DNA of 64,000 nucleotides from Bacillus sp. FJAT-22090 (GTDB lineage Bacteria; Bacillota; Bacilli; Bacillales_A; Planococcaceae). Every line of letters starts with the position of its first letter. Position 1 is the stretch's first letter. The position numbers and the translations under genes are program-made. The stretch is from positions 3,658,154 through 3,722,153 of the forward strand of contig NZ_CP012601.1 in NCBI RefSeq assembly GCF_001278755.1, written 5' to 3'. The notes beneath the pieces are model-generated. The model had not been told where the DNA came from. It saw only the letters and a program-made list of their open reading frames with translations, and ran no database searches. This document shows positions 1 through 64,000 of the stretch, piece by piece.

Positions 1-1
1 A

Positions 2-85
2 CCCATTGCGATTAGTCATATTAAAGCCTTTATTGACCCAAAATCACGTGTTCAACCTCCACATAGTACAAGTGTTTTTGAATAA
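2..85 (+). CDS. 3' end of an unidentified gene
   Basis: The first 27 codons of the window form an open frame with no start codon, ending in TAA at 83-85, so this is the C-terminus of a gene that begins outside the window. The tail reads ...HIKAFIDPKSRV... and ends in SVFE. I do not recognise the family from this fragment. No clear terminator follows; the only hairpin nearby (167-198) has its T-run on the opposite strand. Confidence 0.5.
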   Translation, partial: PIAISHIKAFIDPKSRVQPPHSTSVFE

Positions 86-166
86 GGTGATTTGTAGATT
101 TCCAGTAAGCAAAAGAGTAAAGGTTTAAGTAACCAATCCTCTGCTAATGCAATTAAAGAAAATAAA

Positions 167-198
167 AAACACCAAGAGCAATTATTCTCTTGGTGTTT
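167..198 (-). terminator. Intrinsic terminator of the GIY-YIG gene
   Basis: A perfect 12-bp stem (AAACACCAAGAG pairing with CTCTTGGTGTTT) encloses an 8-nt loop. On the minus strand it is followed by a T-rich run. It lies 4 nt beyond the stop codon of the minus-strand gene at 202-576. Confidence 0.8.
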
Positions 199-201
199 AT
201 A

Positions 202-576
202 TTACTTGTAAAAGACTTTGTCGATATTGTATTTTGCTTTCAGTGTGTTGATGGCATATGTTTCGTATATTTCACGATCCATTGCTTCATCCACTACACA
301 TACGCTAATTTTGTAGACCTCGTCACGATGTTTGATCATCGGAGAAACATTGTCTTCAAAATGTTTTTTAATACGTTGTCTAATTTTACGCGCTTTTCCT
401 ACGAATAATAGCTCATCGTTTTTGTTATAGAACATGAAGATGCCGCCTTTATCTCGAGGGATTTGGTGAAAGTCGATAAATCCATAAATGGATGGAATTT
501 CTGGCTCTCCCTCTTTGCGCACTTGTTCACGTTGCGTAATAGTTACAGTTGGTTTTGGTAGTTCGATTTTAATCAT
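202..576 (-). CDS. GIY-YIG domain protein (UvrC-N-like)
   Basis: This 124-residue protein carries a GIY-YIG nuclease fold like the one at the N-terminus of UvrC. The core starts near residue 44 with GGIFMFYN, followed by LLFVGKARKIRQRIKKHF, so the two name motifs are degenerate (GIF for GIY, FVG for YIG). The conserved Arg region (K-A-R-K-I-R-Q-R-I) and a late conserved Glu (REIYETY) are present. Single-domain proteins of this size are often annotated as nucleotide excision repair endonuclease in Bacillales. Whether it cuts DNA is not shown. It is a lone gene with its own terminator and a plausible SD (GAGG) upstream of the ATG. Confidence 0.75.
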   Translation of the reverse strand: MIKIELPKPTVTITQREQVRKEGEPEIPSIYGFIDFHQIPRDKGGIFMFYNKNDELLFVGKARKIRQRIKKHFEDNVSPMIKHRDEVYKISVCVVDEAMDREIYETYAINTLKAKYNIDKVFYK

Positions 577-720
577 TCACTCACGTCCTCTTATTGTCTG
601 GCCTTTAGTCTACCATATTCTCTTAGTAATATCTATTCGGAACAAAAATGAATAATAGCAGGATTAAGCTTTAGAAGTATAGAAATAATAATTATAATTA
701 AACATTGGAGGAATGTAGAC

Positions 721-1221
721 ATGATTAGAAAATTAGAAGACTTTTTAGCAAATTGGAAACATGAGAGTGATTCTACCCTCAAAATACTTGAAACATTAAC
801 AGATGACTCTTTAAAACAAAAAGTTTACGATGAGGGCAGAACACTGGGGCAACTTGCTTGGCATCTTGTTGTAACGATCGATGAGATGATTGGAAAAACG
901 GGATTACAATTTACAGCTACACCGCATGACGCACCTAAACCCGAAGCTGCTAAGGAAATAGCCAAGGCATACAAAGATTCAAGTGACGCTATGGTCCGAG
1001 CTATAAAAGAACAATGGACAGATGAAACGTTGTTAGAAGAAAAAGATATGTATGGTCAGGTATGGACGATTGCAAATATCCTACAAGTACTAACTTTTCA
1101 TCAAACACACCATAGAGGTCAAATGACTGTACTTATGCGTCAAGCAGGGCTAGTTATTCCTGGAATGTATGGTCCCTCTAAAGAAGAATGGTTGGCTTTT
1201 GCTGGAGAAGCACCGGAGTGA
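721..1221 (+). CDS. DinB/YfiT-like metal-dependent family protein
   Basis: A 166-residue four-helix-bundle protein of the DinB superfamily. The family's metal-binding histidines are visible: His48 in LAWHLVVT and the late pair in TFHQTHHRGQM (about residues 126-131). Members act as putative metal-dependent hydrolases or thiol (bacillithiol) transferases; the substrate here is unknown. The ATG is preceded by TTGGAGG at good spacing. The gene stands alone and is closed by the hairpin at 1321-1363. Confidence 0.8.
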   Translation: MIRKLEDFLANWKHESDSTLKILETLTDDSLKQKVYDEGRTLGQLAWHLVVTIDEMIGKTGLQFTATPHDAPKPEAAKEIAKAYKDSSDAMVRAIKEQWTDETLLEEKDMYGQVWTIANILQVLTFHQTHHRGQMTVLMRQAGLVIPGMYGPSKEEWLAFAGEAPE

Positions 1222-1320
1222 GAGTCTAAGTTTCACATGTAGCGTAATTAGTTACCTATATTAGTTGGCTTGTTGACTCCGAAATCGGCAGTACTACTTC
1301 GAACGGAGTTAGTTATTATA

Positions 1321-1363
1321 AAAGAAAACCGGTAACTCTGTGAAAGGAGTACCGGTTTTCTTT
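1321..1363 (+). terminator. Hairpin terminator between dinB-like gene and dipeptidase
   Basis: A perfect 14-bp stem (AAAGAAAACCGGTA / TACCGGTTTTCTTT) with a 15-nt loop. The T residues lie inside the stem rather than after it. It ends only 12 nt before the dipeptidase start codon, so it may terminate the upstream gene or act as a leader structure for the next. Confidence 0.6.
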
Positions 1364-1375
1364 AGGGGGAAAATA

Positions 1376-2326
1376 ATGAAAGTATACGACTTGCATTGTG
1401 ACGTATTGTATAAATTGGCAAAAGCAGAAACTCCAATATCCTTTGCGAACTCTTCCTTACTTCAAGCAAATAAAGAAGCACTTGAAGCAGGACAGGTAGC
1501 ACTTCAATTATTTGCTGTGTTTGTGTCAGAAGGCTTTCCTAAAGAAAAGCAATTTATGGAGGCAATTCGCCAAATAGAGTTTTTCTATACGGAAATTGTA
1601 GGAAAACATGATAATGTCGTAGCGATTAATAAGTGGGAGCAGCTAGAAATCCTAAAAGAGGGCCAAATCGGTGCTGTCCTTTCATTGGAAGGCCTCGATA
1701 TGATTGATGGAAATCTTTTGAAATTAAAGTTATTATTATCACACGGAGTTAAATTGGTAGGCCTTACTTGGAATGGAGCAAATGAAGTTGCAGATGGAGC
1801 ATCGGGAAATTCGGGAACAGGCTTAACCTCTTTTGGAGAAACAGTAGTGGATTTATTAAATGAAGAAAATATTATAATTGATGTTTCTCATTTGAGTGAA
1901 AAATCATTTTGGGATGTGTTGCCGAAAGCAAAATGGTTGATGGCGAGCCATTCAAATGCTAGAGCTATATGTGATACGCCAAGAAATTTAACAGATGATC
2001 AATTAAAAGCTTTGATTGAAAGAGAATCTCCCATTCATGTTGTGTATTATCCACAATTTATTAACACTTCCAACAAACCTGTAGAAATGGAACACTTGGT
2101 TGAGCATATTGATCATATTACTGCACTTGGGGGTAAACATCTGATTGGATTGGGTTCAGATTTTGATGGAATTGGAGAATTTGTTGTAGGGCTGGAAGAT
2201 GCATCGAAAACACAAAACTTAGTAAAATATTTATTAAAAAGCTATTCAGCGAATGAAGTAGAAGGATTTACTTCTCAAAATTTTGCGAGATTTTTGAAAC
2301 GAATGGGTAAGGAGGAACAAATGTGA
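1376..2326 (+). CDS. Membrane dipeptidase (peptidase M19 family)
   Basis: A 316-residue zinc dipeptidase of the renal dipeptidase family, which cleaves dipeptides including some D-amino-acid ones. Visible signatures are the N-terminal HxD zinc motif in YDLHCDVLYK, the bridging glutamate in SLEGLDMI, DVSHLSEKSFWDV, ASHSNAR and the C-terminal GLGSDFDGI. I use the ATG at 1376, directly after AGGGGG, instead of an in-frame GTG at 1340 that falls inside the upstream hairpin. Its last codons carry the AAGGAGG ribosome binding site of the overlapping 30-codon gene, so the two are probably translationally coupled. Confidence 0.88.
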   Translation: MKVYDLHCDVLYKLAKAETPISFANSSLLQANKEALEAGQVALQLFAVFVSEGFPKEKQFMEAIRQIEFFYTEIVGKHDNVVAINKWEQLEILKEGQIGAVLSLEGLDMIDGNLLKLKLLLSHGVKLVGLTWNGANEVADGASGNSGTGLTSFGETVVDLLNEENIIIDVSHLSEKSFWDVLPKAKWLMASHSNARAICDTPRNLTDDQLKALIERESPIHVVYYPQFINTSNKPVEMEHLVEHIDHITALGGKHLIGLGSDFDGIGEFVVGLEDASKTQNLVKYLLKSYSANEVEGFTSQNFARFLKRMGKEEQM

Positions 2327-2415
2327 GTGGCTTACCAGATTGGTTTTTTGCTCTTGTCATTGCGGTCGTCATATGTTTTATTCTTTTAGCGGAATGGTGG
2401 ACGCGTAGAGGATAA
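2323..2415 (+). CDS. 30-residue single-pass membrane peptide
   Basis: A GTG start at 2323 overlaps the TGA of the dipeptidase gene and sits 7 nt after a perfect AAGGAGG. The frame encodes 30 residues: a short N-terminus (MSGLPDW), one hydrophobic segment of about 16 residues (roughly residues 8-23) and a charged end (EWWTRRG). The ideal spacing and coupled arrangement argue for real translation. No family is recognised; a role as a small membrane modulator is only a guess. Confidence 0.6.
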   Translation: MSGLPDWFFALVIAVVICFILLAEWWTRRG

Positions 2416-2462
2416 GGGATATGCTATACTAGGGTTGAAATTAGAAGAGAAAGAGGTTTCAT

Positions 2463-2933
2463 ATGCTAACATTTGAAGAAAAAGAAGTAATCATTCAGGA
2501 ATTTCCGGAGTTAACTCGTAAGGAAGTATCCATGAAACGAGTGAATTACCATTACGAAGATAGTTTATATGATAAAACAACTGTAATTTATCACCTTCAC
2601 CCAAATGGTAATGGATTTGTTTATGTAGGAGATCTACCTCAATATACAGCTAAAGAAAAAGGACTTGTGAATATTCGTGAAGTTTCAGCAGATGAATTAA
2701 GACAAATGATCAAAGACTCTATTTCTTACTTAGCTACAGAGGAAGAAGAATTTCTCGAGGAAGAAGTAGAAGAAGAGTGGAAAAATAAAGAAAACTCTAA
2801 ACTAACGTTGTTGCAAGAAGATACGCTATGGAATATCTATCATGGATACAACTTAGAGGATAGCTTTGGTTCGTATGAAGAAGCGACAACTTATCTATTA
2901 GAAGAAGGCTTTCGCAGAGTAGGGAAGAAGTAA
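2463..2933 (+). CDS. Conserved hypothetical protein, acidic
   Basis: A 156-residue soluble protein with no signal peptide or membrane segment. The N-terminal half is predicted beta-rich (YDKTTVIYHLHPNGNGFVYVG), followed by a strongly acidic stretch near residues 96-110 (EEEEFLEEEVEEEW) and a helical C-terminus. I do not recognise a named family. It is followed 12 nt later by the DUF3221-like gene, whose AAGGAGG starts at this gene's stop codon, so the two are co-transcribed. Confidence 0.65.
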   Translation: MLTFEEKEVIIQEFPELTRKEVSMKRVNYHYEDSLYDKTTVIYHLHPNGNGFVYVGDLPQYTAKEKGLVNIREVSADELRQMIKDSISYLATEEEEFLEEEVEEEWKNKENSKLTLLQEDTLWNIYHGYNLEDSFGSYEEATTYLLEEGFRRVGKK

Positions 2934-2945
2934 GGAGGCGTTCCG

Positions 2946-3323
2946 ATGAAAGGTAAATCTACGGTTATACTCCTAGTGGCTGTTCTCCTTTTTGCTATTG
3001 GAGCCGCCTTTTATTTTATAACGCAGTTTTTTGAAGATAATCCTACACAGCCTCAGCCAACTGGCTATATTACTGGAGTTATTATAGACATGAACGAGGA
3101 TGGAGATATATTAGTCGTAAGTGACTTGTCCGTAGAACAGGCTAAAACCCTTTCTGTTCAAGACGCGATTGAACAAGGTAAAGATGCGACCTGGTTTTCT
3201 TTAACGATGGATCAACGGAATAAACTAGAGAAATACGATGAAGTAAAGGTCGGGCATGATGCTTTAGCAGAGTCTTATCCAATGCAAGGTGTAGCCAAGA
3301 CAATTGAGAAGTTAAATGAATAA
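2946..3323 (+). CDS. DUF3221-like membrane-anchored protein
   Basis: A 125-residue protein with one N-terminal transmembrane segment (about residues 7-27) and an extracellular domain containing TGYITGVIIDMNEDGDILVVSD spread over two strands, typical of the DUF3221 beta-barrel domain found in Bacillus exported proteins. Its function is unknown. It has a strong AAGGAGG and ends just before a clear terminator. Confidence 0.6.
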   Translation: MKGKSTVILLVAVLLFAIGAAFYFITQFFEDNPTQPQPTGYITGVIIDMNEDGDILVVSDLSVEQAKTLSVQDAIEQGKDATWFSLTMDQRNKLEKYDEVKVGHDALAESYPMQGVAKTIEKLNE

Positions 3324-3341
3324 AGATACAGTAATATAAAG

Positions 3342-3379
3342 CTACTTGCCCTTCGGTTAGTTTGGGCAAGTAGTTTTCT
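3342..3379 (+). terminator. Rho-independent terminator
   Basis: A 10-bp stem CTACTTGCCC/GGGCAAGTAG with a 12-nt loop, followed by TTTTCTT, 18 nt after the DUF3221-like gene. Confidence 0.85.
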
Positions 3380-3440
3380 TGATTATTATTAAAAGCATGT
3401 TATTCTTTTACAACAATAATTATATGAAAGTTGGAAATAA

Positions 3441-4622
3441 ATGACGAAGGATCAACGTAAGAAACTGTCTGTATTAATGATTAATATGTTTATAGCGGTT
3501 GCAAGTTTTGGTATTATTATTCCGATTCTACCTGCTTATTTAAAGTCCATTGGTCAAGGAGGAACGGCAGCAGGATTAATGATCGCCATATTTGCTGGAG
3601 CACAACTTGTAATGTCTCCAATCGCAGGAAAATGGGCAGACAAATATGGTAGGAGGATAATGATAATCGCTGGTTTAAGTGGTTTAGCATTATCTATGTT
3701 TGTTTTTTATCTTTCCGATTCCGTAAGTATCTTGTATGTGTCTCGTATTATCGGTGGTGTAGGAGCTGCGCTATTAATTCCGGCGATCTTCGCTTATGTA
3801 GCTGATATTACGACAATGGAACAACGTGCAAAAGGGAATAGTTTAATCTCAGCGTCGATGTCGCTTGGTATAGTAATCGGTCCTGGAATCGGAGGATTTT
3901 TAGCAGATTTCGGTTTGAAAATTCCACTTCTTATTTCTGCCATCGTTGGTGTTTTGGCAGTAATCTTTTCCATGTTCGTATTGAAAGAAAGTAAAGCGTT
4001 AGAAAATGTTGGCTCTCAAAATAAGCCGGAGCCTATGGTAAAAGAGATCGTACAGTCCTTTAAAAAGCCTTACTTTATCCCCCTTGTCATTACACTAGTG
4101 ATGAGCTTCGGATTAATGGCGTATGAGTCGGTCCTTGGTCTATTTGTAGATAATGAATTTGGTGCCTCTCCTCAAGATATAGCTTGGATGGTGACCGCAA
4201 CGGGAATTGTCAGTGTTATTGTTCAACTGTTCGCTGTAGATATAGTTGTACGTCGCTTTGGCGAAGCTAATGTATTAAAAATCTTTTTAGGTATCACAGC
4301 ATTTGGATTTTTCCTTTCCATAGTAGCCTCGAGTTACACGTTTTTCTTTGTAATTACGATGATTATTTTCCTGTCTACTTCTATATTACGTCCGGTCCTT
4401 ACAACATTGATATCCAAGCTAGCTGGTCAAGAACAGGGATTTGCGATGGGGATGAATAATGCATATATGAGTATAGGAAATGTATTAGGACCACTCCTTG
4501 CCGGATTATTGTATGATGTGCATATTATATATCCGTTTGTATTAGGGTTAGTTGTCCTAGTTATTACGATGATTGGATCGATCATGTGGAAGGGTACAAA
4601 TAAGTTAATATTAGAAGATTAG
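3441..4622 (+). CDS. MFS multidrug exporter (DHA1, NorA/Bmr type)
   Basis: A 393-residue major facilitator with about 12 transmembrane helices. The loop 2-3 motif A is intact (GKWADKYGRR) and the antiporter motif C is present in helix 5 (GPGIGGFLADFG), which marks drug/H+ antiporters of the 12-helix DHA1 group. Length and layout match NorA and Bmr. The substrate cannot be read from sequence. The gene is monocistronic, with a terminator on each side. The start ATG has only a weak SD. Confidence 0.8.
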   Translation: MTKDQRKKLSVLMINMFIAVASFGIIIPILPAYLKSIGQGGTAAGLMIAIFAGAQLVMSPIAGKWADKYGRRIMIIAGLSGLALSMFVFYLSDSVSILYVSRIIGGVGAALLIPAIFAYVADITTMEQRAKGNSLISASMSLGIVIGPGIGGFLADFGLKIPLLISAIVGVLAVIFSMFVLKESKALENVGSQNKPEPMVKEIVQSFKKPYFIPLVITLVMSFGLMAYESVLGLFVDNEFGASPQDIAWMVTATGIVSVIVQLFAVDIVVRRFGEANVLKIFLGITAFGFFLSIVASSYTFFFVITMIIFLSTSILRPVLTTLISKLAGQEQGFAMGMNNAYMSIGNVLGPLLAGLLYDVHIIYPFVLGLVVLVITMIGSIMWKGTNKLILED

Positions 4623-4649
4623 CTATGTAAATTTAATCATAATTGCTAC

Positions 4650-4688
4650 GCCTAGCCATAACTATCAATGGTTAGGCTTTTTATTTTG
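4650..4688 (+). terminator. Rho-independent terminator
   Basis: Stem GCCTAGCCAT/ATGGTTAGGC (one G-U pair), 8-nt loop, then TTTTTATTTT, downstream of the MFS gene. Confidence 0.85.
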
Positions 4689-4820
4689 AACACTAACTAA
4701 GAACTTTGTGTCTGTCATAAATTTGTGCTTCTTTTTTGATTGAATTGATGAATTATACTAGTATTTAAAAAAAACAGAAAGTTATAATTAAAGAAAGAAC
4801 GAAGAAAAGGAGAGATATTT

Positions 4821-5840
4821 ATGGTGTACCGTAAAAACCGTAAGGCTCATTTAGCAATGGCCTTTCTTTTTTTAGTATTAACCTCCAATTTTCTTTTGTA
4901 TCAAACGGGAGTTCAAGAATTTTTATCGTTACAGGTGACTAGTGGCGTAGCAATTGGCTCTTTAATTGATTTAGCAATCATTGCACCGCTTCTTTTTTAT
5001 GCTGCTTTTAAAATTACGATTAAACAAACTATTGGTTTAATGGTTGCTGGTTTAGTAATTGCTCGGATTTTTATTCCTTTTGAATTATTTGCACCTTTTG
5101 CTGGAATACTGTATACAGGAATTGCTGTAGAAGCTTTACTCGTTCTAGCTGAACTAGGTCTTTTATTTCTAGTTATTTGGAAAGTGCCACAGATTCGAAA
5201 ACAAATGAAGAACATGAATGAAGACCCTATTTACAGCATGTTGCCTGCCATCGAAAAAGTAGTAACGAAGAATGTTTTTATCCAATTTTTCATGTCCGAA
5301 ATTTTAATGATGTATTATGCATTTTTCACTTGGAAAAAGAAAGCGCCAAGCCATGCTGGCGTTGTGACAATGCATGAAAAGACGAGTGCTGTAGCCATTA
5401 ATATAATGCTTATACACGCAATTCTTATTGAAACAATCGGACTGCACTGGTGGTTGCATGAAAAATCACTCATTCTGTCAATTGTTCTCCTACTATTGAA
5501 TATTTACTCAGTTACTTTTGTTCTCGCTGACATTCAAGTAACTAGACTACATCCAATGGAAATAAAGAACGGGAAATTATATATTACTCAAGGATTTGCA
5601 TCTCGAATAATTGTTCCACTTTCTAACATTAAAGAAGTGGAATGGGGAGGATCACCACCAAGCAAGAATACCGTGAAATTTATGTATAAAGATTTTGAAG
5701 AAGTAGACCCACAAGCGATTGTCTACCTTCACGAAGCTGTTCAAGCTACGATGTTTTTGGGAATGAAAAAGAGTGTAACAGAGTTTGCTATACGAGTGGA
5801 TGAACCGGAAAAGTTGAAGTATCTGTTGCAAGACATTTAA
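4821..5840 (+). CDS. Conserved polytopic membrane protein, function unknown
   Basis: A 339-residue protein with roughly seven or eight hydrophobic segments between residues 8 and 240, followed by a soluble C-terminal domain of about 95 residues whose pattern (ITRLHPMEIKNGKLYITQG..., then IVPLSNIKEVEW) resembles a bacterial PH-like domain. Similar Bacillus proteins are sometimes misnamed beta-carotene monooxygenase; nothing here supports that activity. It has AAAGGAGAG upstream of the ATG. Confidence 0.6.
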   Translation: MVYRKNRKAHLAMAFLFLVLTSNFLLYQTGVQEFLSLQVTSGVAIGSLIDLAIIAPLLFYAAFKITIKQTIGLMVAGLVIARIFIPFELFAPFAGILYTGIAVEALLVLAELGLLFLVIWKVPQIRKQMKNMNEDPIYSMLPAIEKVVTKNVFIQFFMSEILMMYYAFFTWKKKAPSHAGVVTMHEKTSAVAINIMLIHAILIETIGLHWWLHEKSLILSIVLLLLNIYSVTFVLADIQVTRLHPMEIKNGKLYITQGFASRIIVPLSNIKEVEWGGSPPSKNTVKFMYKDFEEVDPQAIVYLHEAVQATMFLGMKKSVTEFAIRVDEPEKLKYLLQDI

Positions 5841-5926
5841 CTGTGAAAACATCCTTTTGTTTGACCTATATAATGAATCAAGTTATAATTATCTCAAATT
5901 CAAGATAAATAAAAGGAGTTTTATAC

Positions 5927-6532
5927 ATGAAGCATGTTTTTTATAAAGGTGAAGATTCTACTAGACCAACATTATTGCTTTTACACGGTACAGGTGGGAA
6001 TGAGCATGACTTAGTAGGCTTGGGGAAAGAAGTAGACGGTGAAGCAAATATATTAAGTGTTCGCGGTAACGTATTAGAAAACGGGATGCCACGTTTCTTT
6101 AAACGTCTGGCTGAAGGTGTTTTTGATCTGGAGGACTTGAAGCTCCGTACAGAAGAATTGAAAAACTTTATCGATGAAGCAGCAGAAAATTATGAGTTTG
6201 ATCGTAATAATGTAGTCGCTATTGGTTATTCCAACGGGGCAAATATAGCGGGAAATCTTTTATTTGAATATGAGAATGTCTTAAAAGGAGCCATTCTACA
6301 TCATCCAATGGTTCCAAGACGTGGTGTAGAATTACCTTCACTTACAGGTGCCCCAATTTTTATTGGAGCAGGAAAAAATGATTTCATGTGTCCTGCTACT
6401 GAATCCGAGGAATTACGTGATTTGTTACAAAATGCAGGAGCAGAAGTAGAACTATATTGGCATTCCTATGGTCATCAATTAACGCAAGATGAAGTGCAAG
6501 CAGCAAAAAACTGGTACCAAACTAAATTCTAA
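5927..6532 (+). CDS. Alpha/beta hydrolase, MhqD-like carboxylesterase
   Basis: A 201-residue alpha/beta hydrolase of the dienelactone hydrolase/phospholipase-carboxylesterase group. The catalytic triad is visible: Ser in GYSNGA (near residue 104), Asp in GKNDFMCP and His in SYGHQLT near the C-terminus. An oxyanion motif LLHGTGGNE lies near residue 20. The closest relative I recall is B. subtilis MhqD, a hydrolase induced by quinones, but there the gene sits in mhqNOD and here it stands alone. The stop codon is followed within 2 nt by a 21-bp tandem repeat. Confidence 0.78.
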   Translation: MKHVFYKGEDSTRPTLLLLHGTGGNEHDLVGLGKEVDGEANILSVRGNVLENGMPRFFKRLAEGVFDLEDLKLRTEELKNFIDEAAENYEFDRNNVVAIGYSNGANIAGNLLFEYENVLKGAILHHPMVPRRGVELPSLTGAPIFIGAGKNDFMCPATESEELRDLLQNAGAEVELYWHSYGHQLTQDEVQAAKNWYQTKF

Positions 6533-6533
6533 C

Positions 6534-6617
6534 AATCGGATGGTTGAGTCGATTAATCGAGTGGCTTCGCAATTTAATCGGATGGCTATCCCGAATAATC
6601 GAGTGGTTCCACAAGAT
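6534..6617. repeat. Four tandem 21-bp repeat units
   Basis: Four units of exactly 21 bp, each starting AATCG(G/A)(A/G)TGG, begin right after the hydrolase stop codon. The starts fall at 6534, 6555, 6576 and 6597. Units 1 and 3 share AATCGGATGG, units 2 and 4 share AATCGAGTGG, so they alternate in pairs. The ends of the units diverge. Read on the plus strand they could encode heptads such as RLIEWLR, but no SD precedes this frame. Confidence 0.8.
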
Positions 6618-6656
6618 ATTTGGACGAAAAACGGAGTTAAATAATCGAATCCATGT

Positions 6657-6696
6657 AAAAAAGGCAAGCAGAAAATCTCATCTGCTTGCCTTTTTT
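6657..6696. terminator. Bidirectional terminator (hydrolase / MMPL gene)
   Basis: A perfect stem of 16 bp (core AAGGCAAGCAGA) with an 8-nt loop and T-runs on both strands, placed between two convergent genes. It ends 1 nt before the MMPL stop. Confidence 0.88.
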
Positions 6697-6697
6697 G

Positions 6698-8821
6698 TTA
6701 ATGCCACTTACTTGCTTTATATGGACCTTTACTAAAAGGCATCCACCAATTCCATTTTCCAAATAACTTCATTAAGCTTGGTACTAATAGCAAACGAATA
6801 ATGGAAGCATCTATGGCAACTGCAATGGCAATTCCAACTCCAATTTGTTTAACTGGCATCACATCGGTAAATGCAAATGCACCAGTGATGACAATCATAA
6901 TAAGTGCAGCCGATGTAATAATTTTACTTGTAGAGGTAAGCCCATCAATCGTAGCTGCAGTGTTATCGAGATTCTTTGCATACTCCTCTTGAATACGAGA
7001 AATTAAGAACACTTCATAGTCCATGCTCAACCCAAACACTAAACTAAATACAATGACTGGTATTATTAGTGCAATCGTAGTTTCCTCTATGCCGAAGTGA
7101 CCATATTGGAAAATGTATACTAAGATCCCGAAAGTAGAAGAGAGTCCGATCACATTCATTATGATTGCTTTCAACGGTATTAATATAGAACGGAATGCAA
7201 TCATTAGAATAACAAAGGTTGAACCTAGGATTATTGCCAGTAATAACCCTACTTTATCGAATATTTCATCAAATATTTCTTGATTGAATTTTGGGTGTCC
7301 ACCAAGCATGATGTCCACGCCTACATCTTTTTCAGACCATTCACGAGCCCAATCCTGTGCCTCTGTCGACGATCCGTTTAAGTTAAGAGTGACTGGCATA
7401 AGTAATTTATCATCTTGTATAAACGATTCCGTCAAAGGGGTTAGCTGAGCTTTTATTTCAGGAACTTGCATACTCTGTTCCCATTGCTCTACAGTAGGGA
7501 TTTCACTAGCTGTAAAAATGGTATTAACAGAATCTACATCTTTATCCGCTAACAACTGGTCTTCTAAGTTTTTTATTTCCTCTAAACCTTTTGTATTGTC
7601 CCAACCATCTTTTCGTTCGGCAATTATATAGATAGTTGATTGATCACCTAATCCAAACTCATCATCCATCAATTCATATGCTTGACGAGAATCGTACGAA
7701 ATAGGGAGAGAATCAACCTGTGGAATAGCGAGTTCCATATCTTTTACAGGAATAATACCAATTCCTAAAACAATAAGTGCTACAACAATTAACGTAACTG
7801 GTCTCTTCATAACAAATGCAGCAAAATTACGCCATCTCGTAGATGCACCTGGTTTTACTCGTAGAATTGTCCACTTATTTATATGTCCTTTTAGTAAAAG
7901 TAAAATGGATGGCAATAAAGTGATAGATGCAAGAACAGCCATGAACACCACAAGCATCCCGCCAAGTGCAATGTTTTGGAAAATATCCACTTTCATCACA
8001 AGCATGGCCCCTAATCCAATAAATACGCAGACAGCAGAGAAAATAATTGAACGACCAGCAGTTTGAATAGCAGTGGAAACTGCATTTTGTACAGATTGCT
8101 TCAGCAATTCCTCCTTGTATCGATTAATAAGTAATAGAGCGAAGTCGATACTTAACGCTAGCCCAAGCATTGGTATGATATTCATAACAAATATGGACAA
8201 GTCCATCGTACTACTGAATAATGTCATTAATCCGAAGGTAGAAACAACCGTAATTACTCCAACAAGAAGAGGTATTACCGCAGCTACTACACCACCAAAT
8301 GCTAATAAAAGAACAATGATAGCAATTGGTAAACCAATTGTTTCTGCATTTACTAAGTCTTTTTGACTAGCGCTATTAATATCTTCATTAATCGCAGCGC
8401 CGCCAGTTAATGTAACGCCCTTTTCACCATCAATTGTTTCACGTAACTTATCTACTACCCCATTAGTATCACTATTAAAATGAAGCATAGCATAAGCCAC
8501 ATGGTCCTTATAAAGAGCAGGATCATCCAAAGGGGATTGAATTGATTCGGCAATATCTAAATCCTCAATATTAGCTAACGTTCTTTCGATTGTTGCATCC
8601 GAGGTGTTATCAAACACGACAAATAATGTTTCAGCAGGTAAGTCGAATGTCTCCGTTAGTTCTTCCATAACTTTCTGATGTTCACCATCTGTGTTAAAGC
8701 CATCGCCTTCCAATAAACCGGGTAAACGAATAGCCAAAAACCCCAACCCAATAAACAGAATTAACCAAGCAATAAGAATTGCTTTGTAATAACGCATGAC
8801 TATATTAGATAAAAAACGCAT
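6698..8821 (-). CDS. MMPL/RND-type transporter (YdfJ-like)
   Basis: A 707-residue RND-superfamily membrane protein with two MMPL repeats. Each half has one helix followed by an extracytoplasmic domain and a block of five to six helices. The repeat signature appears twice, as SIDFALLLINRYKEEL near residue 220 and SMDYEVFLISRIQEEY near residue 600. Size and sequence style match B. subtilis YdfJ. Such proteins export lipids or other hydrophobic compounds using the proton gradient; the substrate here is unknown. The ATG follows AGGGGG. The gene is monocistronic and ends at the shared terminator. Confidence 0.85.
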   Translation of the reverse strand: MRFLSNIVMRYYKAILIAWLILFIGLGFLAIRLPGLLEGDGFNTDGEHQKVMEELTETFDLPAETLFVVFDNTSDATIERTLANIEDLDIAESIQSPLDDPALYKDHVAYAMLHFNSDTNGVVDKLRETIDGEKGVTLTGGAAINEDINSASQKDLVNAETIGLPIAIIVLLLAFGGVVAAVIPLLVGVITVVSTFGLMTLFSSTMDLSIFVMNIIPMLGLALSIDFALLLINRYKEELLKQSVQNAVSTAIQTAGRSIIFSAVCVFIGLGAMLVMKVDIFQNIALGGMLVVFMAVLASITLLPSILLLLKGHINKWTILRVKPGASTRWRNFAAFVMKRPVTLIVVALIVLGIGIIPVKDMELAIPQVDSLPISYDSRQAYELMDDEFGLGDQSTIYIIAERKDGWDNTKGLEEIKNLEDQLLADKDVDSVNTIFTASEIPTVEQWEQSMQVPEIKAQLTPLTESFIQDDKLLMPVTLNLNGSSTEAQDWAREWSEKDVGVDIMLGGHPKFNQEIFDEIFDKVGLLLAIILGSTFVILMIAFRSILIPLKAIIMNVIGLSSTFGILVYIFQYGHFGIEETTIALIIPVIVFSLVFGLSMDYEVFLISRIQEEYAKNLDNTAATIDGLTSTSKIITSAALIMIVITGAFAFTDVMPVKQIGVGIAIAVAIDASIIRLLLVPSLMKLFGKWNWWMPFSKGPYKASKWH

Positions 8822-8926
8822 AAATTTCCCCCTAACAAAATATCTAACCCCATTGTACTGTAAAGAAGAGAAAACATACTAATATAATGTTAATATAATA
8901 GGAACAATGAAAGGGAGGTTTAGTAA

Positions 8927-9559
8927 ATGAAAATTACTCCACCGAAACTATCTAGCTCGTTAGAAGAACTGGACATCCAAAGTGCACTTCAGGAAGATAA
9001 TTATGTCTCAAGCGGTATCGTTACAGAATTAAATTTCGAAGAGGAACAAGAGGATAAAATTATATTCGATCAAATCCATTTTCAAAACATTTCGATGGAA
9101 GGAGTTCGGTTTCATCAAGTAGAATTTATCGATTGTTTATTTGATAAATGTGATTTGTCCAATGTAGACTTTGGGGACGCTGTATTTCATCGTGTAGAAA
9201 TTCGAGGCTCCAAGTTAATTGGTGCAAATATCTCACAGAGCAGACTAACAGAAGTAAAAATAGAGGACTCTGTTGCAAATTATGTAAGTTTGAGTTTTTC
9301 TAAACTAAAGAAAGTAGCCTTTAAACAAGTCACGTTAAATAGAGCAGATTTCATAGAGGTTGCTTTTGATAAAGTAAAGATTGAGAAATGCGAACTAAAC
9401 GACGCTAACTTCACGGAAACTTCCATGAAGGACATTGATTTAAGTTCCAATACATATGAGCAATTAACTGTTTCCATTGAGAAGCTTAGAGATTGTACAG
9501 TGTCTACTGAACAAGCAATTGGTTTTGCAAAGTCACTAGGATTAAAAATAATAGAATAA
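8927..9559 (+). CDS. Pentapeptide-repeat protein with Qnr-like tail
   Basis: A 210-residue protein in which residues about 45-165 follow the A(D/N)LXX-type five-residue repeat (for example CLFDKCDLSNVDF, KLIGANISQSRL, ADFIEVAFDK). This predicts a right-handed quadrilateral beta-helix. Length (Qnr proteins are about 218) and the C-terminal EQAIGFAKSLGLKII, resembling the QASLLMERLGIAVIG tail of QnrB, point to a distant Qnr-like topology. Qnr proteins mimic DNA and protect gyrase from quinolones. Whether this protein does so is unknown. SD GGGAGG is present. Confidence 0.75.
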   Translation: MKITPPKLSSSLEELDIQSALQEDNYVSSGIVTELNFEEEQEDKIIFDQIHFQNISMEGVRFHQVEFIDCLFDKCDLSNVDFGDAVFHRVEIRGSKLIGANISQSRLTEVKIEDSVANYVSLSFSKLKKVAFKQVTLNRADFIEVAFDKVKIEKCELNDANFTETSMKDIDLSSNTYEQLTVSIEKLRDCTVSTEQAIGFAKSLGLKIIE

Positions 9560-9560
9560 A

Positions 9561-9592
9561 GAAAACCCCTTGTCCTAAGACGAGGGGTTTTC
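9561..9592. terminator. Bidirectional terminator
   Basis: A 10-bp stem GAAAACCCCT/AGGGGTTTTC between the convergent pentapeptide-repeat and phosphate-transporter genes, 1 nt after one stop and 2 nt before the other. Confidence 0.85.
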
Positions 9593-9594
9593 TA

Positions 9595-10593
9595 TTAAAA
9601 GAATAAGTTTAGTACTTGGTAGATAAGTCCTGCAACTATCGCAGAGATTGGAAGTGTAATAATCCATGTTAAAACGATTTTTTTAGCTACTCCCCATTTT
9701 ACACCTTTCACACGTTGTGCAGCTCCAACTCCCATAATAGCAGAAGAAATTACATGTGTTGTAGATACTGGTAAATGAATGGTTGTAGCACCAAATATAA
9801 TCATAGCAGATGATAAGTCAGCTGCGGCACCGTTGATCGGACGTATCTTCATAATTTTACCGCCAACTGTTTTAATGATTTTATAACCACCAATGGATGT
9901 ACCTAGACCCATTGCTAATGCAGCAGAAATACGTACCCACATCTGAATATCATCCGTAGTTTGTAATTCTGCAGCAATTAATGCCATCGTAATAATCCCC
10001 ATTGCTTTTTGCGCATCATTAGTTCCGTGTGTAAAAGATTGAAGTGCAGCTGTACCAATTTGGAATATACGGAATCCTTTGTTTGTCCCATAGAGGCTTC
10101 CTTTTTTAAAGATGACTTTAAACAAAGACATCATAAGAAATCCGACTGCAAGTGCAAGGAATGGGGAAAGGATTAATGCTTGAATTATTTTAATGAACCC
10201 TGCCCAATTTAAAATGGCAAAGCCGGCAGCAGAAACTGCAGCTCCTGCGATAGATCCAATCAGCGCATGTGAAGAACTGGATGGAATTCCAAAATACCAT
10301 GTAACCAAGTTCCAAATAATAGCTGAAAGAAGTGCAGCTAATATAATGAGGGAGCCGTTTTGCAGTGCAAAAGGATCCACAATATCTTTTGTAATTGTTT
10401 TGGCAACACCTGTAAAAGTGAGGGCACCAACAAAGTTCATAATTGCAGCCATCATAACAGCTACTCTTGGTTTTAAAGCTCTTGTTGAAACGGATGTTGC
10501 AATTGCATTAGCAGTATCATGAAATCCATTGATAAAGTCAAAGGCTAAAGCAAAAAATACTACTAGAATCGTAAGAATGAAAATAGTTTCCAT
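9595..10593 (-). CDS. pit: Low-affinity inorganic phosphate transporter (PiT)
   Basis: A 332-residue PiT-family permease that moves phosphate or metal-phosphate with a proton. The two inverted family signatures are intact: FDFINGFHDTANAIATSVS near the N-terminus and SFTHGTNDAQKAMGII in the middle. About ten membrane helices are apparent. It lies 12 nt downstream of the DUF47 gene, the same order as ykaA-pit of B. subtilis, so the pair forms an operon ending at the terminator at 9561-9592. Confidence 0.92.
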   Translation of the reverse strand: METIFILTILVVFFALAFDFINGFHDTANAIATSVSTRALKPRVAVMMAAIMNFVGALTFTGVAKTITKDIVDPFALQNGSLIILAALLSAIIWNLVTWYFGIPSSSSHALIGSIAGAAVSAAGFAILNWAGFIKIIQALILSPFLALAVGFLMMSLFKVIFKKGSLYGTNKGFRIFQIGTAALQSFTHGTNDAQKAMGIITMALIAAELQTTDDIQMWVRISAALAMGLGTSIGGYKIIKTVGGKIMKIRPINGAAADLSSAMIIFGATTIHLPVSTTHVISSAIMGVGAAQRVKGVKWGVAKKIVLTWIITLPISAIVAGLIYQVLNLFF

Positions 10594-10605
10594 TTTAAAG
10601 CACTC

Positions 10606-11226
10606 CTACGCATTTCGCATGATAATTGCTTCAATCGTAGTTGCTACGTTTTGACAATAATCCGCGACTTCTTCTAATTTTTCATATATATCTTTAAATT
10701 GTATAATTCGAACTGGATCTTTTTCTTTTAGGAATAATTGTTTAATCGACGAACGAAGTACATCGTCACACTTACGTTCATAATCTTTTATAAGAATAGC
10801 ATGTTCATGCATTTGAAGTAACTTCTTATTTGCAAGAAGCTCCATAGCTTTTACAATTTCATCCGTACTTTTAACGATATAACCTAAAAACGTACGCATA
10901 GAATCATCGATTTCAATTAGCGAGAACATTTCTAGATTAGCAGTGAAATCGTCAATTCCGTCTAAAATATCATCCATTCTAACAGCTAATGACAAAATAT
11001 CTTCGCGTTCAATAGGAGTCATGAAGGATTTGTTAAGCATCACGATTAAATCGTGTATTAGTTTGTCCCCTGCAGTCTCATAATTTTTTACATGCACACT
11101 GATTTCTTTTAAATCAGCAACAGTGTTGATACGGAAGTCGTCAGCGTAATGAGCTGCTTCTTGGACGTTCTGAGCTACCTTAAGTAAAGATGTAAAAAAT
11201 GGATCTTGTTTTTTTGAACTAATCAT
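10606..11226 (-). CDS. DUF47 PhoU-like regulator of the phosphate transporter (YkaA-like)
   Basis: A 206-residue all-helical protein of the DUF47/PhoU-like family, which modulates adjacent PiT transporters. Family features include the acidic E/D-rich helices (DDILDGIDDFTANLEMF) and a conserved C-terminal ...LEEVADYCQNVATTIE. I use the ATG at 11226 after AGGAGG; an upstream in-frame start at 11271 would skip this SD. First gene of the operon with pit. Confidence 0.85.
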   Translation of the reverse strand: MISSKKQDPFFTSLLKVAQNVQEAAHYADDFRINTVADLKEISVHVKNYETAGDKLIHDLIVMLNKSFMTPIEREDILSLAVRMDDILDGIDDFTANLEMFSLIEIDDSMRTFLGYIVKSTDEIVKAMELLANKKLLQMHEHAILIKDYERKCDDVLRSSIKQLFLKEKDPVRIIQFKDIYEKLEEVADYCQNVATTIEAIIMRNA

Positions 11227-11376
11227 AAAAGCCTCCTGGACTTTAGAATTTTTTTTGTCGATTAATCTCAAATATCATAACAAAAAAATTACAAAATCTA
11301 CACACTTTTTACGTAAAAACTGTGAAATTTACAATGCTGTAACATTGTTCCCTAAAATAAGGGTGATAAAACATAT

Positions 11377-11390
11377 TGAAAACGTTTACA
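11377..11390. promoter_or_regulatory. Catabolite-responsive element (cre, CcpA site)
   Basis: TGAAAACGTTTACA matches the 14-bp consensus TGWAANCGNTNWCA at every position. It lies in the 312-bp region between the divergent ykaA-pit and yuaF-floT operons, about 150 bp from each start codon, so its target is not decided by sequence. Apart from this site the region is AT-rich with no gene visible. Confidence 0.65.
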
Positions 11391-11538
11391 TATTTGAATT
11401 TACAGTAAATATTGATATTTTCAGAGGAAAAAATTTGTCGATTTAAGCAAAAAGATAAAAAAAACTATTTTTGAAAAAAAGTAAAAATATGAAACTTTCA
11501 GAAAGTGTTTCCGTATATATAAGTAGTTGGAAAAAGGG

Positions 11539-12057
11539 GTGATAAAAATCGAGCAAATCTTTTTATACGGTTTAATCATTGTTGGTCTTGTAACGATTTT
11601 ATATGTTTTGTTTGCGGATGCGATTGACGGTCTTGATGCCGGAATTTTTAATCCTACTGTTATTTTATCTTTTGTTTTATTTGTATGTGCTTCAGGCTTT
11701 ATATTATTTAAAATTACAGACTGGAGTAATACGATTATTATCGTAGCTGCACTAATCATTTCTAGTATTTTGTCCTTTTTAATGTATTACTTTATTTTAG
11801 TTCCGTTGGCTTCATCAGAAGTATCAACTGCTTATACGGATGAATCACTTCAAGGACAGGTTGGAAAAGTAATTGTTCCTATTCCAAAGGATGGTTTTGG
11901 CGAAATTGTTATTGAGACAGTTAATGGATTGATATCCAAAAGGGCAACTGAGTATGACAATGAAGAGATTGACTACGGTAAACAAGTATTAATCATTGAT
12001 GTAGATGCGGGTACTTTTTTAGTGAAAGAATATGAGCCATTAAAATATAAGGGGTAG
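11539..12057 (+). CDS. yuaF: YuaF-like NfeD membrane protein, flotillin partner
   Basis: About 172 residues: three to four hydrophobic segments in the first 95 residues, then an OB-fold NfeD domain (LQGQVGKVIVPIPKDGFGEIVIE near residue 105). NfeD proteins pair with flotillins in membrane microdomains; here flotillin follows 11 nt later, as yuaF-yuaG in B. subtilis. The start is uncertain. A strong AAAGGGGTGAT lies at 11533-11543, but the codon at ideal distance is ATC (11548). GTG at 11539 overlaps the SD and TTG at 11527 lacks one. I give GTG. Confidence 0.8.
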   Translation: MIKIEQIFLYGLIIVGLVTILYVLFADAIDGLDAGIFNPTVILSFVLFVCASGFILFKITDWSNTIIIVAALIISSILSFLMYYFILVPLASSEVSTAYTDESLQGQVGKVIVPIPKDGFGEIVIETVNGLISKRATEYDNEEIDYGKQVLIIDVDAGTFLVKEYEPLKYKG

Positions 12058-12068
12058 GGGGAAATGAA

Positions 12069-13622
12069 ATGTTGGATATGGGACTTTTAATAGTAATTGG
12101 GGCTGTTGTATTTGTGATAGTTGTTATCCTAGCAGTTTACATTACAAAATACCGAACAGTTGGACCGGATGAAGCGCTAATCGTAACGGGGAGTTATTTA
12201 GGGTCGAAAAATGTACATACAGACGACTCTGGCAATCGCATTAAAATTATTCGTGGTGGAGGTACTTTTGTATTTCCAGTATTTCAACAAGGCCAACCAC
12301 TAAGCTTATTGTCAAGTAAATTAGAGGTTACAACACCTGAAGTGTACACGGAACAAGGAGTTCCAGTTATGGCAGATGGAACAGCTATTATTAAAATAGG
12401 TGGTTCGATTTCGGAAATTGCAACAGCGGCGGAGCAATTTTTAGGGAAATCAAAAGAAGATCGTGAAAACGAAGCGAAGGAAGTATTGGAAGGTCACTTA
12501 CGTTCTATATTAGGATCGATGACAGTTGAAGAAATTTATAAGAATCGTGACAAGTTTTCGCAGGAAGTACAACGTGTTGCTTCGCAAGACTTGGCTAAGA
12601 TGGGTCTTATAATTGTTTCATTTACAATTAAGGATGTTCGAGATAAGAACGGATACCTAGACTCTCTAGGTAAACCAAGAATTGCACAGGTGAAAAGAGA
12701 TGCAGATATTGCTACTGCAGAGGCTGAAAAAGAAACACGTATTAAACGTGCGGAAGCTTCAAAAGATGCACAACGTGCTGAACTAGAGCGAGCTACAGAA
12801 ATTGCGGAAGCGGAAAAAGAGAACCAACTGAAAGTAGCAGAGTACCGCCGTGAACAAGATATTGCTAAAGCACGTGCGGACCAAGCGTATGAGTTGGAAA
12901 CTGCTAGATCGAAGCAAGAAGTAACAGAGCAAGAAATGCAAATTCAAATCATAGAACGTCAAAAGCAAATTGAATTGGAAGAGAAAGAGATCCTTCGTCG
13001 TGAGAAACAATACGATTCGGAAGTAAAGAAAAAAGCGGATGCCGATCGTTATGCTATTGAACAAAATGCAGCAGCAGCTAAGTCTCGAGAGATAGCGGAA
13101 GCAGATGCGGAAAAATACAGAATTGAAGCGAAAGCAAAGGCTGAGGCAGAAAAAGTTCGATTAGATGGTGTTGCTAAAGCAGATTCTCAAAGAGCGCAAG
13201 GAGAATCTGAAGCAGATATTATTCGTCTAAAAGGTCTTGCCGAAGCGGAAGCAAAACGTAAAATTGCAGAAGCGTTTGAAATGTACGGGCAAGCTGCAGT
13301 TCTAGACATGATTGTACGGATGTTGCCTGAGTACGCAAAGGAAATTGCAAGCCCGCTTTCAAATATTGACAAGATTACAGTGGTCGATACAGGCAGTGGT
13401 GAAGGTGGAGGTGCGAACAAAGTTACTTCTTATGCAACCAATTTAATGTCCACTCTTCAGGAAACATTGAAGGCTTCCTCCGGAATTGATGTAAAAGAAA
13501 TGCTTGAAAATTACGCAGGAAAAGGAAATATTCGTCCGAGCATTGAGCAGCTTACTCATGCTGTAACTGCTAAAAGTGAATCACAGTCGGTAGAAGATTT
13601 AGAAGAAGCACTAGTTAAATAA
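12069..13622 (+). CDS. floT: Flotillin FloT (YuaG)
   Basis: A 517-residue flotillin that scaffolds functional membrane microdomains. An N-terminal hydrophobic hairpin (residues about 4-26) anchors it, an SPFH/PHB domain spans about 30-200 (YRTVGPDEALIVTGSYLG at its start), and a long Ala/Glu-rich coiled coil with many EA repeats runs from about 210 to 420. A Gly-rich link (GSGEGGGANK) precedes the C-terminal part. It has AGGGGG upstream of ATG and closes the yuaF-floT operon. Confidence 0.93.
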   Translation: MLDMGLLIVIGAVVFVIVVILAVYITKYRTVGPDEALIVTGSYLGSKNVHTDDSGNRIKIIRGGGTFVFPVFQQGQPLSLLSSKLEVTTPEVYTEQGVPVMADGTAIIKIGGSISEIATAAEQFLGKSKEDRENEAKEVLEGHLRSILGSMTVEEIYKNRDKFSQEVQRVASQDLAKMGLIIVSFTIKDVRDKNGYLDSLGKPRIAQVKRDADIATAEAEKETRIKRAEASKDAQRAELERATEIAEAEKENQLKVAEYRREQDIAKARADQAYELETARSKQEVTEQEMQIQIIERQKQIELEEKEILRREKQYDSEVKKKADADRYAIEQNAAAAKSREIAEADAEKYRIEAKAKAEAEKVRLDGVAKADSQRAQGESEADIIRLKGLAEAEAKRKIAEAFEMYGQAAVLDMIVRMLPEYAKEIASPLSNIDKITVVDTGSGEGGGANKVTSYATNLMSTLQETLKASSGIDVKEMLENYAGKGNIRPSIEQLTHAVTAKSESQSVEDLEEALVK

Positions 13623-13629
13623 AAAGATG

Positions 13630-13666
13630 AAGACCGATCGCTTTAATAGTGAGTCGGTCTTTTTTT
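13630..13666 (+). terminator. Rho-independent terminator of yuaF-floT
   Basis: Stem AAGACCGA/TCGGTCTT with a 16-nt loop followed by seven T residues, 8 nt after the floT stop. Confidence 0.8.
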
Positions 13667-14062
13667 GTAAAGAAAAGCTCTGTGAAGACGGCCAAGGAGA
13701 GACTAATCCGGCGGAGGCTCACGCGAGCTTGCGGAACCGCACACTCAAAGCTGTATGATACTTCCTATATATAAGGTATGCCTCACAAGACTCCATCTGT
13801 CCCAAAACTCTCCGTAACGATTTCGAGTTATGTCATTAAAGGGATCGAGTAGTTTTTTTCTATATACGCTTCTTTCATAAATGTTAGTGTAAAAGCTTTT
13901 GCTAATTGTTATAATAAATATAAATATTTCGTCAAATTCCAACAAAATAAGACTCTGTTAAAAATAGGCAGAATAATCAGTTTTATATTTTGTGCATGAG
14001 TAGTTAAAGATATAATGGAAGAAAAAATAGTTTAAAATGCTGTCAGAACGCATGGAGGCCAA
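13667..14062. other. Gene-free intergenic region
   Basis: About 400 bp without a convincing gene. Its left part (13680-13740) is GC-richer than its surroundings and contains GCGGAGGCTCACGCGAGCTT, which resembles a decayed piece of the structured repeat seen at 33989-34119. The rest is AT-rich and holds a candidate promoter for the HD-GYP gene. Confidence 0.4.
13988..14016 (+). promoter_or_regulatory. Candidate sigma-A promoter for the HD-GYP gene
   Basis: TTTTGT, 17 nt, TATAAT, ending 46 nt before the start codon. The -10 box is perfect, the -35 is poor. Confidence 0.4.
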
Positions 14063-14998
14063 ATGATACTTACTAAAGAGCAGATCCTGGATATCAAAAC
14101 TAAATATTCTTTATCTAAAGTCGTGACAGATAAGACTATCACTACGTATATCGGAAGCGCTAATAACATTTCTTATTCTTTATATACTTTGCTACCGAAC
14201 AGCACTTCTTGGATTAATTTTTATTCAAAAGAATATAACAATTATGTAGAGCGCTATACCATTGTTGATGGAGAATTAGAAGTTAAACGGAAAGGTGAAA
14301 AGGTTATATTACAAGCAGGAGACGTCATCAATGCTAGTATGGAACCGTCCGTTGTAACCTGTTATGCACAGAAAGAAGTAGAGATATTATTGGAAATGAC
14401 AACTCCTTTTTTTGAGAGAGATTTTACCGAACGAGAAATTTTGCACCGCGATGCGAGAAGGATACAAGAAGTAGATGGATATACATATCATCATTGTGCA
14501 AGAATAAGAGATTATTCCATTGAACTATGGAAGCGTATAAAACCTGGTGAAAGTATTAAGGTCATAAGTACAGGATCGTATTTTCATGACATAGGAAAGC
14601 TAGCAGTTCCAATTGAAATATTAAATAAGTCTGGGAAGCTTACAGATGATGAATGGAAAATCATTAAAATGCATACAACGTTAGGTGCAGAAATGATGAG
14701 AAATCATGAAATTGAGCGATTACGTCAAGCCGCTTTTATTGTAGAGGAGCATCATGAAAGGTATGATGGAAAGGGATATCCCTTTGGGTTAATCGGCGAA
14801 GAAATTTCCTTAGAAGCTTCAATTGTTGCGGTAGTTGACGCTTTTGATGCAATGACAACAAATCGTGTATACAGAGGTGCGATGACATTCGAAGAAGCGA
14901 TAAAAGAAATTAAAAATGGTAGAGGCACCCAATTTAACCCATTAGTAGTAGATGAATTTCTAAAAATGTTAAAAGAAAAGAATTATGAATGGACTTAA
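14063..14998 (+). CDS. Cupin + HD-GYP domain protein (putative c-di-GMP phosphodiesterase)
   Basis: A 311-residue two-domain protein. Residues about 50-115 form a cupin-like beta-barrel ([19 protein letters not shown], then ILQAGDVIN). Residues about 125-300 form an HD-GYP domain with HDIGK at 175-179 and [11 protein letters not shown] at 230-240, the metal-binding and GYP motifs of cyclic-di-GMP phosphodiesterases. The cupin could be a ligand sensor for the catalytic domain; that is inference. ATG follows ATGGAGG. Its stop is 16 nt before the fumarase start, so the two may share a transcript. Confidence 0.82.
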
Positions 14999-15014
14999 AA
15001 AGGAGAGAAGAAAA

Positions 15015-16391
15015 ATGACTTATCGTATTGAGCATGACTCTATGGGAGAGATAAAAGTTCCGCAAGAAAGTCTTTGGGGAGCTCAAACACAAAGATCGAA
15101 AGAAAACTTTAAAATCGGTACAGAAAAAATGCCGATTGGTGTAGTACACGGCCTTGCCCTATTAAAAAAATCTGCAGCAATTGTTAGTCATTCTCTTGGG
15201 AATTTATCTGAAGCCAAAAAAGATGCCATTTCCGTAGCTGCCGATGAAATTCTTGCTGGCAAACTAGATCATCACTTTCCATTAGTTGTTTGGCAAACTG
15301 GTAGTGGTACACAATCTAATATGAATGTAAATGAAGTAATAGCTCATCGAGGTAATCAAATCCTTGAAGAAAAAGGTAGCGAAGAGCGTCTTCATCCAAA
15401 CGATGATGTTAATAAATCTCAGAGCTCTAACGATACGTTTCCAACAGCACTTCATATTGCAGGAGTTCTAGCGGTTGAAAAACAACTTTTGCCTGCTATT
15501 GAGGTCTTAAAAGAAACGCTTGGAAAAAAATCAGAACAATTCATGGATATCGTGAAAATTGGTCGTACTCATTTACAAGATGCAACTCCACTTTCTCTTG
15601 GACAAGAGTTTAGTGGTTGGCACAGAATGTTAGAGAAATCAGCAAAAATGATTACACAGGCAGTTCAAGACATGAAGGAACTTGCAATCGGTGGTACTGC
15701 TGTAGGAACAGGGCTAAATGCACCGAAGGGATTTGGTGATTTAGTTGCTTCGGAAATATCTAAAGAACTAGGTATTGAATTCACTTCGGCTAAAAACAAA
15801 TTCCATTCCTTAACTAGCTATGATGATGTTGTATATGTGCACGGAGCAGTTAAAGCACTTGCTGCTGACTTGATGAAAATTGCAAATGACATTCGCTTGC
15901 TTGCAAGTGGTCCACGCTCCGGAATTGGAGAAATTACTATTCCAGAAAATGAACCAGGAAGCTCTATTATGCCTGGAAAAGTAAACCCAACACAAAGTGA
16001 AGCGATGACAATGGTTGTTGCTCAAGTGATGGGGAATGACACGACAATTTCTTTTGCAGCTAGCCAAGGGAATTATCAATTGAATGTATTTAAGCCAGTA
16101 ATTATTCACAATTTCCTTCAGTCTACTCGTTTACTAAGTGATGCAATCATTAGCTTTAACAACAATTGCGCGGTGGGAATCGAACCAAACCTGGAAACAA
16201 TTAAACATCATGTGAACAATTCATTAATGCTTGTAACTGCTTTAAATCCTTACATTGGATATGAAAATGCAGCGAAAATAGCAAAGCATGCACATAAAAA
16301 TGGAACGACATTAAAAGAAGCTGCAATTGAATTAGATTTATTGACTTCTGAAAAATTCGATGAAATTGTACGTCCCGAAAAAATGATTTAA
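15015..16391 (+). CDS. fumC: Class II fumarate hydratase
   Basis: A 458-residue fumarase that interconverts fumarate and malate in the TCA cycle. The superfamily signature [16 protein letters not shown] is present near residue 315, along with [22 protein letters not shown] and [10 protein letters not shown] at the positions expected for the active site. I use the ATG at 15015 after AAAAGGAGAG; an in-frame ATG at 14985 lies inside the preceding gene. The gene is also called citG in Bacillus. Confidence 0.95.
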
Positions 16392-16432
16392 CCAAAAATC
16401 ATTGGTGGATGCAAATCTTCTTAAGGTGAAAT

Positions 16433-16951
16433 TTGAATATAAAGAGGTTATCTATCAGAATGAAAAAGATATTGTTTATACTACTAAGTTCAATATTAGT
16501 GCTTTCTGCGTGTGGTCAGAAAGAGACGGAAGTAGGCCATGAAAAACATGCTGAGCATATTGCTCATTCAGAAAATGGCGATATACAAGAAACAACTGCA
16601 TCAGCTGAAATTTTACCAACATTTTTAGACAGTCAATCGGAGGATATGAAGCTTGTGTACCAAGCAGCGGCAAAAGCAAATGATATCCTAAAATGGATGC
16701 CTTGCTATTGTGGATGTGGTGACAGTGCTGGTCACATGAGTAACTTTAACTGCTTCGTACAGGAGATTAAAGAAAATGGAGAAGTAGTATGGGATGACCA
16801 TGGTACACGTTGTGCAGCATGTTTAGAAATTGCAGTTATGTCGATTAATATGACACAAGAGGGTAAGTCACTTGTAGAAATTCGAAATGCAATCGATGAA
16901 GCTTATAAAGAAGGCTATGCAACACCAACAGATACACCGATGCCATCATAA
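16433..16951 (+). CDS. PCYCGC-motif lipoprotein
   Basis: A 172-residue exported lipoprotein. The signal peptide ends in a lipobox LSAC. A His/Glu-rich segment (HEKHAEHIAHSE) follows, and the conserved PCYCGCGDSAGH motif lies near residue 98, with further cysteines at NFNCF and RCAACLE. This defines the PCYCGC family of Bacillales; metal or heme binding is suspected but unproven. The TTG at 16433 has the better SD (AAGGTG); the ATG at 16460 gives a conventional short signal peptide. Either could be the start. Confidence 0.8.
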   Translation: MNIKRLSIRMKKILFILLSSILVLSACGQKETEVGHEKHAEHIAHSENGDIQETTASAEILPTFLDSQSEDMKLVYQAAAKANDILKWMPCYCGCGDSAGHMSNFNCFVQEIKENGEVVWDDHGTRCAACLEIAVMSINMTQEGKSLVEIRNAIDEAYKEGYATPTDTPMPS

Positions 16952-16952
16952 A

Positions 16953-16999
16953 AAAACAGCCCGTTTTCACTAATTTAGTGAGAATGGGCTGTTTTCTTT
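16953..16999 (+). terminator. Rho-independent terminator
   Basis: A long stem of AAAACAGCCCGTTTTCACT against AGTGAGAATGGGCTGTTTT (internal G-U pairs), 5-nt loop, then C and T-run. It starts 2 nt after the lipoprotein stop. Confidence 0.85.
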
Positions 17000-17151
17000 T
17001 AAGAAGAAGATTCCTCCGTAACTTGTAAATTTTGTACCAGAGAGCTATTTACATTACAGACACTTCCTGTTGAAACATAAACTCCTATAGAAGGAAGGTT
17101 GCATATTGTTATGGAAAAGTGACTGCTCGGTTTTGAAAAACTGCAGAGCCC

Positions 17152-18024
17152 TCATTTTATATATACATTACTCACTAATGATTCTTGTATGACATCCGTT
17201 GGAATTCCAAATGTTACGAGACCCATTGAACCCGGTGCTACTTCATATTTATCGAAAGAAATGGTCAGTTTATTGTCTGCTGTAATAGAGAACGTTTGAT
17301 CCGGGCGAATTGCTTCAAAACCTATTTCCTCTTCGCTCGCAATCCAATATACAATACTTTCATCCGATTCCATTTGTCTTATCATTTCTTCTTTGATATA
17401 GGAGGAAATTACTTCTATATATGCATCATCTTTAAACAAGCTCGGTAACGTAATAAGAACTTCATTTTTCTTATCTATTGTATCTGTTCTTAGCGTAGTA
17501 GATGAGGAACCTACAAGGTTCACTTCATAACGACTTATCGATAGAATTTCCTCTGTATCGGTGACCACTTCATACGTAGATGCTACACCAAGATGGCCCC
17601 CGCCAGCTTCTTTTAATGCTTCCATTTCAATTAGGAAGCTTTCGTAAAGTGCTTCGTTTTCAGCAATATATTTTTCATTTAAAATATTTTCTAATTCTTC
17701 ATTTTCTAGTCCAGTGACGTTAGGAGTTTTTATATCAGCGTTGTATGTGTCCTCAGATACTTGAATTTCTTGTACTGTCACTACTTGAACAATAGAACCT
17801 AGCAAAGGTACAGATGATAGCGTTTGGGCCAATGCGGGACTTACATTTACACTTGCCACAAAGATAGCGGCCGCTGCTACCATTCCGATGCCCCATTTTT
17901 TAAATGGCATACTTTTTTTCCTCTTTCCTTTTGACTCACGAATGGTGTCCTTTACAACATGTTTTAGCTCAGTTGGTATTTCAATATTATCGTATCGTTT
18001 TTTAGAATCATGTAACTTACTCAT
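17152..18024 (-). CDS. rsiV: Anti-sigma factor RsiV (DUF3298)
   Basis: A 290-residue membrane-anchored anti-sigma factor. Its cytoplasmic N-terminus (about 45 residues) carries the sigma-binding segment, followed by one transmembrane helix (about 47-67) and an extracellular domain with the DUF4179/DUF3298 fold. In B. subtilis RsiV (285 residues) this domain binds lysozyme, which triggers its proteolysis and frees SigV. The start codon overlaps the sigV stop as ATGA, so translation is coupled. Confidence 0.85.
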   Translation of the reverse strand: MSKLHDSKKRYDNIEIPTELKHVVKDTIRESKGKRKKSMPFKKWGIGMVAAAAIFVASVNVSPALAQTLSSVPLLGSIVQVVTVQEIQVSEDTYNADIKTPNVTGLENEELENILNEKYIAENEALYESFLIEMEALKEAGGGHLGVASTYEVVTDTEEILSISRYEVNLVGSSSTTLRTDTIDKKNEVLITLPSLFKDDAYIEVISSYIKEEMIRQMESDESIVYWIASEEEIGFEAIRPDQTFSITADNKLTISFDKYEVAPGSMGLVTFGIPTDVIQESLVSNVYIK

Positions 18025-18518
18025 GCATGCACCTTCTCTTCCATATTTGTTCGTAATTTTCGCAAGGCAGCATATAATCTCGTCTTAACAGTATTAGTGT
18101 TTTCTCCTAGCATGGTGGCAATATCCTCGATTTTCATATCTTCAAAGAATCGAAGAATAATTATGGTTTTATGCTGCGCCGATAAATGGTCTATTGCTTC
18201 ATACAAATCAATATCTCGAATTTCGTCCTCTTGAATTGGTAGGTGAAAGTCTAACACATCATCCTCAACTAAGGTGATTCTTTTATTTTTGTGAATATAA
18301 TCAATCGAGGTATTGATTAAAATTCTATAAAACCACGTTTTTAAATAATGAATATGGTCTAAGGAATCAATGGATCGTAGGGACTTCATAATACTTTCCT
18401 GTATTATATCTAATGCAGATTCCTTACTTTTAACATAGCTAAAAGCAAGACGATAATGCGCATGTTGATTTTCAATAATATAGTTTTCAACTAGCTGAAA
18501 CTTTTCTTTTTTTGTCAT
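18021..18518 (-). CDS. sigV: ECF sigma factor SigV
   Basis: A 165-residue extracytoplasmic-function sigma factor. Region 2 includes RLAFSYVKSKESALDIIQES and KTWFYRILINTSIDY; region 4 includes TIIILRFFEDMKIEDIA and ENTNTVKTRLYAALRKL, all very close to B. subtilis SigV (166 residues). The start at 18518 gives the SigV-like N-terminus; ATG at 18542 is possible, and AAGGAG lies between the two. It is coupled to rsiV. oatA, which follows rsiV in B. subtilis, is absent here. Confidence 0.86.
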   Translation of the reverse strand: MTKKEKFQLVENYIIENQHAHYRLAFSYVKSKESALDIIQESIMKSLRSIDSLDHIHYLKTWFYRILINTSIDYIHKNKRITLVEDDVLDFHLPIQEDEIRDIDLYEAIDHLSAQHKTIIILRFFEDMKIEDIATMLGENTNTVKTRLYAALRKLRTNMEEKVHA

Positions 18519-18569
18519 GACATCTTTGTACTCCTTTTTCATTTCAGTAACATAATTATGTAACAAAAA

Positions 18570-18600
18570 TTAGACGGAGGACTGGAGTGGAAAGTTTGCC
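18570..18600 (-). promoter_or_regulatory. ECF-type promoter of sigV-rsiV
   Basis: Reading the minus strand, GCAAACTTT is followed 17 nt after its AAC by CGTCTAA. This matches the AAC-N16/17-CGTC pattern used by SigV/SigM-type factors. It lies about 50 nt upstream of the sigV start, as expected for an autoregulated sigma-factor gene. Confidence 0.6.
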
Positions 18601-18754
18601 TTATATAAAGAATATTTTCCCCAGCAACAATCCTTCAAATGTAAATATGAATGGCGATGTCCCTTTTTCTTAAGAAATTCTTCATATTTATCCTTCTAAA
18701 ATGTTAAGAAACAATCGATATACTATGTTCATAGTAAACGGAAGGAGAAATAAA

Positions 18755-19453
18755 ATGATACAAGTACAGGATGTAAATCATACATTTTTAATCGGGAAAA
18801 AAGGAAAGGAAAAGAAAGTGCCTGTTTTAAAAGGGCTATCTTTTGAAGTGGAGCAAGGAGAGATTGTTGCGATAGTTGGAAAAAGCGGCTCAGGTAAGTC
18901 TACTTTGCTTCACACAATAGCAGGTTTTATGAGTCCAGAACAAGGATCCATTACTGTGAATGGTAAGGAAACTGCTTATTTAAATGAAGCAGAAAGAGCA
19001 CAGTTCCGATTAAATAATTTTGGATTCATCTTTCAAAATTTTCAATTGATGCCGGGACTAACAGCGTCAGAAAATATAGAGCTTCCGCTTAAATTAAAGG
19101 GAGTATCTTCTAAAAAAAGAAAAGCTAATGTAAAACAATTGCTACAAAAAGTTGGACTACAAGAAGTAGCAGATCATTATCCAAATGAATTATCAGGGGG
19201 GCAGCAACAGCGTGTAAGTATTGCACGTGCGCTCATAACTAATCCACCGATTATCTTTGCAGATGAACCTACTGGTAGCTTAGACTCGGAAACAGAGCAA
19301 GACATTTTATTGCTTATACAGGATCTTAATCAAGGATTAGGTGTAACGTTTGTCATTATTACCCATGATGAAGAGGTTGCAAGTATTGCACATCGTAAAT
19401 TTAAAATGCATGACGGGGAACTAGTAAAAGGAGGTGCTCCATATGTTGTTTAA
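18755..19453 (+). CDS. ABC transporter ATP-binding protein (MacB/LolD type)
   Basis: A 232-residue ATPase with Walker [11 protein letters not shown]-loop [17 protein letters not shown], signature [15 protein letters not shown], Walker [13 protein letters not shown] and H-loop ITHDEE. The sequence belongs to the MacB/LolD/FtsE-like group that powers mechanotransmission exporters. I use ATG at 18755 after GGAAGGAG. It overlaps the permease gene by 11 nt. The operon is divergent from sigV-rsiV. No MacA-type membrane fusion protein is adjacent. Confidence 0.87.
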
Positions 19454-20744
19454 AGACCAAGTTGATTTTGTACGTCAACATATTAAGAAGAATAAACTGA
19501 GAGTATTTATGACGGTTCTAGCTGCCACAATGGGATGTGCATTTTTAATCGTGCTTGCCTCCATCGGGTTCGGAATTCAAGATACAATGCGGAAAGAAAT
19601 ATTACAAGATCAAGCGATTACAGAAGTAGAAGTGTATCCAAATGGTGACGAGGAACTGGATATTTCACAAATAAGATCTATTGAGCATATAGATGCAATC
19701 GTACAAAGGTTAAATTTAAATGCTATGGCTAATTCTCAAATAGAGGATCGTAGCCTTCAAGGAAATGTAATTCTTACAAACTTTGACGAGGAACAAAAAT
19801 CAAATCTACAATTATCAGAAGGAAGAATGCCAGAAAAGGATAATGAAATAATAGTTGGCTATCAGTTTGCGGAAAGTTTGTTAACAGATGCAGAACGTAA
19901 AGAAATGGAACAAAATGCAGAAGAAAATGCAGAACAAATCGGAGGATACAAGGACTCTTTAATCGGAAAAACAATTTCTTTATCACTTCAGTCTTATGAA
20001 ACTGAGGAAGCTTTTCAGGAGAAATGGAATTTTACAATTGTTGGAGTTACAGAAAATCCAGCAAGAGATTGGATTATAGATACAAATGTGTTGGTTAACG
20101 AATCTTGGAAGGACAAGTTTAAAGAAGTAATTGTTGCGAATTCAGAAATAGAAGTAGTAGAAGAAGATTTATTTTATGCACAAACGAAAGTATTTACCTC
20201 TAGTTTAGAGCATGTAAAATCAGTTACAGAAGATCTAAAGGAAAAAGGCTATAATGTCTATTCGGTCTCTGAACAGTTGGAACAAATAGATGTTTTTTTC
20301 ATGGCATTTAAAATTGGCCTTATATTTGTAGGCACAATTGCAGTATTGATTTCATCCATTGGAATCTTTAACACAATGACTATGGCTGTAACTGAAAGAA
20401 CTCGAGAAATAGGAGTCATGAAGGCGATAGGGGCAAGTCCCAAGCTTATTCAACGGTTATTCTTAATGGAAAGTGCTTGGATTGGTATTATTGGAACAGT
20501 TTTAGCTGTGATCATTTCATATGCAGTGAGTTTACTGGCAAATTTGGTATTGCCAATGGTAGTAGGAGCAGCGTTAGGGGATGAAGATATTCAAAATCTA
20601 TCCATTACTTTTTCGTTGATTCCATGGCAGCTTGTTGTTATTGCATCGATCATTAGCATAGGGGTTGCAATGATTTCTGGTTGGAGACCCGCACGAAAGG
20701 CAACGAATATTGATGTAATCCATGCTTTAAGACAGGAATTATAA
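19443..20744 (+). CDS. MacB-like FtsX-family ABC permease
   Basis: A 433-residue permease: one N-terminal helix (about 23-45), a periplasm-like extracellular domain of about 230 residues, then three helices in the C-terminal FtsX domain (ISSIGIFNTMTMAVTERTREIGVMKAIGAS is the characteristic stretch, spread over about residues 305-335). The start ATG at 19443 lies 9 nt after GGAGG, inside the end of the ATPase gene. Together they form an exporter or a cell-envelope mechanotransmitter; the substrate is unknown. Confidence 0.85.
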   Translation: MLFKDQVDFVRQHIKKNKLRVFMTVLAATMGCAFLIVLASIGFGIQDTMRKEILQDQAITEVEVYPNGDEELDISQIRSIEHIDAIVQRLNLNAMANSQIEDRSLQGNVILTNFDEEQKSNLQLSEGRMPEKDNEIIVGYQFAESLLTDAERKEMEQNAEENAEQIGGYKDSLIGKTISLSLQSYETEEAFQEKWNFTIVGVTENPARDWIIDTNVLVNESWKDKFKEVIVANSEIEVVEEDLFYAQTKVFTSSLEHVKSVTEDLKEKGYNVYSVSEQLEQIDVFFMAFKIGLIFVGTIAVLISSIGIFNTMTMAVTERTREIGVMKAIGASPKLIQRLFLMESAWIGIIGTVLAVIISYAVSLLANLVLPMVVGAALGDEDIQNLSITFSLIPWQLVVIASIISIGVAMISGWRPARKATNIDVIHALRQEL

Positions 20745-20747
20745 AAG

Positions 20748-20780
20748 AAAGGTCGTCCTTGATGGGGACGACCTTATTTA
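20748..20780. terminator. Terminator between ABC permease and small membrane gene
   Basis: Stem AAGGTCGTCC/GGACGACCTT with a short loop, between convergent genes, followed by TATTTATT on the plus strand. Confidence 0.75.
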
Positions 20781-21041
20781 TTGTGCGATTGTAAAATAAG
20801 CAATGAATAGAACAAATACAACGAGTGCATTTATTAAATTGTATTTTGAACGAGAAATTTTTTTATCGAATCGATCAGATTTGTTAATGAATTTAACTCC
20901 TAAGTAAGTAATGATAATTGCTAAAACCAAAGCGAGAATTGGTGGCATTGGATATACATGTACATCGACAAAATGAACGATAATGATTGCAATTGCCATG
21001 GCAATACCGTAAGCAACTTTCTTTAAGGTTGGTTCTTTCAC
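20778..21041 (-). CDS. Small membrane protein with three hydrophobic segments
   Basis: An 87-residue protein with hydrophobic stretches near residues 8-24, 31-50 and 68-85, separated by a basic loop (INKSDRFDKKISRSKYN). It has no recognised family. It stands alone on the minus strand and converges on the MacB-type operon. Confidence 0.55.
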   Translation of the reverse strand: MKEPTLKKVAYGIAMAIAIIIVHFVDVHVYPMPPILALVLAIIITYLGVKFINKSDRFDKKISRSKYNLINALVVFVLFIAYFTIAQ

Positions 21042-21227
21042 TGATTCTGCTCCATTTCTTTTAAAAATAACTTATTGTATAAGTATAACTTCTTTTTAAG
21101 ATAATTCCTTTACTAATGTATTTAAGTATTTCATTTCACTTTGAATTTTTTGTTTTAATTCTTTATTTTCAAGGACATCGCAATGGGGATTTCATTATAT
21201 CGCCACAAAAAGTGTTAACCCGAGTAA

Positions 21228-21380
21228 CTCTATGTTAACCTTATTATAACCCCAAGTTGCAGAAGCTGGTTGGTGAGTAATTTTAATGACTGTTTAGCAA
21301 GTAAAGGAAATGTAGCCTGGGCTAATACTGCACTCTTTGGAGACTGTGGATTTGCCTGCATAGGAATGGCTAGAGCATAA
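21228..21380 (+). pseudogene. Possible relic of a Cys-containing bacteriocin peptide
   Basis: An open frame after TAA (21225-21227) runs to TAA at 21378 and encodes a peptide whose last 36 residues include NDCLASKGNVAWANTAL and GDCGFACIG. The spacing of Cys, Trp and CGxAC reminds me of halocin-C8-like bacteriocin domains, from memory. No SD precedes the only TTG/GTG codons (21270, 21273), no leader is visible and it ends soon after the last Cys pair. It is therefore probably a truncated remnant. A small membrane protein with a perfect SD starts 24 nt downstream, as an immunity gene would. Confidence 0.35.
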
Positions 21381-21403
21381 AACAATTAATAGGAGGTTAT
21401 GAA

Positions 21404-21583
21404 ATGCTAAGTAATACATTGTCAGTAATCCTAATTGTGCTAGGCATCGTCTTAGCTTTATCTCTATTTGGTGTTATCGAAATTCCGCTAGCATTTGTGT
21501 ATATCGGCATATTTATAGTGGCCATTGCTCTGTTAATAGTTATTTTTTATAGAAAAAGGAAAATGGAAGGAAATAACTCCTAG
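21404..21583 (+). CDS. 59-residue two-helix membrane protein
   Basis: ATG at 21404 follows TAGGAGG at good spacing and opens a frame of 59 residues: hydrophobic segments at about 7-23 and 29-48, then a basic tail (YRKRKMEGNNS). A terminator follows 17 nt after the stop. The strong SD and the terminator support a real gene. No family is recognised. Its position behind the bacteriocin-like remnant suggests an immunity-type role, which is speculative. Confidence 0.65.
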   Translation: MLSNTLSVILIVLGIVLALSLFGVIEIPLAFVYIGIFIVAIALLIVIFYRKRKMEGNNS

Positions 21584-21600
21584 TAAGGAGCTATATAGGG

Positions 21601-21640
21601 AAAAGTCGGTTCTCAGAAGCAAGGAGAACCGGCTTTTTTC
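21601..21640. terminator. Bidirectional terminator
   Basis: A 14-bp stem (AAAAGTCGGTTCTC / GAGAACCGGCTTTT, one G-U pair) with a 9-nt loop and T-run, between the small membrane gene and the convergent methyltransferase gene, whose stop it touches. Confidence 0.85.
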
Positions 21641-22802
21641 AATTAAAATACTCTTTTAGTTCATTCTCTAAGAAAGGATTCGCATGGAGCATTTGTTTAA
21701 ACTGCTTATATTCTATCAGTTGTTCAGATGTTGCCTTTTTCCCTGTTTTATATGCGCGTATTAAGATGTTTTTAGGAGTGTTTTCTAAATCGATAAATTC
21801 GACAAGTTGTGCTTCGTAACCAACCATATTTAAGATTTCAGCTCGAATAGAATCTGTAGCAAGTGCTGCAAAACGTTCTTTTATAAGCCCGTGTTTCAAC
21901 ATAATATCTAGACCTGGTGCATCTAGTTGTCTATTCAGTTCGTGCTGACAGCAAGGAACACTTAAAATAACGCTAGCACCCCATTTGACAGCGCGGGCAA
22001 GAGCCATATCTGTTGCAACATCGCAAGCATGGAGCGTGACTACCATATCCACAGAAGTTTCCTCGTTGTAATCATTAATATCTCCTACTAAAAACTCTAA
22101 CTGATCATAGCCTAAGTCCTCAGCAATTTTCGCGCATTCTTCAATAACTTCTTTTTTCAAATCTAAGCCTGTTACTCGAATGTCGAGACCCTTTTCAATT
22201 TTTAAATAATGATAGAGGGCAAATGTTAAGTAAGATTTACCTGATCCAAAATCCAGAATTCGAACGGTTTTGTCCTTTGGTAAGTGAACAAGGGTATCAT
22301 CGATAAATTCAACAAAACGATTGATTTGTTTAAATTTATCGTACTTTTGCTTTTTTACTTTTCCTTCAGCGGTCTGGACGCCTAAATGTATAAGGAATGG
22401 ATACGGTGTATTTTCATCTAGCAAATAATTTTTTTTTCGATTATGTGATAGGTTGACTGGTTTTGTTGTAGCTAATTTCTCGGACTTCCACATTACTTTG
22501 TTTTTCTTGGAAAGTTGGATTTGTACTTTTTCCATTGTGAAATCAGCATGGATTTGACGAAATTGTTCCAATAGTTCGGTCAGTGTTGTTTCAAATGCCT
22601 CTATTGTAATATTTTCATGCTTCAAAATACGTTCATATTGATACTCTAGTTGAATGTGATATACATTTTTTATTTCAATCGGTTTTAGTTTTACTCGTTT
22701 AATTTCATTTGACTTGGCACGAGGCTGACTGACTGTAGCAGCAACCAACTGCTTTTTCTCTATTTGCTCTATCAGATAATCTTTCATTTCTTGAAATTCC
22801 AT
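21639..22802 (-). CDS. Class I SAM-dependent methyltransferase (Methyltransf_32 type)
   Basis: A 387-residue protein with a poorly conserved N-terminal half and a C-terminal Rossmann methyltransferase domain. Motif I is ILDFGSGKSYLTFAL near residue 185; the acidic end of strand 2 is VTGLDLKKEV; DMVVTLHACDVATD and ILSVPCCQHEL follow. The pattern LHACDVATD...PCCQHE is typical of the Methyltransf_32 group, whose substrates are mostly unknown (an RNA methyltransferase is plausible). SD upstream of the ATG is weak. Confidence 0.75.
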   Translation of the reverse strand: MEFQEMKDYLIEQIEKKQLVAATVSQPRAKSNEIKRVKLKPIEIKNVYHIQLEYQYERILKHENITIEAFETTLTELLEQFRQIHADFTMEKVQIQLSKKNKVMWKSEKLATTKPVNLSHNRKKNYLLDENTPYPFLIHLGVQTAEGKVKKQKYDKFKQINRFVEFIDDTLVHLPKDKTVRILDFGSGKSYLTFALYHYLKIEKGLDIRVTGLDLKKEVIEECAKIAEDLGYDQLEFLVGDINDYNEETSVDMVVTLHACDVATDMALARAVKWGASVILSVPCCQHELNRQLDAPGLDIMLKHGLIKERFAALATDSIRAEILNMVGYEAQLVEFIDLENTPKNILIRAYKTGKKATSEQLIEYKQFKQMLHANPFLENELKEYFN

Positions 22803-22875
22803 ACTATTCGCCTACTTTTTCGTGATTTCGTTGGAATTAGTGTATCACAACATAGTGATTCTAGGATAGAAGGAT

Positions 22876-22959
22876 GGTTAGTTGGAATAATGAATGGTTT
22901 AGTTGGAATTTTAGGTCGGTTAGTTGGAAATTAAGAAAGTTTAGTTGGAATATACAAGA
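22876..22959. repeat. Four tandem 21-bp units, second locus
   Basis: Four units of exactly 21 bp, each starting G(G/T)TTAGTTGGAA, at 22876, 22897, 22918 and 22939. Units alternate GGTTAG / GTTTAG, the same alternating design as the array at 6534-6617 but with a different sequence. The array ends exactly where the nhaC terminator stem begins. Confidence 0.8.
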
Positions 22960-22985
22960 AATCCCCTTCAGTCTTGAAGGGGATT
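22960..22985 (-). terminator. Terminator overlapping the end of the NhaC-family gene
   Basis: A 10-bp stem AATCCCCTTC/GAAGGGGATT with a 6-nt loop. On the minus strand the stem's left arm codes for the last residues of the transporter and the stop codon lies in the loop/stem, followed by TTTCTTGT. Confidence 0.7.
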
Positions 22986-24365
22986 GTCTTTAATATAAGT
23001 TAGTGTTTTACCTGAAATTCCAAATATTATAGTTAACATCGGGCTAAGCAAGCAGAAAAACGCAACTGGCAAATAGTCGAGAGTAGAAACAGCTAATACA
23101 TTAGTTATAAATATACCGCACACGCTCCACGGAACAAGGGGATTAACGACAGTACCTGCATCTTCCATTACTCTAGCCAAGTTTTTATTGGCTAAACCGA
23201 CCTTTTGAAATGTAGCTTGAAACGCCTCACCAGTCAATAAAATCGATAAGTATTGCTCTCCGATTAATGTGTTTACTCCAATTGCGGTAAAAGCGGCTGC
23301 CGAAATAACGGATCCGACAGTTTTTAATGAACTCTCTACTTTTAGTAATAAACTTTGTACGATACCAAGAGTGAATAAGAGCCCCCCCATACTTAAGGCA
23401 AGTAAAACGAGACCAATAGTGAACATCATGCTATTCATACCGCCTCTGGATAACAGGGAGTCTACAACTTCAATACCTGTTTGAGATGAATAACCAGTGA
23501 ATAATATGTTTAATATTTCTCCAGCTGTAAGGTATTGATGGAAGTAAGAAACGACAATCCCTGCAATAGAAGTTAGAGCAAGAGATAATATTGCAGGAAC
23601 TTTCTTTATGGAAAGTACAATAAGTAAAACAAGTGGTAATAATGTGTACCAATGAATCATACCTGTTTGAAGAAGACCTTCTTGAAAGCTTGAAATTTGC
23701 TCTAAATTTTGAAAATCTTTATTTGGCGATAACATACCGTAGCCTATTAGAGAAATAACAAATGCTGGAATGGTTGTCCATCCCATATTCTTTATATGTT
23801 CGAATAAATCCACACGAACAATTGCAGAAGCAAGATTTGTAGTGTCTGATAAAGGAGACATTTTATCTCCAAAAAAAGCACCGGAAACAATTGCTCCAGC
23901 TGTAATAGCTAATGAAATATCCATCGCACCTGCCATTCCGATAAAGGCAACTCCAACTGTTGCGACAGTAGTTAAGGAGCTTCCGATAGACAAACCAATT
24001 ATACATGTAATGATAAATACGATGGCATAGAAAAAGTGTGGCGATATGAACTGAAAACCAAGATATATAAGTGTAGGGATGGTTCCACCTATCATCCAGC
24101 TACTAATTAAAATTCCAATAAAGAAAAAGATGAAAATGGCTCCAAGCCCCGCCTTTGAACCTTCAACAAGTCCATCTTCTAATTGTTTGTAAGGTACTTT
24201 TTTTATGAGTCCGTACGTAATGAGTAAAAGAATAGCGAGTAAAATAGGCATATGTGGAACTGTATCAAATTTTATAATGCAAATGGCCATTATAGAAATA
24301 ATTGATAAAGTAAGCAGTATTGACTCCCAAAATGACGGAGTGATTTTTGATTGAATACGAAACAT
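22968..24365 (-). CDS. NhaC-family transporter under T-box control (candidate tyrosine transporter)
   Basis: A 465-residue membrane protein of the NhaC Na+/H+ antiporter family, about 11-12 helices. Family motifs include GSSLTTVATVGVAFIGM and GAFFGDKMSPLSDTTNLAS near residue 175, and a C-terminal DAGTVVNPLVPWS. The gene is preceded by a complete T-box leader, so it responds to an uncharged tRNA. T-box-controlled NhaC homologues have been predicted to be amino acid (tyrosine) transporters in Firmicutes. The ATG at 24365 follows TTGGAGG; an earlier ATG at 24398 is in the leader. Confidence 0.83.
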   Translation of the reverse strand: MFRIQSKITPSFWESILLTLSIISIMAICIIKFDTVPHMPILLAILLLITYGLIKKVPYKQLEDGLVEGSKAGLGAIFIFFFIGILISSWMIGGTIPTLIYLGFQFISPHFFYAIVFIITCIIGLSIGSSLTTVATVGVAFIGMAGAMDISLAITAGAIVSGAFFGDKMSPLSDTTNLASAIVRVDLFEHIKNMGWTTIPAFVISLIGYGMLSPNKDFQNLEQISSFQEGLLQTGMIHWYTLLPLVLLIVLSIKKVPAILSLALTSIAGIVVSYFHQYLTAGEILNILFTGYSSQTGIEVVDSLLSRGGMNSMMFTIGLVLLALSMGGLLFTLGIVQSLLLKVESSLKTVGSVISAAAFTAIGVNTLIGEQYLSILLTGEAFQATFQKVGLANKNLARVMEDAGTVVNPLVPWSVCGIFITNVLAVSTLDYLPVAFFCLLSPMLTIIFGISGKTLTYIKDNPLQD

Positions 24366-24398
24366 TGCAAAACCTCCAAGGTGATTAATATTAGACAT

Positions 24399-24650
24399 TA
24401 AAAAAACCTTCTATATCCCTATTTGTTAGGGACGAAGGAATCTCCGCGGTACCACCCTATTTGTTGGGCCATTCATACCCAACCACTTCATTTCAAAAAG
24501 AGCTTTAAAAATTGTTGTAATTCATCTGTCATTCTACCTGAACTTTCACCAACCGTTCAGTCTCTTTTTTCTGTAAACATGCAGACTACTATGACAATCA
24601 CTCTTATTTAATTCACTTTCGCGATTCAACGCTTTCAATCACTGAAGTAA
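24399..24650 (-). ncRNA. T-box riboswitch leader
   Basis: On the minus strand the leader contains the T-box core AGGGTGGTACCGCGG followed by an intrinsic terminator (stem CCTTCGTCCCT pairing with AGGGATATAGAAGG, then seven T's, 24399-24438). Stem I is visible upstream: GACTGAAC-GGTTGGTGAAA-GTTCAG, and the specifier region reads GAATTACAA, in which TAC (tyrosine) followed by A is the best candidate codon. Uncharged tRNA binding would prevent termination and switch on the NhaC-family gene. The T-box identity is firm; the tyrosine specificity is a reading by eye. Confidence 0.9.
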
Positions 24651-24655
24651 TTAGG

Positions 24656-24683
24656 ATTTTACCACTTTTCAGCGTCCTGTCAA
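24656..24683 (-). promoter_or_regulatory. Sigma-A promoter of the T-box leader
   Basis: On the minus strand TTGACA, 16 nt, TAAAAT, placed immediately before the T-box leader. Confidence 0.7.
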
Positions 24684-24771
24684 GTAAACTAGTAATTTTT
24701 TAACACTATTATTTATTCAGAATTTTATGATAAAATGATACTGCATATAAACAATCAAAGGGGAGATTTGT

Positions 24772-26403
24772 TTGTTAAATGAAAAAACAGTAGGAGAAAT
24801 TGTTAAAGAAGCAGCGAGAAAGTATCCGGAAACAGAAGCATATGTTTACCCAGAGCACGGTATCCGAAAAACTTATAAGGAATTCGATGAAGAAACTGAC
24901 GAGCTAGCAAAAGCTTTTATTGGCATGGGGATTCAAAAAGGGGAACATGTTGCAATTTGGTCAGACAACAAAAGAGAGTGGCTACTAAGTCAGTTTGCGA
25001 CTGGGAAAATGGGGGCAGTACTCGTTACTGTGAACACGAACTATCAAGAAAAAGAGTTAGAATATTTATTACAACAATCTGATTCTACTACCCTAATTTT
25101 ATGTGAGTCTTTTAAAGGTACTTCCTATTTAGATATTTTGAGATCGGTTTGTCCTGAGATTCATCACTCGGAAAAAGGGAATATTCAATCTGATAAACTT
25201 CCTCATTTTAAACGTGTCATTGTGATGAGCGAAAATCAGTATCCTGGAATCTATACTTGGTCGGAATTACTTGCTCATGGAAAAGGAGTATCAGATGAAA
25301 CTTTAGATGAAACGTTTAAAACACTTAATAATGAAGAAGTGATTAACATTCAATATACTTCTGGAACAACAGGCTTTCCAAAAGGTGTGATGCTTTCGCA
25401 CAAAAATGTAATCAATAACGGACAACTTGTTGGAGATTATATTCATCTTTCGGAACATGATCGTCTATGTATTCCTGTTCCATTCTTTCATTGTTTCGGC
25501 TGTGTGATGGGCACGATTGCATCGGTTACTCATGGCACTACAATGGTCATAGTGGAACAGTTCGAGGCAGGGAAAGTACTGCAAATTGTACAAGATGAAA
25601 AGTGTACAGCCTTACATGGTGTACCAACGATGTTTATAGCAGAGTTAAACCATCCAAAATTTACTCAGTTTGATTTATCTACACTCCGTACTGGGATTAT
25701 GGCAGGCTCCATTTGTCCAATAGAAGTCATGAAAAAAGTGATGGAAGATATGGGGGCATCCGAAATTACAATTGCATACGGACAAACAGAATCATCCCCA
25801 GTTATTACACAAACAAAAACAGATGATGCGATTGAAAAACGGGTTTCCTCTGTCGGTAAAGCACACCCTGGAGTTGAAGTTAAGATTATCGATCCAGTGA
25901 CAGGAGAAGAAGCGCCGGCAGGAGTCCCAGGAGAACTATGTACAAGAGGTTACCTTGTAATGAAAGGCTATTATAAAAATGAAGAAGCAACAAAATCTGC
26001 TATTGATTCGAATGGCTGGCTTCACACAGGAGATATTGCCATAATGGATGAAGATGGTTACATCGATATTACAGGGCGCATCAAAGATATGGTAATCCGT
26101 GGTGGAGAAAATATTTACCCAAAAGAAGTAGAGGAGTTTCTATATCAGCATCCTGCTATTCAAGACGTGCAAGTAGTTGGGGTGCCTGATGCCAAATACG
26201 GAGAAGAGCTAATGGCTTGGGTCATTTTGAAGGCTGGTGAAAGCATAACTTCAGAGGATTTAAAAGAGTACTGTAAAGGGAAAATATCGTTTCATAAAAT
26301 ACCAAAGTATGTGGAGTTTATCCATTCATACCCAATGACGGCTTCTGGTAAAATTCAAAAGTTCCTGTTAAGAGAAATGTCGAAAGAGAAAATTGAAGTG
26401 TAA
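24772..26403 (+). CDS. Acyl-CoA synthetase / AMP-dependent ligase (YngI-like)
   Basis: A 543-residue member of the adenylate-forming ANL superfamily, which activates a carboxylic acid to an acyl-CoA. The P-loop YTSGTTGFPKGVMLSHKN is near residue 200, the A5 motif AYGQTESSP near 340, the hinge TGDIAIMDEDGYI-DITGRIKDMVIRGGENIYP near 420-450 and the C-terminal catalytic Lys in TASGKIQKF. The sequence resembles B. subtilis YngI and medium-chain acyl-CoA ligases. The start is TTG at 24772 after AAAGGGGAG. It is divergent from the T-box transporter. Confidence 0.88.
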   Translation: MLNEKTVGEIVKEAARKYPETEAYVYPEHGIRKTYKEFDEETDELAKAFIGMGIQKGEHVAIWSDNKREWLLSQFATGKMGAVLVTVNTNYQEKELEYLLQQSDSTTLILCESFKGTSYLDILRSVCPEIHHSEKGNIQSDKLPHFKRVIVMSENQYPGIYTWSELLAHGKGVSDETLDETFKTLNNEEVINIQYTSGTTGFPKGVMLSHKNVINNGQLVGDYIHLSEHDRLCIPVPFFHCFGCVMGTIASVTHGTTMVIVEQFEAGKVLQIVQDEKCTALHGVPTMFIAELNHPKFTQFDLSTLRTGIMAGSICPIEVMKKVMEDMGASEITIAYGQTESSPVITQTKTDDAIEKRVSSVGKAHPGVEVKIIDPVTGEEAPAGVPGELCTRGYLVMKGYYKNEEATKSAIDSNGWLHTGDIAIMDEDGYIDITGRIKDMVIRGGENIYPKEVEEFLYQHPAIQDVQVVGVPDAKYGEELMAWVILKAGESITSEDLKEYCKGKISFHKIPKYVEFIHSYPMTASGKIQKFLLREMSKEKIEV

Positions 26404-26724
26404 TAATTAGCGACATATTTCCTGGGAAATAGACATAAAAAGTATAGATGCATATTCAATAATGGAAGAGACAAATAAAAGTGGGGAATCTAGCGGTAGC
26501 ACATATTATTTTACGTAAAAATTTTTACCGTGGAAAATGTCACATTTTCTCATTTATCGTCTAATGTATGAAGGTGATGGGAAAGTACCGCTTACTTGAT
26601 GGATAGGATGATTGAATAATTGGAGTCTAGAAGGGTAATGAATAGTAAGGTGAAAAATTAAGAGTAAATTTTTAAATTGAATGGTCCATATATAAGTTAA
26701 AAAATTAATATGAGGTGACAGAGA
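26404..26724. other. Intergenic region without recognisable features
   Basis: About 320 bp, AT-rich. Short frames exist but none has an SD. I see no clear terminator for the acyl-CoA ligase and no strong promoter. Confidence 0.5.
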
Positions 26725-27141
26725 TTGAGTTTAAAAGCAGACAATATATTTGTTAATTTACCTGTAGAAGATCTTAAAAAGTCAGTTGAATTTTTTTCGA
26801 AGATTGGATTTGAATTTGATGTAAATATGACCGATGACAATGCAACGTGTATGATCATAAATAAAAATATTTATGTTATGTTGTTAGTTAAAGATTATTT
26901 TAAAACATTTACGAAAAAAGAAATTTCAGATACAAAGAACAGTGCTGAAGTGATTTTGGCATTATCGGCAGATAGTAAAGAAAAAGTAGATGAAATTGTA
27001 AATAAAGCATTGGAAGCCGGTGGAAAAGAATCATATGAGCCTGTTGATCATGGTTTTATGTATGTTTGGAGTTTCCAAGATATAGATGGTCATCAATGGG
27101 AGATAATGTTTTACGATGAAACGGGAGCCACTCAAAATTAA
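26725..27141 (+). CDS. VOC-superfamily protein (glyoxalase/extradiol dioxygenase fold)
   Basis: A 138-residue single-domain VOC protein with the beta-alpha-beta-beta-beta modules: FVNLPVEDLKKSVEFFSKIGFEFD at the start and WSFQDIDGHQWEIMFYD at the end, where D-GHxWE holds the usual metal/edge-strand residues. Such proteins are often called extradiol dioxygenase or glyoxalase-like; no substrate can be assigned. TTG start after GAGGTGA. A terminator follows. Confidence 0.78.
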   Translation: MSLKADNIFVNLPVEDLKKSVEFFSKIGFEFDVNMTDDNATCMIINKNIYVMLLVKDYFKTFTKKEISDTKNSAEVILALSADSKEKVDEIVNKALEAGGKESYEPVDHGFMYVWSFQDIDGHQWEIMFYDETGATQN

Positions 27142-27171
27142 AGATTAAAGTTAATTTCTAATAACTAGCAG

Positions 27172-27200
27172 GCGTTGATCCAAGAGGATTGACGCTTTTT
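27172..27200 (+). terminator. Rho-independent terminator
   Basis: Stem GCGTTGATCC/GGATTGACGC (one G-U and one mismatch-like pair), 4-5 nt loop, TTTTTGT tail, after the VOC gene. Confidence 0.7.
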
Positions 27201-27381
27201 GTAATGATTTTTATTATAACTTTCGCAGTAGTTAGAACGGTTATTTTATTACTAGGTGCTAGAAGTGGAAATCAACGAAGAGATTTGAAAAGACCTTATA
27301 GACCATCATTTTTATAAGCGATGCTTTTTGGATTTGTTGTATACTATTACAAAGGAAATTTAAAGAATTAGAGGTGTATTC

Positions 27382-28128
27382 ATGTATTTAGATCACATTG
27401 TTCATCTTGTAACAAAAAAACCAACAGAAGTTGTAGAAGAGTGGAAAGGTAATGGGTTTCATGCTGTTATAGGAGGACAGCATACGCGATGGGGTACGTA
27501 TAATGCGCTTCTTTACACAAAAACTAGTTATATTGAATGGCTTGCACTAGAAAATGAAGAAATTGCATTAAATGCAAATCATCCATTAATCAATCTTCTA
27601 CTACATGATTTGAAAACTAAACCAGGTTTTGGAACAGTTTGTATTCGAACTGAAAACATCGAGAGTCTATTTAATCAACTCGAACGAAAAGGTATAGAAA
27701 CCTCCGGAGTTTTACATGCTGAAAGAAAAACGACAAGTGGCTTGGTTCGTAAGTGGAAAATGCTTTTCGTAAAGGAAGAAATAAGTAACGATTTACCGAG
27801 TCCGTTCTTCATTGAATGGCAGGAAGATGATGAAGAACGCTATCAATTATTACAAGAGGATGGAACAATAGTGGATAGTAATTTAGAGTTGACTATTTCA
27901 ACTTGTGAGTTTCATGTGAGGAATCCTCGGGAAGTAATGGATAAATGGAAAAACTACTTTGAGATAAAAGAACAAGATAACCAAACATTACTACTAGCTA
28001 ATACAAATTTAGTTTTTAAAAAGCTTGAGACAGGAGAACAGGAAAGACTTGCTTGTATATATGTAAATGGCCACGGAAAGCAGGAGCCGATTTATTATGA
28101 GCAAGGGACTTATTGTTTTTGCGAATAG
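27382..28128 (+). CDS. Glyoxalase_3-like (VOC) protein
   Basis: A 248-residue protein beginning MYLDHIVHLV, the typical start of Glyoxalase-like domain family proteins (PF13468 type). It has an internal half-repeat (LDHIVHLV...WGTYNALLY and later STCEFHVRNPREVMDKWKNYF). No enzyme function is established for these. The ATG follows GAGGTG. The gene ends 11 nt before hflX, whose SD AGGGGG overlaps the end of this gene, so they are co-transcribed. Confidence 0.75.
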   Translation: MYLDHIVHLVTKKPTEVVEEWKGNGFHAVIGGQHTRWGTYNALLYTKTSYIEWLALENEEIALNANHPLINLLLHDLKTKPGFGTVCIRTENIESLFNQLERKGIETSGVLHAERKTTSGLVRKWKMLFVKEEISNDLPSPFFIEWQEDDEERYQLLQEDGTIVDSNLELTISTCEFHVRNPREVMDKWKNYFEIKEQDNQTLLLANTNLVFKKLETGEQERLACIYVNGHGKQEPIYYEQGTYCFCE

Positions 28129-28139
28129 GGGGAATCAGT

Positions 28140-29411
28140 TTGGATGAATTATTAGAAAAGGCGATTGTCGTCGCTGTCAATTTGCAAAGTGACGAGCATT
28201 TTGAATATGAATTAGAGGAGTTACATAACTTAGCTAAAGCGTTAAATGTGGAAGTTGTAGGAGAAGTGACACAAAATCTTGAAAGAGTTACGTCATCCCA
28301 TTATGTTGGTACAGGTAAAGTGGAAGAGATTAAAAACTTCTATGAAGAAGCAGGAGCAAATCTTGTCATTTTTAATGATGAACTTTCACCGTCCCAAATT
28401 CGTAACTTAGAAAAAGAATTAGAATGTAAGGTAATCGATCGTACGATGCTTATTTTAGATATTTTTGCACGTCGAGCTAAATCGAATGAAGCACAAATGC
28501 AAGTAGAGCTTGCCCAGCTCCAATATATGTTACCACGTTTAGTAGGACTAAGAGCATCACTTGGTAGACAGGGTGGGGGAACTGGCGGCGGATTTAAAAA
28601 CCGTGGTGCTGGGGAAACGAAGTTGGAGCTAGATAGACGTAAAATTGAAGACCAAATTGCTAAGTTAAAACGTGAGCTAGAGCATGTAAAGGACCAACGA
28701 GAAACACAAAGAAAGCAACGGAAGAAAAATGCCATACCAGTTGTGTCACTAGTTGGATATACAAATGCTGGTAAATCCACTATTATGAATCAACTTCTTC
28801 ATAAAATTGGTCAAGAAGAATCGAAGCAAGTATTTGAAAAGGATATGCTTTTCGCGACATTAGAAACTTCTGTTCGGCAAATAAAATTGCAGGATCAGAA
28901 AGAGTTTTTATTAACTGACACGGTAGGATTTGTTAGTAAGCTTCCTCATCATCTTGTCAAAGCTTTCCGCTCAACGTTAGAAGAAGCTCGAAATGCAAAT
29001 TTACTTCTCCATGTGGTAGATGTTTCGAATGAAGAGCACCGCTATATGATGGAGGTTACAAACGAAACCTTACATGCTGTCGGGGTAGAAGATGTACCAA
29101 CTATCTATGTATATAACAAATCAGATTTGGCAGAATTAAAGTATCCTCATGTATCCGGCAATAATATTTGGATTTCTGCAAAAGAAGGAACGGGTTTAGA
29201 CGAGCTGCTCGAATTGATTAAAAAGCATATTTTTTCTAATTATGTACAATGTTCTTTACTCGTACCATTTGATCGAGGAGATATCGTGTCATATTTAAAT
29301 GAGCATGCCTCTATTATGTCCACCTCTTATGAAGAAGAGGGTACTCTTGTAAAAGTAGAGTTAAAACAACCCGATTACAACCGTTTTCTAGAGTTTGTAT
29401 ATGCCGAGTAG
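28140..29411 (+). CDS. hflX: Ribosome-associated GTPase HflX
   Basis: A 423-residue GTPase that binds the 50S subunit and rescues or splits stalled ribosomes. The N-terminal nucleotide-binding HflX domain precedes the family motif around residue 145 (GGGFKNRGAGETKLELDRR). The G domain follows with G1 GYTNAGKST, G3 DTVGF and G4 NKSD, and a short C-terminal domain closes the protein. TTG start at 28140 after TAGGGGG; an upstream in-frame codon at 28113 lies in the preceding gene. A terminator follows. Confidence 0.93.
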   Translation: MDELLEKAIVVAVNLQSDEHFEYELEELHNLAKALNVEVVGEVTQNLERVTSSHYVGTGKVEEIKNFYEEAGANLVIFNDELSPSQIRNLEKELECKVIDRTMLILDIFARRAKSNEAQMQVELAQLQYMLPRLVGLRASLGRQGGGTGGGFKNRGAGETKLELDRRKIEDQIAKLKRELEHVKDQRETQRKQRKKNAIPVVSLVGYTNAGKSTIMNQLLHKIGQEESKQVFEKDMLFATLETSVRQIKLQDQKEFLLTDTVGFVSKLPHHLVKAFRSTLEEARNANLLLHVVDVSNEEHRYMMEVTNETLHAVGVEDVPTIYVYNKSDLAELKYPHVSGNNIWISAKEGTGLDELLELIKKHIFSNYVQCSLLVPFDRGDIVSYLNEHASIMSTSYEEEGTLVKVELKQPDYNRFLEFVYAE

Positions 29412-29417
29412 TGATAA

Positions 29418-29466
29418 AAAAAGGTTGCTCACAAGTAGGATTTTTACTTGCGAACAACCTTTTTCT
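29418..29466. terminator. Bidirectional terminator after hflX
   Basis: Stem AAAGGTTG-TC-CAAGTA against TACTTG-GA-CAACCTTT with small internal loops, flanked by A- and T-runs, between the convergent hflX and ABC exporter genes. Confidence 0.8.
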
Positions 29467-29482
29467 ATTGGTAATTAGAATC

Positions 29483-31201
29483 TTATAATTCGTGAAACTG
29501 AATATTATGAAGTCTGGCAAAAATTCCATCCTGCGCTACTAATTCACTATACGAACCATCTTCTGCAATTCCGTCATCGGTTACAACAATTACTCGATCC
29601 GCATCACGGATGGTTGCAAGACGATGGGCAATAATAAGGGTTGTACGATTTTCTGCAAGCTCCATTAAAGATTTTTGGATGATTTTTTCTGTCTCTGTAT
29701 CAAGGGCAGAAGTTGCCTCGTCCAAAATTAAAATTGGAGGATTTTTAAGGAACATGCGAGCTATTGCTAGACGTTGTTTTTGTCCTCCTGATAATTTAAG
29801 TCCACGCTCACCGATTTGTGTGTCATATCCATCTGGAAGCGAACTAATAAAATCTTCCAAATGTGCTTTTCTCGCTGCATCCTGAATTTCTTCTTCCGAT
29901 GCTTCTTTTTTACCGTACGCAATATTCTCTCGAATTGTACCAGTAAATAAAAATACATCTTGTTGAACGATACCAATTTGAGAACGTAAAGATTGCATCG
30001 TAACATCCTGGATGTTTAAACCATCAATAGAGATTGCACCTTCATTCACATCATAAAAACGAGGAATGAGCGAGCATATAGTTGTTTTACCAGCTCCAGA
30101 GGGACCAACAAATGCAACGGTTTCTCCAGCTTTTATCGATAAATTAATATTCTCGAGCACTGATTTATGCTCATCATAGCGAAAGCTGACATTTTCAAAC
30201 TCAATGTCTCCATTCAAATGAGATACATTTAATGCATTCGGTCGGTCTTGAACCTCAGGATCCTGCTCAACAAGTTCTAAAAAGCGTTTAAATCCGGCCA
30301 TTCCTTTTGGATACAGTTCTAAAAGTGCAGTAATTTTATCTACTGGTTTTATTAACACGTTTACATAAAGAACAAAACTTACTAGCTCTCCGTAGGAAAT
30401 CATCTCTTTGTATTTGAACCATGCTCCTACAACCAAGACTACCAATGTTACAAGGCGAGTCATCATATAGATGCTGGAATGTGTTCCAGCCATCACTTTA
30501 TAAGCAATAAGTTTTGCTAGTCGAAATTGACCGTTATCTTCTTTAAAGCGAGCAATTTCAAAGTTTTCATTTGTAAAAGATTGTACTACTCTAACACCGG
30601 ATACACTATCTTCAACGCGAGCATTTACGTCTGCAATTTTACCGTACATGTTCTTCCATGCTTTGTTCATCATAATATTTCCGTATGTAGCAACAATAGA
30701 TAAGAACGGGACCATAATGATGGCGATCACTGCGAGCTCTGGATTAATGTTGAACATAATTGCAAAGGCACCGATCAATGTCATAATGGCGATAAATAAA
30801 TCTTCGGGACCATGATGGGCAAGCTCACCAATATCAAATAAGTCATTTGTAATCCGGCTCATAATATGCCCGGTTTTTGTATTGTCAAAGAAGCGGAATG
30901 ATTGCCGTTGTACATGGTTAAATAATTGCTGTCTCATATCCGTTTCAATATTTATACCGAGTTTATGACCTAAATAACTAACGATAAATTGAAGAAATGT
31001 ACTTATTATATATACGATAAATAGTAAAATACTCACCCTTACTATCATATTCCAATCTCCACCTGGTAAAAGGTCATCAATGAACCATTGAACTGCTACC
31101 GGAAATGCAAGTTCTAAAATAGCTACGAACACTGCACTGCTAAAGTCGATAATGAATAATCGTTTATGCGGTTTGTAAAAGGCAAAAAACTTTTTAAGCA
31201 C
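29483..31201 (-). CDS. ABC exporter, fused membrane and ATPase domains (YgaD-like)
   Basis: A 572-residue half-transporter expected to homodimerise. Six membrane helices lie in residues about 15-300. The nucleotide-binding domain has Walker A GPSGAGKTT, Q-loop GIVQQDVFLFTG, signature LSGGQKQRLAIARM, Walker B ILILDEATSALD and H-loop IIAHRL, all intact. The sequence resembles the MsbA/YgaD group of multidrug or lipid exporters. The start is GTG at 31201 after GGAGAG. Monocistronic. Confidence 0.87.
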   Translation of the reverse strand: MLKKFFAFYKPHKRLFIIDFSSAVFVAILELAFPVAVQWFIDDLLPGGDWNMIVRVSILLFIVYIISTFLQFIVSYLGHKLGINIETDMRQQLFNHVQRQSFRFFDNTKTGHIMSRITNDLFDIGELAHHGPEDLFIAIMTLIGAFAIMFNINPELAVIAIIMVPFLSIVATYGNIMMNKAWKNMYGKIADVNARVEDSVSGVRVVQSFTNENFEIARFKEDNGQFRLAKLIAYKVMAGTHSSIYMMTRLVTLVVLVVGAWFKYKEMISYGELVSFVLYVNVLIKPVDKITALLELYPKGMAGFKRFLELVEQDPEVQDRPNALNVSHLNGDIEFENVSFRYDEHKSVLENINLSIKAGETVAFVGPSGAGKTTICSLIPRFYDVNEGAISIDGLNIQDVTMQSLRSQIGIVQQDVFLFTGTIRENIAYGKKEASEEEIQDAARKAHLEDFISSLPDGYDTQIGERGLKLSGGQKQRLAIARMFLKNPPILILDEATSALDTETEKIIQKSLMELAENRTTLIIAHRLATIRDADRVIVVTDDGIAEDGSYSELVAQDGIFARLHNIQFHEL

Positions 31202-31279
31202 AGAAATCTACTCTCCTTTCCTATGTCATAACGACTATTATATAGAATAATTTCAGAATTCGAAATAAGTAAATGTTTT

Positions 31280-31308
31280 TTGACAATAAAAAAAGGGAAG
31301 TTTATAAT
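31280..31308 (+). promoter_or_regulatory. Sigma-A promoter of the POT transporter gene
   Basis: A near-ideal promoter: TTGACA, 17 nt, TATAAT. It leaves an untranslated leader of about 85 nt that contains an 8-bp hairpin (ACTCAAAG/CTTTGAGT, about 31326-31372) followed by TTTTCT. Confidence 0.75.
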
Positions 31309-31398
31309 ATGTTTTTTATAAGCAACACTCAAAGGTCGGACATCTGTACAACTTTTTGATTACTTTGAGTTTTCTAAATTAGAAGAGAGGTATAAAAC

Positions 31399-32886
31399 AT
31401 GGCTACAAAAGAAGAAATAGTTCAGTCGGTACCGCAGAAAGGGTTTTTTGGGCATCCAAAAGGTTTATTGTCTCTATTTTTTACGGAGTTTTGGGAGCGC
31501 TTTTCTTACTACGGAATGCGAGCGATATTAATTTATTATATGTACTACGAAGTAACAGCAGGCGGACTAGGGATGGATCGTACTACAGCTAACTCGATAA
31601 TGGCTATCTACGGTTCATTAGTTTATATGTCTGGAATTATTGGTGGTTGGATTGCTGATAGACTTTTTGGTACTACTAAAACCGTATTTTACGGTGGTGT
31701 CCTCATTATGTTTGGACATATAGTGTTATCGTTTCCTGGTGGAACGACACCATTATTTATTTCAATGGCTTTAATCATTGTCGGTACGGGTTTATTAAAA
31801 CCGAATGTTTCTAGTGTCGTCGGAGATTTGTATTTAGAAACTGATCCTCGTCGTGACTCTGGCTTTAGTATTTTCTATATGGGTATTAACATGGGGGCAT
31901 TTATTGCACCTTTAATTGTCGGAACAATTGGACTAAAGTATAATTTCCACTTAGGATTTGGAATTGCAGCTATAGGTATGGCAATTGGTTTAATAGTATT
32001 CCTAATTACAAAGAAAAAGTATTTAGGTTTAGCCGGCTCTTATGCTCCAAATCCAATGGGAAGAGAAGAGCGCAAAAAAGTATTCACTAGAATTGGGGTT
32101 GGAGTATTACTACTTCTAATCATCGGATACTTTTTAATTGAACAAGGTATTATGACATTCGATGCATTTACAATGACCGTATCTATCTTAGGAATTGTTA
32201 TTCCAACGCTTTACTTTATCGTTATGTATAGAAGTGAAAAGACAACGGTAGATGAAAAATCTAGATTACTTGCGTATATTCCGTTATTTGTCTCAGCGAT
32301 GATGTTTTGGGCAATTCAAGAACAAGGATCAAGCATCTTGGCGGTATATGCAGACGAACGTGTAGATTTAACGATCGGTTCTTTTGAGATATCTCCTGCA
32401 TGGTTCCAATCATTGAATCCGTTATTTATCATTGGGTTTGCTCCAGTGTTTGCTTGGCTTTGGGTAAAACTAGGGGATCGACAACCATCTACACCGAAAA
32501 AATTCGCATACGGCCTATTATTTGGTGGTCTGTCGTTTATCGTCATGATTATCCCAGCGTATGTAAATGGGACTGAATCACTTGTTAGTCCATGGTGGCT
32601 AGTATTGAGTTTCTTTTTAGTTGTTCTTGGTGAATTATTACTTTCGCCAGTTGGTCTATCTACAACTACTAAGCTTGCGCCAACTGCATTTGCTGCACAA
32701 ACGATGAGTTTGTGGTTTATGACAAGTGCTTCTGCTCAAGCGATCAATGCACAAGTCGTTAAATTTTATTCTCCAGAGAATGAAATTCTTTACTTCGGGG
32801 TCATAGGTGCGGTAGCAATTGGAATAGGATTTTTACTATTCTTCTTAACACCACTTATTCAAAGATACATGCGTGGAGTAAACTAA
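31399..32886 (+). CDS. POT-family di/tripeptide:H+ symporter (DtpT-like)
   Basis: A 495-residue proton-coupled oligopeptide transporter. The helix-1 proton-coupling motif is present as FTEFWERFSYYGMRAIL (ExxERFxYYG) and the PTR2 signature as FSIFYMGINMGAFIAPL near residue 165. About 14 helices are predicted. It imports small peptides as nutrients and resembles B. subtilis YclF and Lactococcus DtpT. ATG follows AGAGAGG. It imports only di- and tripeptides, so it is not a candidate importer for a heptapeptide pheromone. Confidence 0.9.
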   Translation: MATKEEIVQSVPQKGFFGHPKGLLSLFFTEFWERFSYYGMRAILIYYMYYEVTAGGLGMDRTTANSIMAIYGSLVYMSGIIGGWIADRLFGTTKTVFYGGVLIMFGHIVLSFPGGTTPLFISMALIIVGTGLLKPNVSSVVGDLYLETDPRRDSGFSIFYMGINMGAFIAPLIVGTIGLKYNFHLGFGIAAIGMAIGLIVFLITKKKYLGLAGSYAPNPMGREERKKVFTRIGVGVLLLLIIGYFLIEQGIMTFDAFTMTVSILGIVIPTLYFIVMYRSEKTTVDEKSRLLAYIPLFVSAMMFWAIQEQGSSILAVYADERVDLTIGSFEISPAWFQSLNPLFIIGFAPVFAWLWVKLGDRQPSTPKKFAYGLLFGGLSFIVMIIPAYVNGTESLVSPWWLVLSFFLVVLGELLLSPVGLSTTTKLAPTAFAAQTMSLWFMTSASAQAINAQVVKFYSPENEILYFGVIGAVAIGIGFLLFFLTPLIQRYMRGVN

Positions 32887-32959
32887 TAGAAAATAAATGA
32901 AACCTTTCCTTAACTTTCCTCGTAAAGTTATTATCAATAGGGAAGGGATGATAAACGAT

Positions 32960-33805
32960 ATGAAGAAATGGTCGACACTTTTAGCTGTAGCCACATTAAC
33001 ATTAGGTTTAGCAGCGTGTAATGAAACAGCTGCCCCGGCAAATGAGAAGGATGTAACTGAGAAAAGTGAGTTAACTTTACAAGAAGTATATGATAAGTCA
33101 ATGGCAGCTTCAGAAGAATTAAAGAGTGTAAAAGCAAAAATTGATATGAAGCAAACGATGCAATTGCCTGGACAAGACGTAAATTTAGACATTAATTCAT
33201 TAATGGATATGGATTATATAATTGATCCATTACAAATTCACCAAACTGGAACAACATCTATGAAATCTACTGATGAAAATATGGGAAATCAAGAGATGAA
33301 GATGGAGAGCTATATAACGAAGGATGCTTTTTATACGTATGAGGGAGAATCTGGTCAATGGATGAAGTTTCCTCAAGAAATGATGAATCAGTTAATGAGC
33401 ACAACAGATCAATCGAATCCATCAAATCAATTAAAACAAATTGAAGGATATTTAGAAGACTTCACCTTTGAGCAAGATAACGACAACTATATTCTTACTT
33501 TAGAAGCGTCTGGAGAAAAATTCACCGAGTTAGTAAAAGAACAAGTGGATGAGGCTCTTCAAAACATGGTTGGTGTGGAAGAAATTGAAATGGATATGAT
33601 TATTAATTCCGTAAACTACTTAATTCATATTGATAAAGAGACATTCCAAACAAATAAAGTAGATATGGTTCTTGATATGGATATGACAATCGACGGAGAA
33701 ACAATGAATATGAAACAAGATATGAAATCCGACTTCTCTAATTTCAATCAAGTAGAAGAAATTGTTATTCCTCAAGAAGTAATTGATAATGCGGTAGAAA
33801 TTTAA
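32960..33805 (+). CDS. Lipoprotein, DUF6612-like
   Basis: A 281-residue lipoprotein: signal peptide MKKWSTLLAV..., lipobox LAAC, a short linker, then a domain with repeated long beta-strands (KAKIDMKQTMQLPGQDVNLDI, and many Met/Asp-rich strands such as VDMVLDMDMTIDGETMNMKQ). This layout fits the LolA/LppX-like fold assigned to DUF6612 proteins of Bacillales. The role is unknown. ATG at 32948 is an alternative start. It probably has its own weak promoter or reads through from the POT gene 73 nt upstream. Confidence 0.75.
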   Translation: MKKWSTLLAVATLTLGLAACNETAAPANEKDVTEKSELTLQEVYDKSMAASEELKSVKAKIDMKQTMQLPGQDVNLDINSLMDMDYIIDPLQIHQTGTTSMKSTDENMGNQEMKMESYITKDAFYTYEGESGQWMKFPQEMMNQLMSTTDQSNPSNQLKQIEGYLEDFTFEQDNDNYILTLEASGEKFTELVKEQVDEALQNMVGVEEIEMDMIINSVNYLIHIDKETFQTNKVDMVLDMDMTIDGETMNMKQDMKSDFSNFNQVEEIVIPQEVIDNAVEI

Positions 33806-33851
33806 GCTTTAACTGTATATGCGAAGCGTCAAGTCGATATTAAAAATAGCG

Positions 33852-33905
33852 AAAAAGACTGCTGTAAATGTTGCGAAAAAGCGACAATTCAGGCAGTCTT
33901 TTTGT
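33852..33905 (+). terminator. Rho-independent terminator
   Basis: An 11-bp stem AAAAAGACTGC/GCAGTCTTTTT with an inner imperfect stem, followed by GTTTT. Confidence 0.8.
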
Positions 33906-33988
33906 TTTACAAATTTTTTATAGTAAAATTAACTATGAGTTAATTTCAAAAAGTAATTTTTCATAAATACACTAACATATATCACGTT

Positions 33989-34119
33989 GTTGATTGGAGC
34001 TGCAGGCGACGACTCCAGCGGGATGAGTGAGACAGATAAGACCTCACAAGCGGCGCGTAGCGGCGGTGATGGTTTATCGCTCACCCCGCGGAAAGCGTCC
34101 GCCTATAACGGAAATCAAC
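33989..34119. repeat. Structured GC-rich repeat element (131 bp, MITE/REP-like)
   Basis: A GC-rich island in AT-rich DNA, bounded by the inverted ends GTTGATT and AATCAAC and containing several internal complementary blocks (GACTCCAGCGGG, CGGCGCGTAGCGGCGG, CCCCGCGGAAAGCGTCCGCC). It matches, from memory, a short dispersed repeat common in Bacillaceae intergenic regions that ends in ACGGAAATCAA. It has no coding capacity. A related copy lies at 46781-46935. Confidence 0.7.
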
Positions 34120-34254
34120 TATACTTTACATTACTAAAATATATATTTCTTTAGTTTCCTTTAATTTGGTTCGTGTTTTTCAAGTAAATTTGAATTATGA
34201 AATTGCTTCATGTAAATAAAATAGGATGAACTGGCATATACGTGTATTATCAAT

Positions 34255-34269
34255 TGAAAATCATTTTCA
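34255..34269. promoter_or_regulatory. Fur box 1
   Basis: TGAAAATCATTTTCA is a perfect 7-1-7 inverted repeat, two mismatches from the Bacillus Fur box TGATAATNATTATCA. It lies just upstream of the -35 box of the petrobactin operon. Confidence 0.75.
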
Positions 34270-34277
34270 TTTAAGCG

Positions 34278-34305
34278 TTGACTTGTTTTGTCAAGGTGCT
34301 ATAAT
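34278..34305 (+). promoter_or_regulatory. yclN: Sigma-A promoter of the yclNOPQ-like operon
   Basis: TTGACT, 16 nt, TATAAT, bracketed by two Fur boxes. Iron-loaded Fur would block both the -35 side and the transcription start. Confidence 0.75.
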
Positions 34306-34321
34306 AAAAACTGTGAGTAAA

Positions 34322-34336
34322 TGATAATGATTTTCA
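34322..34336. promoter_or_regulatory. Fur box 2
   Basis: TGATAATGATTTTCA, one mismatch from the 7-1-7 Fur consensus, placed just downstream of the predicted transcription start. Confidence 0.78.
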
Positions 34337-34374
34337 CTATCGCCCTTTCACAAATAGAAATGTTGAGGATAGTT

Positions 34375-35325
34375 ATGAAAAAAAGATATCTTGTAATTGC
34401 ACTAGTCGCACTTTCTCTCTTATCTCTCTTTGTTGGTGTAACTAGAATCTCACCAATGGATTTGTTAGATATTACTTCGGAGGAGACACAAATATTTCTC
34501 ATTAGTCGCTTACCTAGACTTATCGCCATAATACTTGCAGGAGCAGGGATGAGTATCGCAGGTTTAATAATGCAGAGTCTAAGTAGAAATAAATTTGTAT
34601 CACCGACCACAGCTGGTACGCTTGATGCTACCCGCTTAGGTATTTTAATCTCCATGCTTGTATTTACAAATGCAACGTATATGCAAAAAATATCTTTTGC
34701 ATTTATATTTGCACTAGCAGGTACATTGCTCTTTATGCAAATACTAAATCGGATTAAATTTAAGGATGCAATTTTTGTTCCGCTTGTAGGTCTGATGTTT
34801 GGAAATATTTTAGCCTCTATAACGACGTTTTTCGCTTACAAATCAAATATAATTCAAAATATCACCGTTTGGTTACAAGGAGACTTCTCTTTAATTTTAA
34901 AAGGTAGATATGAATTGCTTTACATAAGCGTACCAGTACTTATTATTGCCTATATTTACGCTAATCGCTTTACTGTAGCAGGAATGGGAGAGGATTTTGC
35001 AAAAAATCTCGGTCTTTCCTACAAAAGAGTATTAAATTTAGGTTTAGTGCTAGTTGCTTTGATCTCTACAACTGTTGTTTTGACAGTTGGAATGATTCCT
35101 TTTTTAGGATTAATCATCCCAAATATAGTATCCATATTTAAAGGAGATCATTTAGAAAAAACATTACCACATACTGCGTTGCTAGGAGTCATTTTCTTGT
35201 TGATATGCGATATTCTAGGTAGGGTATTAATCTTTCCTTATGAAATCCCGATTAGTATGACAGTTGGTGTAATCGGAAGTGCAATCTTCCTATTCTTGCT
35301 GTTTAGGGGGAAAGCATATGCGTAA
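34375..35325 (+). CDS. yclN: Petrobactin-type siderophore ABC permease (YclN)
   Basis: A 316-residue FecCD-family permease, the same length as B. subtilis YclN of the petrobactin importer YclNOPQ. About nine helices; family stretches are RLPRLIAIILAGAGMSIAGLIMQ near residue 43 and IPFLGLIIPNIV near 230. I use ATG at 34375 after GAGGAT; an in-frame ATG at 34321 lies inside Fur box 2. It is the first gene of an operon with four downstream genes. Confidence 0.9.
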   Translation: MKKRYLVIALVALSLLSLFVGVTRISPMDLLDITSEETQIFLISRLPRLIAIILAGAGMSIAGLIMQSLSRNKFVSPTTAGTLDATRLGILISMLVFTNATYMQKISFAFIFALAGTLLFMQILNRIKFKDAIFVPLVGLMFGNILASITTFFAYKSNIIQNITVWLQGDFSLILKGRYELLYISVPVLIIAYIYANRFTVAGMGEDFAKNLGLSYKRVLNLGLVLVALISTTVVLTVGMIPFLGLIIPNIVSIFKGDHLEKTLPHTALLGVIFLLICDILGRVLIFPYEIPISMTVGVIGSAIFLFLLFRGKAYA

Positions 35326-36271
35326 CAAAACAAAAATGATTATATTACTAGCTTTGGCAATAGTTTTTATAGTACTTTATTTGTTTCAAGGGTTGAATGG
35401 AAGCTATGATTATGCATTGCCACGTCGAGCTTTAAAGGTATTGGCGATGGGACTTACTGGAGTAGCGATTGCTTATTCTACGGTAATTTTCCAAACTATT
35501 ACACATAATCGAATATTAACTCCAAGTGTAATGGGTCTGGATTCATTATACATGTTAGTACAGACATGTATTTATTACTTCTTTGGTTCAATGTCGATTT
35601 TAGTTATAAACAAAAACTATAATTTCTTTATTTCTGTTATAGCAATGATCGGATTTGCTCTGTTACTTTATCGCTTTTTGTTCAACGCAGGGAAACGCCC
35701 AATCTATTTCTTGCTACTTGTAGGGATTATATTAGGAACATTTTTAGGAAGTATTACAACTTTCCTTCAAGTACTTATTGATCCAAACGAGTTTACAAGT
35801 TTACAAAATAAGATGTTTGCAAGTTTTAACAACGTAAACGGTGATTTAGTTTGGTTAGCGATGGTTATTATCGTCTTAGCCATCCTATATGGTTGGCGCA
35901 CGATTAGAGAGTTGGATGTAATGTCGCTAGGACGCGATAATGCTATTAATCTCGGTGTGGATTATGACAAAATAGTTAAAACGATGCTCGTACTATCAGC
36001 TGTTTTAATTGCTACTTCTACAGCGCTGGTTGGTCCTATTACATTCTTTGGCTTAATCGTCGCAAACTTATCGTACCAATTCTTCAACACATACAAGCAT
36101 TCGGTATTAATTACTGGAGCTAGCATAATGAGTTTAATAGCACTAATTGGAGGACAGTGGATTGTAGAACGTATATTTACATTTGATACAACACTGAGCG
36201 TAATAATTAACTTTCTCGGAGGAATTTACTTCATTTATTTATTACTAAAGGAGAGTCGAGCTACATCATGA
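35318..36271 (+). CDS. yclO: Petrobactin-type siderophore ABC permease (YclO)
   Basis: A 317-residue second FecCD-family permease, paired with YclN to form the membrane channel. Family stretches: RRALKVLAMGLTGVAIAYSTVIFQ near residue 30 and GPITFFGLIVANL near 240. The ATG at 35318 lies after AGGGGG and overlaps the end of yclN by 8 nt. The next gene overlaps its stop as ATGA. Confidence 0.9.
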   Translation: MRNKTKMIILLALAIVFIVLYLFQGLNGSYDYALPRRALKVLAMGLTGVAIAYSTVIFQTITHNRILTPSVMGLDSLYMLVQTCIYYFFGSMSILVINKNYNFFISVIAMIGFALLLYRFLFNAGKRPIYFLLLVGIILGTFLGSITTFLQVLIDPNEFTSLQNKMFASFNNVNGDLVWLAMVIIVLAILYGWRTIRELDVMSLGRDNAINLGVDYDKIVKTMLVLSAVLIATSTALVGPITFFGLIVANLSYQFFNTYKHSVLITGASIMSLIALIGGQWIVERIFTFDTTLSVIINFLGGIYFIYLLLKESRATS

Positions 36272-37029
36272 TACAAGTTAAAGAAGTAACAAAGTATTTT
36301 TCTAAAAAGCCAGTAGTGGATAACGTAAGTGTTAATATCCAGTCAGGAAAAATTACATCCTTTATCGGACCTAATGGTGCTGGAAAATCTACACTTTTAT
36401 CAATGGTTAGCCGCTTATTGGATGCAGACACAGGTGAAGTTCTACTAGATAAATCGAATGTTAGTAAATGGAAATCCGATGAGTTTTCTAAACGTGTATC
36501 CATATTAAAACAATCAAACTATATGAATGTACGCTTAACGATTCGTGAACTAGTGTCATTCGGCCGATTTCCTTATTCTAAAGGACGTTTAAATGCAGAA
36601 GACATGAAAATGGTCGACCAGGCTATTGAGTATATGAATTTAGCTGATATCGAGGATAGCTATTTAGATGAACTTTCTGGTGGTCAACGCCAACGCGCTT
36701 TTATCGCAATGGTTATTGCTCAAGATACGGAATACATCTTGCTAGATGAGCCATTAAATAATTTGGACATGAAGCATTCTGTACAAATTATGAAGATTCT
36801 TCGCAAGCTTGTAGAAGATCTAGGTAAAACGGTTGTCATCGTATTGCACGATATTAACTTTGCATCCGTGTATTCAGATTATATTGTCGCATTGAAGGAC
36901 GGTCGTGTGATCAAAGACGGTCCTACTCATGAAATTATTAACTCTGATGCACTAAAAGAAATTTATGACATGGATATTCCAATACAAGAAATGAATAGCT
37001 GTCGAATTTGTGTTTATTTTAATTCATAA
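36268..37029 (+). CDS. yclP: Siderophore ABC transporter ATPase (YclP)
   Basis: A 253-residue ATPase with Walker A GPNGAGKST, signature LSGGQRQRAFIAMV, Walker B YILLDEPLNNLD and H-loop VLHDIN. Sequence and position match YclP, which energises iron-siderophore uptake. Start overlaps the yclO stop by 4 nt with an AAAGGAGAG SD inside yclO. Confidence 0.92.
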   Translation: MIQVKEVTKYFSKKPVVDNVSVNIQSGKITSFIGPNGAGKSTLLSMVSRLLDADTGEVLLDKSNVSKWKSDEFSKRVSILKQSNYMNVRLTIRELVSFGRFPYSKGRLNAEDMKMVDQAIEYMNLADIEDSYLDELSGGQRQRAFIAMVIAQDTEYILLDEPLNNLDMKHSVQIMKILRKLVEDLGKTVVIVLHDINFASVYSDYIVALKDGRVIKDGPTHEIINSDALKEIYDMDIPIQEMNSCRICVYFNS

Positions 37030-37049
37030 GAAAAAGGAGCGTTTAATAG

Positions 37050-38039
37050 ATGAAAAACAAGAAATTTTTAGCGGTGATTTTCGCTATGCTAGTTCTATTA
37101 CTTGCAGCGTGTGGATCAAACGAAGATGCGTCAACTAAAGAAGAAGGTACTTCAGAAGAAAAAACAGGATCAAACGAAGCATCATCAGTTTTCCCATTAA
37201 CTATTCCTCAACCAGAGGGATATAAAGAAGTAACACTAGATAAAAAACCAGAAAATGTTGTTGTTTTTGACTATGGTTTTCTTGATACATTAGATGCACT
37301 AGGCGTTGATGTAACAGCTGTATCTCAAAGCAGCCTTCCTAAATACTTAAGCAAATATGCAGATGAAGCTGCATATAAAAATGCTGGAGCACTAAAAGAG
37401 CCAGACTTTGAAGCAATCAGCACGATGAATCCGGATGTAATTTTCATTTCTGGTCGTCAAGCAGACGCTTATGAAGAATTAAGTAAAATTGCTCCTACTG
37501 TTTATGTTGGAGTTGATACTACTGACTACATGAATTCATTCAAAGCTAATACTGAGTTAGCTGGTAAAATTTTCGGTAAAGAAGCAGAAGCAACAAAGGC
37601 ATTAGAAGAAATTGATGCAAAGGTTGCAGAAATGTCAGAGAAAACAAAAAGCATTGAAGAAAAGGCTTTAGTAGTTCTTGCATCTGAAGGTGAACTAAGT
37701 GCATATGGTCCAGGTTCACGTTTTGGAATAGTACATGACGTGTACGGCTTTAAAGCAGTTGATGAAAATTTAGAAGTTTCTACACATGGTCAAAATGTTT
37801 CATATGAATATGTGTTAGAGAAAAATCCAGATATCCTATTCGTAGTAGACCGTGATGCAGTTGCCTCTGAGGGTGAGTCTGGCACAAAAGCGGCGATTGA
37901 AAATGAAATCGTAAGCAAAACAAATGCTGTTAAAAACGGTAAAGTATATTATTTGGATCCAGAAGCTTGGTACTTAGCAGGTGGCGGTATTGAATCGGAA
38001 AATGCAAAAATTGATGCAGTCCTAGAGGCAATTAAATAA
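37050..38039 (+). CDS. yclQ: Siderophore-binding lipoprotein (YclQ)
   Basis: A 329-residue lipoprotein of the FecB/FhuD class. Signal peptide ends in the lipobox LLAAC; a Glu/Thr/Ser-rich linker follows; the binding domain begins near residue 45 (FPLTIPQPEGYKEVTL) and includes PENVVVFDYGFLDTLDALG and NPDVIFISGRQ. B. subtilis YclQ binds petrobactin, its precursors and catecholates. SD AAAGGAG is 13 nt from the yclP stop. Confidence 0.9.
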   Translation: MKNKKFLAVIFAMLVLLLAACGSNEDASTKEEGTSEEKTGSNEASSVFPLTIPQPEGYKEVTLDKKPENVVVFDYGFLDTLDALGVDVTAVSQSSLPKYLSKYADEAAYKNAGALKEPDFEAISTMNPDVIFISGRQADAYEELSKIAPTVYVGVDTTDYMNSFKANTELAGKIFGKEAEATKALEEIDAKVAEMSEKTKSIEEKALVVLASEGELSAYGPGSRFGIVHDVYGFKAVDENLEVSTHGQNVSYEYVLEKNPDILFVVDRDAVASEGESGTKAAIENEIVSKTNAVKNGKVYYLDPEAWYLAGGGIESENAKIDAVLEAIK

Positions 38040-38040
38040 T

Positions 38041-38349
38041 ATGTTTTACCAAATAAAACGGATGGTTATAAAAGAAGGTTTTTCGTCTAGTGTGGTAGAA
38101 CGTTTTCAAGGAGAAGGAAAACTTGAAAAGCAACCGGGCTTTGAAAAGTTAGAAGTTCTAGTGAAAAAAGTTCGCCGTGGGGAAGAAGAAGTCCTTGTAG
38201 TAGTAGGTTGGAGATCAGAAGAGGACTGGAAGAATTGGGAGAAGAGTCCCGAGCATATTGCTGGTCACAAAGCGAATATAGGAAAGCCAAAGCCTGATTA
38301 TATTATTGAATCCAGCCAAAATGTATATGAAGTAAAAGTAAGTAAATAA
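38041..38349 (+). CDS. IsdG/HmoA-like heme-degrading monooxygenase
   Basis: A 102-residue ferredoxin-like alpha+beta-barrel protein of the antibiotic biosynthesis monooxygenase/IsdG family. The motif IEKQPGF appears as LEKQPGFEKLEVL, and Trp66 and His76 sit where IsdG has its catalytic Trp and His. The N-terminal Asn of IsdG (residue 6-7) is replaced by Lys/Arg, so activity is uncertain. It starts 1 nt after yclQ, inside the Fur-controlled operon, which suggests iron release from heme alongside siderophore uptake. A strong terminator follows. Confidence 0.8.
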   Translation: MFYQIKRMVIKEGFSSSVVERFQGEGKLEKQPGFEKLEVLVKKVRRGEEEVLVVVGWRSEEDWKNWEKSPEHIAGHKANIGKPKPDYIIESSQNVYEVKVSK

Positions 38350-38353
38350 TTTG

Positions 38354-38390
38354 AAATCCACAAGGTACACGTACCTTGTGGATTTTTTTC
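38354..38390 (+). terminator. Terminator of the iron-uptake operon
   Basis: A 15-bp perfect stem (AAATCCACAAGGTAC / GTACCTTGTGGATTT) with a 2-nt apparent loop and a T-run, 4 nt after the last gene. Confidence 0.9.
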
Positions 38391-38520
38391 GGCAGAATCG
38401 ATCAATCTTCATGTTAAGTCGCTCCATAAACGAACCGAATTGCTCTATTAATTGGATGCTTATATTTTAATTGTACATAATATATTATCTAGCTTATACT
38501 TTTTGTTAGGAGGGGATTTT

Positions 38521-39126
38521 GTGAAAAAATGGTTTTATCCACTCGGAGTAGTTACTTTGGTAGGATTTGTCATGTTGTTTCTAAAAGTTTCAAAAGAAGA
38601 AATTATAGCAATTGATCATACAATGTCCGAACTTCTTGCAGGAAATGCTTTTATAACTTTATTTCATTATATTGGCGAAACAAAGTTTATTTTAGTAGCT
38701 ATGCTTCTATTAATTATCTATTTGTGGTTACATTCAAGAAATTATAGAGCTATGCTCTTTGTTTTATTTTCAGTAGGTGTAGGAAATGTGCTAAATCAAT
38801 TATTAAAAAAGTGGATTCAAAGAGAACGACCAGATGTTCCTCATCAATTAGAGACCTTTAGTTTTCCTTCCGGCCATGCAATGGTTGGTTTACTTTATGT
38901 ATTTACCATTACCTATTTATTGACAGAGCATCAGTCAAATAATAAAATCAAAATTTTTATGTGGATTTTGGCTGTTCTTCTTGCAATGATGATTGGTCTA
39001 TCCCGTATTGCAGAGAGTCGTCATTATGCTTCAGATGTGTTTGCTGGATGGATGGTAGGGTATACATGGTTTGTAGTGGTTGCCTTATGGTACGAATGGA
39101 GAAAAAAGAGTTTTAAAAAAGAATAG
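38521..39126 (+). CDS. PAP2-family membrane phosphatase
   Basis: A 201-residue PAP2 protein with about five helices. All three phosphatase motifs are present: KKWIQRERP (KX6RP), FPSGHAM (PSGH) and SRIAESRHYASD (SRX5HX3D). Such enzymes dephosphorylate lipids such as phosphatidylglycerol phosphate or undecaprenyl pyrophosphate; sequence alone does not decide. GTG at 38521 follows TTAGGAGGGG; the frame extends upstream without an SD. Confidence 0.88.
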   Translation: MKKWFYPLGVVTLVGFVMLFLKVSKEEIIAIDHTMSELLAGNAFITLFHYIGETKFILVAMLLLIIYLWLHSRNYRAMLFVLFSVGVGNVLNQLLKKWIQRERPDVPHQLETFSFPSGHAMVGLLYVFTITYLLTEHQSNNKIKIFMWILAVLLAMMIGLSRIAESRHYASDVFAGWMVGYTWFVVVALWYEWRKKSFKKE

Positions 39127-39194
39127 AAACAAGGGTCCTTTCCTTTATGGAGAGGATTTTTTAACTTGTAGAATAAAAAAAGGAGCAAATGTAT

Positions 39195-39848
39195 ATGTTT
39201 GAGCTACCAGATGAACTAGTTAAACTTGGTAAAAAGAGAATAGAAGGTTTTCCTGTAGAAGGTTTTGTTAAGGGGAGAGGGCCGCAAACCCCTACAATTA
39301 TGTTAATTGGGGAAGCGCCAGGAGAAAATGAGGCAGTTGAAGGTATACCTTTCATAGGAAGAGCAGGGAATGAATTAGCAAAATCACTTGCCACAATCAA
39401 CCTAACGAGAGATGAAGTATATATGACGAGTGCTGTAAGAAGCAGACCATATTTGTGGAAAGAGAAGAAAATGAGAAATGGGGAAATAACGAAAAGAAAA
39501 TATAATAGGCCACCTACTCAGCAGGAAATAATTGCTCACGCACCACTTCTCGATTTTGAATTAAAAAATATTTCCCCACTCGTTATTGTAACTTTAGGCA
39601 ATGTAGGACTCCAGCGTCTATTAGGAAAGGAAGCAAGGGTGTCAGAGATGCATGGCCAAATCATAAAACATCCAGTCCAACACCTTGCTTCACTAAAAGA
39701 AAGTGTATATAAATGGTCTACAGAGGAATATATTATAATGCCTACGTATCATCCAGCTGCAGTTTTTTACCGCCCATCTAATCGAGATATATTAGAAGAA
39801 GATTGGTTAAATATTGGAGAGTATATTAAAAAATCTACTGCATTTTAA
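39195..39848 (+). CDS. Uracil-DNA glycosylase family protein lacking Fe-S cysteines
   Basis: A 217-residue UDG-superfamily protein. Family-4-like motif A reads GEAPGENEAVEGIPFIGRAG (near residue 37) and motif B reads YHPAAVFY (near 190). NRPP and TSAVRSRP also fit. Canonical family 4 enzymes hold a 4Fe-4S cluster with four cysteines, but this protein contains no cysteine at all. It may be a cluster-less branch that still removes uracil, or it may have another base specificity. The ATG at 39195 is 9 nt after GGAG; ATG at 39189 is closer. Confidence 0.78.
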   Translation: MFELPDELVKLGKKRIEGFPVEGFVKGRGPQTPTIMLIGEAPGENEAVEGIPFIGRAGNELAKSLATINLTRDEVYMTSAVRSRPYLWKEKKMRNGEITKRKYNRPPTQQEIIAHAPLLDFELKNISPLVIVTLGNVGLQRLLGKEARVSEMHGQIIKHPVQHLASLKESVYKWSTEEYIIMPTYHPAAVFYRPSNRDILEEDWLNIGEYIKKSTAF

Positions 39849-39870
39849 TGTTTTCTTCAATTGAAAATTG

Positions 39871-39899
39871 TTGTGTCAAGGAAACTTAATGCGTATAAT
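39871..39899 (+). promoter_or_regulatory. Promoter of the ZIP transporter gene
   Basis: TTGTGT, 17 nt, TATAAT, ending 36 nt before the ATG at 39936. It supports that start over the in-frame codon at 39861. Confidence 0.55.
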
Positions 39900-39935
39900 A
39901 AAGTGGAAATCATTGATGAGAAAGAAGTTGGTACA

Positions 39936-40745
39936 ATGGAAGGCAATGTTGTTTTTGCACTATTACTTACATTGTTTGCGGGATTAGCAACAGGAATAGG
40001 CAGTTTGCTATCTTTGTTAACTTCTCGAACAAATACTAAATTTTTATCTGTTGCGTTAGGATTCTCGGCAGGTGTAATGATATATGTATCTTTAGTTGAA
40101 ATATTTGTGAAAGCAAAAGTTTCATTAGTAGCGGAGCTAGGCGAGAAAAATGGTTATTGGATGACCATTGTTGGTTTTTTTTGTGGGATGATTTTTATTG
40201 CGATTATTGACCGTTTATTACCTTCCCTTGGTAACCCACATGACGCTAAAAGTGTAGAAGATATGGATGTGACACCAACTAATGCTGAATACACAAAACT
40301 AATGAAAATGGGTATGTTTACTGCACTCGCCATCGGAATACACAACTTTCCAGAGGGAATTGCAACATTTGCTTCTGCGTTGCAAGATCCAAATCTAGGG
40401 ATTGCCATAGCGATAGCTGTAGCTATTCATAATATTCCAGAAGGGATTGCGGTTGCTGTTCCTATTTATTATGCGACTGGAAATCGTAAAAAAGCATTTA
40501 AATTATCATTTCTTTCGGGACTTGCAGAGCCTGTGGGTGCGTTTGTTGCATACTTAATATTAATGCCATTCTTAAACGGTGTAGTTTTCGGTGTAGTATT
40601 TGCCGCTGTTGCAGGAATTATGGTGTTTATTTCGTTAGATGAACTATTACCAGCTGCAAGAAAATACGATGAAGCGCATTCTTCTATTTACGGTGTCGTA
40701 GCTGGAATGCTTGTAATGGCACTTAGTCTAGTTTTAATGGCATAG
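39936..40745 (+). CDS. zupT: ZIP-family metal transporter ZupT
   Basis: A 269-residue ZIP transporter with about eight helices. The metal-site helices are clear: HNFPEGIATF (helix IV, near residue 150) and HNIPEGIAVAVPIYYATG (helix V, near 180). Family members import zinc and other divalent metals (iron, manganese, cobalt). Bacterial ZupT is 257 residues in E. coli. No Zur or Fur site is seen at the promoter. It ends at a bidirectional terminator shared with thrB. Confidence 0.9.
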   Translation: MEGNVVFALLLTLFAGLATGIGSLLSLLTSRTNTKFLSVALGFSAGVMIYVSLVEIFVKAKVSLVAELGEKNGYWMTIVGFFCGMIFIAIIDRLLPSLGNPHDAKSVEDMDVTPTNAEYTKLMKMGMFTALAIGIHNFPEGIATFASALQDPNLGIAIAIAVAIHNIPEGIAVAVPIYYATGNRKKAFKLSFLSGLAEPVGAFVAYLILMPFLNGVVFGVVFAAVAGIMVFISLDELLPAARKYDEAHSSIYGVVAGMLVMALSLVLMA

Positions 40746-40768
40746 AAAAGAAAATGTTTCAAATGTAT

Positions 40769-40815
40769 AAAGGCAGTGCAGTTCTCATTAAGAGAGAACC
40801 GCACTGCCTTTTTTA
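40769..40815. terminator. Bidirectional terminator overlapping the thrB 3' end
   Basis: An 18-bp stem (AAGGCAGTGC-GTTCTC against GAGAAC-GCACTGCCTT, one internal mismatch) with T-runs on both sides. On the minus strand one arm codes for the last ThrB residues and the thrB stop lies in the loop. Confidence 0.85.
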
Positions 40816-41711
40816 TTTTTTAATGCAACAATTCCTGTCCGATTGATTGACACTGGTACAAGTTGAAAGTTAGGGAATATACCACTTAACTTAGAGATAA
40901 AGTCTTCTTCTGTTCCTCTTTCCACCAAAGAGAGAAGGGTAGGTCCAGCTCCACTTATACAGGTTCCGTATGCACCGGCTTTTTTCGCAGCAATTTTAAT
41001 CTCTTTGCTTTCTGGAATAAGGTTTAGACGGTATGGTTCGTGGAATAAATCCTGTTCCATATACACACCAGCTTGTTCAAACGATTGAGATAGAAGAGCG
41101 GCTATTAATAAATTTGCAGCAGCACTTGCTTGTGCTGCAATTTTACGTGTATAAGTTTCAGGCAAGGCATTTCTTGCTTTTTCTGTTTTTAATTCAAAGT
41201 TTGGAATGAACAAAACAAAAGCAGCACCAATATTGGCTGTATGAAATACGTGAATTTCTCCATTTTCAGCACAAGAAGAAATAGTAAAGCCACCGAAAAT
41301 AGAGGCAGCTGCATTGTCAGGATGTCCTTCCATTGACGTTGCTACTTTTAGCTTGTCTTGTGAAGTAAGCTGAAGATCGAGCACTTGGTTAGCGACTTCT
41401 ATTCCAGCCACAATCGCAGAAGCACTACTCCCCATCCCGCGAGCGAGGGGGATTTCACTTTTGACTTCTAAGTGGCAGGCAGGTAATTCTAATCCGTGTA
41501 TTTGTGCAGTTTTTTGTGCAGCTTGCATGATTAAATGATTTTGTGGATCTGGTACTTCTGGAAGATTATCTGTTAAATTATCAATCTTCCATTTCTCAGA
41601 AACTTCCACGTCTACTTCTAAGTATTTATCCAATGCTATTCCTATTGAATCAAAACCGGGGCCTAAGTTAGCGGTGCTTGCAGGTATTAAAATGGACCAT
41701 TTGTTACTCAT
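40788..41711 (-). CDS. thrB: Homoserine kinase
   Basis: A 307-residue GHMP-family kinase that phosphorylates homoserine in threonine synthesis. The ATP-binding motif [13 protein letters not shown] lies near residue 85; [15 protein letters not shown] at the N-terminus and GISGAGPT-like ([12 protein letters not shown]) near 260 complete the set. It overlaps thrC by 4 nt. Its last codons form part of the transcription terminator. Confidence 0.94.
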
Positions 41712-42763
41712 AAAACTCCCTCAATGTATTGACGAATTTCTTCCTCGTCATTTTTTAATGAAACTAACTCAACTGTAGATACATTCATCGCTGTATCTGG
41801 ATCTTTTAAACCGTTACCAGTAAAAACAGTAACCACTTTACTTCCTGCGGAGATTTTTCCACTTTTCACTGATTTAATAACTCCTGCTAAAGAAGCAGCA
41901 GATCCAGGCTCTACAAATATCCCTTCGCGATTAGCGATTAATTGATAAGCGTTTAGAATTTCTTCGTCTGTGACAGAATCAATAATACCACCAGATTCGT
42001 CTCGTGCCGCTTCAGCTAAAGACCAGCTTGCAGGATTCCCAATACGAATCGCTGTTGCAACTGTTTCTGGATTAGCAATTGGAGCACCTTGAACGATTGC
42101 AGCAGAGCCTTCAGCTTCAAAACCGAACATTTTAGGTAGACCTGATTGTTTTACTTCATTATATTCTTTGAAGCCTTTCCAATAAGCGCTTATGTTACCG
42201 GCATTTCCAACTGGAATACACAGAAAGTCAGGTGAAGAGCCTAAAGTGTCGACAATTTCAAAAGCAGCTGTTTTTTGACCTTCTATTCTATATGGATTGA
42301 CAGAGTTAACTAAAGCGACGGGTGATGTTTCACTAACTTTCCTAACAATTTGTAGTGCATCATCAAAGTTCCCGTCAATTTCAATTATTTTAGCTCCATA
42401 CATACATGCCTGAGCTAATTTACCAAGTGCGACTTTTCCTTTTGGGATGACGACAATCGATTTTATTCCTGCACGAGCAGCGTATGCTGATGCAGCTGCC
42501 GATGTATTTCCTGTAGATGCACAAATGACACATTCACTGCCATCTTCAATTGCTTTAGCAACAGCGAAAACCATACCTCGGTCTTTAAATGATCCAGTAG
42601 GATTTGCACCTTCTACTTTTCCGTAAAGTTCAATACCGAGTTCTTTTGACAAGTTATTTAATTTTATAAGAGGCGTATTTCCCTCGTGTAATGTTAAATT
42701 TGGTGTTTTATCTGTTACAGGTAAAAACTCTTTGTATTCTTCGATTAAACCTTGCCAAGCCAT
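41708..42763 (-). CDS. thrC: Threonine synthase
   Basis: A 351-residue PLP enzyme converting O-phosphohomoserine to threonine. The PLP lysine is in GSFKDRGM near residue 60; [17 protein letters not shown] and [14 protein letters not shown] bind substrate and phosphate. The length fits the short Bacillus-type ThrC. It heads a thrC-thrB operon; homoserine dehydrogenase (hom), usually the first gene in Bacillus, is not present here. Confidence 0.94.
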
Positions 42764-42860
42764 GTTGTGTTCCGCCTCTCTGTTCTTCTTGAATAAACAT
42801 ATGTATTTGTATAAAGGACATTTTACCTTAATAAAGCTTAAAAAACAAGATAAACTTTCT

Positions 42861-42889
42861 ATTGAAAGTTTGCTAAACGAGCATTATAC
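42861..42889 (+). promoter_or_regulatory. Sigma-A promoter of the NiaP-like gene
   Basis: TTGAAA, 17 nt, TATACT, about 50 nt before the start codon. Confidence 0.6.
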
Positions 42890-42910
42890 TAATCATGTAA
42901 ACAAAAAACA

Positions 42911-42930
42911 TTACAGGTGTAAAGACAGGA
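42911..42930 (+). promoter_or_regulatory. Candidate operator near niaP start
   Basis: TTACAGGTGTAAAGACAGGA, in the predicted 5' untranslated leader, contains ACAGGTGT and GACAGG. It resembles my memory of NiaR (YrxA) sites upstream of niacin transporter genes, but I could not check the consensus. Confidence 0.3.
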
Positions 42931-42937
42931 GAAGGAA

Positions 42938-44149
42938 ATGGCTACTATAAAGGAACACAAACCCCTATCAAAAAATAAATTACTTGGCATTGCGGGTCTT
43001 GCTTGGATGTTTGATGCAATGGATGTAGGAATTCTATCCTTTGTTATTGCAGCGCTTGCTACCGAATGGAGTTTGACTCCTGGTGAGATGGGCTGGATTG
43101 GAAGTATAAATTCAATAGGGATGGCTGTTGGTGCATTGGTATTTGGAGTACTTGCAGATAAAGTAGGTCGTAAAAAAGTATTTATGATTACATTGGTCTT
43201 GTTCTCTGTGGCAGGGGGTTTATCAGCTCTCACCACTACATTGGCTGCATTTTTAATTCTACGATTTTTTGTTGGAATGGGGCTAGGAGGAGAATTACCG
43301 GTTGCATCCACGCTTGTTTCTGAAAGTGTCGAAGCAAAAGAACGAGGTAGAGTAGTAGTATTACTTGAAAGTTTTTGGGCAGCGGGCTGGCTTTTATCAG
43401 CACTAATTTCTTACTTTATAATTTTAAATTACGGTTGGAGAATAGGTTTAATTATTACGGCACTACCAGCGTTTTATGCAATTTATTTACGTTTAAAGTT
43501 ACCAGACTCTCCGCGTTTTGTATCAAATGAAACACAATCAAGATCAATTATGCAAAATATGAAAGATGTATGGTCGAAAAAATATGCAAAAAGAACACTC
43601 ATGCTTTGGATTGTCTGGTTTATGGTAGTCTTTTCGTATTATGGAATGTTCTTATGGTTACCAAGTGTAATGGTAATGAAGGGATTCGATTTGATAAAAA
43701 GTTTTGAATATGTATTAATAATGACTCTTGCTCAATTACCTGGCTACTTTACAGCTGCTTGGTTAATTGAAAAGGCAGGTCGTAAATTTGTACTGATAAC
43801 GTTTTTACTAGGAACAGCAGCGAGTGCACTAGTTTTTGGTTCCGCTGATTCAACAGCTATATTAATCATTTCAGGTATGCTCCTTTCATTTTTTAACTTA
43901 GGAGCTTGGGGTGCTTTGTATGCTTATTCACCAGAACAATACCCTACAGTAATTCGCGGAACTGGTTCCGGAATGGCTGCATCCGTTGGGCGTATTGGCG
44001 GGATTTTAGGACCTTTGTTGGTTGGTACTCTTGTAACTGCTGGATACGACATTGGTTTTATCTTTGGCATTTTCTGTGTGGCCATAGTAATTGGCGTTTT
44101 AGCAGTACTCTTCCTTGGTACAGAAACAAAACAATTGGAATTAGACTAA
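42938..44149 (+). CDS. niaP: MFS transporter, NiaP (YceI)-like niacin importer
   Basis: A 403-residue major facilitator of the sugar/aromatic-acid group. It begins with WMFDAMDVGILSFVIAAL, the characteristic helix-1 motif with acidic residues, followed by motif A GVLADKVGRKK and, in the C-half, SPEQYPTVIRGTGSG. Length and sequence resemble B. subtilis NiaP/YceI (400 residues), which takes up nicotinate. The assignment to niacin is by resemblance, with some support from the possible NiaR site. SD AGGAGAAGG is present. Confidence 0.75.
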   Translation: MATIKEHKPLSKNKLLGIAGLAWMFDAMDVGILSFVIAALATEWSLTPGEMGWIGSINSIGMAVGALVFGVLADKVGRKKVFMITLVLFSVAGGLSALTTTLAAFLILRFFVGMGLGGELPVASTLVSESVEAKERGRVVVLLESFWAAGWLLSALISYFIILNYGWRIGLIITALPAFYAIYLRLKLPDSPRFVSNETQSRSIMQNMKDVWSKKYAKRTLMLWIVWFMVVFSYYGMFLWLPSVMVMKGFDLIKSFEYVLIMTLAQLPGYFTAAWLIEKAGRKFVLITFLLGTAASALVFGSADSTAILIISGMLLSFFNLGAWGALYAYSPEQYPTVIRGTGSGMAASVGRIGGILGPLLVGTLVTAGYDIGFIFGIFCVAIVIGVLAVLFLGTETKQLELD

Positions 44150-44157
44150 CTAAATAG

Positions 44158-44195
44158 ATAAAACCTGTTCCTTAAATGGAGCAGGTTTTATTTTG
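44158..44195 (+). terminator. Rho-independent terminator
   Basis: Stem AAAACCTG.../...CAGGTTTT with inner TTCC/GGAG pairing, then ATTTTGTTT. Confidence 0.8.
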
Positions 44196-44251
44196 TTTCA
44201 TTCCCAATAACATAGTAAAATGAAAGAATGGAACTACGGGAGGTGCAGGAC

Positions 44252-44776
44252 TTGGGGAATCTACGTCATAAACGAATTCTTATTATCGGTTCAAGTGGTG
44301 CAGGCAAATCGACCTTATCAAGAAAGCTTGCTGAACAATGGAAATTGCCAATTGTCCATCTGGATGCCCTTTTTTGGAATCCCGGATGGGTACCTACACC
44401 AAAACAAGCATTTCGCGAAAAAATTCAGACCAAACTAGAGGGAAATGAGTGGATTATCGATGGCAATTTTGACTCTACTTTGGCATTAAGAGCTAAATAC
44501 GCAGATTTAATCATCTTCTTAGATTTTCCTCGGTACCTCTGTACGTATCGAGTTTTCAAGAGAGCATGGGAGTACAGAGGTAAAACACGTCCTGATATGG
44601 GTGCCGGGTGTGAAGAAAAAATAGATTTAGAGTTTGCTCAATGGGTATGGCGTTTTCCAAAAGATGTCCGCCCAGGTATATTAAAAGTATTAAGAGAAGC
44701 AAGTAACGTTGATATATGTATATTAAGAAATCCGGTGGAAGTGAAAGCCTTTATTGATACTGCCCCGAGTAGATAA
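44252..44776 (+). CDS. P-loop kinase, topology-modulation (FlaR)-like
   Basis: A 174-residue P-loop NTPase of the adenylate-kinase-like group annotated as DNA topology modulation protein. Walker A is GSSGAGKST near residue 14; LDALFWNPGW and EWIIDGNFDSTL follow, with a lid-like YRGKTRPDMGAGCEEK region. The name comes from a historical phenotype; the biochemical role is unknown. I use TTG at 44252, 6 nt after GGGAGGTG; an in-frame ATG at 44228 has no SD. The next gene follows 17 nt later. Confidence 0.75.
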   Translation: MGNLRHKRILIIGSSGAGKSTLSRKLAEQWKLPIVHLDALFWNPGWVPTPKQAFREKIQTKLEGNEWIIDGNFDSTLALRAKYADLIIFLDFPRYLCTYRVFKRAWEYRGKTRPDMGAGCEEKIDLEFAQWVWRFPKDVRPGILKVLREASNVDICILRNPVEVKAFIDTAPSR

Positions 44777-44793
44777 ATGTAGGAGGAACAGCT

Positions 44794-46065
44794 ATGAGAG
44801 ACAAACAACTATCGGAGAGGCGAATTATCGAACTAATTGAAAAGGATGCCGATATCATTCTCCCGTTAACGAATGGAGAGCCACATAAATTACTTGATAT
44901 TTTGGAAGAAAATACGGATGCTTTAACTAATGTGAAAATTCATCAGTTACTCGCATTAAAGCATCGAAAGTATATGGAAGGTGCATTCCCTGGAAAGCTT
45001 AGTCATGTATCCTATTTTTTAAGTGGTGCTACTCGGAATATGTTTCACCAAGGATTAGTAGACCTAGTGCCAAATCATTTTCACGAAATGCCGAAGATTT
45101 TAAGACAATCGACCAATTTATCGATGATTATGGCAGTTGCTTCTCCGATGGATGAATATGGATACTTTTCACTAGGTACTCAAGCGGACATTGTGTCTGA
45201 ATTTATTGGAAAGGTTCCTTTCCTATTAGAAGTAAATAAACATATGCCTCGTACATTTGGTGAAAATCAAATACATATAAGCCAAATAGAAGGTTTTGTT
45301 GAAAACGATCGTCCTCTTTTTGAAGATATTTCTCCGCCAATTGGTGATAAGGATATGAGAATAGCTTCTTATGTAGCAGAAAGTATTCAAAATGGGGACA
45401 CTTTACAAATCGGAATCGGCTCCATTCCTAACGCAGTAGTAAGTTTACTGAAAGATCATAGACATTTAGGCATTCATACAGAAATGTTTGTAGATGGAAT
45501 AGTGGATCTTGTGGAAGCTGGTGCAATAGACGGGACGCAAAAGTTTACAAATAAAGGGAAGATAATAGCGACCTTTGCACATGGATCCAATAAAATCTAT
45601 AACTTCTTGCATAACAATCCTGCTGTTCAATTTTTGCCAGTAAGTATAGTTAATGATCCTAGGGAAATTGCAAAGGAAGAACGAATCGTTTCTATTAATG
45701 CTACGACAGAAGTTGACTTATTTGGTCAATGTGCATCGGAAACGGTTGCCGGAAAATATTACTCCTCAACGGGAGGACAAGCTGACTTTGCAAGAGGAGT
45801 GCGTTTTGCAAAGGAAGGAAAAGGCTTTGTATGTATGACATCTACTGCAAAAAATGATGAGATTTCTCGGATACAACTAAGACTTTCCCCTGGATCGGTC
45901 GTTACAACGTCTAAGAACGATATTGATACAATTGTTACAGAATATGGAGTAGCGAAAATGTTTGGTAAGCCAATTTCTGAGCGTGCAAAACAACTCATAT
46001 CAATAGCGCATCCTAAATTTAGAGAAGAACTAACTTTTGAAGCGAAGCAAATGGGGTTTATTTAA
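44794..46065 (+). CDS. Acetyl-CoA hydrolase / 4-hydroxybutyrate CoA-transferase family
   Basis: A 423-residue family I CoA-transferase. Two-domain architecture is visible; GIGSIPNAVVSLL near residue 210 and EMFVDGIVDLVEAGAI near 230 are typical, and the catalytic Glu is likely in NATTEVDLFGQCASET (near 310), followed by GGQADFARG. Such enzymes exchange CoA between acetate and butyrate, propionate, succinate or 4-hydroxybutyrate; the acid is not defined by sequence. ATG after TAGGAGG. Confidence 0.85.
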   Translation: MRDKQLSERRIIELIEKDADIILPLTNGEPHKLLDILEENTDALTNVKIHQLLALKHRKYMEGAFPGKLSHVSYFLSGATRNMFHQGLVDLVPNHFHEMPKILRQSTNLSMIMAVASPMDEYGYFSLGTQADIVSEFIGKVPFLLEVNKHMPRTFGENQIHISQIEGFVENDRPLFEDISPPIGDKDMRIASYVAESIQNGDTLQIGIGSIPNAVVSLLKDHRHLGIHTEMFVDGIVDLVEAGAIDGTQKFTNKGKIIATFAHGSNKIYNFLHNNPAVQFLPVSIVNDPREIAKEERIVSINATTEVDLFGQCASETVAGKYYSSTGGQADFARGVRFAKEGKGFVCMTSTAKNDEISRIQLRLSPGSVVTTSKNDIDTIVTEYGVAKMFGKPISERAKQLISIAHPKFREELTFEAKQMGFI

Positions 46066-46066
46066 A

Positions 46067-46651
46067 GTGAAACCAATAGACGCATCATTTTTTCATCAAC
46101 CAACATTAGAGCTAGCTAGAAACTTAATAGGAAAGAATATAGTTCATGAGCATGGAAGAGGGCTAATTGTAGGTAAAATAGTTGAGACGGAAGCCTATAT
46201 GGGACCTGAAGATCGTGCAGCGCACAGCTTTGGAAACAGAAGAACAAAACGAACAGAAGTAATGTTTGGTGGGCCAGGGCTTATATACACGTATCAAATG
46301 CATACACATACACTGATTAATGTTGTAGCAGGTATAGAGGGCATCCCCAATGCAATATTAATTCGAGCTGTTGAACCTGTAGAAGGATTAGAGCTAATGA
46401 AAGAATTTCGTAACAATCTACCAATGAAGCAGTGGACAAATGGCCCCGGGAAATTAACGAAAGCTATGGGAATCACTATGGAATATTACGGTAAACATTG
46501 GACGGAAAAGCCTTTATTTATTGCAGAAGGTAGTGAGGTGTCGTTCATATCAACAGGTCCTCGGATTGGTATCGAAAACAGTGGGGAAGCTGTGCATTAC
46601 CCTTATCGTTTTTGGGAAACGGACAATCCCTTTGTATCTAAAATGAGATGA
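46067..46651 (+). CDS. DNA-3-methyladenine glycosylase (AAG/MPG family)
   Basis: A 194-residue alkyladenine DNA glycosylase, similar in size to B. subtilis YxlJ (196). Family stretches are VETEAYMGPEDRAAHSF near residue 42, with the general-base Glu, then TEVMFGGPGLIYTYQ and TNGPGKLTKAMGI. It removes alkylated purines and hypoxanthine in base excision repair. GTG at 46067 starts 1 nt after the CoA-transferase stop, with GGGG 10 nt upstream; the longer in-frame ATG at 46037 lies in the previous gene. Confidence 0.87.
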   Translation: MKPIDASFFHQPTLELARNLIGKNIVHEHGRGLIVGKIVETEAYMGPEDRAAHSFGNRRTKRTEVMFGGPGLIYTYQMHTHTLINVVAGIEGIPNAILIRAVEPVEGLELMKEFRNNLPMKQWTNGPGKLTKAMGITMEYYGKHWTEKPLFIAEGSEVSFISTGPRIGIENSGEAVHYPYRFWETDNPFVSKMR

Positions 46652-46695
46652 ACCTGCTGTAATCAAAAGATAGCGTCATATCGAAAGTCAAGAAA

Positions 46696-46723
46696 AAATA
46701 CCGACCAGAAATGGTCGGTATTT
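46696..46723. terminator. Duplicated hairpin terminator, copy 1
   Basis: A 12-bp stem AAATACCGACCA/TGGTCGGTATTT with GAAA loop, 45 nt after the AAG stop. The identical 28-bp sequence recurs at 47054-47081. Confidence 0.85.
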
Positions 46724-46780
46724 CAGATAGTGACAAACTCAATTTTGGGTGCATAGAGTTGTATATTAAATTCGGCAAAG

Positions 46781-46935
46781 ACCACCACTTCGCTTTCCGG
46801 GGCTTGGCTTCAGCCTCCTAGGCCAACACGATGTTGGTCATGCAATCGTTGCCGCAGGATGTGGCGAACTTAGATTGCCTTCCCCTTAACTGCGGGGTCT
46901 TCTGCTCAAGCTGTTCCCACAGGAGTCTTCGTGGT
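46781..46935. repeat. Structured GC-rich repeat element (155 bp), second copy of the family
   Basis: A GC-rich island bounded by ACCAC and GTGGT. It contains CGCTTTCCGGGGC, AACACGATGTTGGTC, CGTTGCCGCAGG and CTGCGGGGTCTTC...CACAGGAGTCTTC. CGCTTTCCG-GGGG and GACTCC-GGGA-AGACC blocks are shared (reverse orientation) with the element at 33989-34119. From memory this is the Bacillaceae dispersed repeat, here with an inner insertion. It lies between two identical terminators and has no coding capacity. The rest of 46724-47053 is AT-rich and featureless. Confidence 0.65.
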
Positions 46936-47053
46936 TATCCTTGCCTTATAAACAATTACTTATAGATATCTACTATCTATACTTTTAATTGGATAGAGCA
47001 AACTCTTTTGGAAGATCTAAGCGTTTATTAAAATACTTTTGTCGTGAAATCTG

Positions 47054-47081
47054 AAATACCGACCAGAAATGGTCGGTATTT
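47054..47081. terminator. Duplicated hairpin terminator, copy 2
   Basis: Identical to the 28-bp hairpin at 46696-46723. It lies 8 nt from the stop of the minus-strand acetyltransferase gene, so it serves that gene. Confidence 0.85.
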
Positions 47082-47089
47082 TATATGAA

Positions 47090-47902
47090 TTAGATAAGTT
47101 TTCCCATATAATATTCATCTACGAAATGTCCATTAATGATAAGTGCATTTTTACGGTCGCCTTCTTTTTCAAAACCAAGCTTTTTATATAGTTTTTGAGC
47201 ACCTATATTTTCTTTAATAACAGACAGTTCAAGCTTGGATATTCCTACTTCTTTAGCCCATTTTTCTCCATGTACCATTAAGGAAGAGGCAATTCCCTTT
47301 TTAGAGAATTCTTGTTTCACACCGATTACTACAGAAGCTCTATGCAAAGCACGTGGTGCTGGTCCACCCGTAAACAATACATATCCAGCGAACTGCCCGT
47401 TCATAATAGCTAAAAGTAAATTAGAGTTTTCGATATTTTTCCATGCTGTCATCTCTTTTCGGATACTCTGTACTGTCATTTGAATATCAGATTTTCCATA
47501 CAACATAAAATCAGTTTCCGAAAATATGGTTTCTTGCAAACGAATAAATGAACGGGCATCATCTAACTCTGCTTCTCGTATGATCAGAATGTCCTGGTGG
47601 TTATTTACATCATCCATTATCGAATCGGTTTCGAGAACCGTACTATGAAATAAAACAGATTTTCCTAGGTCTACTTTTTTTACTGAGTAACCATGGTCTG
47701 TCCAAGCGAAATAATGTAATGCAGGAGGCTTTGTTTTTTTCCACCAACTACTACTTAAATAAGCTGCATTAGGTAGTACTTGTCCGATGATTGCTTCAAT
47801 TTCTGCATATGTTAATCTAATCTCTTTGTTCGTCGATTGTTGAAAGAAAGTGGAAAGGGGAATATATTTGCTTTCAAATATTTTAGGCATTATTTCACTC
47901 AT
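47090..47902 (-). CDS. DUF7662-like domain fused to GNAT acetyltransferase
   Basis: A 270-residue protein with two parts. Residues about 10-88 (KYIPLSTFF, RLTYAEIEAIIGQVLP, then a WW pair and GYSVKKVDLGKSVLFHS) fit the small DUF7662 domain. Residues about 105-268 form a GNAT acetyltransferase with motif A GVKQEFSKKGIASSLM and motif B SVIKENIGAQKLYKKLGF, like RimI/ribosomal-type enzymes. The target is unknown. DUF7662 may recognise a partner; that is a guess. Confidence 0.72.
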   Translation of the reverse strand: MSEIMPKIFESKYIPLSTFFQQSTNKEIRLTYAEIEAIIGQVLPNAAYLSSSWWKKTKPPALHYFAWTDHGYSVKKVDLGKSVLFHSTVLETDSIMDDVNNHQDILIIREAELDDARSFIRLQETIFSETDFMLYGKSDIQMTVQSIRKEMTAWKNIENSNLLLAIMNGQFAGYVLFTGGPAPRALHRASVVIGVKQEFSKKGIASSLMVHGEKWAKEVGISKLELSVIKENIGAQKLYKKLGFEKEGDRKNALIINGHFVDEYYMGKLI

Positions 47903-47986
47903 TTCATAATTTATAGGCTAAGTATAGCATCAATTGTAAGACATGCGCACTACTAAAAGCTTATTTTAACGTCAATTTATTCCTAT

Positions 47987-48027
47987 AAAAAGAAGTGTTA
48001 CTTCATAACGAAGTAACACTTCTTTTT
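47987..48027 (-). terminator. Terminator of hmp
   Basis: A perfect 18-bp stem (AAAAAGAAGTGTTACTTC and its complement) with a 5-nt loop, 7 nt beyond the hmp stop. Confidence 0.9.
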
Positions 48028-48034
48028 AAGAATA

Positions 48035-49222
48035 TTATGCTTGTACTAAATCTAGCTGTAAAGCAGGTCCAAAGAATTCATAGTGAATTTGTTCATTTAC
48101 AAAGCCTAACTCTAGTAAATGATTGATCATTGCTTCCATAAATCCAACTGGGCCACAAACATAGACATCTCCATCTTTACGTGCATGTTCTTTTAATACA
48201 TCCTTCGTTATGAAGCCATCCCCACTATCAGAATATAGAGTAACATATTTTGCATCATCCATTGTTTCCATTAAAGAACGAATATCTTGGTCGAATGGAT
48301 GTAAGTTTTCATTCCGAGCACTATAAAGGAAGGATACTGGTCGATTTGGTTGAGTCTTAGCTACTGTTTCGAACATACTCATCATTGGTGTGATACCAAC
48401 TCCTCCGCTTAAGAATGTTACAGGAGTTGTTTTTTCTGGATCTAAAACGAATTCACCAGCTGGAGCAGTAAGTTCAACTATATCTCCAATATTAACATTA
48501 TTGTGGAGGTGAACAGAAACTTTTCCTTCTGGATTATTTTCATCTTCTTTTTTCACTGAAATACGAAATGATTCTGAATCAGCTGCTTTAGATAAGCTAT
48601 ACTGTCTGTTCATCAAATACGTTTCGCCTGGAATGATCACACGAATCGTAATGAATTGTCCAGGCTCATAAGAAGGAACCGTAGATCCATCTGCTGGTTT
48701 TAAATAAAATGAAGTAATGTTTTCACTTTCTTTTACTTTATCTGCAATAACGAAGTCTTTAAAGAATCTCCAACCGCCATCTTTTGACTCTGCTGCTACA
48801 TACATTTCTTCTTCGATGCCTATAAAAGCATCTGCGATAACTCCATATGCTTCTGCCCAAGCATTAATGATATCGTCAGTAGCAGCATCTCCTAATACTT
48901 CTTTGATTGCGCCAAGTAGATGCTCACCTACAATTGGATAATGTTCGGGTTTAATGCCTAAACTTACGTGTTTTTGTCCTATTTGTTTCACCACTGGAAT
49001 AATTGCCGCTAAATTATCAATATGGGTTGCTGCTGCGTATACAGTGTTAGCTAGCGCGGTTTGTTGACGACCTTTTGCTTGGTTAGCATGATTGAAAATA
49101 TTTAAAAGCTCTGGGTGTGCGTTAAACATATTTTTATAAAAAGCTGTGGTTATTGCAACTCCATGAACTTCTAATACAGGTGCTGTTGATTTTACGATAT
49201 CAATTGTTTTTTGAGATAACAT
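48035..49222 (-). CDS. hmp: Flavohemoprotein (nitric oxide dioxygenase)
   Basis: A 395-residue flavohemoglobin that converts NO to nitrate. The globin domain (1-135) has the proximal His in GIKPEHYPIV (His85 region) and distal-pocket Tyr in FYKNMF. The ferredoxin-reductase-like part has the FAD motif NRQYSLS near residue 205 and NAD-binding GGVGITPMMSM near 270 and VCGPVGFM near 355. It is divergent from nsrR, with a palindromic operator between. SD AAAGGACG. Confidence 0.95.
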   Translation of the reverse strand: MLSQKTIDIVKSTAPVLEVHGVAITTAFYKNMFNAHPELLNIFNHANQAKGRQQTALANTVYAAATHIDNLAAIIPVVKQIGQKHVSLGIKPEHYPIVGEHLLGAIKEVLGDAATDDIINAWAEAYGVIADAFIGIEEEMYVAAESKDGGWRFFKDFVIADKVKESENITSFYLKPADGSTVPSYEPGQFITIRVIIPGETYLMNRQYSLSKAADSESFRISVKKEDENNPEGKVSVHLHNNVNIGDIVELTAPAGEFVLDPEKTTPVTFLSGGVGITPMMSMFETVAKTQPNRPVSFLYSARNENLHPFDQDIRSLMETMDDAKYVTLYSDSGDGFITKDVLKEHARKDGDVYVCGPVGFMEAMINHLLELGFVNEQIHYEFFGPALQLDLVQA

Positions 49223-49292
49223 AATTTACACGTCCTTTTATTTTATTTACAAATACAGAGTACTCCTAGCCATTTTTTAAAGCAATATTTAA

Positions 49293-49318
49293 AATACATC
49301 TTTAAAGTAGATGTAATA
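49293..49318. promoter_or_regulatory. Candidate NsrR operator
   Basis: An inverted repeat ATACATCT-TTAAAGT-AGATGTAAT with AT-rich flanks lies in the hmp/nsrR divergent region. Its half-sites resemble the known NsrR half-site AAGATGYATTT. It sits about 75-95 nt from each start codon, so one site could repress both genes until NO damages the regulator's cluster. Confidence 0.65.
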
Positions 49319-49387
49319 TTTCAGACACATTTCTTTCACGATTCAGACATAGTCGTTTATAATGATTAGTAGAATGGCGGTGGAAAA

Positions 49388-49837
49388 ATGAGATTGACTA
49401 TGTATACAGATTTCTCACTTCGTGTGTTAATATACTTGGGAACCAAAAATAGAGATGAACTTTCTACAATACAAGAAATATCCACTGCTTATGGAATATC
49501 AAAGAATCACTTGATGAAGGTGACTTATGAATTAGGGAAACTTGGTTATATAGAAACAATCCGTGGCCGAGGTGGTGGAATTCGGTTGGCAATGGAGCCG
49601 GAAAATATCAATATAGGACAAGTTGTAAGGAATACAGAAGATGATTTCCATCTCGTTGAATGCTTCGATTGTCATTCGAACTCCTGCGTAATTACGCCGG
49701 TTTGTGGACTAAAAGGTGCATTAAATAGGGCTTTGCAAGCTTATTTTAAAGTGCTGGACGAATATACATTGGCAGATTTTTTACTTCAAAAACATTTGTT
49801 AGCAAATTTACTTTTTAAAGAGCAACAGGATATATGA
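49388..49837 (+). CDS. nsrR: NO-sensing Rrf2-family repressor NsrR
   Basis: A 149-residue Rrf2 regulator. The winged helix is at the N-terminus (MRLTMYTDFSLRVLIYLG, then ISKNHLMKVTYELGKLGYI and the wing GRGGGIRLA). Three cluster-binding cysteines are present in ECFDCHSNSCVITPVCGL. Divergent pairing with hmp fixes the assignment to NsrR rather than IscR or CymR. SD GGCGGTGG upstream of ATG. Confidence 0.92.
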   Translation: MRLTMYTDFSLRVLIYLGTKNRDELSTIQEISTAYGISKNHLMKVTYELGKLGYIETIRGRGGGIRLAMEPENINIGQVVRNTEDDFHLVECFDCHSNSCVITPVCGLKGALNRALQAYFKVLDEYTLADFLLQKHLLANLLFKEQQDI

Positions 49838-49875
49838 TAAAATAAGTTCGGAATTGATTTTTAGGAGGATTATTC

Positions 49876-50808
49876 ATGGAAAAAGTATTAGTTTTTGGTC
49901 ATAAAAACCCTGATACAGACACAATCACATCAGCAATCGTATATGCATATTTAAAAAATGCCATTGGGGTAGAAGCTGAGGCGGTTGCTTTAGGTGAAGT
50001 GAACAATGAAACAAAGTTTGCTCTTGAAAAATTCGGATTTGAAGCACCTCGAATTATTGGGGATGTTTCGAGTGAAGCGAAGAAAGTGATTTTAGTGGAT
50101 CACAATGAAAAACAACAAAGTGCAGATGGTATTGAAAATGTGCAGGTAACGGAAGTTATCGACCATCACCGTATTGCAAACTTTGAAACAGCAGATCCAT
50201 TATACTATCGTGCAGAACCAGTAGGATGTACTGCAACTATATTAAATAAAATTTTTAAAGAAAAAGGTGTAGAAATCCCAGCAAACATTGCTGGATTAAT
50301 GCTTTCTGCAATCGTTTCAGATTCTTTATTATTTAAATCACCAACATGCACGGAAGAAGACATTGCCGCTGCTCGTGAACTAGAAGCAATTGCTCGTGTA
50401 AACGCGGAAGAGTATGGACTAGCTATGTTGAAAGCAGGTGCTGATTTAAGTGATAAGAGCCTGGAGGACCTTCTTTCATTAGACGCAAAAGAATTCGTTA
50501 TGGGTGAGTACAAAGTAGTCATTGCACAAGTAAATGCTGTAGACGTAAATGACGTAATGAATCGTAGAGCAGAGCTGGAAGACTTAATTAATCTTGAAAT
50601 TCAAGAAAAAGAATTAGATCTATTTTTCTTTGTAGTAACGGATATTCTAAACAATGATTCCGTAGCACTAGCACTTGGTAAGTTGGCGTTAAAAGCAGAA
50701 GCTGCCTTTAATGTAAAATTCGATGATAACAATATTGCATTACTGAAAGGCGTAGTATCTCGTAAAAAACAAGTAGTACCAGCCTTGACTGAAGCGCTAG
50801 CATTATAA
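49876..50808 (+). CDS. ppaC: Manganese-dependent inorganic pyrophosphatase
   Basis: A 310-residue family II pyrophosphatase (DHH family). Metal ligands are visible: GHKNPDTDT at residue 8, LVDHNE near 75, the DHH motif in [10 protein letters not shown] near 97, and the C-terminal substrate motif SRKKQVVP. It drives biosynthesis by hydrolysing PPi. Excellent SD TAGGAGG. Terminator follows directly. Confidence 0.96.
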
Positions 50809-50818
50809 TTGTAGAAAA

Positions 50819-50852
50819 TGGCTATCTCTTGGATGAAGAGATAGCTTTTTTA
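50819..50852 (+). terminator. Terminator of ppaC
   Basis: A 10-bp stem GCTATCTCTT/AAGAGATAGC, 5-nt loop, TTTTTTATTT tail. Confidence 0.9.
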
Positions 50853-50868
50853 TTTGGAAACGTAATGC

Positions 50869-51170
50869 ATCTCAGAAAATCTCGAGTGAATCTCAGAAAA
50901 TCCCGAGTGGATCTCAGAAAATCTCGGAGTATCTCAGAAATCTCGGTGGATCTCAGAAAATCTCGGTGGATCTCAGAAAATCTCGGTGGATCTCAGAAAA
51001 TCCTGGAGGTATCTCAGAAAATCTCGAGTGGATCTCAGAAAATTCTAGGGGTATCTCAGAAAATCTGGAGGTATCTCAGAAATCCCGGGGAATCTCAGTA
51101 AATCTCCTGTGTATCTCAGAAAATCATGGAGTATCTCAGAAATCCCCAGGTATCCCCGAGAATCTAAGAT
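50869..51170. repeat. Array of about 14 tandem 19-21 bp repeats, third locus
   Basis: Fourteen units, each beginning ATCTCAGAAA, with lengths of 19, 20 or 21 bp and consensus ATCTCAGAAAATCTCGAGTGG, plus a degenerate fifteenth after 51150. The first half of each unit is almost invariant, while the second half varies. Length changes of 1-2 bp shift the reading frame between units, so this is not a coding repeat. The array lies between the ppaC terminator and the DsbA-family gene. Confidence 0.9.
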
Positions 51171-51242
51171 CTCAAATTTTTAGAGAGCATTAAAATTGTT
51201 GAATACTTAAGAAGTCTTTACAATGTAATGGAGGTGAGAATA

Positions 51243-51893
51243 ATGAAAATTGAAGTATGGTCAGATTTTGTTTGTCCTTTTTGTTATATAGGAAAAAGAC
51301 GTTTGGAAGAAGCTCTAGAGCAGGCTGGGTATGCAAGTCAAGCAGAGGTTGAATTTAAGAGCTTTGAGTTGGATCCGAATTCTCCTAAAATATCGGACCA
51401 AAGCATGTATGAAGTGCTTGCTGAAAAGTATGGATCTACTGTGGAAGCAGCTAAAGGAATGACTGCACAAGTAGCGGAGCAAGCAAAAACAGTTGGTCTC
51501 GATTACAATTTTGACATTATGAAGCCGGCAAACACGTTAGATGCACACCGTCTGGTGAAGTGGGCAACCGAACAAGGGAAGGCTGCAGAAGCCAATGAAT
51601 TGTTACTGCACTCTTATTTTATTGAAGGTAAAGAGATTGGCAAACACGAGGTTCTCCTTGATTTAATTGATTCTCTTGGATTACCTAGAGATGAAGCGGA
51701 AGAAGTGTTGAATTCCAATAAGTATTTGACAGAGGTTCGTCTTGATATCGCTAAAGCTGGACAAATTGGCGTGCGCGGGGTTCCATTTTTTGTTTTAAAT
51801 GATAAGTATGCAATTTCTGGTGCACAACCACTTGAAACGTTTGTTGGTGCATTGAATAAAGTTGCGGAAGAAGAAGGATTACAAGCTAAATAA
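51243..51893 (+). CDS. DsbA-family oxidoreductase (FrnE-like)
   Basis: A 216-residue thioredoxin-fold protein with an inserted helical domain. The active site CPFC lies near residue 12 (SDFVCPFCYIGKRRLEEAL) and the cis-proline loop is GVRGVPFFV near 178. It has no signal peptide, so it acts in the cytosol, like FrnE/2-hydroxychromene isomerase-type proteins. I use ATG at 51243 after TGGAGGTGA. Confidence 0.87.
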   Translation: MKIEVWSDFVCPFCYIGKRRLEEALEQAGYASQAEVEFKSFELDPNSPKISDQSMYEVLAEKYGSTVEAAKGMTAQVAEQAKTVGLDYNFDIMKPANTLDAHRLVKWATEQGKAAEANELLLHSYFIEGKEIGKHEVLLDLIDSLGLPRDEAEEVLNSNKYLTEVRLDIAKAGQIGVRGVPFFVLNDKYAISGAQPLETFVGALNKVAEEEGLQAK

Positions 51894-51898
51894 TATAC

Positions 51899-51935
51899 AA
51901 AAAATCAGTAGGAGAAATTCTGCTGGTTTTTTATT
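51899..51935 (+). terminator. Terminator of the DsbA-family gene
   Basis: Stem AAAATCAGTAG/CTGCTGGTTTT with G-U pairs and TTTTTATTTT tail. Confidence 0.75.
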
Positions 51936-51996
51936 TTGCGTTAGTTTTTTAATGAAATAGGGTATAACAATCTATGTAAAATTGAGGGGATAAGAT

Positions 51997-52032
51997 AAAA
52001 AAACGTGCAGCAGATGCGCTTGCACGTTTTTC
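51997..52032 (-). terminator. Terminator of the DUF2500 gene
   Basis: An 11-bp stem AAAAACGTGCA/TGCACGTTTTT, 1 nt beyond the minus-strand stop, with a T-run on the minus strand. Confidence 0.8.
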
Positions 52033-52033
52033 C

Positions 52034-52390
52034 TTAACTTCTTCTCTCAAAACTTAAAAATCTAGTGCCTTGAAAAGTAAGAACACCTAAATCGTCTTCA
52101 GCGAGCATACCGTATTCTTGCCCGCTAACGTGAAGCTCCATTCGATCCCCACTTTCTACTTGAAATGTTACGTAATACGAAGTAGAAGCAGAACTATTTC
52201 CAGAACCACCGCGTGTATCGGAACGTTTTGCTACTACCTGAGTTGGCACAGAAAGCTTTGGAGAATTATTGTTTTTATTCCACTGGGATATGCTTTTTAT
52301 GATAGTGAAAATAATAAGTCCAAATACCAAAATGAAAATTAGACCGATGAATATGGGTATACCCCCAAAGAAAAAGCCTAAGTTATCCAT
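52034..52390 (-). CDS. DUF2500-family membrane protein
   Basis: A 118-residue protein with one N-terminal transmembrane segment (about residues 8-33) and a soluble beta-rich domain (QVVAKRSDTRGG, SYYVTFQVESGDRMELHVSG, then YGMLAEDDLGVLTFQGTRFL) that fits DUF2500. Function unknown. SD AGGGGG. Single gene. Confidence 0.78.
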   Translation of the reverse strand: MDNLGFFFGGIPIFIGLIFILVFGLIIFTIIKSISQWNKNNNSPKLSVPTQVVAKRSDTRGGSGNSSASTSYYVTFQVESGDRMELHVSGQEYGMLAEDDLGVLTFQGTRFLSFERRS

Positions 52391-52489
52391 TTTAAACCCC
52401 CTAATAAAAAAACTGTTTTTTTCTTATACGTAAATAATTGAATAAAGTTTCGTTTATAGATAGACACTAGAAGAAAAGGAGGAAATCCA

Positions 52490-54022
52490 ATGAACGATCA
52501 AATACTACCAACTGAATCACAATCTTATTGGCGTGCCACAGAAGACTTTCCAATGTTTCCTGAAATAAGAGAAAATGTAGAAACCGATATTTTAATTGTG
52601 GGAGCAGGTCTTACAGGGATTACTGCTGCGTATTTACTTAGCAAGAGCGGAAAAAGTGTAATGGTTTTGGAAGGAAGCAGAATATTAAAAGGTACAACTG
52701 GTTTCACTACTGCAAAGGTGACAGCTCAGCATGGGCCTATTTACCAAAAGCTAACTTCCATATTCGGTGAAGAAAAAGCGAGACTATATTATGATGCCAA
52801 TACAGAGGCTAAAAACTTTATAGAGGAAACAGCCAAAGAATTGGGAATTAAATGTGATTTTGAAAAGGTAGATGCTTATATATATGCTGATACTAAAGAA
52901 GGAGTACAAACAGTAAGGAAAGAAATGGACGCCTATAATAAGCTAGGTATTGAGGGGGCAACTCTTACAACAAATACCGGTCTTCCTTATGATGTAATGG
53001 AGTCATTGAAGTTAGAAAATCAAGGACAATTCCATCCGTTAAAGTATGCCACTGGATTAATGAATAAAGCAATTGAGAATGGTGTGCAGTTTTTTGAAAA
53101 ATCGCGAGCAAAAACTATATCAAAAAATATAGTAGAGATGATGAATGGTCATAAAATACGTGCAAAGAAAATATTAGTTTGTAGCCACTTCCCATTTAAT
53201 GATGGAAATGGTCTATATTTTTCAAGAATGTCCCCAGAAAGATCTTATGCGTTGGCTGCGCCAGCTGAATCTAATTATCCAAAAGGCATTTATATTAATG
53301 TAGAAAAGCCAACAAGATCCGTACGTACAGCGCTAGGTAAAGATGGAAAAAGATATTTAATACTAGGTGGAGAAGGTCATGTAACCGGTAGATATGAAGG
53401 TGATATGATGGATAATTATGATGCACTAGCTGCATTTGGTAGAGAGAAATTTAATATAAAGCAGTTTACGAATCGCTGGTCTGCTCAGGATTTAGTGACC
53501 CTAGATCAAGTGCCGTATGTAGGAATCATGACGTCAGGTCTTCCTGATGTATTGGTTGCAACTGGTTACGCAAAATGGGGTATGACGAATAGTACGGTAG
53601 CTGCCCAAATAATGGCGGACAATGTCATGGAAAAAGAAAATCGATACGCGGAACTTTACAATCCAATCCGTTCCAAAATGAAAAAAGAAGATATAGCTAG
53701 TTTTGCCAAGTATAATGCAGCCGTTGCAAAAGAATTAGTAAAAGGAAAGACTGAAAAAATAGATGTCTTGTTTAAAGATTTACAACTTGGTACTGGAGAC
53801 ATCGTAAAACTAGACGGTAAAAAGGTTGGAGCATTTAAGGATGTCACTGGTGAGATATATTTAGTTAAACCAGTATGCACACATATGGGTTGTGATGTCG
53901 TATTCAATAATGCAGAGACTTCATGGGACTGTCCATGTCACGGGTCACGATACACATTTAAGGGTGACGTGATTGAAGGTCCCGCATTCGAGCCGTTAGA
54001 GAAAATAGAAAATATTGAATAA
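52490..54022 (+). CDS. FAD-dependent oxidoreductase with C-terminal Rieske domain (YhfW-like)
   Basis: A 510-residue fusion. The N-terminal DAO-type FAD domain has the dinucleotide motif DILIVGAGLTGITAAYLLS near residue 33. The C-terminal Rieske domain (about 420-510) has both cluster-binding boxes: CTHMGC and CPCHGS. The layout and length match B. subtilis YhfW (509). It is expected to pass electrons from a substrate through FAD to the 2Fe-2S cluster; the substrate is not known. SD AAAGGAGG. Confidence 0.85.
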   Translation: MNDQILPTESQSYWRATEDFPMFPEIRENVETDILIVGAGLTGITAAYLLSKSGKSVMVLEGSRILKGTTGFTTAKVTAQHGPIYQKLTSIFGEEKARLYYDANTEAKNFIEETAKELGIKCDFEKVDAYIYADTKEGVQTVRKEMDAYNKLGIEGATLTTNTGLPYDVMESLKLENQGQFHPLKYATGLMNKAIENGVQFFEKSRAKTISKNIVEMMNGHKIRAKKILVCSHFPFNDGNGLYFSRMSPERSYALAAPAESNYPKGIYINVEKPTRSVRTALGKDGKRYLILGGEGHVTGRYEGDMMDNYDALAAFGREKFNIKQFTNRWSAQDLVTLDQVPYVGIMTSGLPDVLVATGYAKWGMTNSTVAAQIMADNVMEKENRYAELYNPIRSKMKKEDIASFAKYNAAVAKELVKGKTEKIDVLFKDLQLGTGDIVKLDGKKVGAFKDVTGEIYLVKPVCTHMGCDVVFNNAETSWDCPCHGSRYTFKGDVIEGPAFEPLEKIENIE

Positions 54023-54023
54023 C

Positions 54024-54056
54024 CGAGCTTAGAGAAAAATCTCTAGGCTTTTTTAA
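54024..54056 (+). terminator. Rho-independent terminator
   Basis: Stem GAGCTTAGAG/CTCTAGGCTT with G-U pairs, 6-nt loop and a T-run, right after the Rieske oxidoreductase gene. Confidence 0.75.
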
Positions 54057-54130
54057 TTCTATTAAAACAAACGATTGTTCTCCTGCGATATCTTTATTAA
54101 AATTGGGATATAGTTAAGGAGAGAAAATGA

Positions 54131-55873
54131 ATGAAATCCCTAAAGAAATTACTTCCATATGTGAAGCCATATACACTGTTTGCGATTCTTGGACCACTTT
54201 TAATGTGTATTGAAGTAGCTATGGATTTATTACAACCTACCATTATGCAACATATTATTGACGTTGGAATTGCAAATAATGATAACGCATATGTCATGAA
54301 ACTTGGATTCTTTATGCTGTTTACAGCATTTATAGGATTAATGGGTGGAGTGGGTAGTACGGTTTACAGTGCTAAAGCATCTGTAAATTTTGCTACCGAT
54401 ATTCGCCGAGATGTATTCAAAAAAACGGAGCAGTTTTCAAGTGAAAATATGGATTCATTTGGTGCCGGTAAATTAATAACTATTGTTACGAATGATGTGG
54501 CAGCAGTTCAACAAGCATTAATGATGACGTTAAGAATCTTTGTTCGTGGACCTTTACTGTTCATCGGAGCAGTCGTTATTGTATGGTTTACTGCTCGGGA
54601 ACTGTTTCCAGTGCTGTTAGTTGCGATACCAATATTAATGGTTTTAATTTATTGGTTTTCCTCAAAATCTGGTCAATTATTTGCAAAAGTACAGAGAGCA
54701 ATGGACACCGTAAATACGAAGTTACAAGAAAATTTCGCCGGTATTAGGGTAATTAAAGCATTTGGCCGATCAGATTTTGAAACAAACACGTTTAAACAGG
54801 TAAATGATACATTAACTAAGCGAAACATGGCTGCTGAGCAAGTAATTTTAACACTCATGCCTATTATGCTTTTTGTAGTAAATATCGGTGTCGTTTTCGG
54901 TATGTGGATGGGTGCCATTAAAGTAAATGAAGGTACGCTCCAAGTCGGTGTCATTCTAGCTTTTATTAACTACTTGAATATTATAATGAACGGACTAATG
55001 ACGAGTAGTCATGTTTTGATGCAAATTACGAAATCTTTTACTTCATCAAATAGAATTCAACAAGTACTTGATACAGAAATAGATATTAGGGAGCCTGTAA
55101 ATCCTGCTTCGCTATTAGAAATGGAAGGAAAAGTGGAGTTCCGACATGTTAATTTTAGTTATAGTAAAAACGGAGAGTATGTATTAAAAAACATTTCCTT
55201 TCAAGCGAAGGCAGGGGAGACAATTGGTATTATTGGCTCTACTGGCAGCGGAAAAACAACACTTGTCAAACTGATACCACGGTTGTATGATCCAGATTCT
55301 GGGGAGATTTTGATTGATGGAATAAATATCAGAGAATATCCTCTTAGAAAACTGAGAGAATCTATAGGTTTTGTGCAGCAAAAGGCAACATTATTTTCTG
55401 GAACAATTGAGGAAAATCTTCGCTTTGGTAAAGAGGAAGCAAATCTAGAAGAGATGAAGGAAGCAGCACGGTCTGCAGCTGCTACTGAGTTTATTGAAAA
55501 ACTCGATGGTCAGTTTACTTATGAGCTCATGCAAGGAGCGACTAATTTATCAGGAGGACAAAAGCAACGTCTTTCAATGACACGTGCTTTCATTCGGAAG
55601 CCTAAAATATTGATATTAGATGATTCTACATCCGCAATAGATGCTTTATCGGAAGCGTCTGTTCAACACGCATTAAACCAAAATCTTTCCAATACGACTG
55701 TGTTCATCATTTCTTCGAAAGTATCTTCCATTATCAACGCAAATCAAATTCTGGTGATTGATGAAGGAGCGATTGTAGCGAGTGGGACACATGAAGAATT
55801 GTTAGCAAGTAGCGACGTCTATAGAGGAATTTATGAAACACAAAATGGGAAGGAGGTTCTTTCCTATGAATAA
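54131..55873 (+). CDS. Heterodimeric ABC exporter subunit with degenerate ATPase site (YfiB-like)
   Basis: A 580-residue half-transporter. The Walker A (GSTGSGKTT) and signature (LSGGQKQR) motifs are intact, but the residue after Walker B is Asp instead of the catalytic Glu (LILDDSTSAID) and the H-loop His is replaced (IISSKVSSI). It is thus the non-catalytic-site subunit of a heterodimer, paired with the next gene, as in YfiBC or TM287/288. Six helices in residues about 15-310. SD AAGGAG. The 3' end overlaps its partner by 8 nt. Confidence 0.87.
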   Translation: MKSLKKLLPYVKPYTLFAILGPLLMCIEVAMDLLQPTIMQHIIDVGIANNDNAYVMKLGFFMLFTAFIGLMGGVGSTVYSAKASVNFATDIRRDVFKKTEQFSSENMDSFGAGKLITIVTNDVAAVQQALMMTLRIFVRGPLLFIGAVVIVWFTARELFPVLLVAIPILMVLIYWFSSKSGQLFAKVQRAMDTVNTKLQENFAGIRVIKAFGRSDFETNTFKQVNDTLTKRNMAAEQVILTLMPIMLFVVNIGVVFGMWMGAIKVNEGTLQVGVILAFINYLNIIMNGLMTSSHVLMQITKSFTSSNRIQQVLDTEIDIREPVNPASLLEMEGKVEFRHVNFSYSKNGEYVLKNISFQAKAGETIGIIGSTGSGKTTLVKLIPRLYDPDSGEILIDGINIREYPLRKLRESIGFVQQKATLFSGTIEENLRFGKEEANLEEMKEAARSAAATEFIEKLDGQFTYELMQGATNLSGGQKQRLSMTRAFIRKPKILILDDSTSAIDALSEASVQHALNQNLSNTTVFIISSKVSSIINANQILVIDEGAIVASGTHEELLASSDVYRGIYETQNGKEVLSYE

Positions 55874-57674
55874 AACTTCTTTAAACGACGCGATTGGCCG
55901 AGCACGTGGTCCAAGAGGGTTTAGAGGGCCAGTAGAAAAAGCAAAGGATAAAAAGGGAACCATTAAGCGTATATGGAACTATATGGAGAAGCAAAAGATT
56001 GCGATGATTGCTTCTATTATATTTGTTATTATCTCAACTATCTTGAATTTACTCGTTCCATATTTTATTGGAGTCATCATAGATGACTATATCATTCCTA
56101 AGGATATGGAAGGGACTCTTCGTGTTTTATTATTATTAGCATTGATTTATATTGCTGCATCTATCTTCACTTGGCTACAAACATTCTTAATGGTTCGATT
56201 GTCTCTTAAGACAATTCGAATTTTACGTCAACATTTATTTGAGAAATTTCAAACACTGTCTTTACGTTTTTTTGATAAACGGACACATGGTGACTTAATG
56301 AGCCGAGTGACAAATGATATTGAAAGCTTAAACAATGCACTGAGCCAAAGCGTTATACAAATATTTTCATCGATATTAATGGTGTCGGGTGTTGCCATTG
56401 CCATGTTTATGCTCAATTGGATGCTTGCCTTAGTGTCTCTAACAATTATTCCTTTAATCATTATTACGACGAAAAAAATAATTACGTATAGTGGTAGTAA
56501 TTTCATTAGAAGACAACGAGACTTGGGTGAATTAAACGGGTTTGTTGAAGAAGCTATTTCGGGAAATGAAGTAATTACCATCTTTGGACAAGAGGAGAAA
56601 ACATTCACAAAGTTTGCACTGGTAAATGAAAGATTACGTCAGTCTGCAACAGCAGCGGATACTGTATCTGGCTTTCTCGGCCCAATTAATAACTTTATAA
56701 ACAACTTAGGGCTAGCGTTAATCATTGGAATCGGAGCATTGATGACAGTCCAAGAGATGGCAACTGTTGGGATAATTGCTGCTTTCGTTACATATTCTCG
56801 TCAATTTTTTCGACCTATCAATCAATTATCAAGTCTATTAAACACTTTCCAGTCTGCAATAGCAGGAGCAGAAAGAGTTTTTGAAATTATGGATGAGGCA
56901 CCTGATCTAACGGACAAAAATGATGCTATTGAAGTAAATTCCTTTAGAGGCGAGGTCGAGTTTTCGAATGTGAACTTTTCCTATGAGGACGGAAAGCCAA
57001 TTTTAAAGGAAATTAGTTTTCGGGCGAGGGCAGGAGAGAAAATTGCTTTGGTAGGTCCAACGGGTTCAGGGAAAACAACTGTTATCAACCTGTTAATGCG
57101 ATTTTATGATATAAATTCAGGTGAAATTAAAATTGATGGTCGTAAAATTCAAGATTATAAAATTAGTTCACTTCGTGAAAAAATTGGCATCGTATTACAG
57201 GACACTTTTCTATTTTCTGGCACAATCATGGAAAATATTCGGTATGGTCGATTAGAAGCAACTGATGAAGAAGTCGTAAATGCGGCTAAGTTGGCCTCTG
57301 CACATGGATTTATCAAACATTTACCTGACCAATATAAAACGGAAATCACTTCGGGTGGTTCAAGCTTAAGCCAGGGGCAACGTCAATTGTTATCTATCGC
57401 TCGTGCAATTCTAGCAGATTCGGATATTCTAATTCTAGATGAAGCAACTTCTAGCATTGATACACGTACAGAAATTGCGATTCAGCAAGGACTAAGTCGT
57501 TTATCGGAAGGGAGAACTAGCTTTGTTATCGCACACCGATTAAAAACCATTGAAAATGCTGACCAAATTCTCGTTATCCATGAAGGGGAGCTCATAGAAT
57601 ATGGCACCCATGAAGCGTTACTTCAAAAGAAAGGCTTTTATAACGAACTCTATGAAAGTCAGTTGAATAGGTAA
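55866..57674 (+). CDS. Heterodimeric ABC exporter subunit, catalytic Walker B (YfiC-like)
   Basis: A 602-residue half-transporter with an N-terminal extension of about 40 residues before helix 1. Walker A GPTGSGKTT, Walker B ILILDEATSSID with catalytic Glu, and H-loop VIAHRL are intact, while the signature is altered to LSQGQRQL. Together with the partner's missing Glu this makes one degenerate and one active composite site. Start ATG at 55866 follows GGAAGGAGG. Likely exports drugs or lipids. Confidence 0.88.
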   Translation: MNKTSLNDAIGRARGPRGFRGPVEKAKDKKGTIKRIWNYMEKQKIAMIASIIFVIISTILNLLVPYFIGVIIDDYIIPKDMEGTLRVLLLLALIYIAASIFTWLQTFLMVRLSLKTIRILRQHLFEKFQTLSLRFFDKRTHGDLMSRVTNDIESLNNALSQSVIQIFSSILMVSGVAIAMFMLNWMLALVSLTIIPLIIITTKKIITYSGSNFIRRQRDLGELNGFVEEAISGNEVITIFGQEEKTFTKFALVNERLRQSATAADTVSGFLGPINNFINNLGLALIIGIGALMTVQEMATVGIIAAFVTYSRQFFRPINQLSSLLNTFQSAIAGAERVFEIMDEAPDLTDKNDAIEVNSFRGEVEFSNVNFSYEDGKPILKEISFRARAGEKIALVGPTGSGKTTVINLLMRFYDINSGEIKIDGRKIQDYKISSLREKIGIVLQDTFLFSGTIMENIRYGRLEATDEEVVNAAKLASAHGFIKHLPDQYKTEITSGGSSLSQGQRQLLSIARAILADSDILILDEATSSIDTRTEIAIQQGLSRLSEGRTSFVIAHRLKTIENADQILVIHEGELIEYGTHEALLQKKGFYNELYESQLNR

Positions 57675-57804
57675 AATTGTGCATGAAAGTAGTAACGTAA
57701 ACCGGTACTTAAACACCATTTTTGAAGGTGACTTTCCCACATGAAAGTTGTGGCATTCTGGCTCAAATTAAAGAATAATAGAATTAAAAGAAGAGGTGAT
57801 TCTA

Positions 57805-58125
57805 TTGTCAAACATTTACTCTGTAAAACTTTTATTTGAACATATCTCCTCACCAGAATCGATGCCCAATAAAACATTTGAAGAAACGATCAATATTGTC
57901 CGAGCGGATAAATTAGAGGACGTAGATGGATTAGTGAAGCAACACTTTAAAGACGTGACATATGCCAATGCATTTGGGGAAACCACCACTATAAAGTTAT
58001 TAATGATTCTTGATGTATTTGAACTTGTAGATAATATAGAAGAATGTTTAGAGTTTGGAGAAGTATATAGTCATCATATAATTCTGGATGAAGAAGTTTG
58101 TCTAGAACGTAACTATGGAAATTAG
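57805..58125 (+). CDS. DUF4288 protein
   Basis: A 106-residue soluble protein with the DUF4288 pattern: YSVKLLFEHIS at the start, EETINIVRADKLEDV in the middle, ANAFGETTTIKLLMILDVFELVD and EFGEVYSHHI at the end. Such proteins are small, often near toxin-immunity or regulatory loci, with unknown function. I use TTG at 57805, 6 nt after AGAGGTG. It converges on the pheromone cassette with a shared terminator. Confidence 0.75.
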   Translation: MSNIYSVKLLFEHISSPESMPNKTFEETINIVRADKLEDVDGLVKQHFKDVTYANAFGETTTIKLLMILDVFELVDNIEECLEFGEVYSHHIILDEEVCLERNYGN

Positions 58126-58126
58126 A

Positions 58127-58163
58127 AAGGGTCCAAGAGTTGATTTCTTGGGCCCTTTTTTAT
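58127..58163. terminator. Terminator between DUF4288 gene and propeptide gene
   Basis: A 12-bp stem AAGGGTCCAAGA/TCTTGGGCCCTT (one G-U), followed by TTTT on the plus strand. It touches the propeptide stop codon and may also end the minus-strand operon. Confidence 0.8.
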
Positions 58164-58453
58164 TAGATGTAAAAATTAATAGAAGTGATTTCTGGCTTAT
58201 CTTGTATTGCAAATTTATTAATAGAAGTGATTTCTGGCTTGTCTTGTATTGCAAATTTATTAATAGAAGTGATATCAGGTTTGTCTTGTATCGCAAATTT
58301 ATTAGTAGAAGTGATATCAGGTTTGTCTTGTATTGCAAGTTTATTAATAGAAGTAATATCAGGTTTATCTTGTATTGAAAGTTCTGGCCAACCTACATTA
58401 AATGTAATTAATAAACCTATTAAACAAAGTGTACCGATAATAAATTTTTTCAA
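58163..58453 (-). CDS. NprX-like secreted propeptide with five tandem pheromone units
   Basis: A 96-residue precursor. Residues 1-23 form a signal-type segment (MKKFIIGTLCLIGLLITF). Residues 25-93 are five tandem 14-residue units of the form (F/L)(A/S)IQDKP(D/E)ITS(I/T)NK. DKPDITS occurs at 29-35, 43-49 and 57-63; DKPEITS at 71-77 and 85-91. The heptapeptide shares KPDI with SKPDIVG, the mature NprX pheromone of B. thuringiensis. TTG at 58453 lies 7 nt after GGGAGG and overlaps the receptor stop as TTGA, so it is translationally coupled. Expected path: export, processing, re-import by an oligopeptide permease, binding to the receptor. That path is inference. Confidence 0.82.
   Translation of the reverse strand: MKKFIIGTLCLIGLLITFNVGWPELSIQDKPDITSINKLAIQDKPDITSTNKFAIQDKPDITSINKFAIQDKPEITSINKFAIQDKPEITSINFYI
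58175..58381 (-). repeat. 42-bp coding tandem repeat, five copies
   Basis: Five nearly identical 42-bp units inside the propeptide gene (the last one truncated after the NK position). Unit differences include third-position changes (GAT/GAC, AAA/AAG) as well as the Asp-to-Glu switch, so the copies have diverged under coding constraint and not as fresh slippage products. Confidence 0.9.
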
Positions 58454-59739
58454 GTTAGTTCCTCCCAATTAGTTACATGTGATAGTTTTAAATTATAGTT
58501 AAAACCTAACTGATAATAAATTGTTGATTGTTTGTATTGTTTTTTATCAGCTAATCTTTTTGCCAGCACTTGGCAATAAATAAAACAATATTTGTAGTCT
58601 TGTATATCCTCAAAATAGGCTAGGGCTTCTTTAAAGATTGGAATAATATTATCTTTCTCTAATAAAAGTGCTCTGTATATACTTAAATGACTTTTATAGA
58701 AAGATTTATATTCCTCAGTCAACTGATCTAGTAACTCTAATCCCTTTTCTAACCAAACTATTGCATTTTGAACATCATTTATTTTGTGATATTCCTTTAA
58801 TATTGAAACAATGGTCACTAATTTATCATTTGGATTGGTTTTTATATTTAAACTATTTTGAAAATGATGAAGTGCTTGTTTTTGATTTCCAAGAATAGAA
58901 TAACTTGCTCCTAAGTTATGTTCAATCTTTCCGTTGTATTTAGAAGAATCGATTTTTAAGCTGATTTCTTTCGCTTTTTCAAATGTAGCAATCGATTCTT
59001 TTAATACCCCAGTATCAATCTGAGCAATACCTAAAATAATTAAACATTCGATAGAACGTTCTATTAATAATTCTTGATTAAAATAGGAAAGAGCAGATTT
59101 TACATAATCGATAGCCATTATATAACGTGATTCTGACAGAAGTGACAAGCTCGATATGTAATAAAGTTCGGCCATTTCCCAGTCTTCCATACGATAGTTT
59201 TTTATTAGTGTAAAAATTTGAGAGAAAAACTCGGAAGCTTGACTGAACTGATTATTTTGATAAGCTACTATTCCTTGAATCGTATATAGATAAAATAACT
59301 GTTCGGAATCCATTTCCTTTTTAAACTCAGCTAATATAGCTAGATTGTTTCTAATGTTAATCGTTTGATCTGGTAGCATAAGCATTAATCTAGTTTCTAT
59401 TAATAGAAGTGTCAATCTATTGGGTTCGAAAGGATGACTCTCAATATAGTTATGGATATCTAGTTGTAGAACTTCTGCTTTTTGTTTATTTCTAGAGTTG
59501 ATGACTGTTTTAAATTTAGTTTTAAATTGAATTGATTTCTCTTGGTCAATTTCACTCTTTAAAGAGTCGAAGGGAATGTTCAAGCGCATAAGAATATGCT
59601 TTTGAATATCTTCACTCGGTATTACTAACCCATTTTCTATTCGACTTAAGTATGAAGGAACACAAATACCAGAAGCTAAGTATTCTTGCTTCATATTCTG
59701 TCTTTGGCGTTCTAATTTAATCAATTGTCCTATTTCCAT
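58450..59739 (-). CDS. RNPP-family (NprR-like) pheromone receptor/regulator
   Basis: A 429-residue protein, near the 423 of NprR. Residues about 1-60 form an HTH_3 domain (IGQLIKLERQRQNMKQEYLA, then CVPSYLSRIENG). The rest is a TPR superhelix: hallmarks include YYISSLSLLSESRYIMAIDYV, CLIILGIAQIDTGVLKESIATF, KIEHNLGASYSILGNQKQAL and CQVLAKRLADKKQYKQ. RNPP receptors bind a re-imported peptide in the TPR groove and switch DNA binding. I use ATG at 59739 after GAGGAGG; an upstream in-frame start at 59757 would not use this SD. Targets are not evident nearby. Confidence 0.85.
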   Translation of the reverse strand: MEIGQLIKLERQRQNMKQEYLASGICVPSYLSRIENGLVIPSEDIQKHILMRLNIPFDSLKSEIDQEKSIQFKTKFKTVINSRNKQKAEVLQLDIHNYIESHPFEPNRLTLLLIETRLMLMLPDQTINIRNNLAILAEFKKEMDSEQLFYLYTIQGIVAYQNNQFSQASEFFSQIFTLIKNYRMEDWEMAELYYISSLSLLSESRYIMAIDYVKSALSYFNQELLIERSIECLIILGIAQIDTGVLKESIATFEKAKEISLKIDSSKYNGKIEHNLGASYSILGNQKQALHHFQNSLNIKTNPNDKLVTIVSILKEYHKINDVQNAIVWLEKGLELLDQLTEEYKSFYKSHLSIYRALLLEKDNIIPIFKEALAYFEDIQDYKYCFIYCQVLAKRLADKKQYKQSTIYYQLGFNYNLKLSHVTNWEELT

Positions 59740-59860
59740 ACACAAGCACCTCCTCAATAGGACCTAGTAAGAAAAAAGAAAACCAATACAATATAAATAA
59801 TAACATAATATTATTTGGAAATCAGAAGAATTAGAGAACAGGAAAGTGCGAATAAAAAAC

Positions 59861-59933
59861 ACCCAAATAACGCCCTATTTTCATATCAACTTTCCCAAAT
59901 AGTTGTTGTGGAATTATTTGGGTTTTTAGTTAA
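59861..59933. terminator. Nested hairpins upstream of the receptor gene
   Basis: ACCCAAATAA (59861-59870) pairs perfectly with TTATTTGGGT (59924-59933). Inside it CCCAAATA (59894-59901) competes for TATTTGGG with a 23-nt loop. T-runs flank both sides (GTTTTTTATT on the minus strand, TTTTTAG on the plus strand). It could stop transcription arriving from the BmrA-like gene, or it could act as an alternative-pairing leader. The competing arms are unusual. Confidence 0.45.
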
Positions 59934-59968
59934 TACTAAAATTATAAATGTAAATGGGTGGTGAATTT

Positions 59969-60169
59969 TTGAGAAAAAATTTAAGTATCTCGATTCGCAA
60001 ACTTCTTTTTTTCTTGCTTCTTTTTTCCATCATGTGTTGGTTTCTATTAACAACTCTACCATATAACGTAGACGAACATAATCTAAATCACGATGCAACT
60101 GCTAAAAAGATGGAAGAATTTAAAACAGCGTTAGAGGTTTTCTACTCCAAAGCAAAGGAACTATGGTGA
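59969..60169 (+). CDS. 66-residue single-pass membrane protein
   Basis: A short protein with a basic N-terminus (MRKNLSISIRK), one hydrophobic segment (about residues 12-28) and a charged helical tail (KKMEEFKTALEVFYSKAKELW). TTG at 59969 follows GGTGGTGA; ATG at 59954 is in frame but has no SD. No family recognised. It is divergent from the receptor gene and convergent with the BmrA-like gene. Confidence 0.5.
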   Translation: MRKNLSISIRKLLFFLLLFSIMCWFLLTTLPYNVDEHNLNHDATAKKMEEFKTALEVFYSKAKELW

Positions 60170-60204
60170 AAAAAATCCAATATAGAATTCATTGTATTTT
60201 CATT

Positions 60205-61926
60205 TTACGATAAACCTTGTCCATGAGTGAATTCCCTGTATAGATCATGTTTAGTGATTAGCTCTTCATGAGTACCTGATCCAGTAATTTTTCCTTGCTC
60301 TAGGAAGAATATTTGGTCTGCATGCATGATGGTTGCTAATCTGTGCGCAATAATTAGAGTAGTTCTACCTTCCATGAGACGTTCTAAAGCTTCTTGTACA
60401 AAGGTTTCGGAGCCGCTATCTAGGTTAGAGGTTGCCTCGTCTAGTAATAGAATTTTAGGGTCATGCAGAAGTGCTCGAGCAATCGCAATTCGTTGGCGTT
60501 GCCCACCTGAAAGTTTCATGCCTCGTTCTCCTACAAGTGTCTCGTATTTGTCCGGGAGCTCCTCGATAAAGAGGGAGGCATTTGCTGCTTCCGATGCATC
60601 CATTATTTTATCCATTGAAGGAACTTTAGTCATTCCGTACGTTATGTTTGAGAGTATAGTACCGCTCATCAACGGGCTTTCCTGTGATACATAACCAATT
60701 TTAGAGCGCCAAGCATTCAAAGATAAATCGGTAATAGGTGTCTGGTTGAACAAAATTGTCCCTGAACCAGGCTCGTAAAATCTTTCTATCAATGAAAATA
60801 TAGTAGTTTTCCCGCCGCCACTTGGACCGACAAAAGCAGTTACAGTTCCGGGCCGTGCTTCAAATGAAATACCATTAATCACTTTTTTATCTAATCCATA
60901 TGAAAAGTGTACGTCCTCAAATGCCACTACACCATCCTGTAACGGTTGTTTTGCCTCTTGTTCTACTGCTTCACTTTTCATTAGGAATATCTCTTGAATT
61001 CGATCGGTAGCACCGACAGCTTTTTGGAAAGAAGTGAAAAATGTTGCCATTTGAGCAAAAGGAACAATTATTTGTACTAAATAAAAGATGATGGCTACTA
61101 AATCCCCGGCAGACAAACTTCCTTTAGACACTTGCACTCCACCATAGCCTAGAATAACGACTAATATTCCCATCATGATGAGTGTCATAAATGGAGCGAT
61201 GAATGCTTGTATTTTTGCTTCCTTTAAACCAAATTGATATAAATTTTGAATGGCATTATTTCCATTCGTAGTTTCTGTTTTCTCGGCACGATAGGATTTT
61301 ACTAGCCGAATTTCAGAGAGAACTCGACCGAGAAGGCCAGAAAAGGATGCCATCTCTTTTTGAGTAGCTTTGGAAACCTTATGCATCATAGAGCCAAGTG
61401 GCATCATAATGACAAGGCTAAGTGGAACACTAATAAGCATAATCAACGTCATTTTCCAATCAATAAAAAACAAAATAATGATAGAGCCAATGATTGTAAT
61501 TATCCCCGTTATAAAATTAACCAAATGATCGGTAATAAGTGACTTTAAAGTAGACGTATCTTGCGTAATACGACTCATCGTTTCGCCACTCTCATTTTGA
61601 TCATAGTAGGGGACAGGTAGATGAAGTACTTTGCTCCATAACTTTTTACGAAGATCCGCAACGATAAATTCTCCTATATAGGACAACATATAAAACGAGA
61701 AACCAACCGAAATAGCCTGTAGTAAAAAGACAACAAGTAATCCGACAATCATTTTCCAATTGAAGGAGGTAGTAGTTAGTGTATCAACTAGATCCTTTGT
61801 CACAAGAGGTACAATTAACCCGATGATGGTGCTTACGAGGGATAAGACTATGGCTACAATTGTTATTTTGACTGGCCATTTAAGGCTTTTAAGAAGTTGA
61901 AAAAATTCCTTTGTAGATGTTTGCAT
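60205..61926 (-). CDS. bmrA: Multidrug ABC exporter (BmrA-like)
   Basis: A 573-residue homodimeric half-transporter very close in pattern to B. subtilis BmrA (589). Shared stretches include YYDQNESGETMSRITQDT, SLITDHLVNFITGII, GRVLSEIRLVKSYRAE and GYVSQESPLMSGTI. Walker A GPSGGGKTT, signature LSGGQRQRIAIARAL, Walker B ILLLDEATSNLD and H-loop IIAHRLAT are intact. The start ATG at 61926 follows TGGAGC; upstream in-frame codons exist. It exports hydrophobic drugs in B. subtilis. Confidence 0.87.
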   Translation of the reverse strand: MQTSTKEFFQLLKSLKWPVKITIVAIVLSLVSTIIGLIVPLVTKDLVDTLTTTSFNWKMIVGLLVVFLLQAISVGFSFYMLSYIGEFIVADLRKKLWSKVLHLPVPYYDQNESGETMSRITQDTSTLKSLITDHLVNFITGIITIIGSIIILFFIDWKMTLIMLISVPLSLVIMMPLGSMMHKVSKATQKEMASFSGLLGRVLSEIRLVKSYRAEKTETTNGNNAIQNLYQFGLKEAKIQAFIAPFMTLIMMGILVVILGYGGVQVSKGSLSAGDLVAIIFYLVQIIVPFAQMATFFTSFQKAVGATDRIQEIFLMKSEAVEQEAKQPLQDGVVAFEDVHFSYGLDKKVINGISFEARPGTVTAFVGPSGGGKTTIFSLIERFYEPGSGTILFNQTPITDLSLNAWRSKIGYVSQESPLMSGTILSNITYGMTKVPSMDKIMDASEAANASLFIEELPDKYETLVGERGMKLSGGQRQRIAIARALLHDPKILLLDEATSNLDSGSETFVQEALERLMEGRTTLIIAHRLATIMHADQIFFLEQGKITGSGTHEELITKHDLYREFTHGQGLS

Positions 61927-61947
61927 TGTATGCTCCATTTCATAAAA

Positions 61948-61985
61948 CAATTAAAAAAACGTGCGAAATAATCTCGACACGATTT
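61948..61985 (-). terminator. Terminator upstream of the BmrA-like gene
   Basis: On the minus strand, CGTGTCGA pairs with TTCGCACG with one bulge, followed by seven T's. It ends the small coiled-coil gene at 61986-62282. Confidence 0.7.
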
Positions 61986-62282
61986 TTATGAAGATATAAC
62001 TTTTGACTCGGTTTGAGCACGCTTTTGTAACTCTATGATTAAAGGATCCGCCGAAGTTTCGAGTAGACTTGCTTGTTTTTGCTGTAAATCTATTCGCATT
62101 CTTTCCGTTTCAAGTAAAAAATTATCATATTTGAGCTTCTCTAACTCTATTTCGTCTTTTACAATTTGTGCACGTATGTTTTGTGATTTGCGTAAATGAG
62201 TTGACCATATTGCGGAAAGTGGTATCGAGAAAATCATCACCACTGCTATAAGTCCAATTCCAAGTCCAATAATATCTTCCAT
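61986..62282 (-). CDS. Small membrane protein with coiled-coil tail
   Basis: A 98-residue protein: one N-terminal membrane helix (about residues 3-26), then a helical, heptad-rich segment (RAQIVKDEIELEKLKYDNFLL-type, spanning about 35-70) and a polar tail. Layout is like phage-shock PspB, but sequence identity is not convincing. ATG at 62282 follows GGAGTGA. Confidence 0.6.
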   Translation of the reverse strand: MEDIIGLGIGLIAVVMIFSIPLSAIWSTHLRKSQNIRAQIVKDEIELEKLKYDNFLLETERMRIDLQQKQASLLETSADPLIIELQKRAQTESKVISS

Positions 62283-62347
62283 TATTATCACTCCATTTCC
62301 ATTTTCTTTAGTATATACGAAAATCTCAAAAGATAGTTTCAAAATTT

Positions 62348-62378
62348 AAAAAACTACTCTAAAATATTTCAGAGTAGT
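62348..62378 (-). terminator. Terminator of the M20 operon
   Basis: Stem ACTACTCT/AGAGTAGT with a 10-nt loop; on the minus strand it is followed by TTTTTTAAATTTT. About 50 nt beyond the amidohydrolase stop. Confidence 0.8.
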
Positions 62379-62427
62379 GGAAAATGAACGAAATTTAGTT
62401 GAGTTAGTATGTGGGCTTTATATTTTC

Positions 62428-63603
62428 TTACTTTTTTAAATAAGCCCAAGCATACTGAGCGTATAGTTCTGCACCGGTGACGAGTGCATCTTCATCGATA
62501 TCAAAGTTCCCATGGTGATGAGCCCATTCTGTATCTTTTTCTGGATTACCACTTCCTACAAGTGCAAAGCTACCAGGAGCCTTTGTAAGGAATGCAGAAA
62601 AATCCTCGCCGCCCATTGTAGGTTTTTCATTATAAATAACTTTTGAACCGAAAGCTTCAGTAGCTACCTGTTGAACAAGTTCCGCGCTTTCTTTGTCGTT
62701 GTCTACGGCATCTGTACCTCGGATATACTCTACTTCAGCAGAAGCACCGTATATAGAAGCTACACTCTCAGCGTATTGTGTAATGCTTTTTTCGATATGA
62801 TTACGAGTATCTGGATGAAACGTACGTACAGTTCCTTCAATTTCAGCATTTTCAGCAATTACGTTAAATCTTGTTCCTACTACCATTTTTCCTACCGTGA
62901 GAACCGCTGGACTTTGTGGATCAATTGTTCGAGAAACAACGGTTTGCACATTCATGACAAACGATGAGGCAACAAGTGCCGCGTCAATACAAGCTTCTGG
63001 TATAGCACCATGCCCACCGCGTCCTTTAAACTTCACTTTAAAAATATCAGCAGCAGCAAAGGAAGGCCCTGGTGTACAAGAAACTTTGTTTGTTGGCATT
63101 TGAGACCAAATATGAATACCAAAAACATTGTCTACTCCATCCATTGCGCCTTGGTCAACCATTGCTTTAGCCCCGGCAGCTGCTTCTTCAGCTGGTTGGA
63201 ATAGGAAGCGTACATTTCCAGGAAGTTCATCTTTCACTTGAGATAAAGCCTTTGCAGCGATTAGTAGCATAGAGGTGTGCGCATCATGTCCACATGCATG
63301 CATTTTTCCTTCGACTTTAGAAGCATAAGGTACATGGGTATTAAGCTGTTGAACCGGGAGTGCATCCATATCACCGCGAAGAGCAACGGTTTTTCCGCCT
63401 GGAGTTCCTTGAATTTCGGCAATAACTCCTGTAGGCTCAGTTTTTCGATATGAAATTCCGAGTTTATCTAAGTACTCACACACGAAAGCTGTCGTTTTAA
63501 ATTCTTCAAAAGATAACTCTGGCTCACTATGTAATTTACGGCGTAGAGCAGTTAATTCATCTTTAGAATTAGTAATAGAGTCTTTCAATTTTAAATTAAT
63601 CAT
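62428..63603 (-). CDS. M20D amidohydrolase (N-acyl-L-amino acid / hippurate hydrolase type)
   Basis: A 391-residue zinc amidohydrolase of peptidase family M20D. Metal ligands: HACGHDAHTSMLL near residue 103, FQPAEEAAAGAK with the catalytic Glu near 137, HIWSQMP near 165 and GGEDFSAFL near 355. Enzymes of this group cleave N-acetyl, hippuryl or IAA-type amides and include B. subtilis YxeP. It overlaps the upstream gene by 1 nt (TAATG), so both belong to one operon. Confidence 0.87.
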   Translation of the reverse strand: MINLKLKDSITNSKDELTALRRKLHSEPELSFEEFKTTAFVCEYLDKLGISYRKTEPTGVIAEIQGTPGGKTVALRGDMDALPVQQLNTHVPYASKVEGKMHACGHDAHTSMLLIAAKALSQVKDELPGNVRFLFQPAEEAAAGAKAMVDQGAMDGVDNVFGIHIWSQMPTNKVSCTPGPSFAAADIFKVKFKGRGGHGAIPEACIDAALVASSFVMNVQTVVSRTIDPQSPAVLTVGKMVVGTRFNVIAENAEIEGTVRTFHPDTRNHIEKSITQYAESVASIYGASAEVEYIRGTDAVDNDKESAELVQQVATEAFGSKVIYNEKPTMGGEDFSAFLTKAPGSFALVGSGNPEKDTEWAHHHGNFDIDEDALVTGAELYAQYAWAYLKK

Positions 63604-64000
63604 TATTTATTTCCCTCCGTTAATTGTAAAGCTGTTTGGAACAAAATATTAGCTCCTGCAGCCAGGTGGCTTGAATCAGACCATTCCTCTGGGCAATGAC
63701 TTAGACCATCTTTACTTGGAACAAACACCATTCCACAAGCAGTGAAATCAGATAAAACCATCGCATCGTGACCAGCACCGCTATTAATTGTGCAATAAGG
63801 AATGTCTAATTTGTCGCTCACTTCTTTAAAAGTGGATTGAATTGTTTCATTCATTTCTTTCGGTGCAATATAAAGCAATTGTTCAGTGGAAGTAAGGATA
63901 CCCATACCATTTTTGGAGGCAATTAATTGCTCTACTTTTTGCATCGCGCTATGAACATGTTCTTCTTTAGCTGAACGTATATCTACCGAAAAAATTACTT
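63603..64000 (-). CDS. 3' part of an M20 N-carbamoylase/allantoate amidohydrolase
   Basis: The frame is open to the window edge, so the true start lies outside; the first ATG inside (63944) is internal. The visible 132 residues include FSVDIRS, a C-terminal NSGAGHDAM with metal-binding His, and GMVFVPSKDGLSHCPEEWS. These are typical of the hydantoinase/carbamoylase family (Zn-dependent N-carbamoyl-L-amino acid hydrolase, allantoate amidohydrolase or beta-ureidopropionase). The substrate is not decidable. First visible gene of the M20 operon. Confidence 0.82.
   Translation of the reverse strand, partial: VIFSVDIRSAKEEHVHSAMQKVEQLIASKNGMGILTSTEQLLYIAPKEMNETIQSTFKEVSDKLDIPYCTINSGAGHDAMVLSDFTACGMVFVPSKDGLSHCPEEWSDSSHLAAGANILFQTALQLTEGNK

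Follow-up and report, generated by a model that had tools for sequence, protein, structure and literature searches.

In the NprR-NprX system of the Bacillus cereus group, the pheromone form SKPDIVG has been identified by mass spectrometry (PMC5641580), and NprR carrying its peptide is described as a DNA-binding tetramer with two DNA-binding sites (PMC4970707). Multi-copy pheromone precursors, those of NprR included, have been in print since 2016, 2022 and 2024 (PMC5199041, PMC9765709, PMC11343458). Duplications in some nprX genes are reported together with a duplicated Phr that was tested as an intermediate of specificity change (PMC5199041). A survey found all 17 of the long NprR propeptides examined to be repeated and counted up to six copies in the AimR, NprR, PlcR and Rap subfamilies, its section 7 naming dissimilar copies for AimR, Rap and PlcR and not for NprR (PMC9765709), and the copies of two Rap systems are described as processed and active in a report that mentions up to eight copies (PMC11343458). 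Dimers of the receptor AimR are reported to bind 6-bp inverted repeats 25 bp apart, an operator demonstrated by footprint and crystal (PMC6458997, PMC9232636, PMC6536502).

The kind of array described below is already published; what is added here is an array specific to one lineage, a variable position in the pheromone core, a pair of inverted repeats and a likely target gene encoding a DUF4288 protein. Psychrobacillus, the genus of the bacterium that carries the cassette, is unmentioned among the best literature matches listed; a published table or supplement may nevertheless list this locus.

Layout of the cassette and type of the receptor

The cassette lies on the minus strand of the window, by which we mean the whole stretch of 64,000 nucleotides analysed. 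An HTH-TPR receptor of 429 aa, read from an ATG, is encoded at 58450..59739 and a propeptide of 96 aa, read from a TTG, at 58163..58453; the TGA stop of the former and the TTG start of the latter overlap as TTGA, and GGAGG stands seven bases 5′ of the TTG. The propeptide leader has KK and a hydrophobic stretch. Tandem Repeats Finder reports an array of period 42 at 58175..58377 (4.8 copies, 93% matches, score 322), in which five units of 14 residues can be read: units 1 (58340..58381), 2 (58298..58339) and 3 (58256..58297) have the core DKPDITS, and units 4 (58214..58255) and 5 (58172..58213) the core DKPEITS. The overlapping gene pair and the five units with their two cores, both claimed in a preliminary description of this DNA, are borne out by these readings.

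Pfam places HTH_3 at residues 7-58 of the receptor, with TPR_12 and TPR_2 also over the cut-off, and its length falls within the 250-500 aa, with TPR motifs, expected of RRNPPA receptors. As in other RRNPPA systems, the adjoining, overlapping small gene encodes a putative export signal and a short kept core. A profile search seeded with six Psychrobacillus receptors matched RapH (5.2e-8, residues 129-413), Rap3T (1.1e-7, 112-413), PlcR (7.4e-6, 3-217) and NprR (4gpk; 1.5e-5, 83-380), with engineered TPR chains ranking above all four. The combination of an N-terminal HTH with a long, Rap-like TPR domain is that of the NprR subfamily; the match to NprR is weaker than that to RapH. The profile also matched PHROG 5208 (372 positions, function not named; 3.7e-26). 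The receptor is also 26% identical over residues 1-412 to one on the plasmid of Priestia koreensis FS-1, for which two NprR-NprX systems are reported (PMC10075063). By these features the receptor and propeptide are a pair of RRNPPA type, NprR-like in layout, and the sequence gives no firm placement with NprR. The cassette had been described as NprR/NprX-like, which stands for the layout.

The same genome encodes two further receptors, 31% and 21% identical to this one, each followed by a single-copy candidate propeptide. The third receptor of this genome, at L003 (C1:2346588-2350505), has a propeptide ending in TIPPPM, and its gene is arranged back to back with one for a secreted subtilase-like protein; a congener's version of that locus (L134) has IPIHPPIG three times.

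Identity to the receptor is 66-73% in five named Psychrobacillus records and 49% in one from Filibacter. Of 19 genomes of the genus, 12 have an orthologue (at least 65% identity), counting that of the window.

A neighbouring DUF4288 gene and predicted operators

Beyond the propeptide gene, on its far side, lies a convergent gene on the plus strand (57808..58125; 105 aa from a TTG, with an in-frame GTG at 57796) whose product matches DUF4288 at 31.9 bits against a cut-off of 27. A hairpin followed by a run of T (58126..58165) separates this gene from the propeptide gene and is probably a two-way terminator: it folds at -20.8 kcal/mol on the plus strand and -15.1 on the minus, values that 0 of 200 shuffles reached on either strand, and is absent from the list of the consensus scan. 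The DUF4288 gene holds this place in all 12 congeners with the receptor; across the genus it is present in exactly those 12 of 19 genomes and absent from the 7 without, a co-occurrence that is not independent in so far as the 12 may form one clade. Within the family, 43 of 261 genomes have a DUF4288 match, 31 of them outside the genus (43 less 12); at the 18 loci examined there, no receptor match was found within about 1.5 kb on either side. That other genera have the gene without this receptor counts against the module proposed below. No paper naming DUF4288 was found in the literature searched.

Several other features of the neighbourhood were considered. ABC-transporter genes flank the window's locus and recur in the majority of the flanks retrieved, though not in every one. 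A divergent small ORF (59954-60169) was set aside as a target, there being no tblastn match in 20 loci and no like ORF in a further comparison, and its match to TssO was weak (0.079) and disregarded. A mobile origin was rejected: in all 12 congeners the DUF4288 gene has stayed beside the locus; a search of viral_contigs, which finds close relatives only, gave no confirmed relative, and nine plasmid records match the receptor at 25-29% identity. Elsewhere in the window (50869-51142), 13.5 copies of a 21-bp unit stand between pyrophosphatase-like and DsbA-like genes, named by eye; a 16-base form of this unit is absent from the 232 loci compared.

Alignment of the DNA upstream of the 12 orthologous receptors revealed two strongly kept blocks, GAAAG and CTTTC, which form the inverted repeat GAAAGT-N40/41-ACTTTC about 100 bases before the receptor start. 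In the window this predicted operator of the receptor operon lies at 59842..59894 (N41), and a second exact copy, at 57685..57736 (N40), precedes the DUF4288 gene. With up to two mismatches the repeat is found before 12 of 12 receptor orthologues and 12 of 12 DUF4288 genes. At the receptor it is exact in eight, has one mismatch in three and two in G018, where both boxes have changed together (GAAAGC/GCTTTC) and symmetry is kept. At the DUF4288 gene the spacing is N40 throughout, and the site is exact in eight genomes (the window's, G015, G010, G011, G002, G014, G006 and G012), with one mismatch in G018, G001 and G016 and two in G007.

Shuffled sets held 0.4 and 0.2 regions at this tolerance, and 0 of 200 did as well as either real set; since the receptor set itself had supplied the motif, the receptor half of this comparison is circular and only the DUF4288 set comes near to independence. 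The window held two matches against 0.17 expected, as did 2 of 100 shuffles. Counts over the whole genome were rejected as evidence for an operator because the controls were equal or higher: the N40-41 pattern occurs twice, both times at this locus, and its reversed control also twice, and the N40-43 pattern three times against four for its control.

These repeats might belong to another regulator of both genes, with the receptor not binding them at all. In favour of that reading, the spacing of 40-41 bp amounts to 4.4-4.5 helical turns and sets the boxes near opposite faces of the DNA, out of phase and unlike those of AimR. The distribution of the repeat argues the other way. Repeat, receptor and DUF4288 gene occur together in all 12 genomes, whereas at one mismatch or fewer the repeat was found upstream of 0 of 18 paralogous receptors and at 0 of 18 DUF4288 loci of other genera, one of which (L215) has it at two mismatches. 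In one further genome (G217), which has a receptor of this clade and an unlinked DUF4288 gene, a similar repeat, at N39, nonetheless precedes the receptor. A separate regulator is accordingly doubtful, and the receptor itself is the preferred candidate for reading both sites.

The five-copy array and its relatives

The units of the array differ mutually by 3 to 9 of 42 bases and the genome is a single contig, so that an assembly artefact is improbable for this one strain of the species. The receptor clade comprises 15 members, the 12 of the genus and three from other genera, and has 14 intact propeptides, of which only the window's is multi-copy. Since the other 13 have a single core, the five-copy array is, as far as these genomes go, specific to the window's lineage. 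The claim that the pheromone had been multiplied about five-fold and split into Asp and Glu forms holds against these single-copy orthologues. Ten intact congeners carry theirs at the corresponding place, which makes the array a natural experiment on copy number in signalling. The propeptide of G001 has a stop codon in its leader; at the two P. antarcticus loci of this kind (L007 and L015, G001) the receptor frame is open, and sending may be lost there with receiving kept.

A FastTree tree of 167 receptors places the window's receptor inside its clade. Repeated precursors occur in three places: the window, L134 (three copies) and a clade of a related genus of the same family (g13). The tree omits 12 loci duplicating another locus, which were also dropped from the copy counts, as well as L057, L117, L131, L182, L184 and frames outside 331-519 aa. 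Because L136 and L146, whose propeptides run off the contig end, are counted in it as single, it probably contains one change too many.

The g13 loci (L126, L129 and L136-L155, L149 being the longest) have a different HTH-TPR receptor, about 25% identical, and precursors built of tandem units that are almost the same, for example VAVQARVPEPWSTGTE. Among 22 loci examined there (46 genomes in the genus), all 20 complete precursors are repeated, with 2 to 14 copies. Other arrangements were also seen. In genus g12, two receptors stand in tandem (L063/L066, L068/L074), with a propeptide for one and none found for the other, perhaps a listener beside a signalling pair, and in another family (genus g34; L160, L162-L176) a clade of 16 receptors had no downstream propeptide by the criteria used.

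Within the core, P, I and T are invariant in the 14 relatives, one of which is the propeptide with the leader stop, and K is kept in 13 of them. Position 7 has four states (S in 11 of 14). Position 4 is E in five, K in six, S in one and P in two, and D or E in the window; the two nearest receptors in the tree have E, for which reason the D form is probably the newer. The KPDIVG-type pattern was found in 0 of 261 genomes of the family. Five core codons vary among the window's units, four silently and one by replacement; if 0.23-0.28 of changes are silent under neutrality, four silent changes in five have a probability of 0.011-0.024. Four changes were counted in the spacer, one of them silent, and the contrast between core and spacer is not significant (Fisher P 0.21). 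The sole replacement among the window's cores affects position 4, which varies more than any other in the pheromone core.

The spacer INKFAIQ had been put forward as a protease recognition element. As a unit it found no support, its halves matching the tail and the N-terminal flank of single-core orthologues, for example ELAVN-DKPEITS-IGVGK. Relatives have 5-9 further residues after their single core, and neither cleavage at the C-terminal end of the core nor a mature peptide of greater length would therefore be special to the array.

A pherotype shift in progress would explain the two forms differently: an old E form and a new D form would share the array until the receptor has gone over to the new one, and one form would in time be lost. 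The single core replacement falls where relatives have E, K, S or P, the two nearest receptors go with E, and a model of this kind has been tested for RapK2-PhrK2 (PMC5199041). On the other hand, D and E are chemically close and the two forms occur together in one species only. Receptor columns that differ between E-type and K-type species were rejected as evidence of specificity, their differences following the clade and the rows of G016 and G177, among fourteen, being empty. We regard a shift under way as unlikely. Still less probable is repeat drift of no signalling value, in which the array arose by slippage and the cell uses a single copy, most likely the last, the others being decoys or waste: 42-bp repeats do expand readily, copy number varies among species in other clades, and the internal copy of Phr105 is reported to be lost with the help of fewer proteases than the terminal one (PMC11343458), but four of the five variable core codons vary silently and both copies are reported as processed and active in the two Rap systems of the same study.

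A proposed module and its comparison with known systems

Our main reading, to which we give a probability of about two in three, is a chromosomal three-gene module of RRNPPA type, NprR-like, in which a peptide-switched receptor would act on its own operon and on the DUF4288 gene through a predicted long-spacer operator of the AimR kind. Receptor and propeptide are probably made from one message, since their genes overlap. The precursor would be exported by the Sec route, extracellular proteases would free about five pheromones from each, and an oligopeptide permease would import them; searches of the genome gave four places for subtilases and, above the cut-off, nine for oligopeptide-binding proteins, one of the latter with an internal stop. 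The peptides would then bind the TPR groove of the receptor, which through its HTH would act on both predicted operators. Five cores per precursor would raise the signal made per receptor, and the D and E forms are most likely near-equal ligands. Since the boxes stand before AT-rich promoter-like stretches, activation is somewhat favoured. Both boxes could be bound by a single dimer of long reach or by a tetramer, given that AimR dimers span 25 bp and that NprR tetramerises with its peptide.

A bolder form of this proposal is put forward tentatively, at rather less than even odds. The NprR-like receptor of the Psychrobacillus module would read boxes 40-41 bp apart and drive one DUF4288 gene and itself, which would give that family a regulator, and in one species the five-copy array would hold an old (E) and a new (D) pheromone, that is, a pherotype change inside one gene.

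The paired inverted repeats and the likely target gene were not part of the preliminary description. As predicted operators, they offer a two-promoter readout for dose, for D against E ligand and for orthologous precursors. If the main reading is true, the long-spacer mode of operator binding known for a phage receptor would extend to a bacterial module, and the DUF4288 family would gain a context.

In comparison with AimR, the locus shares two 6-bp inverted repeats (perfect in 8 of 12 receptor sites and 8 of 12 DUF4288 sites) with an unusually long spacer, predicted to be read by an HTH-TPR receptor. The spacer of AimR is 25 bp, whereas that of the exact sites here is 40 or 41 bp, and the operator is a predicted one, with another box sequence and in a bacterial module. 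Rap3T-Phr3T and Rap105-Phr105 resemble the locus in that their precursors hold non-identical (3T) or identical (105) copies; they differ in having two copies, both active by test, and Rap receptors without an HTH (PMC11343458). With NprR-NprX the cassette shares a receptor made of an HTH and a long TPR domain, a secreted propeptide encoded directly behind it, and a core with K-P-D-I. It differs in its five-copy precursor with D and E forms, in the tail behind the core and in a receptor only weakly like NprR (4gpk, 1.5e-5), and also in scope, the NprR regulon being reported to comprise at least forty-one genes (PMC4970707) and a local target being predicted here. As in the repeated RRNPPA propeptides already described, tandem pheromone copies, identical or one residue apart, lie in one precursor; what sets the present array apart is the single-copy orthologue at the corresponding place in each of ten intact congeners.
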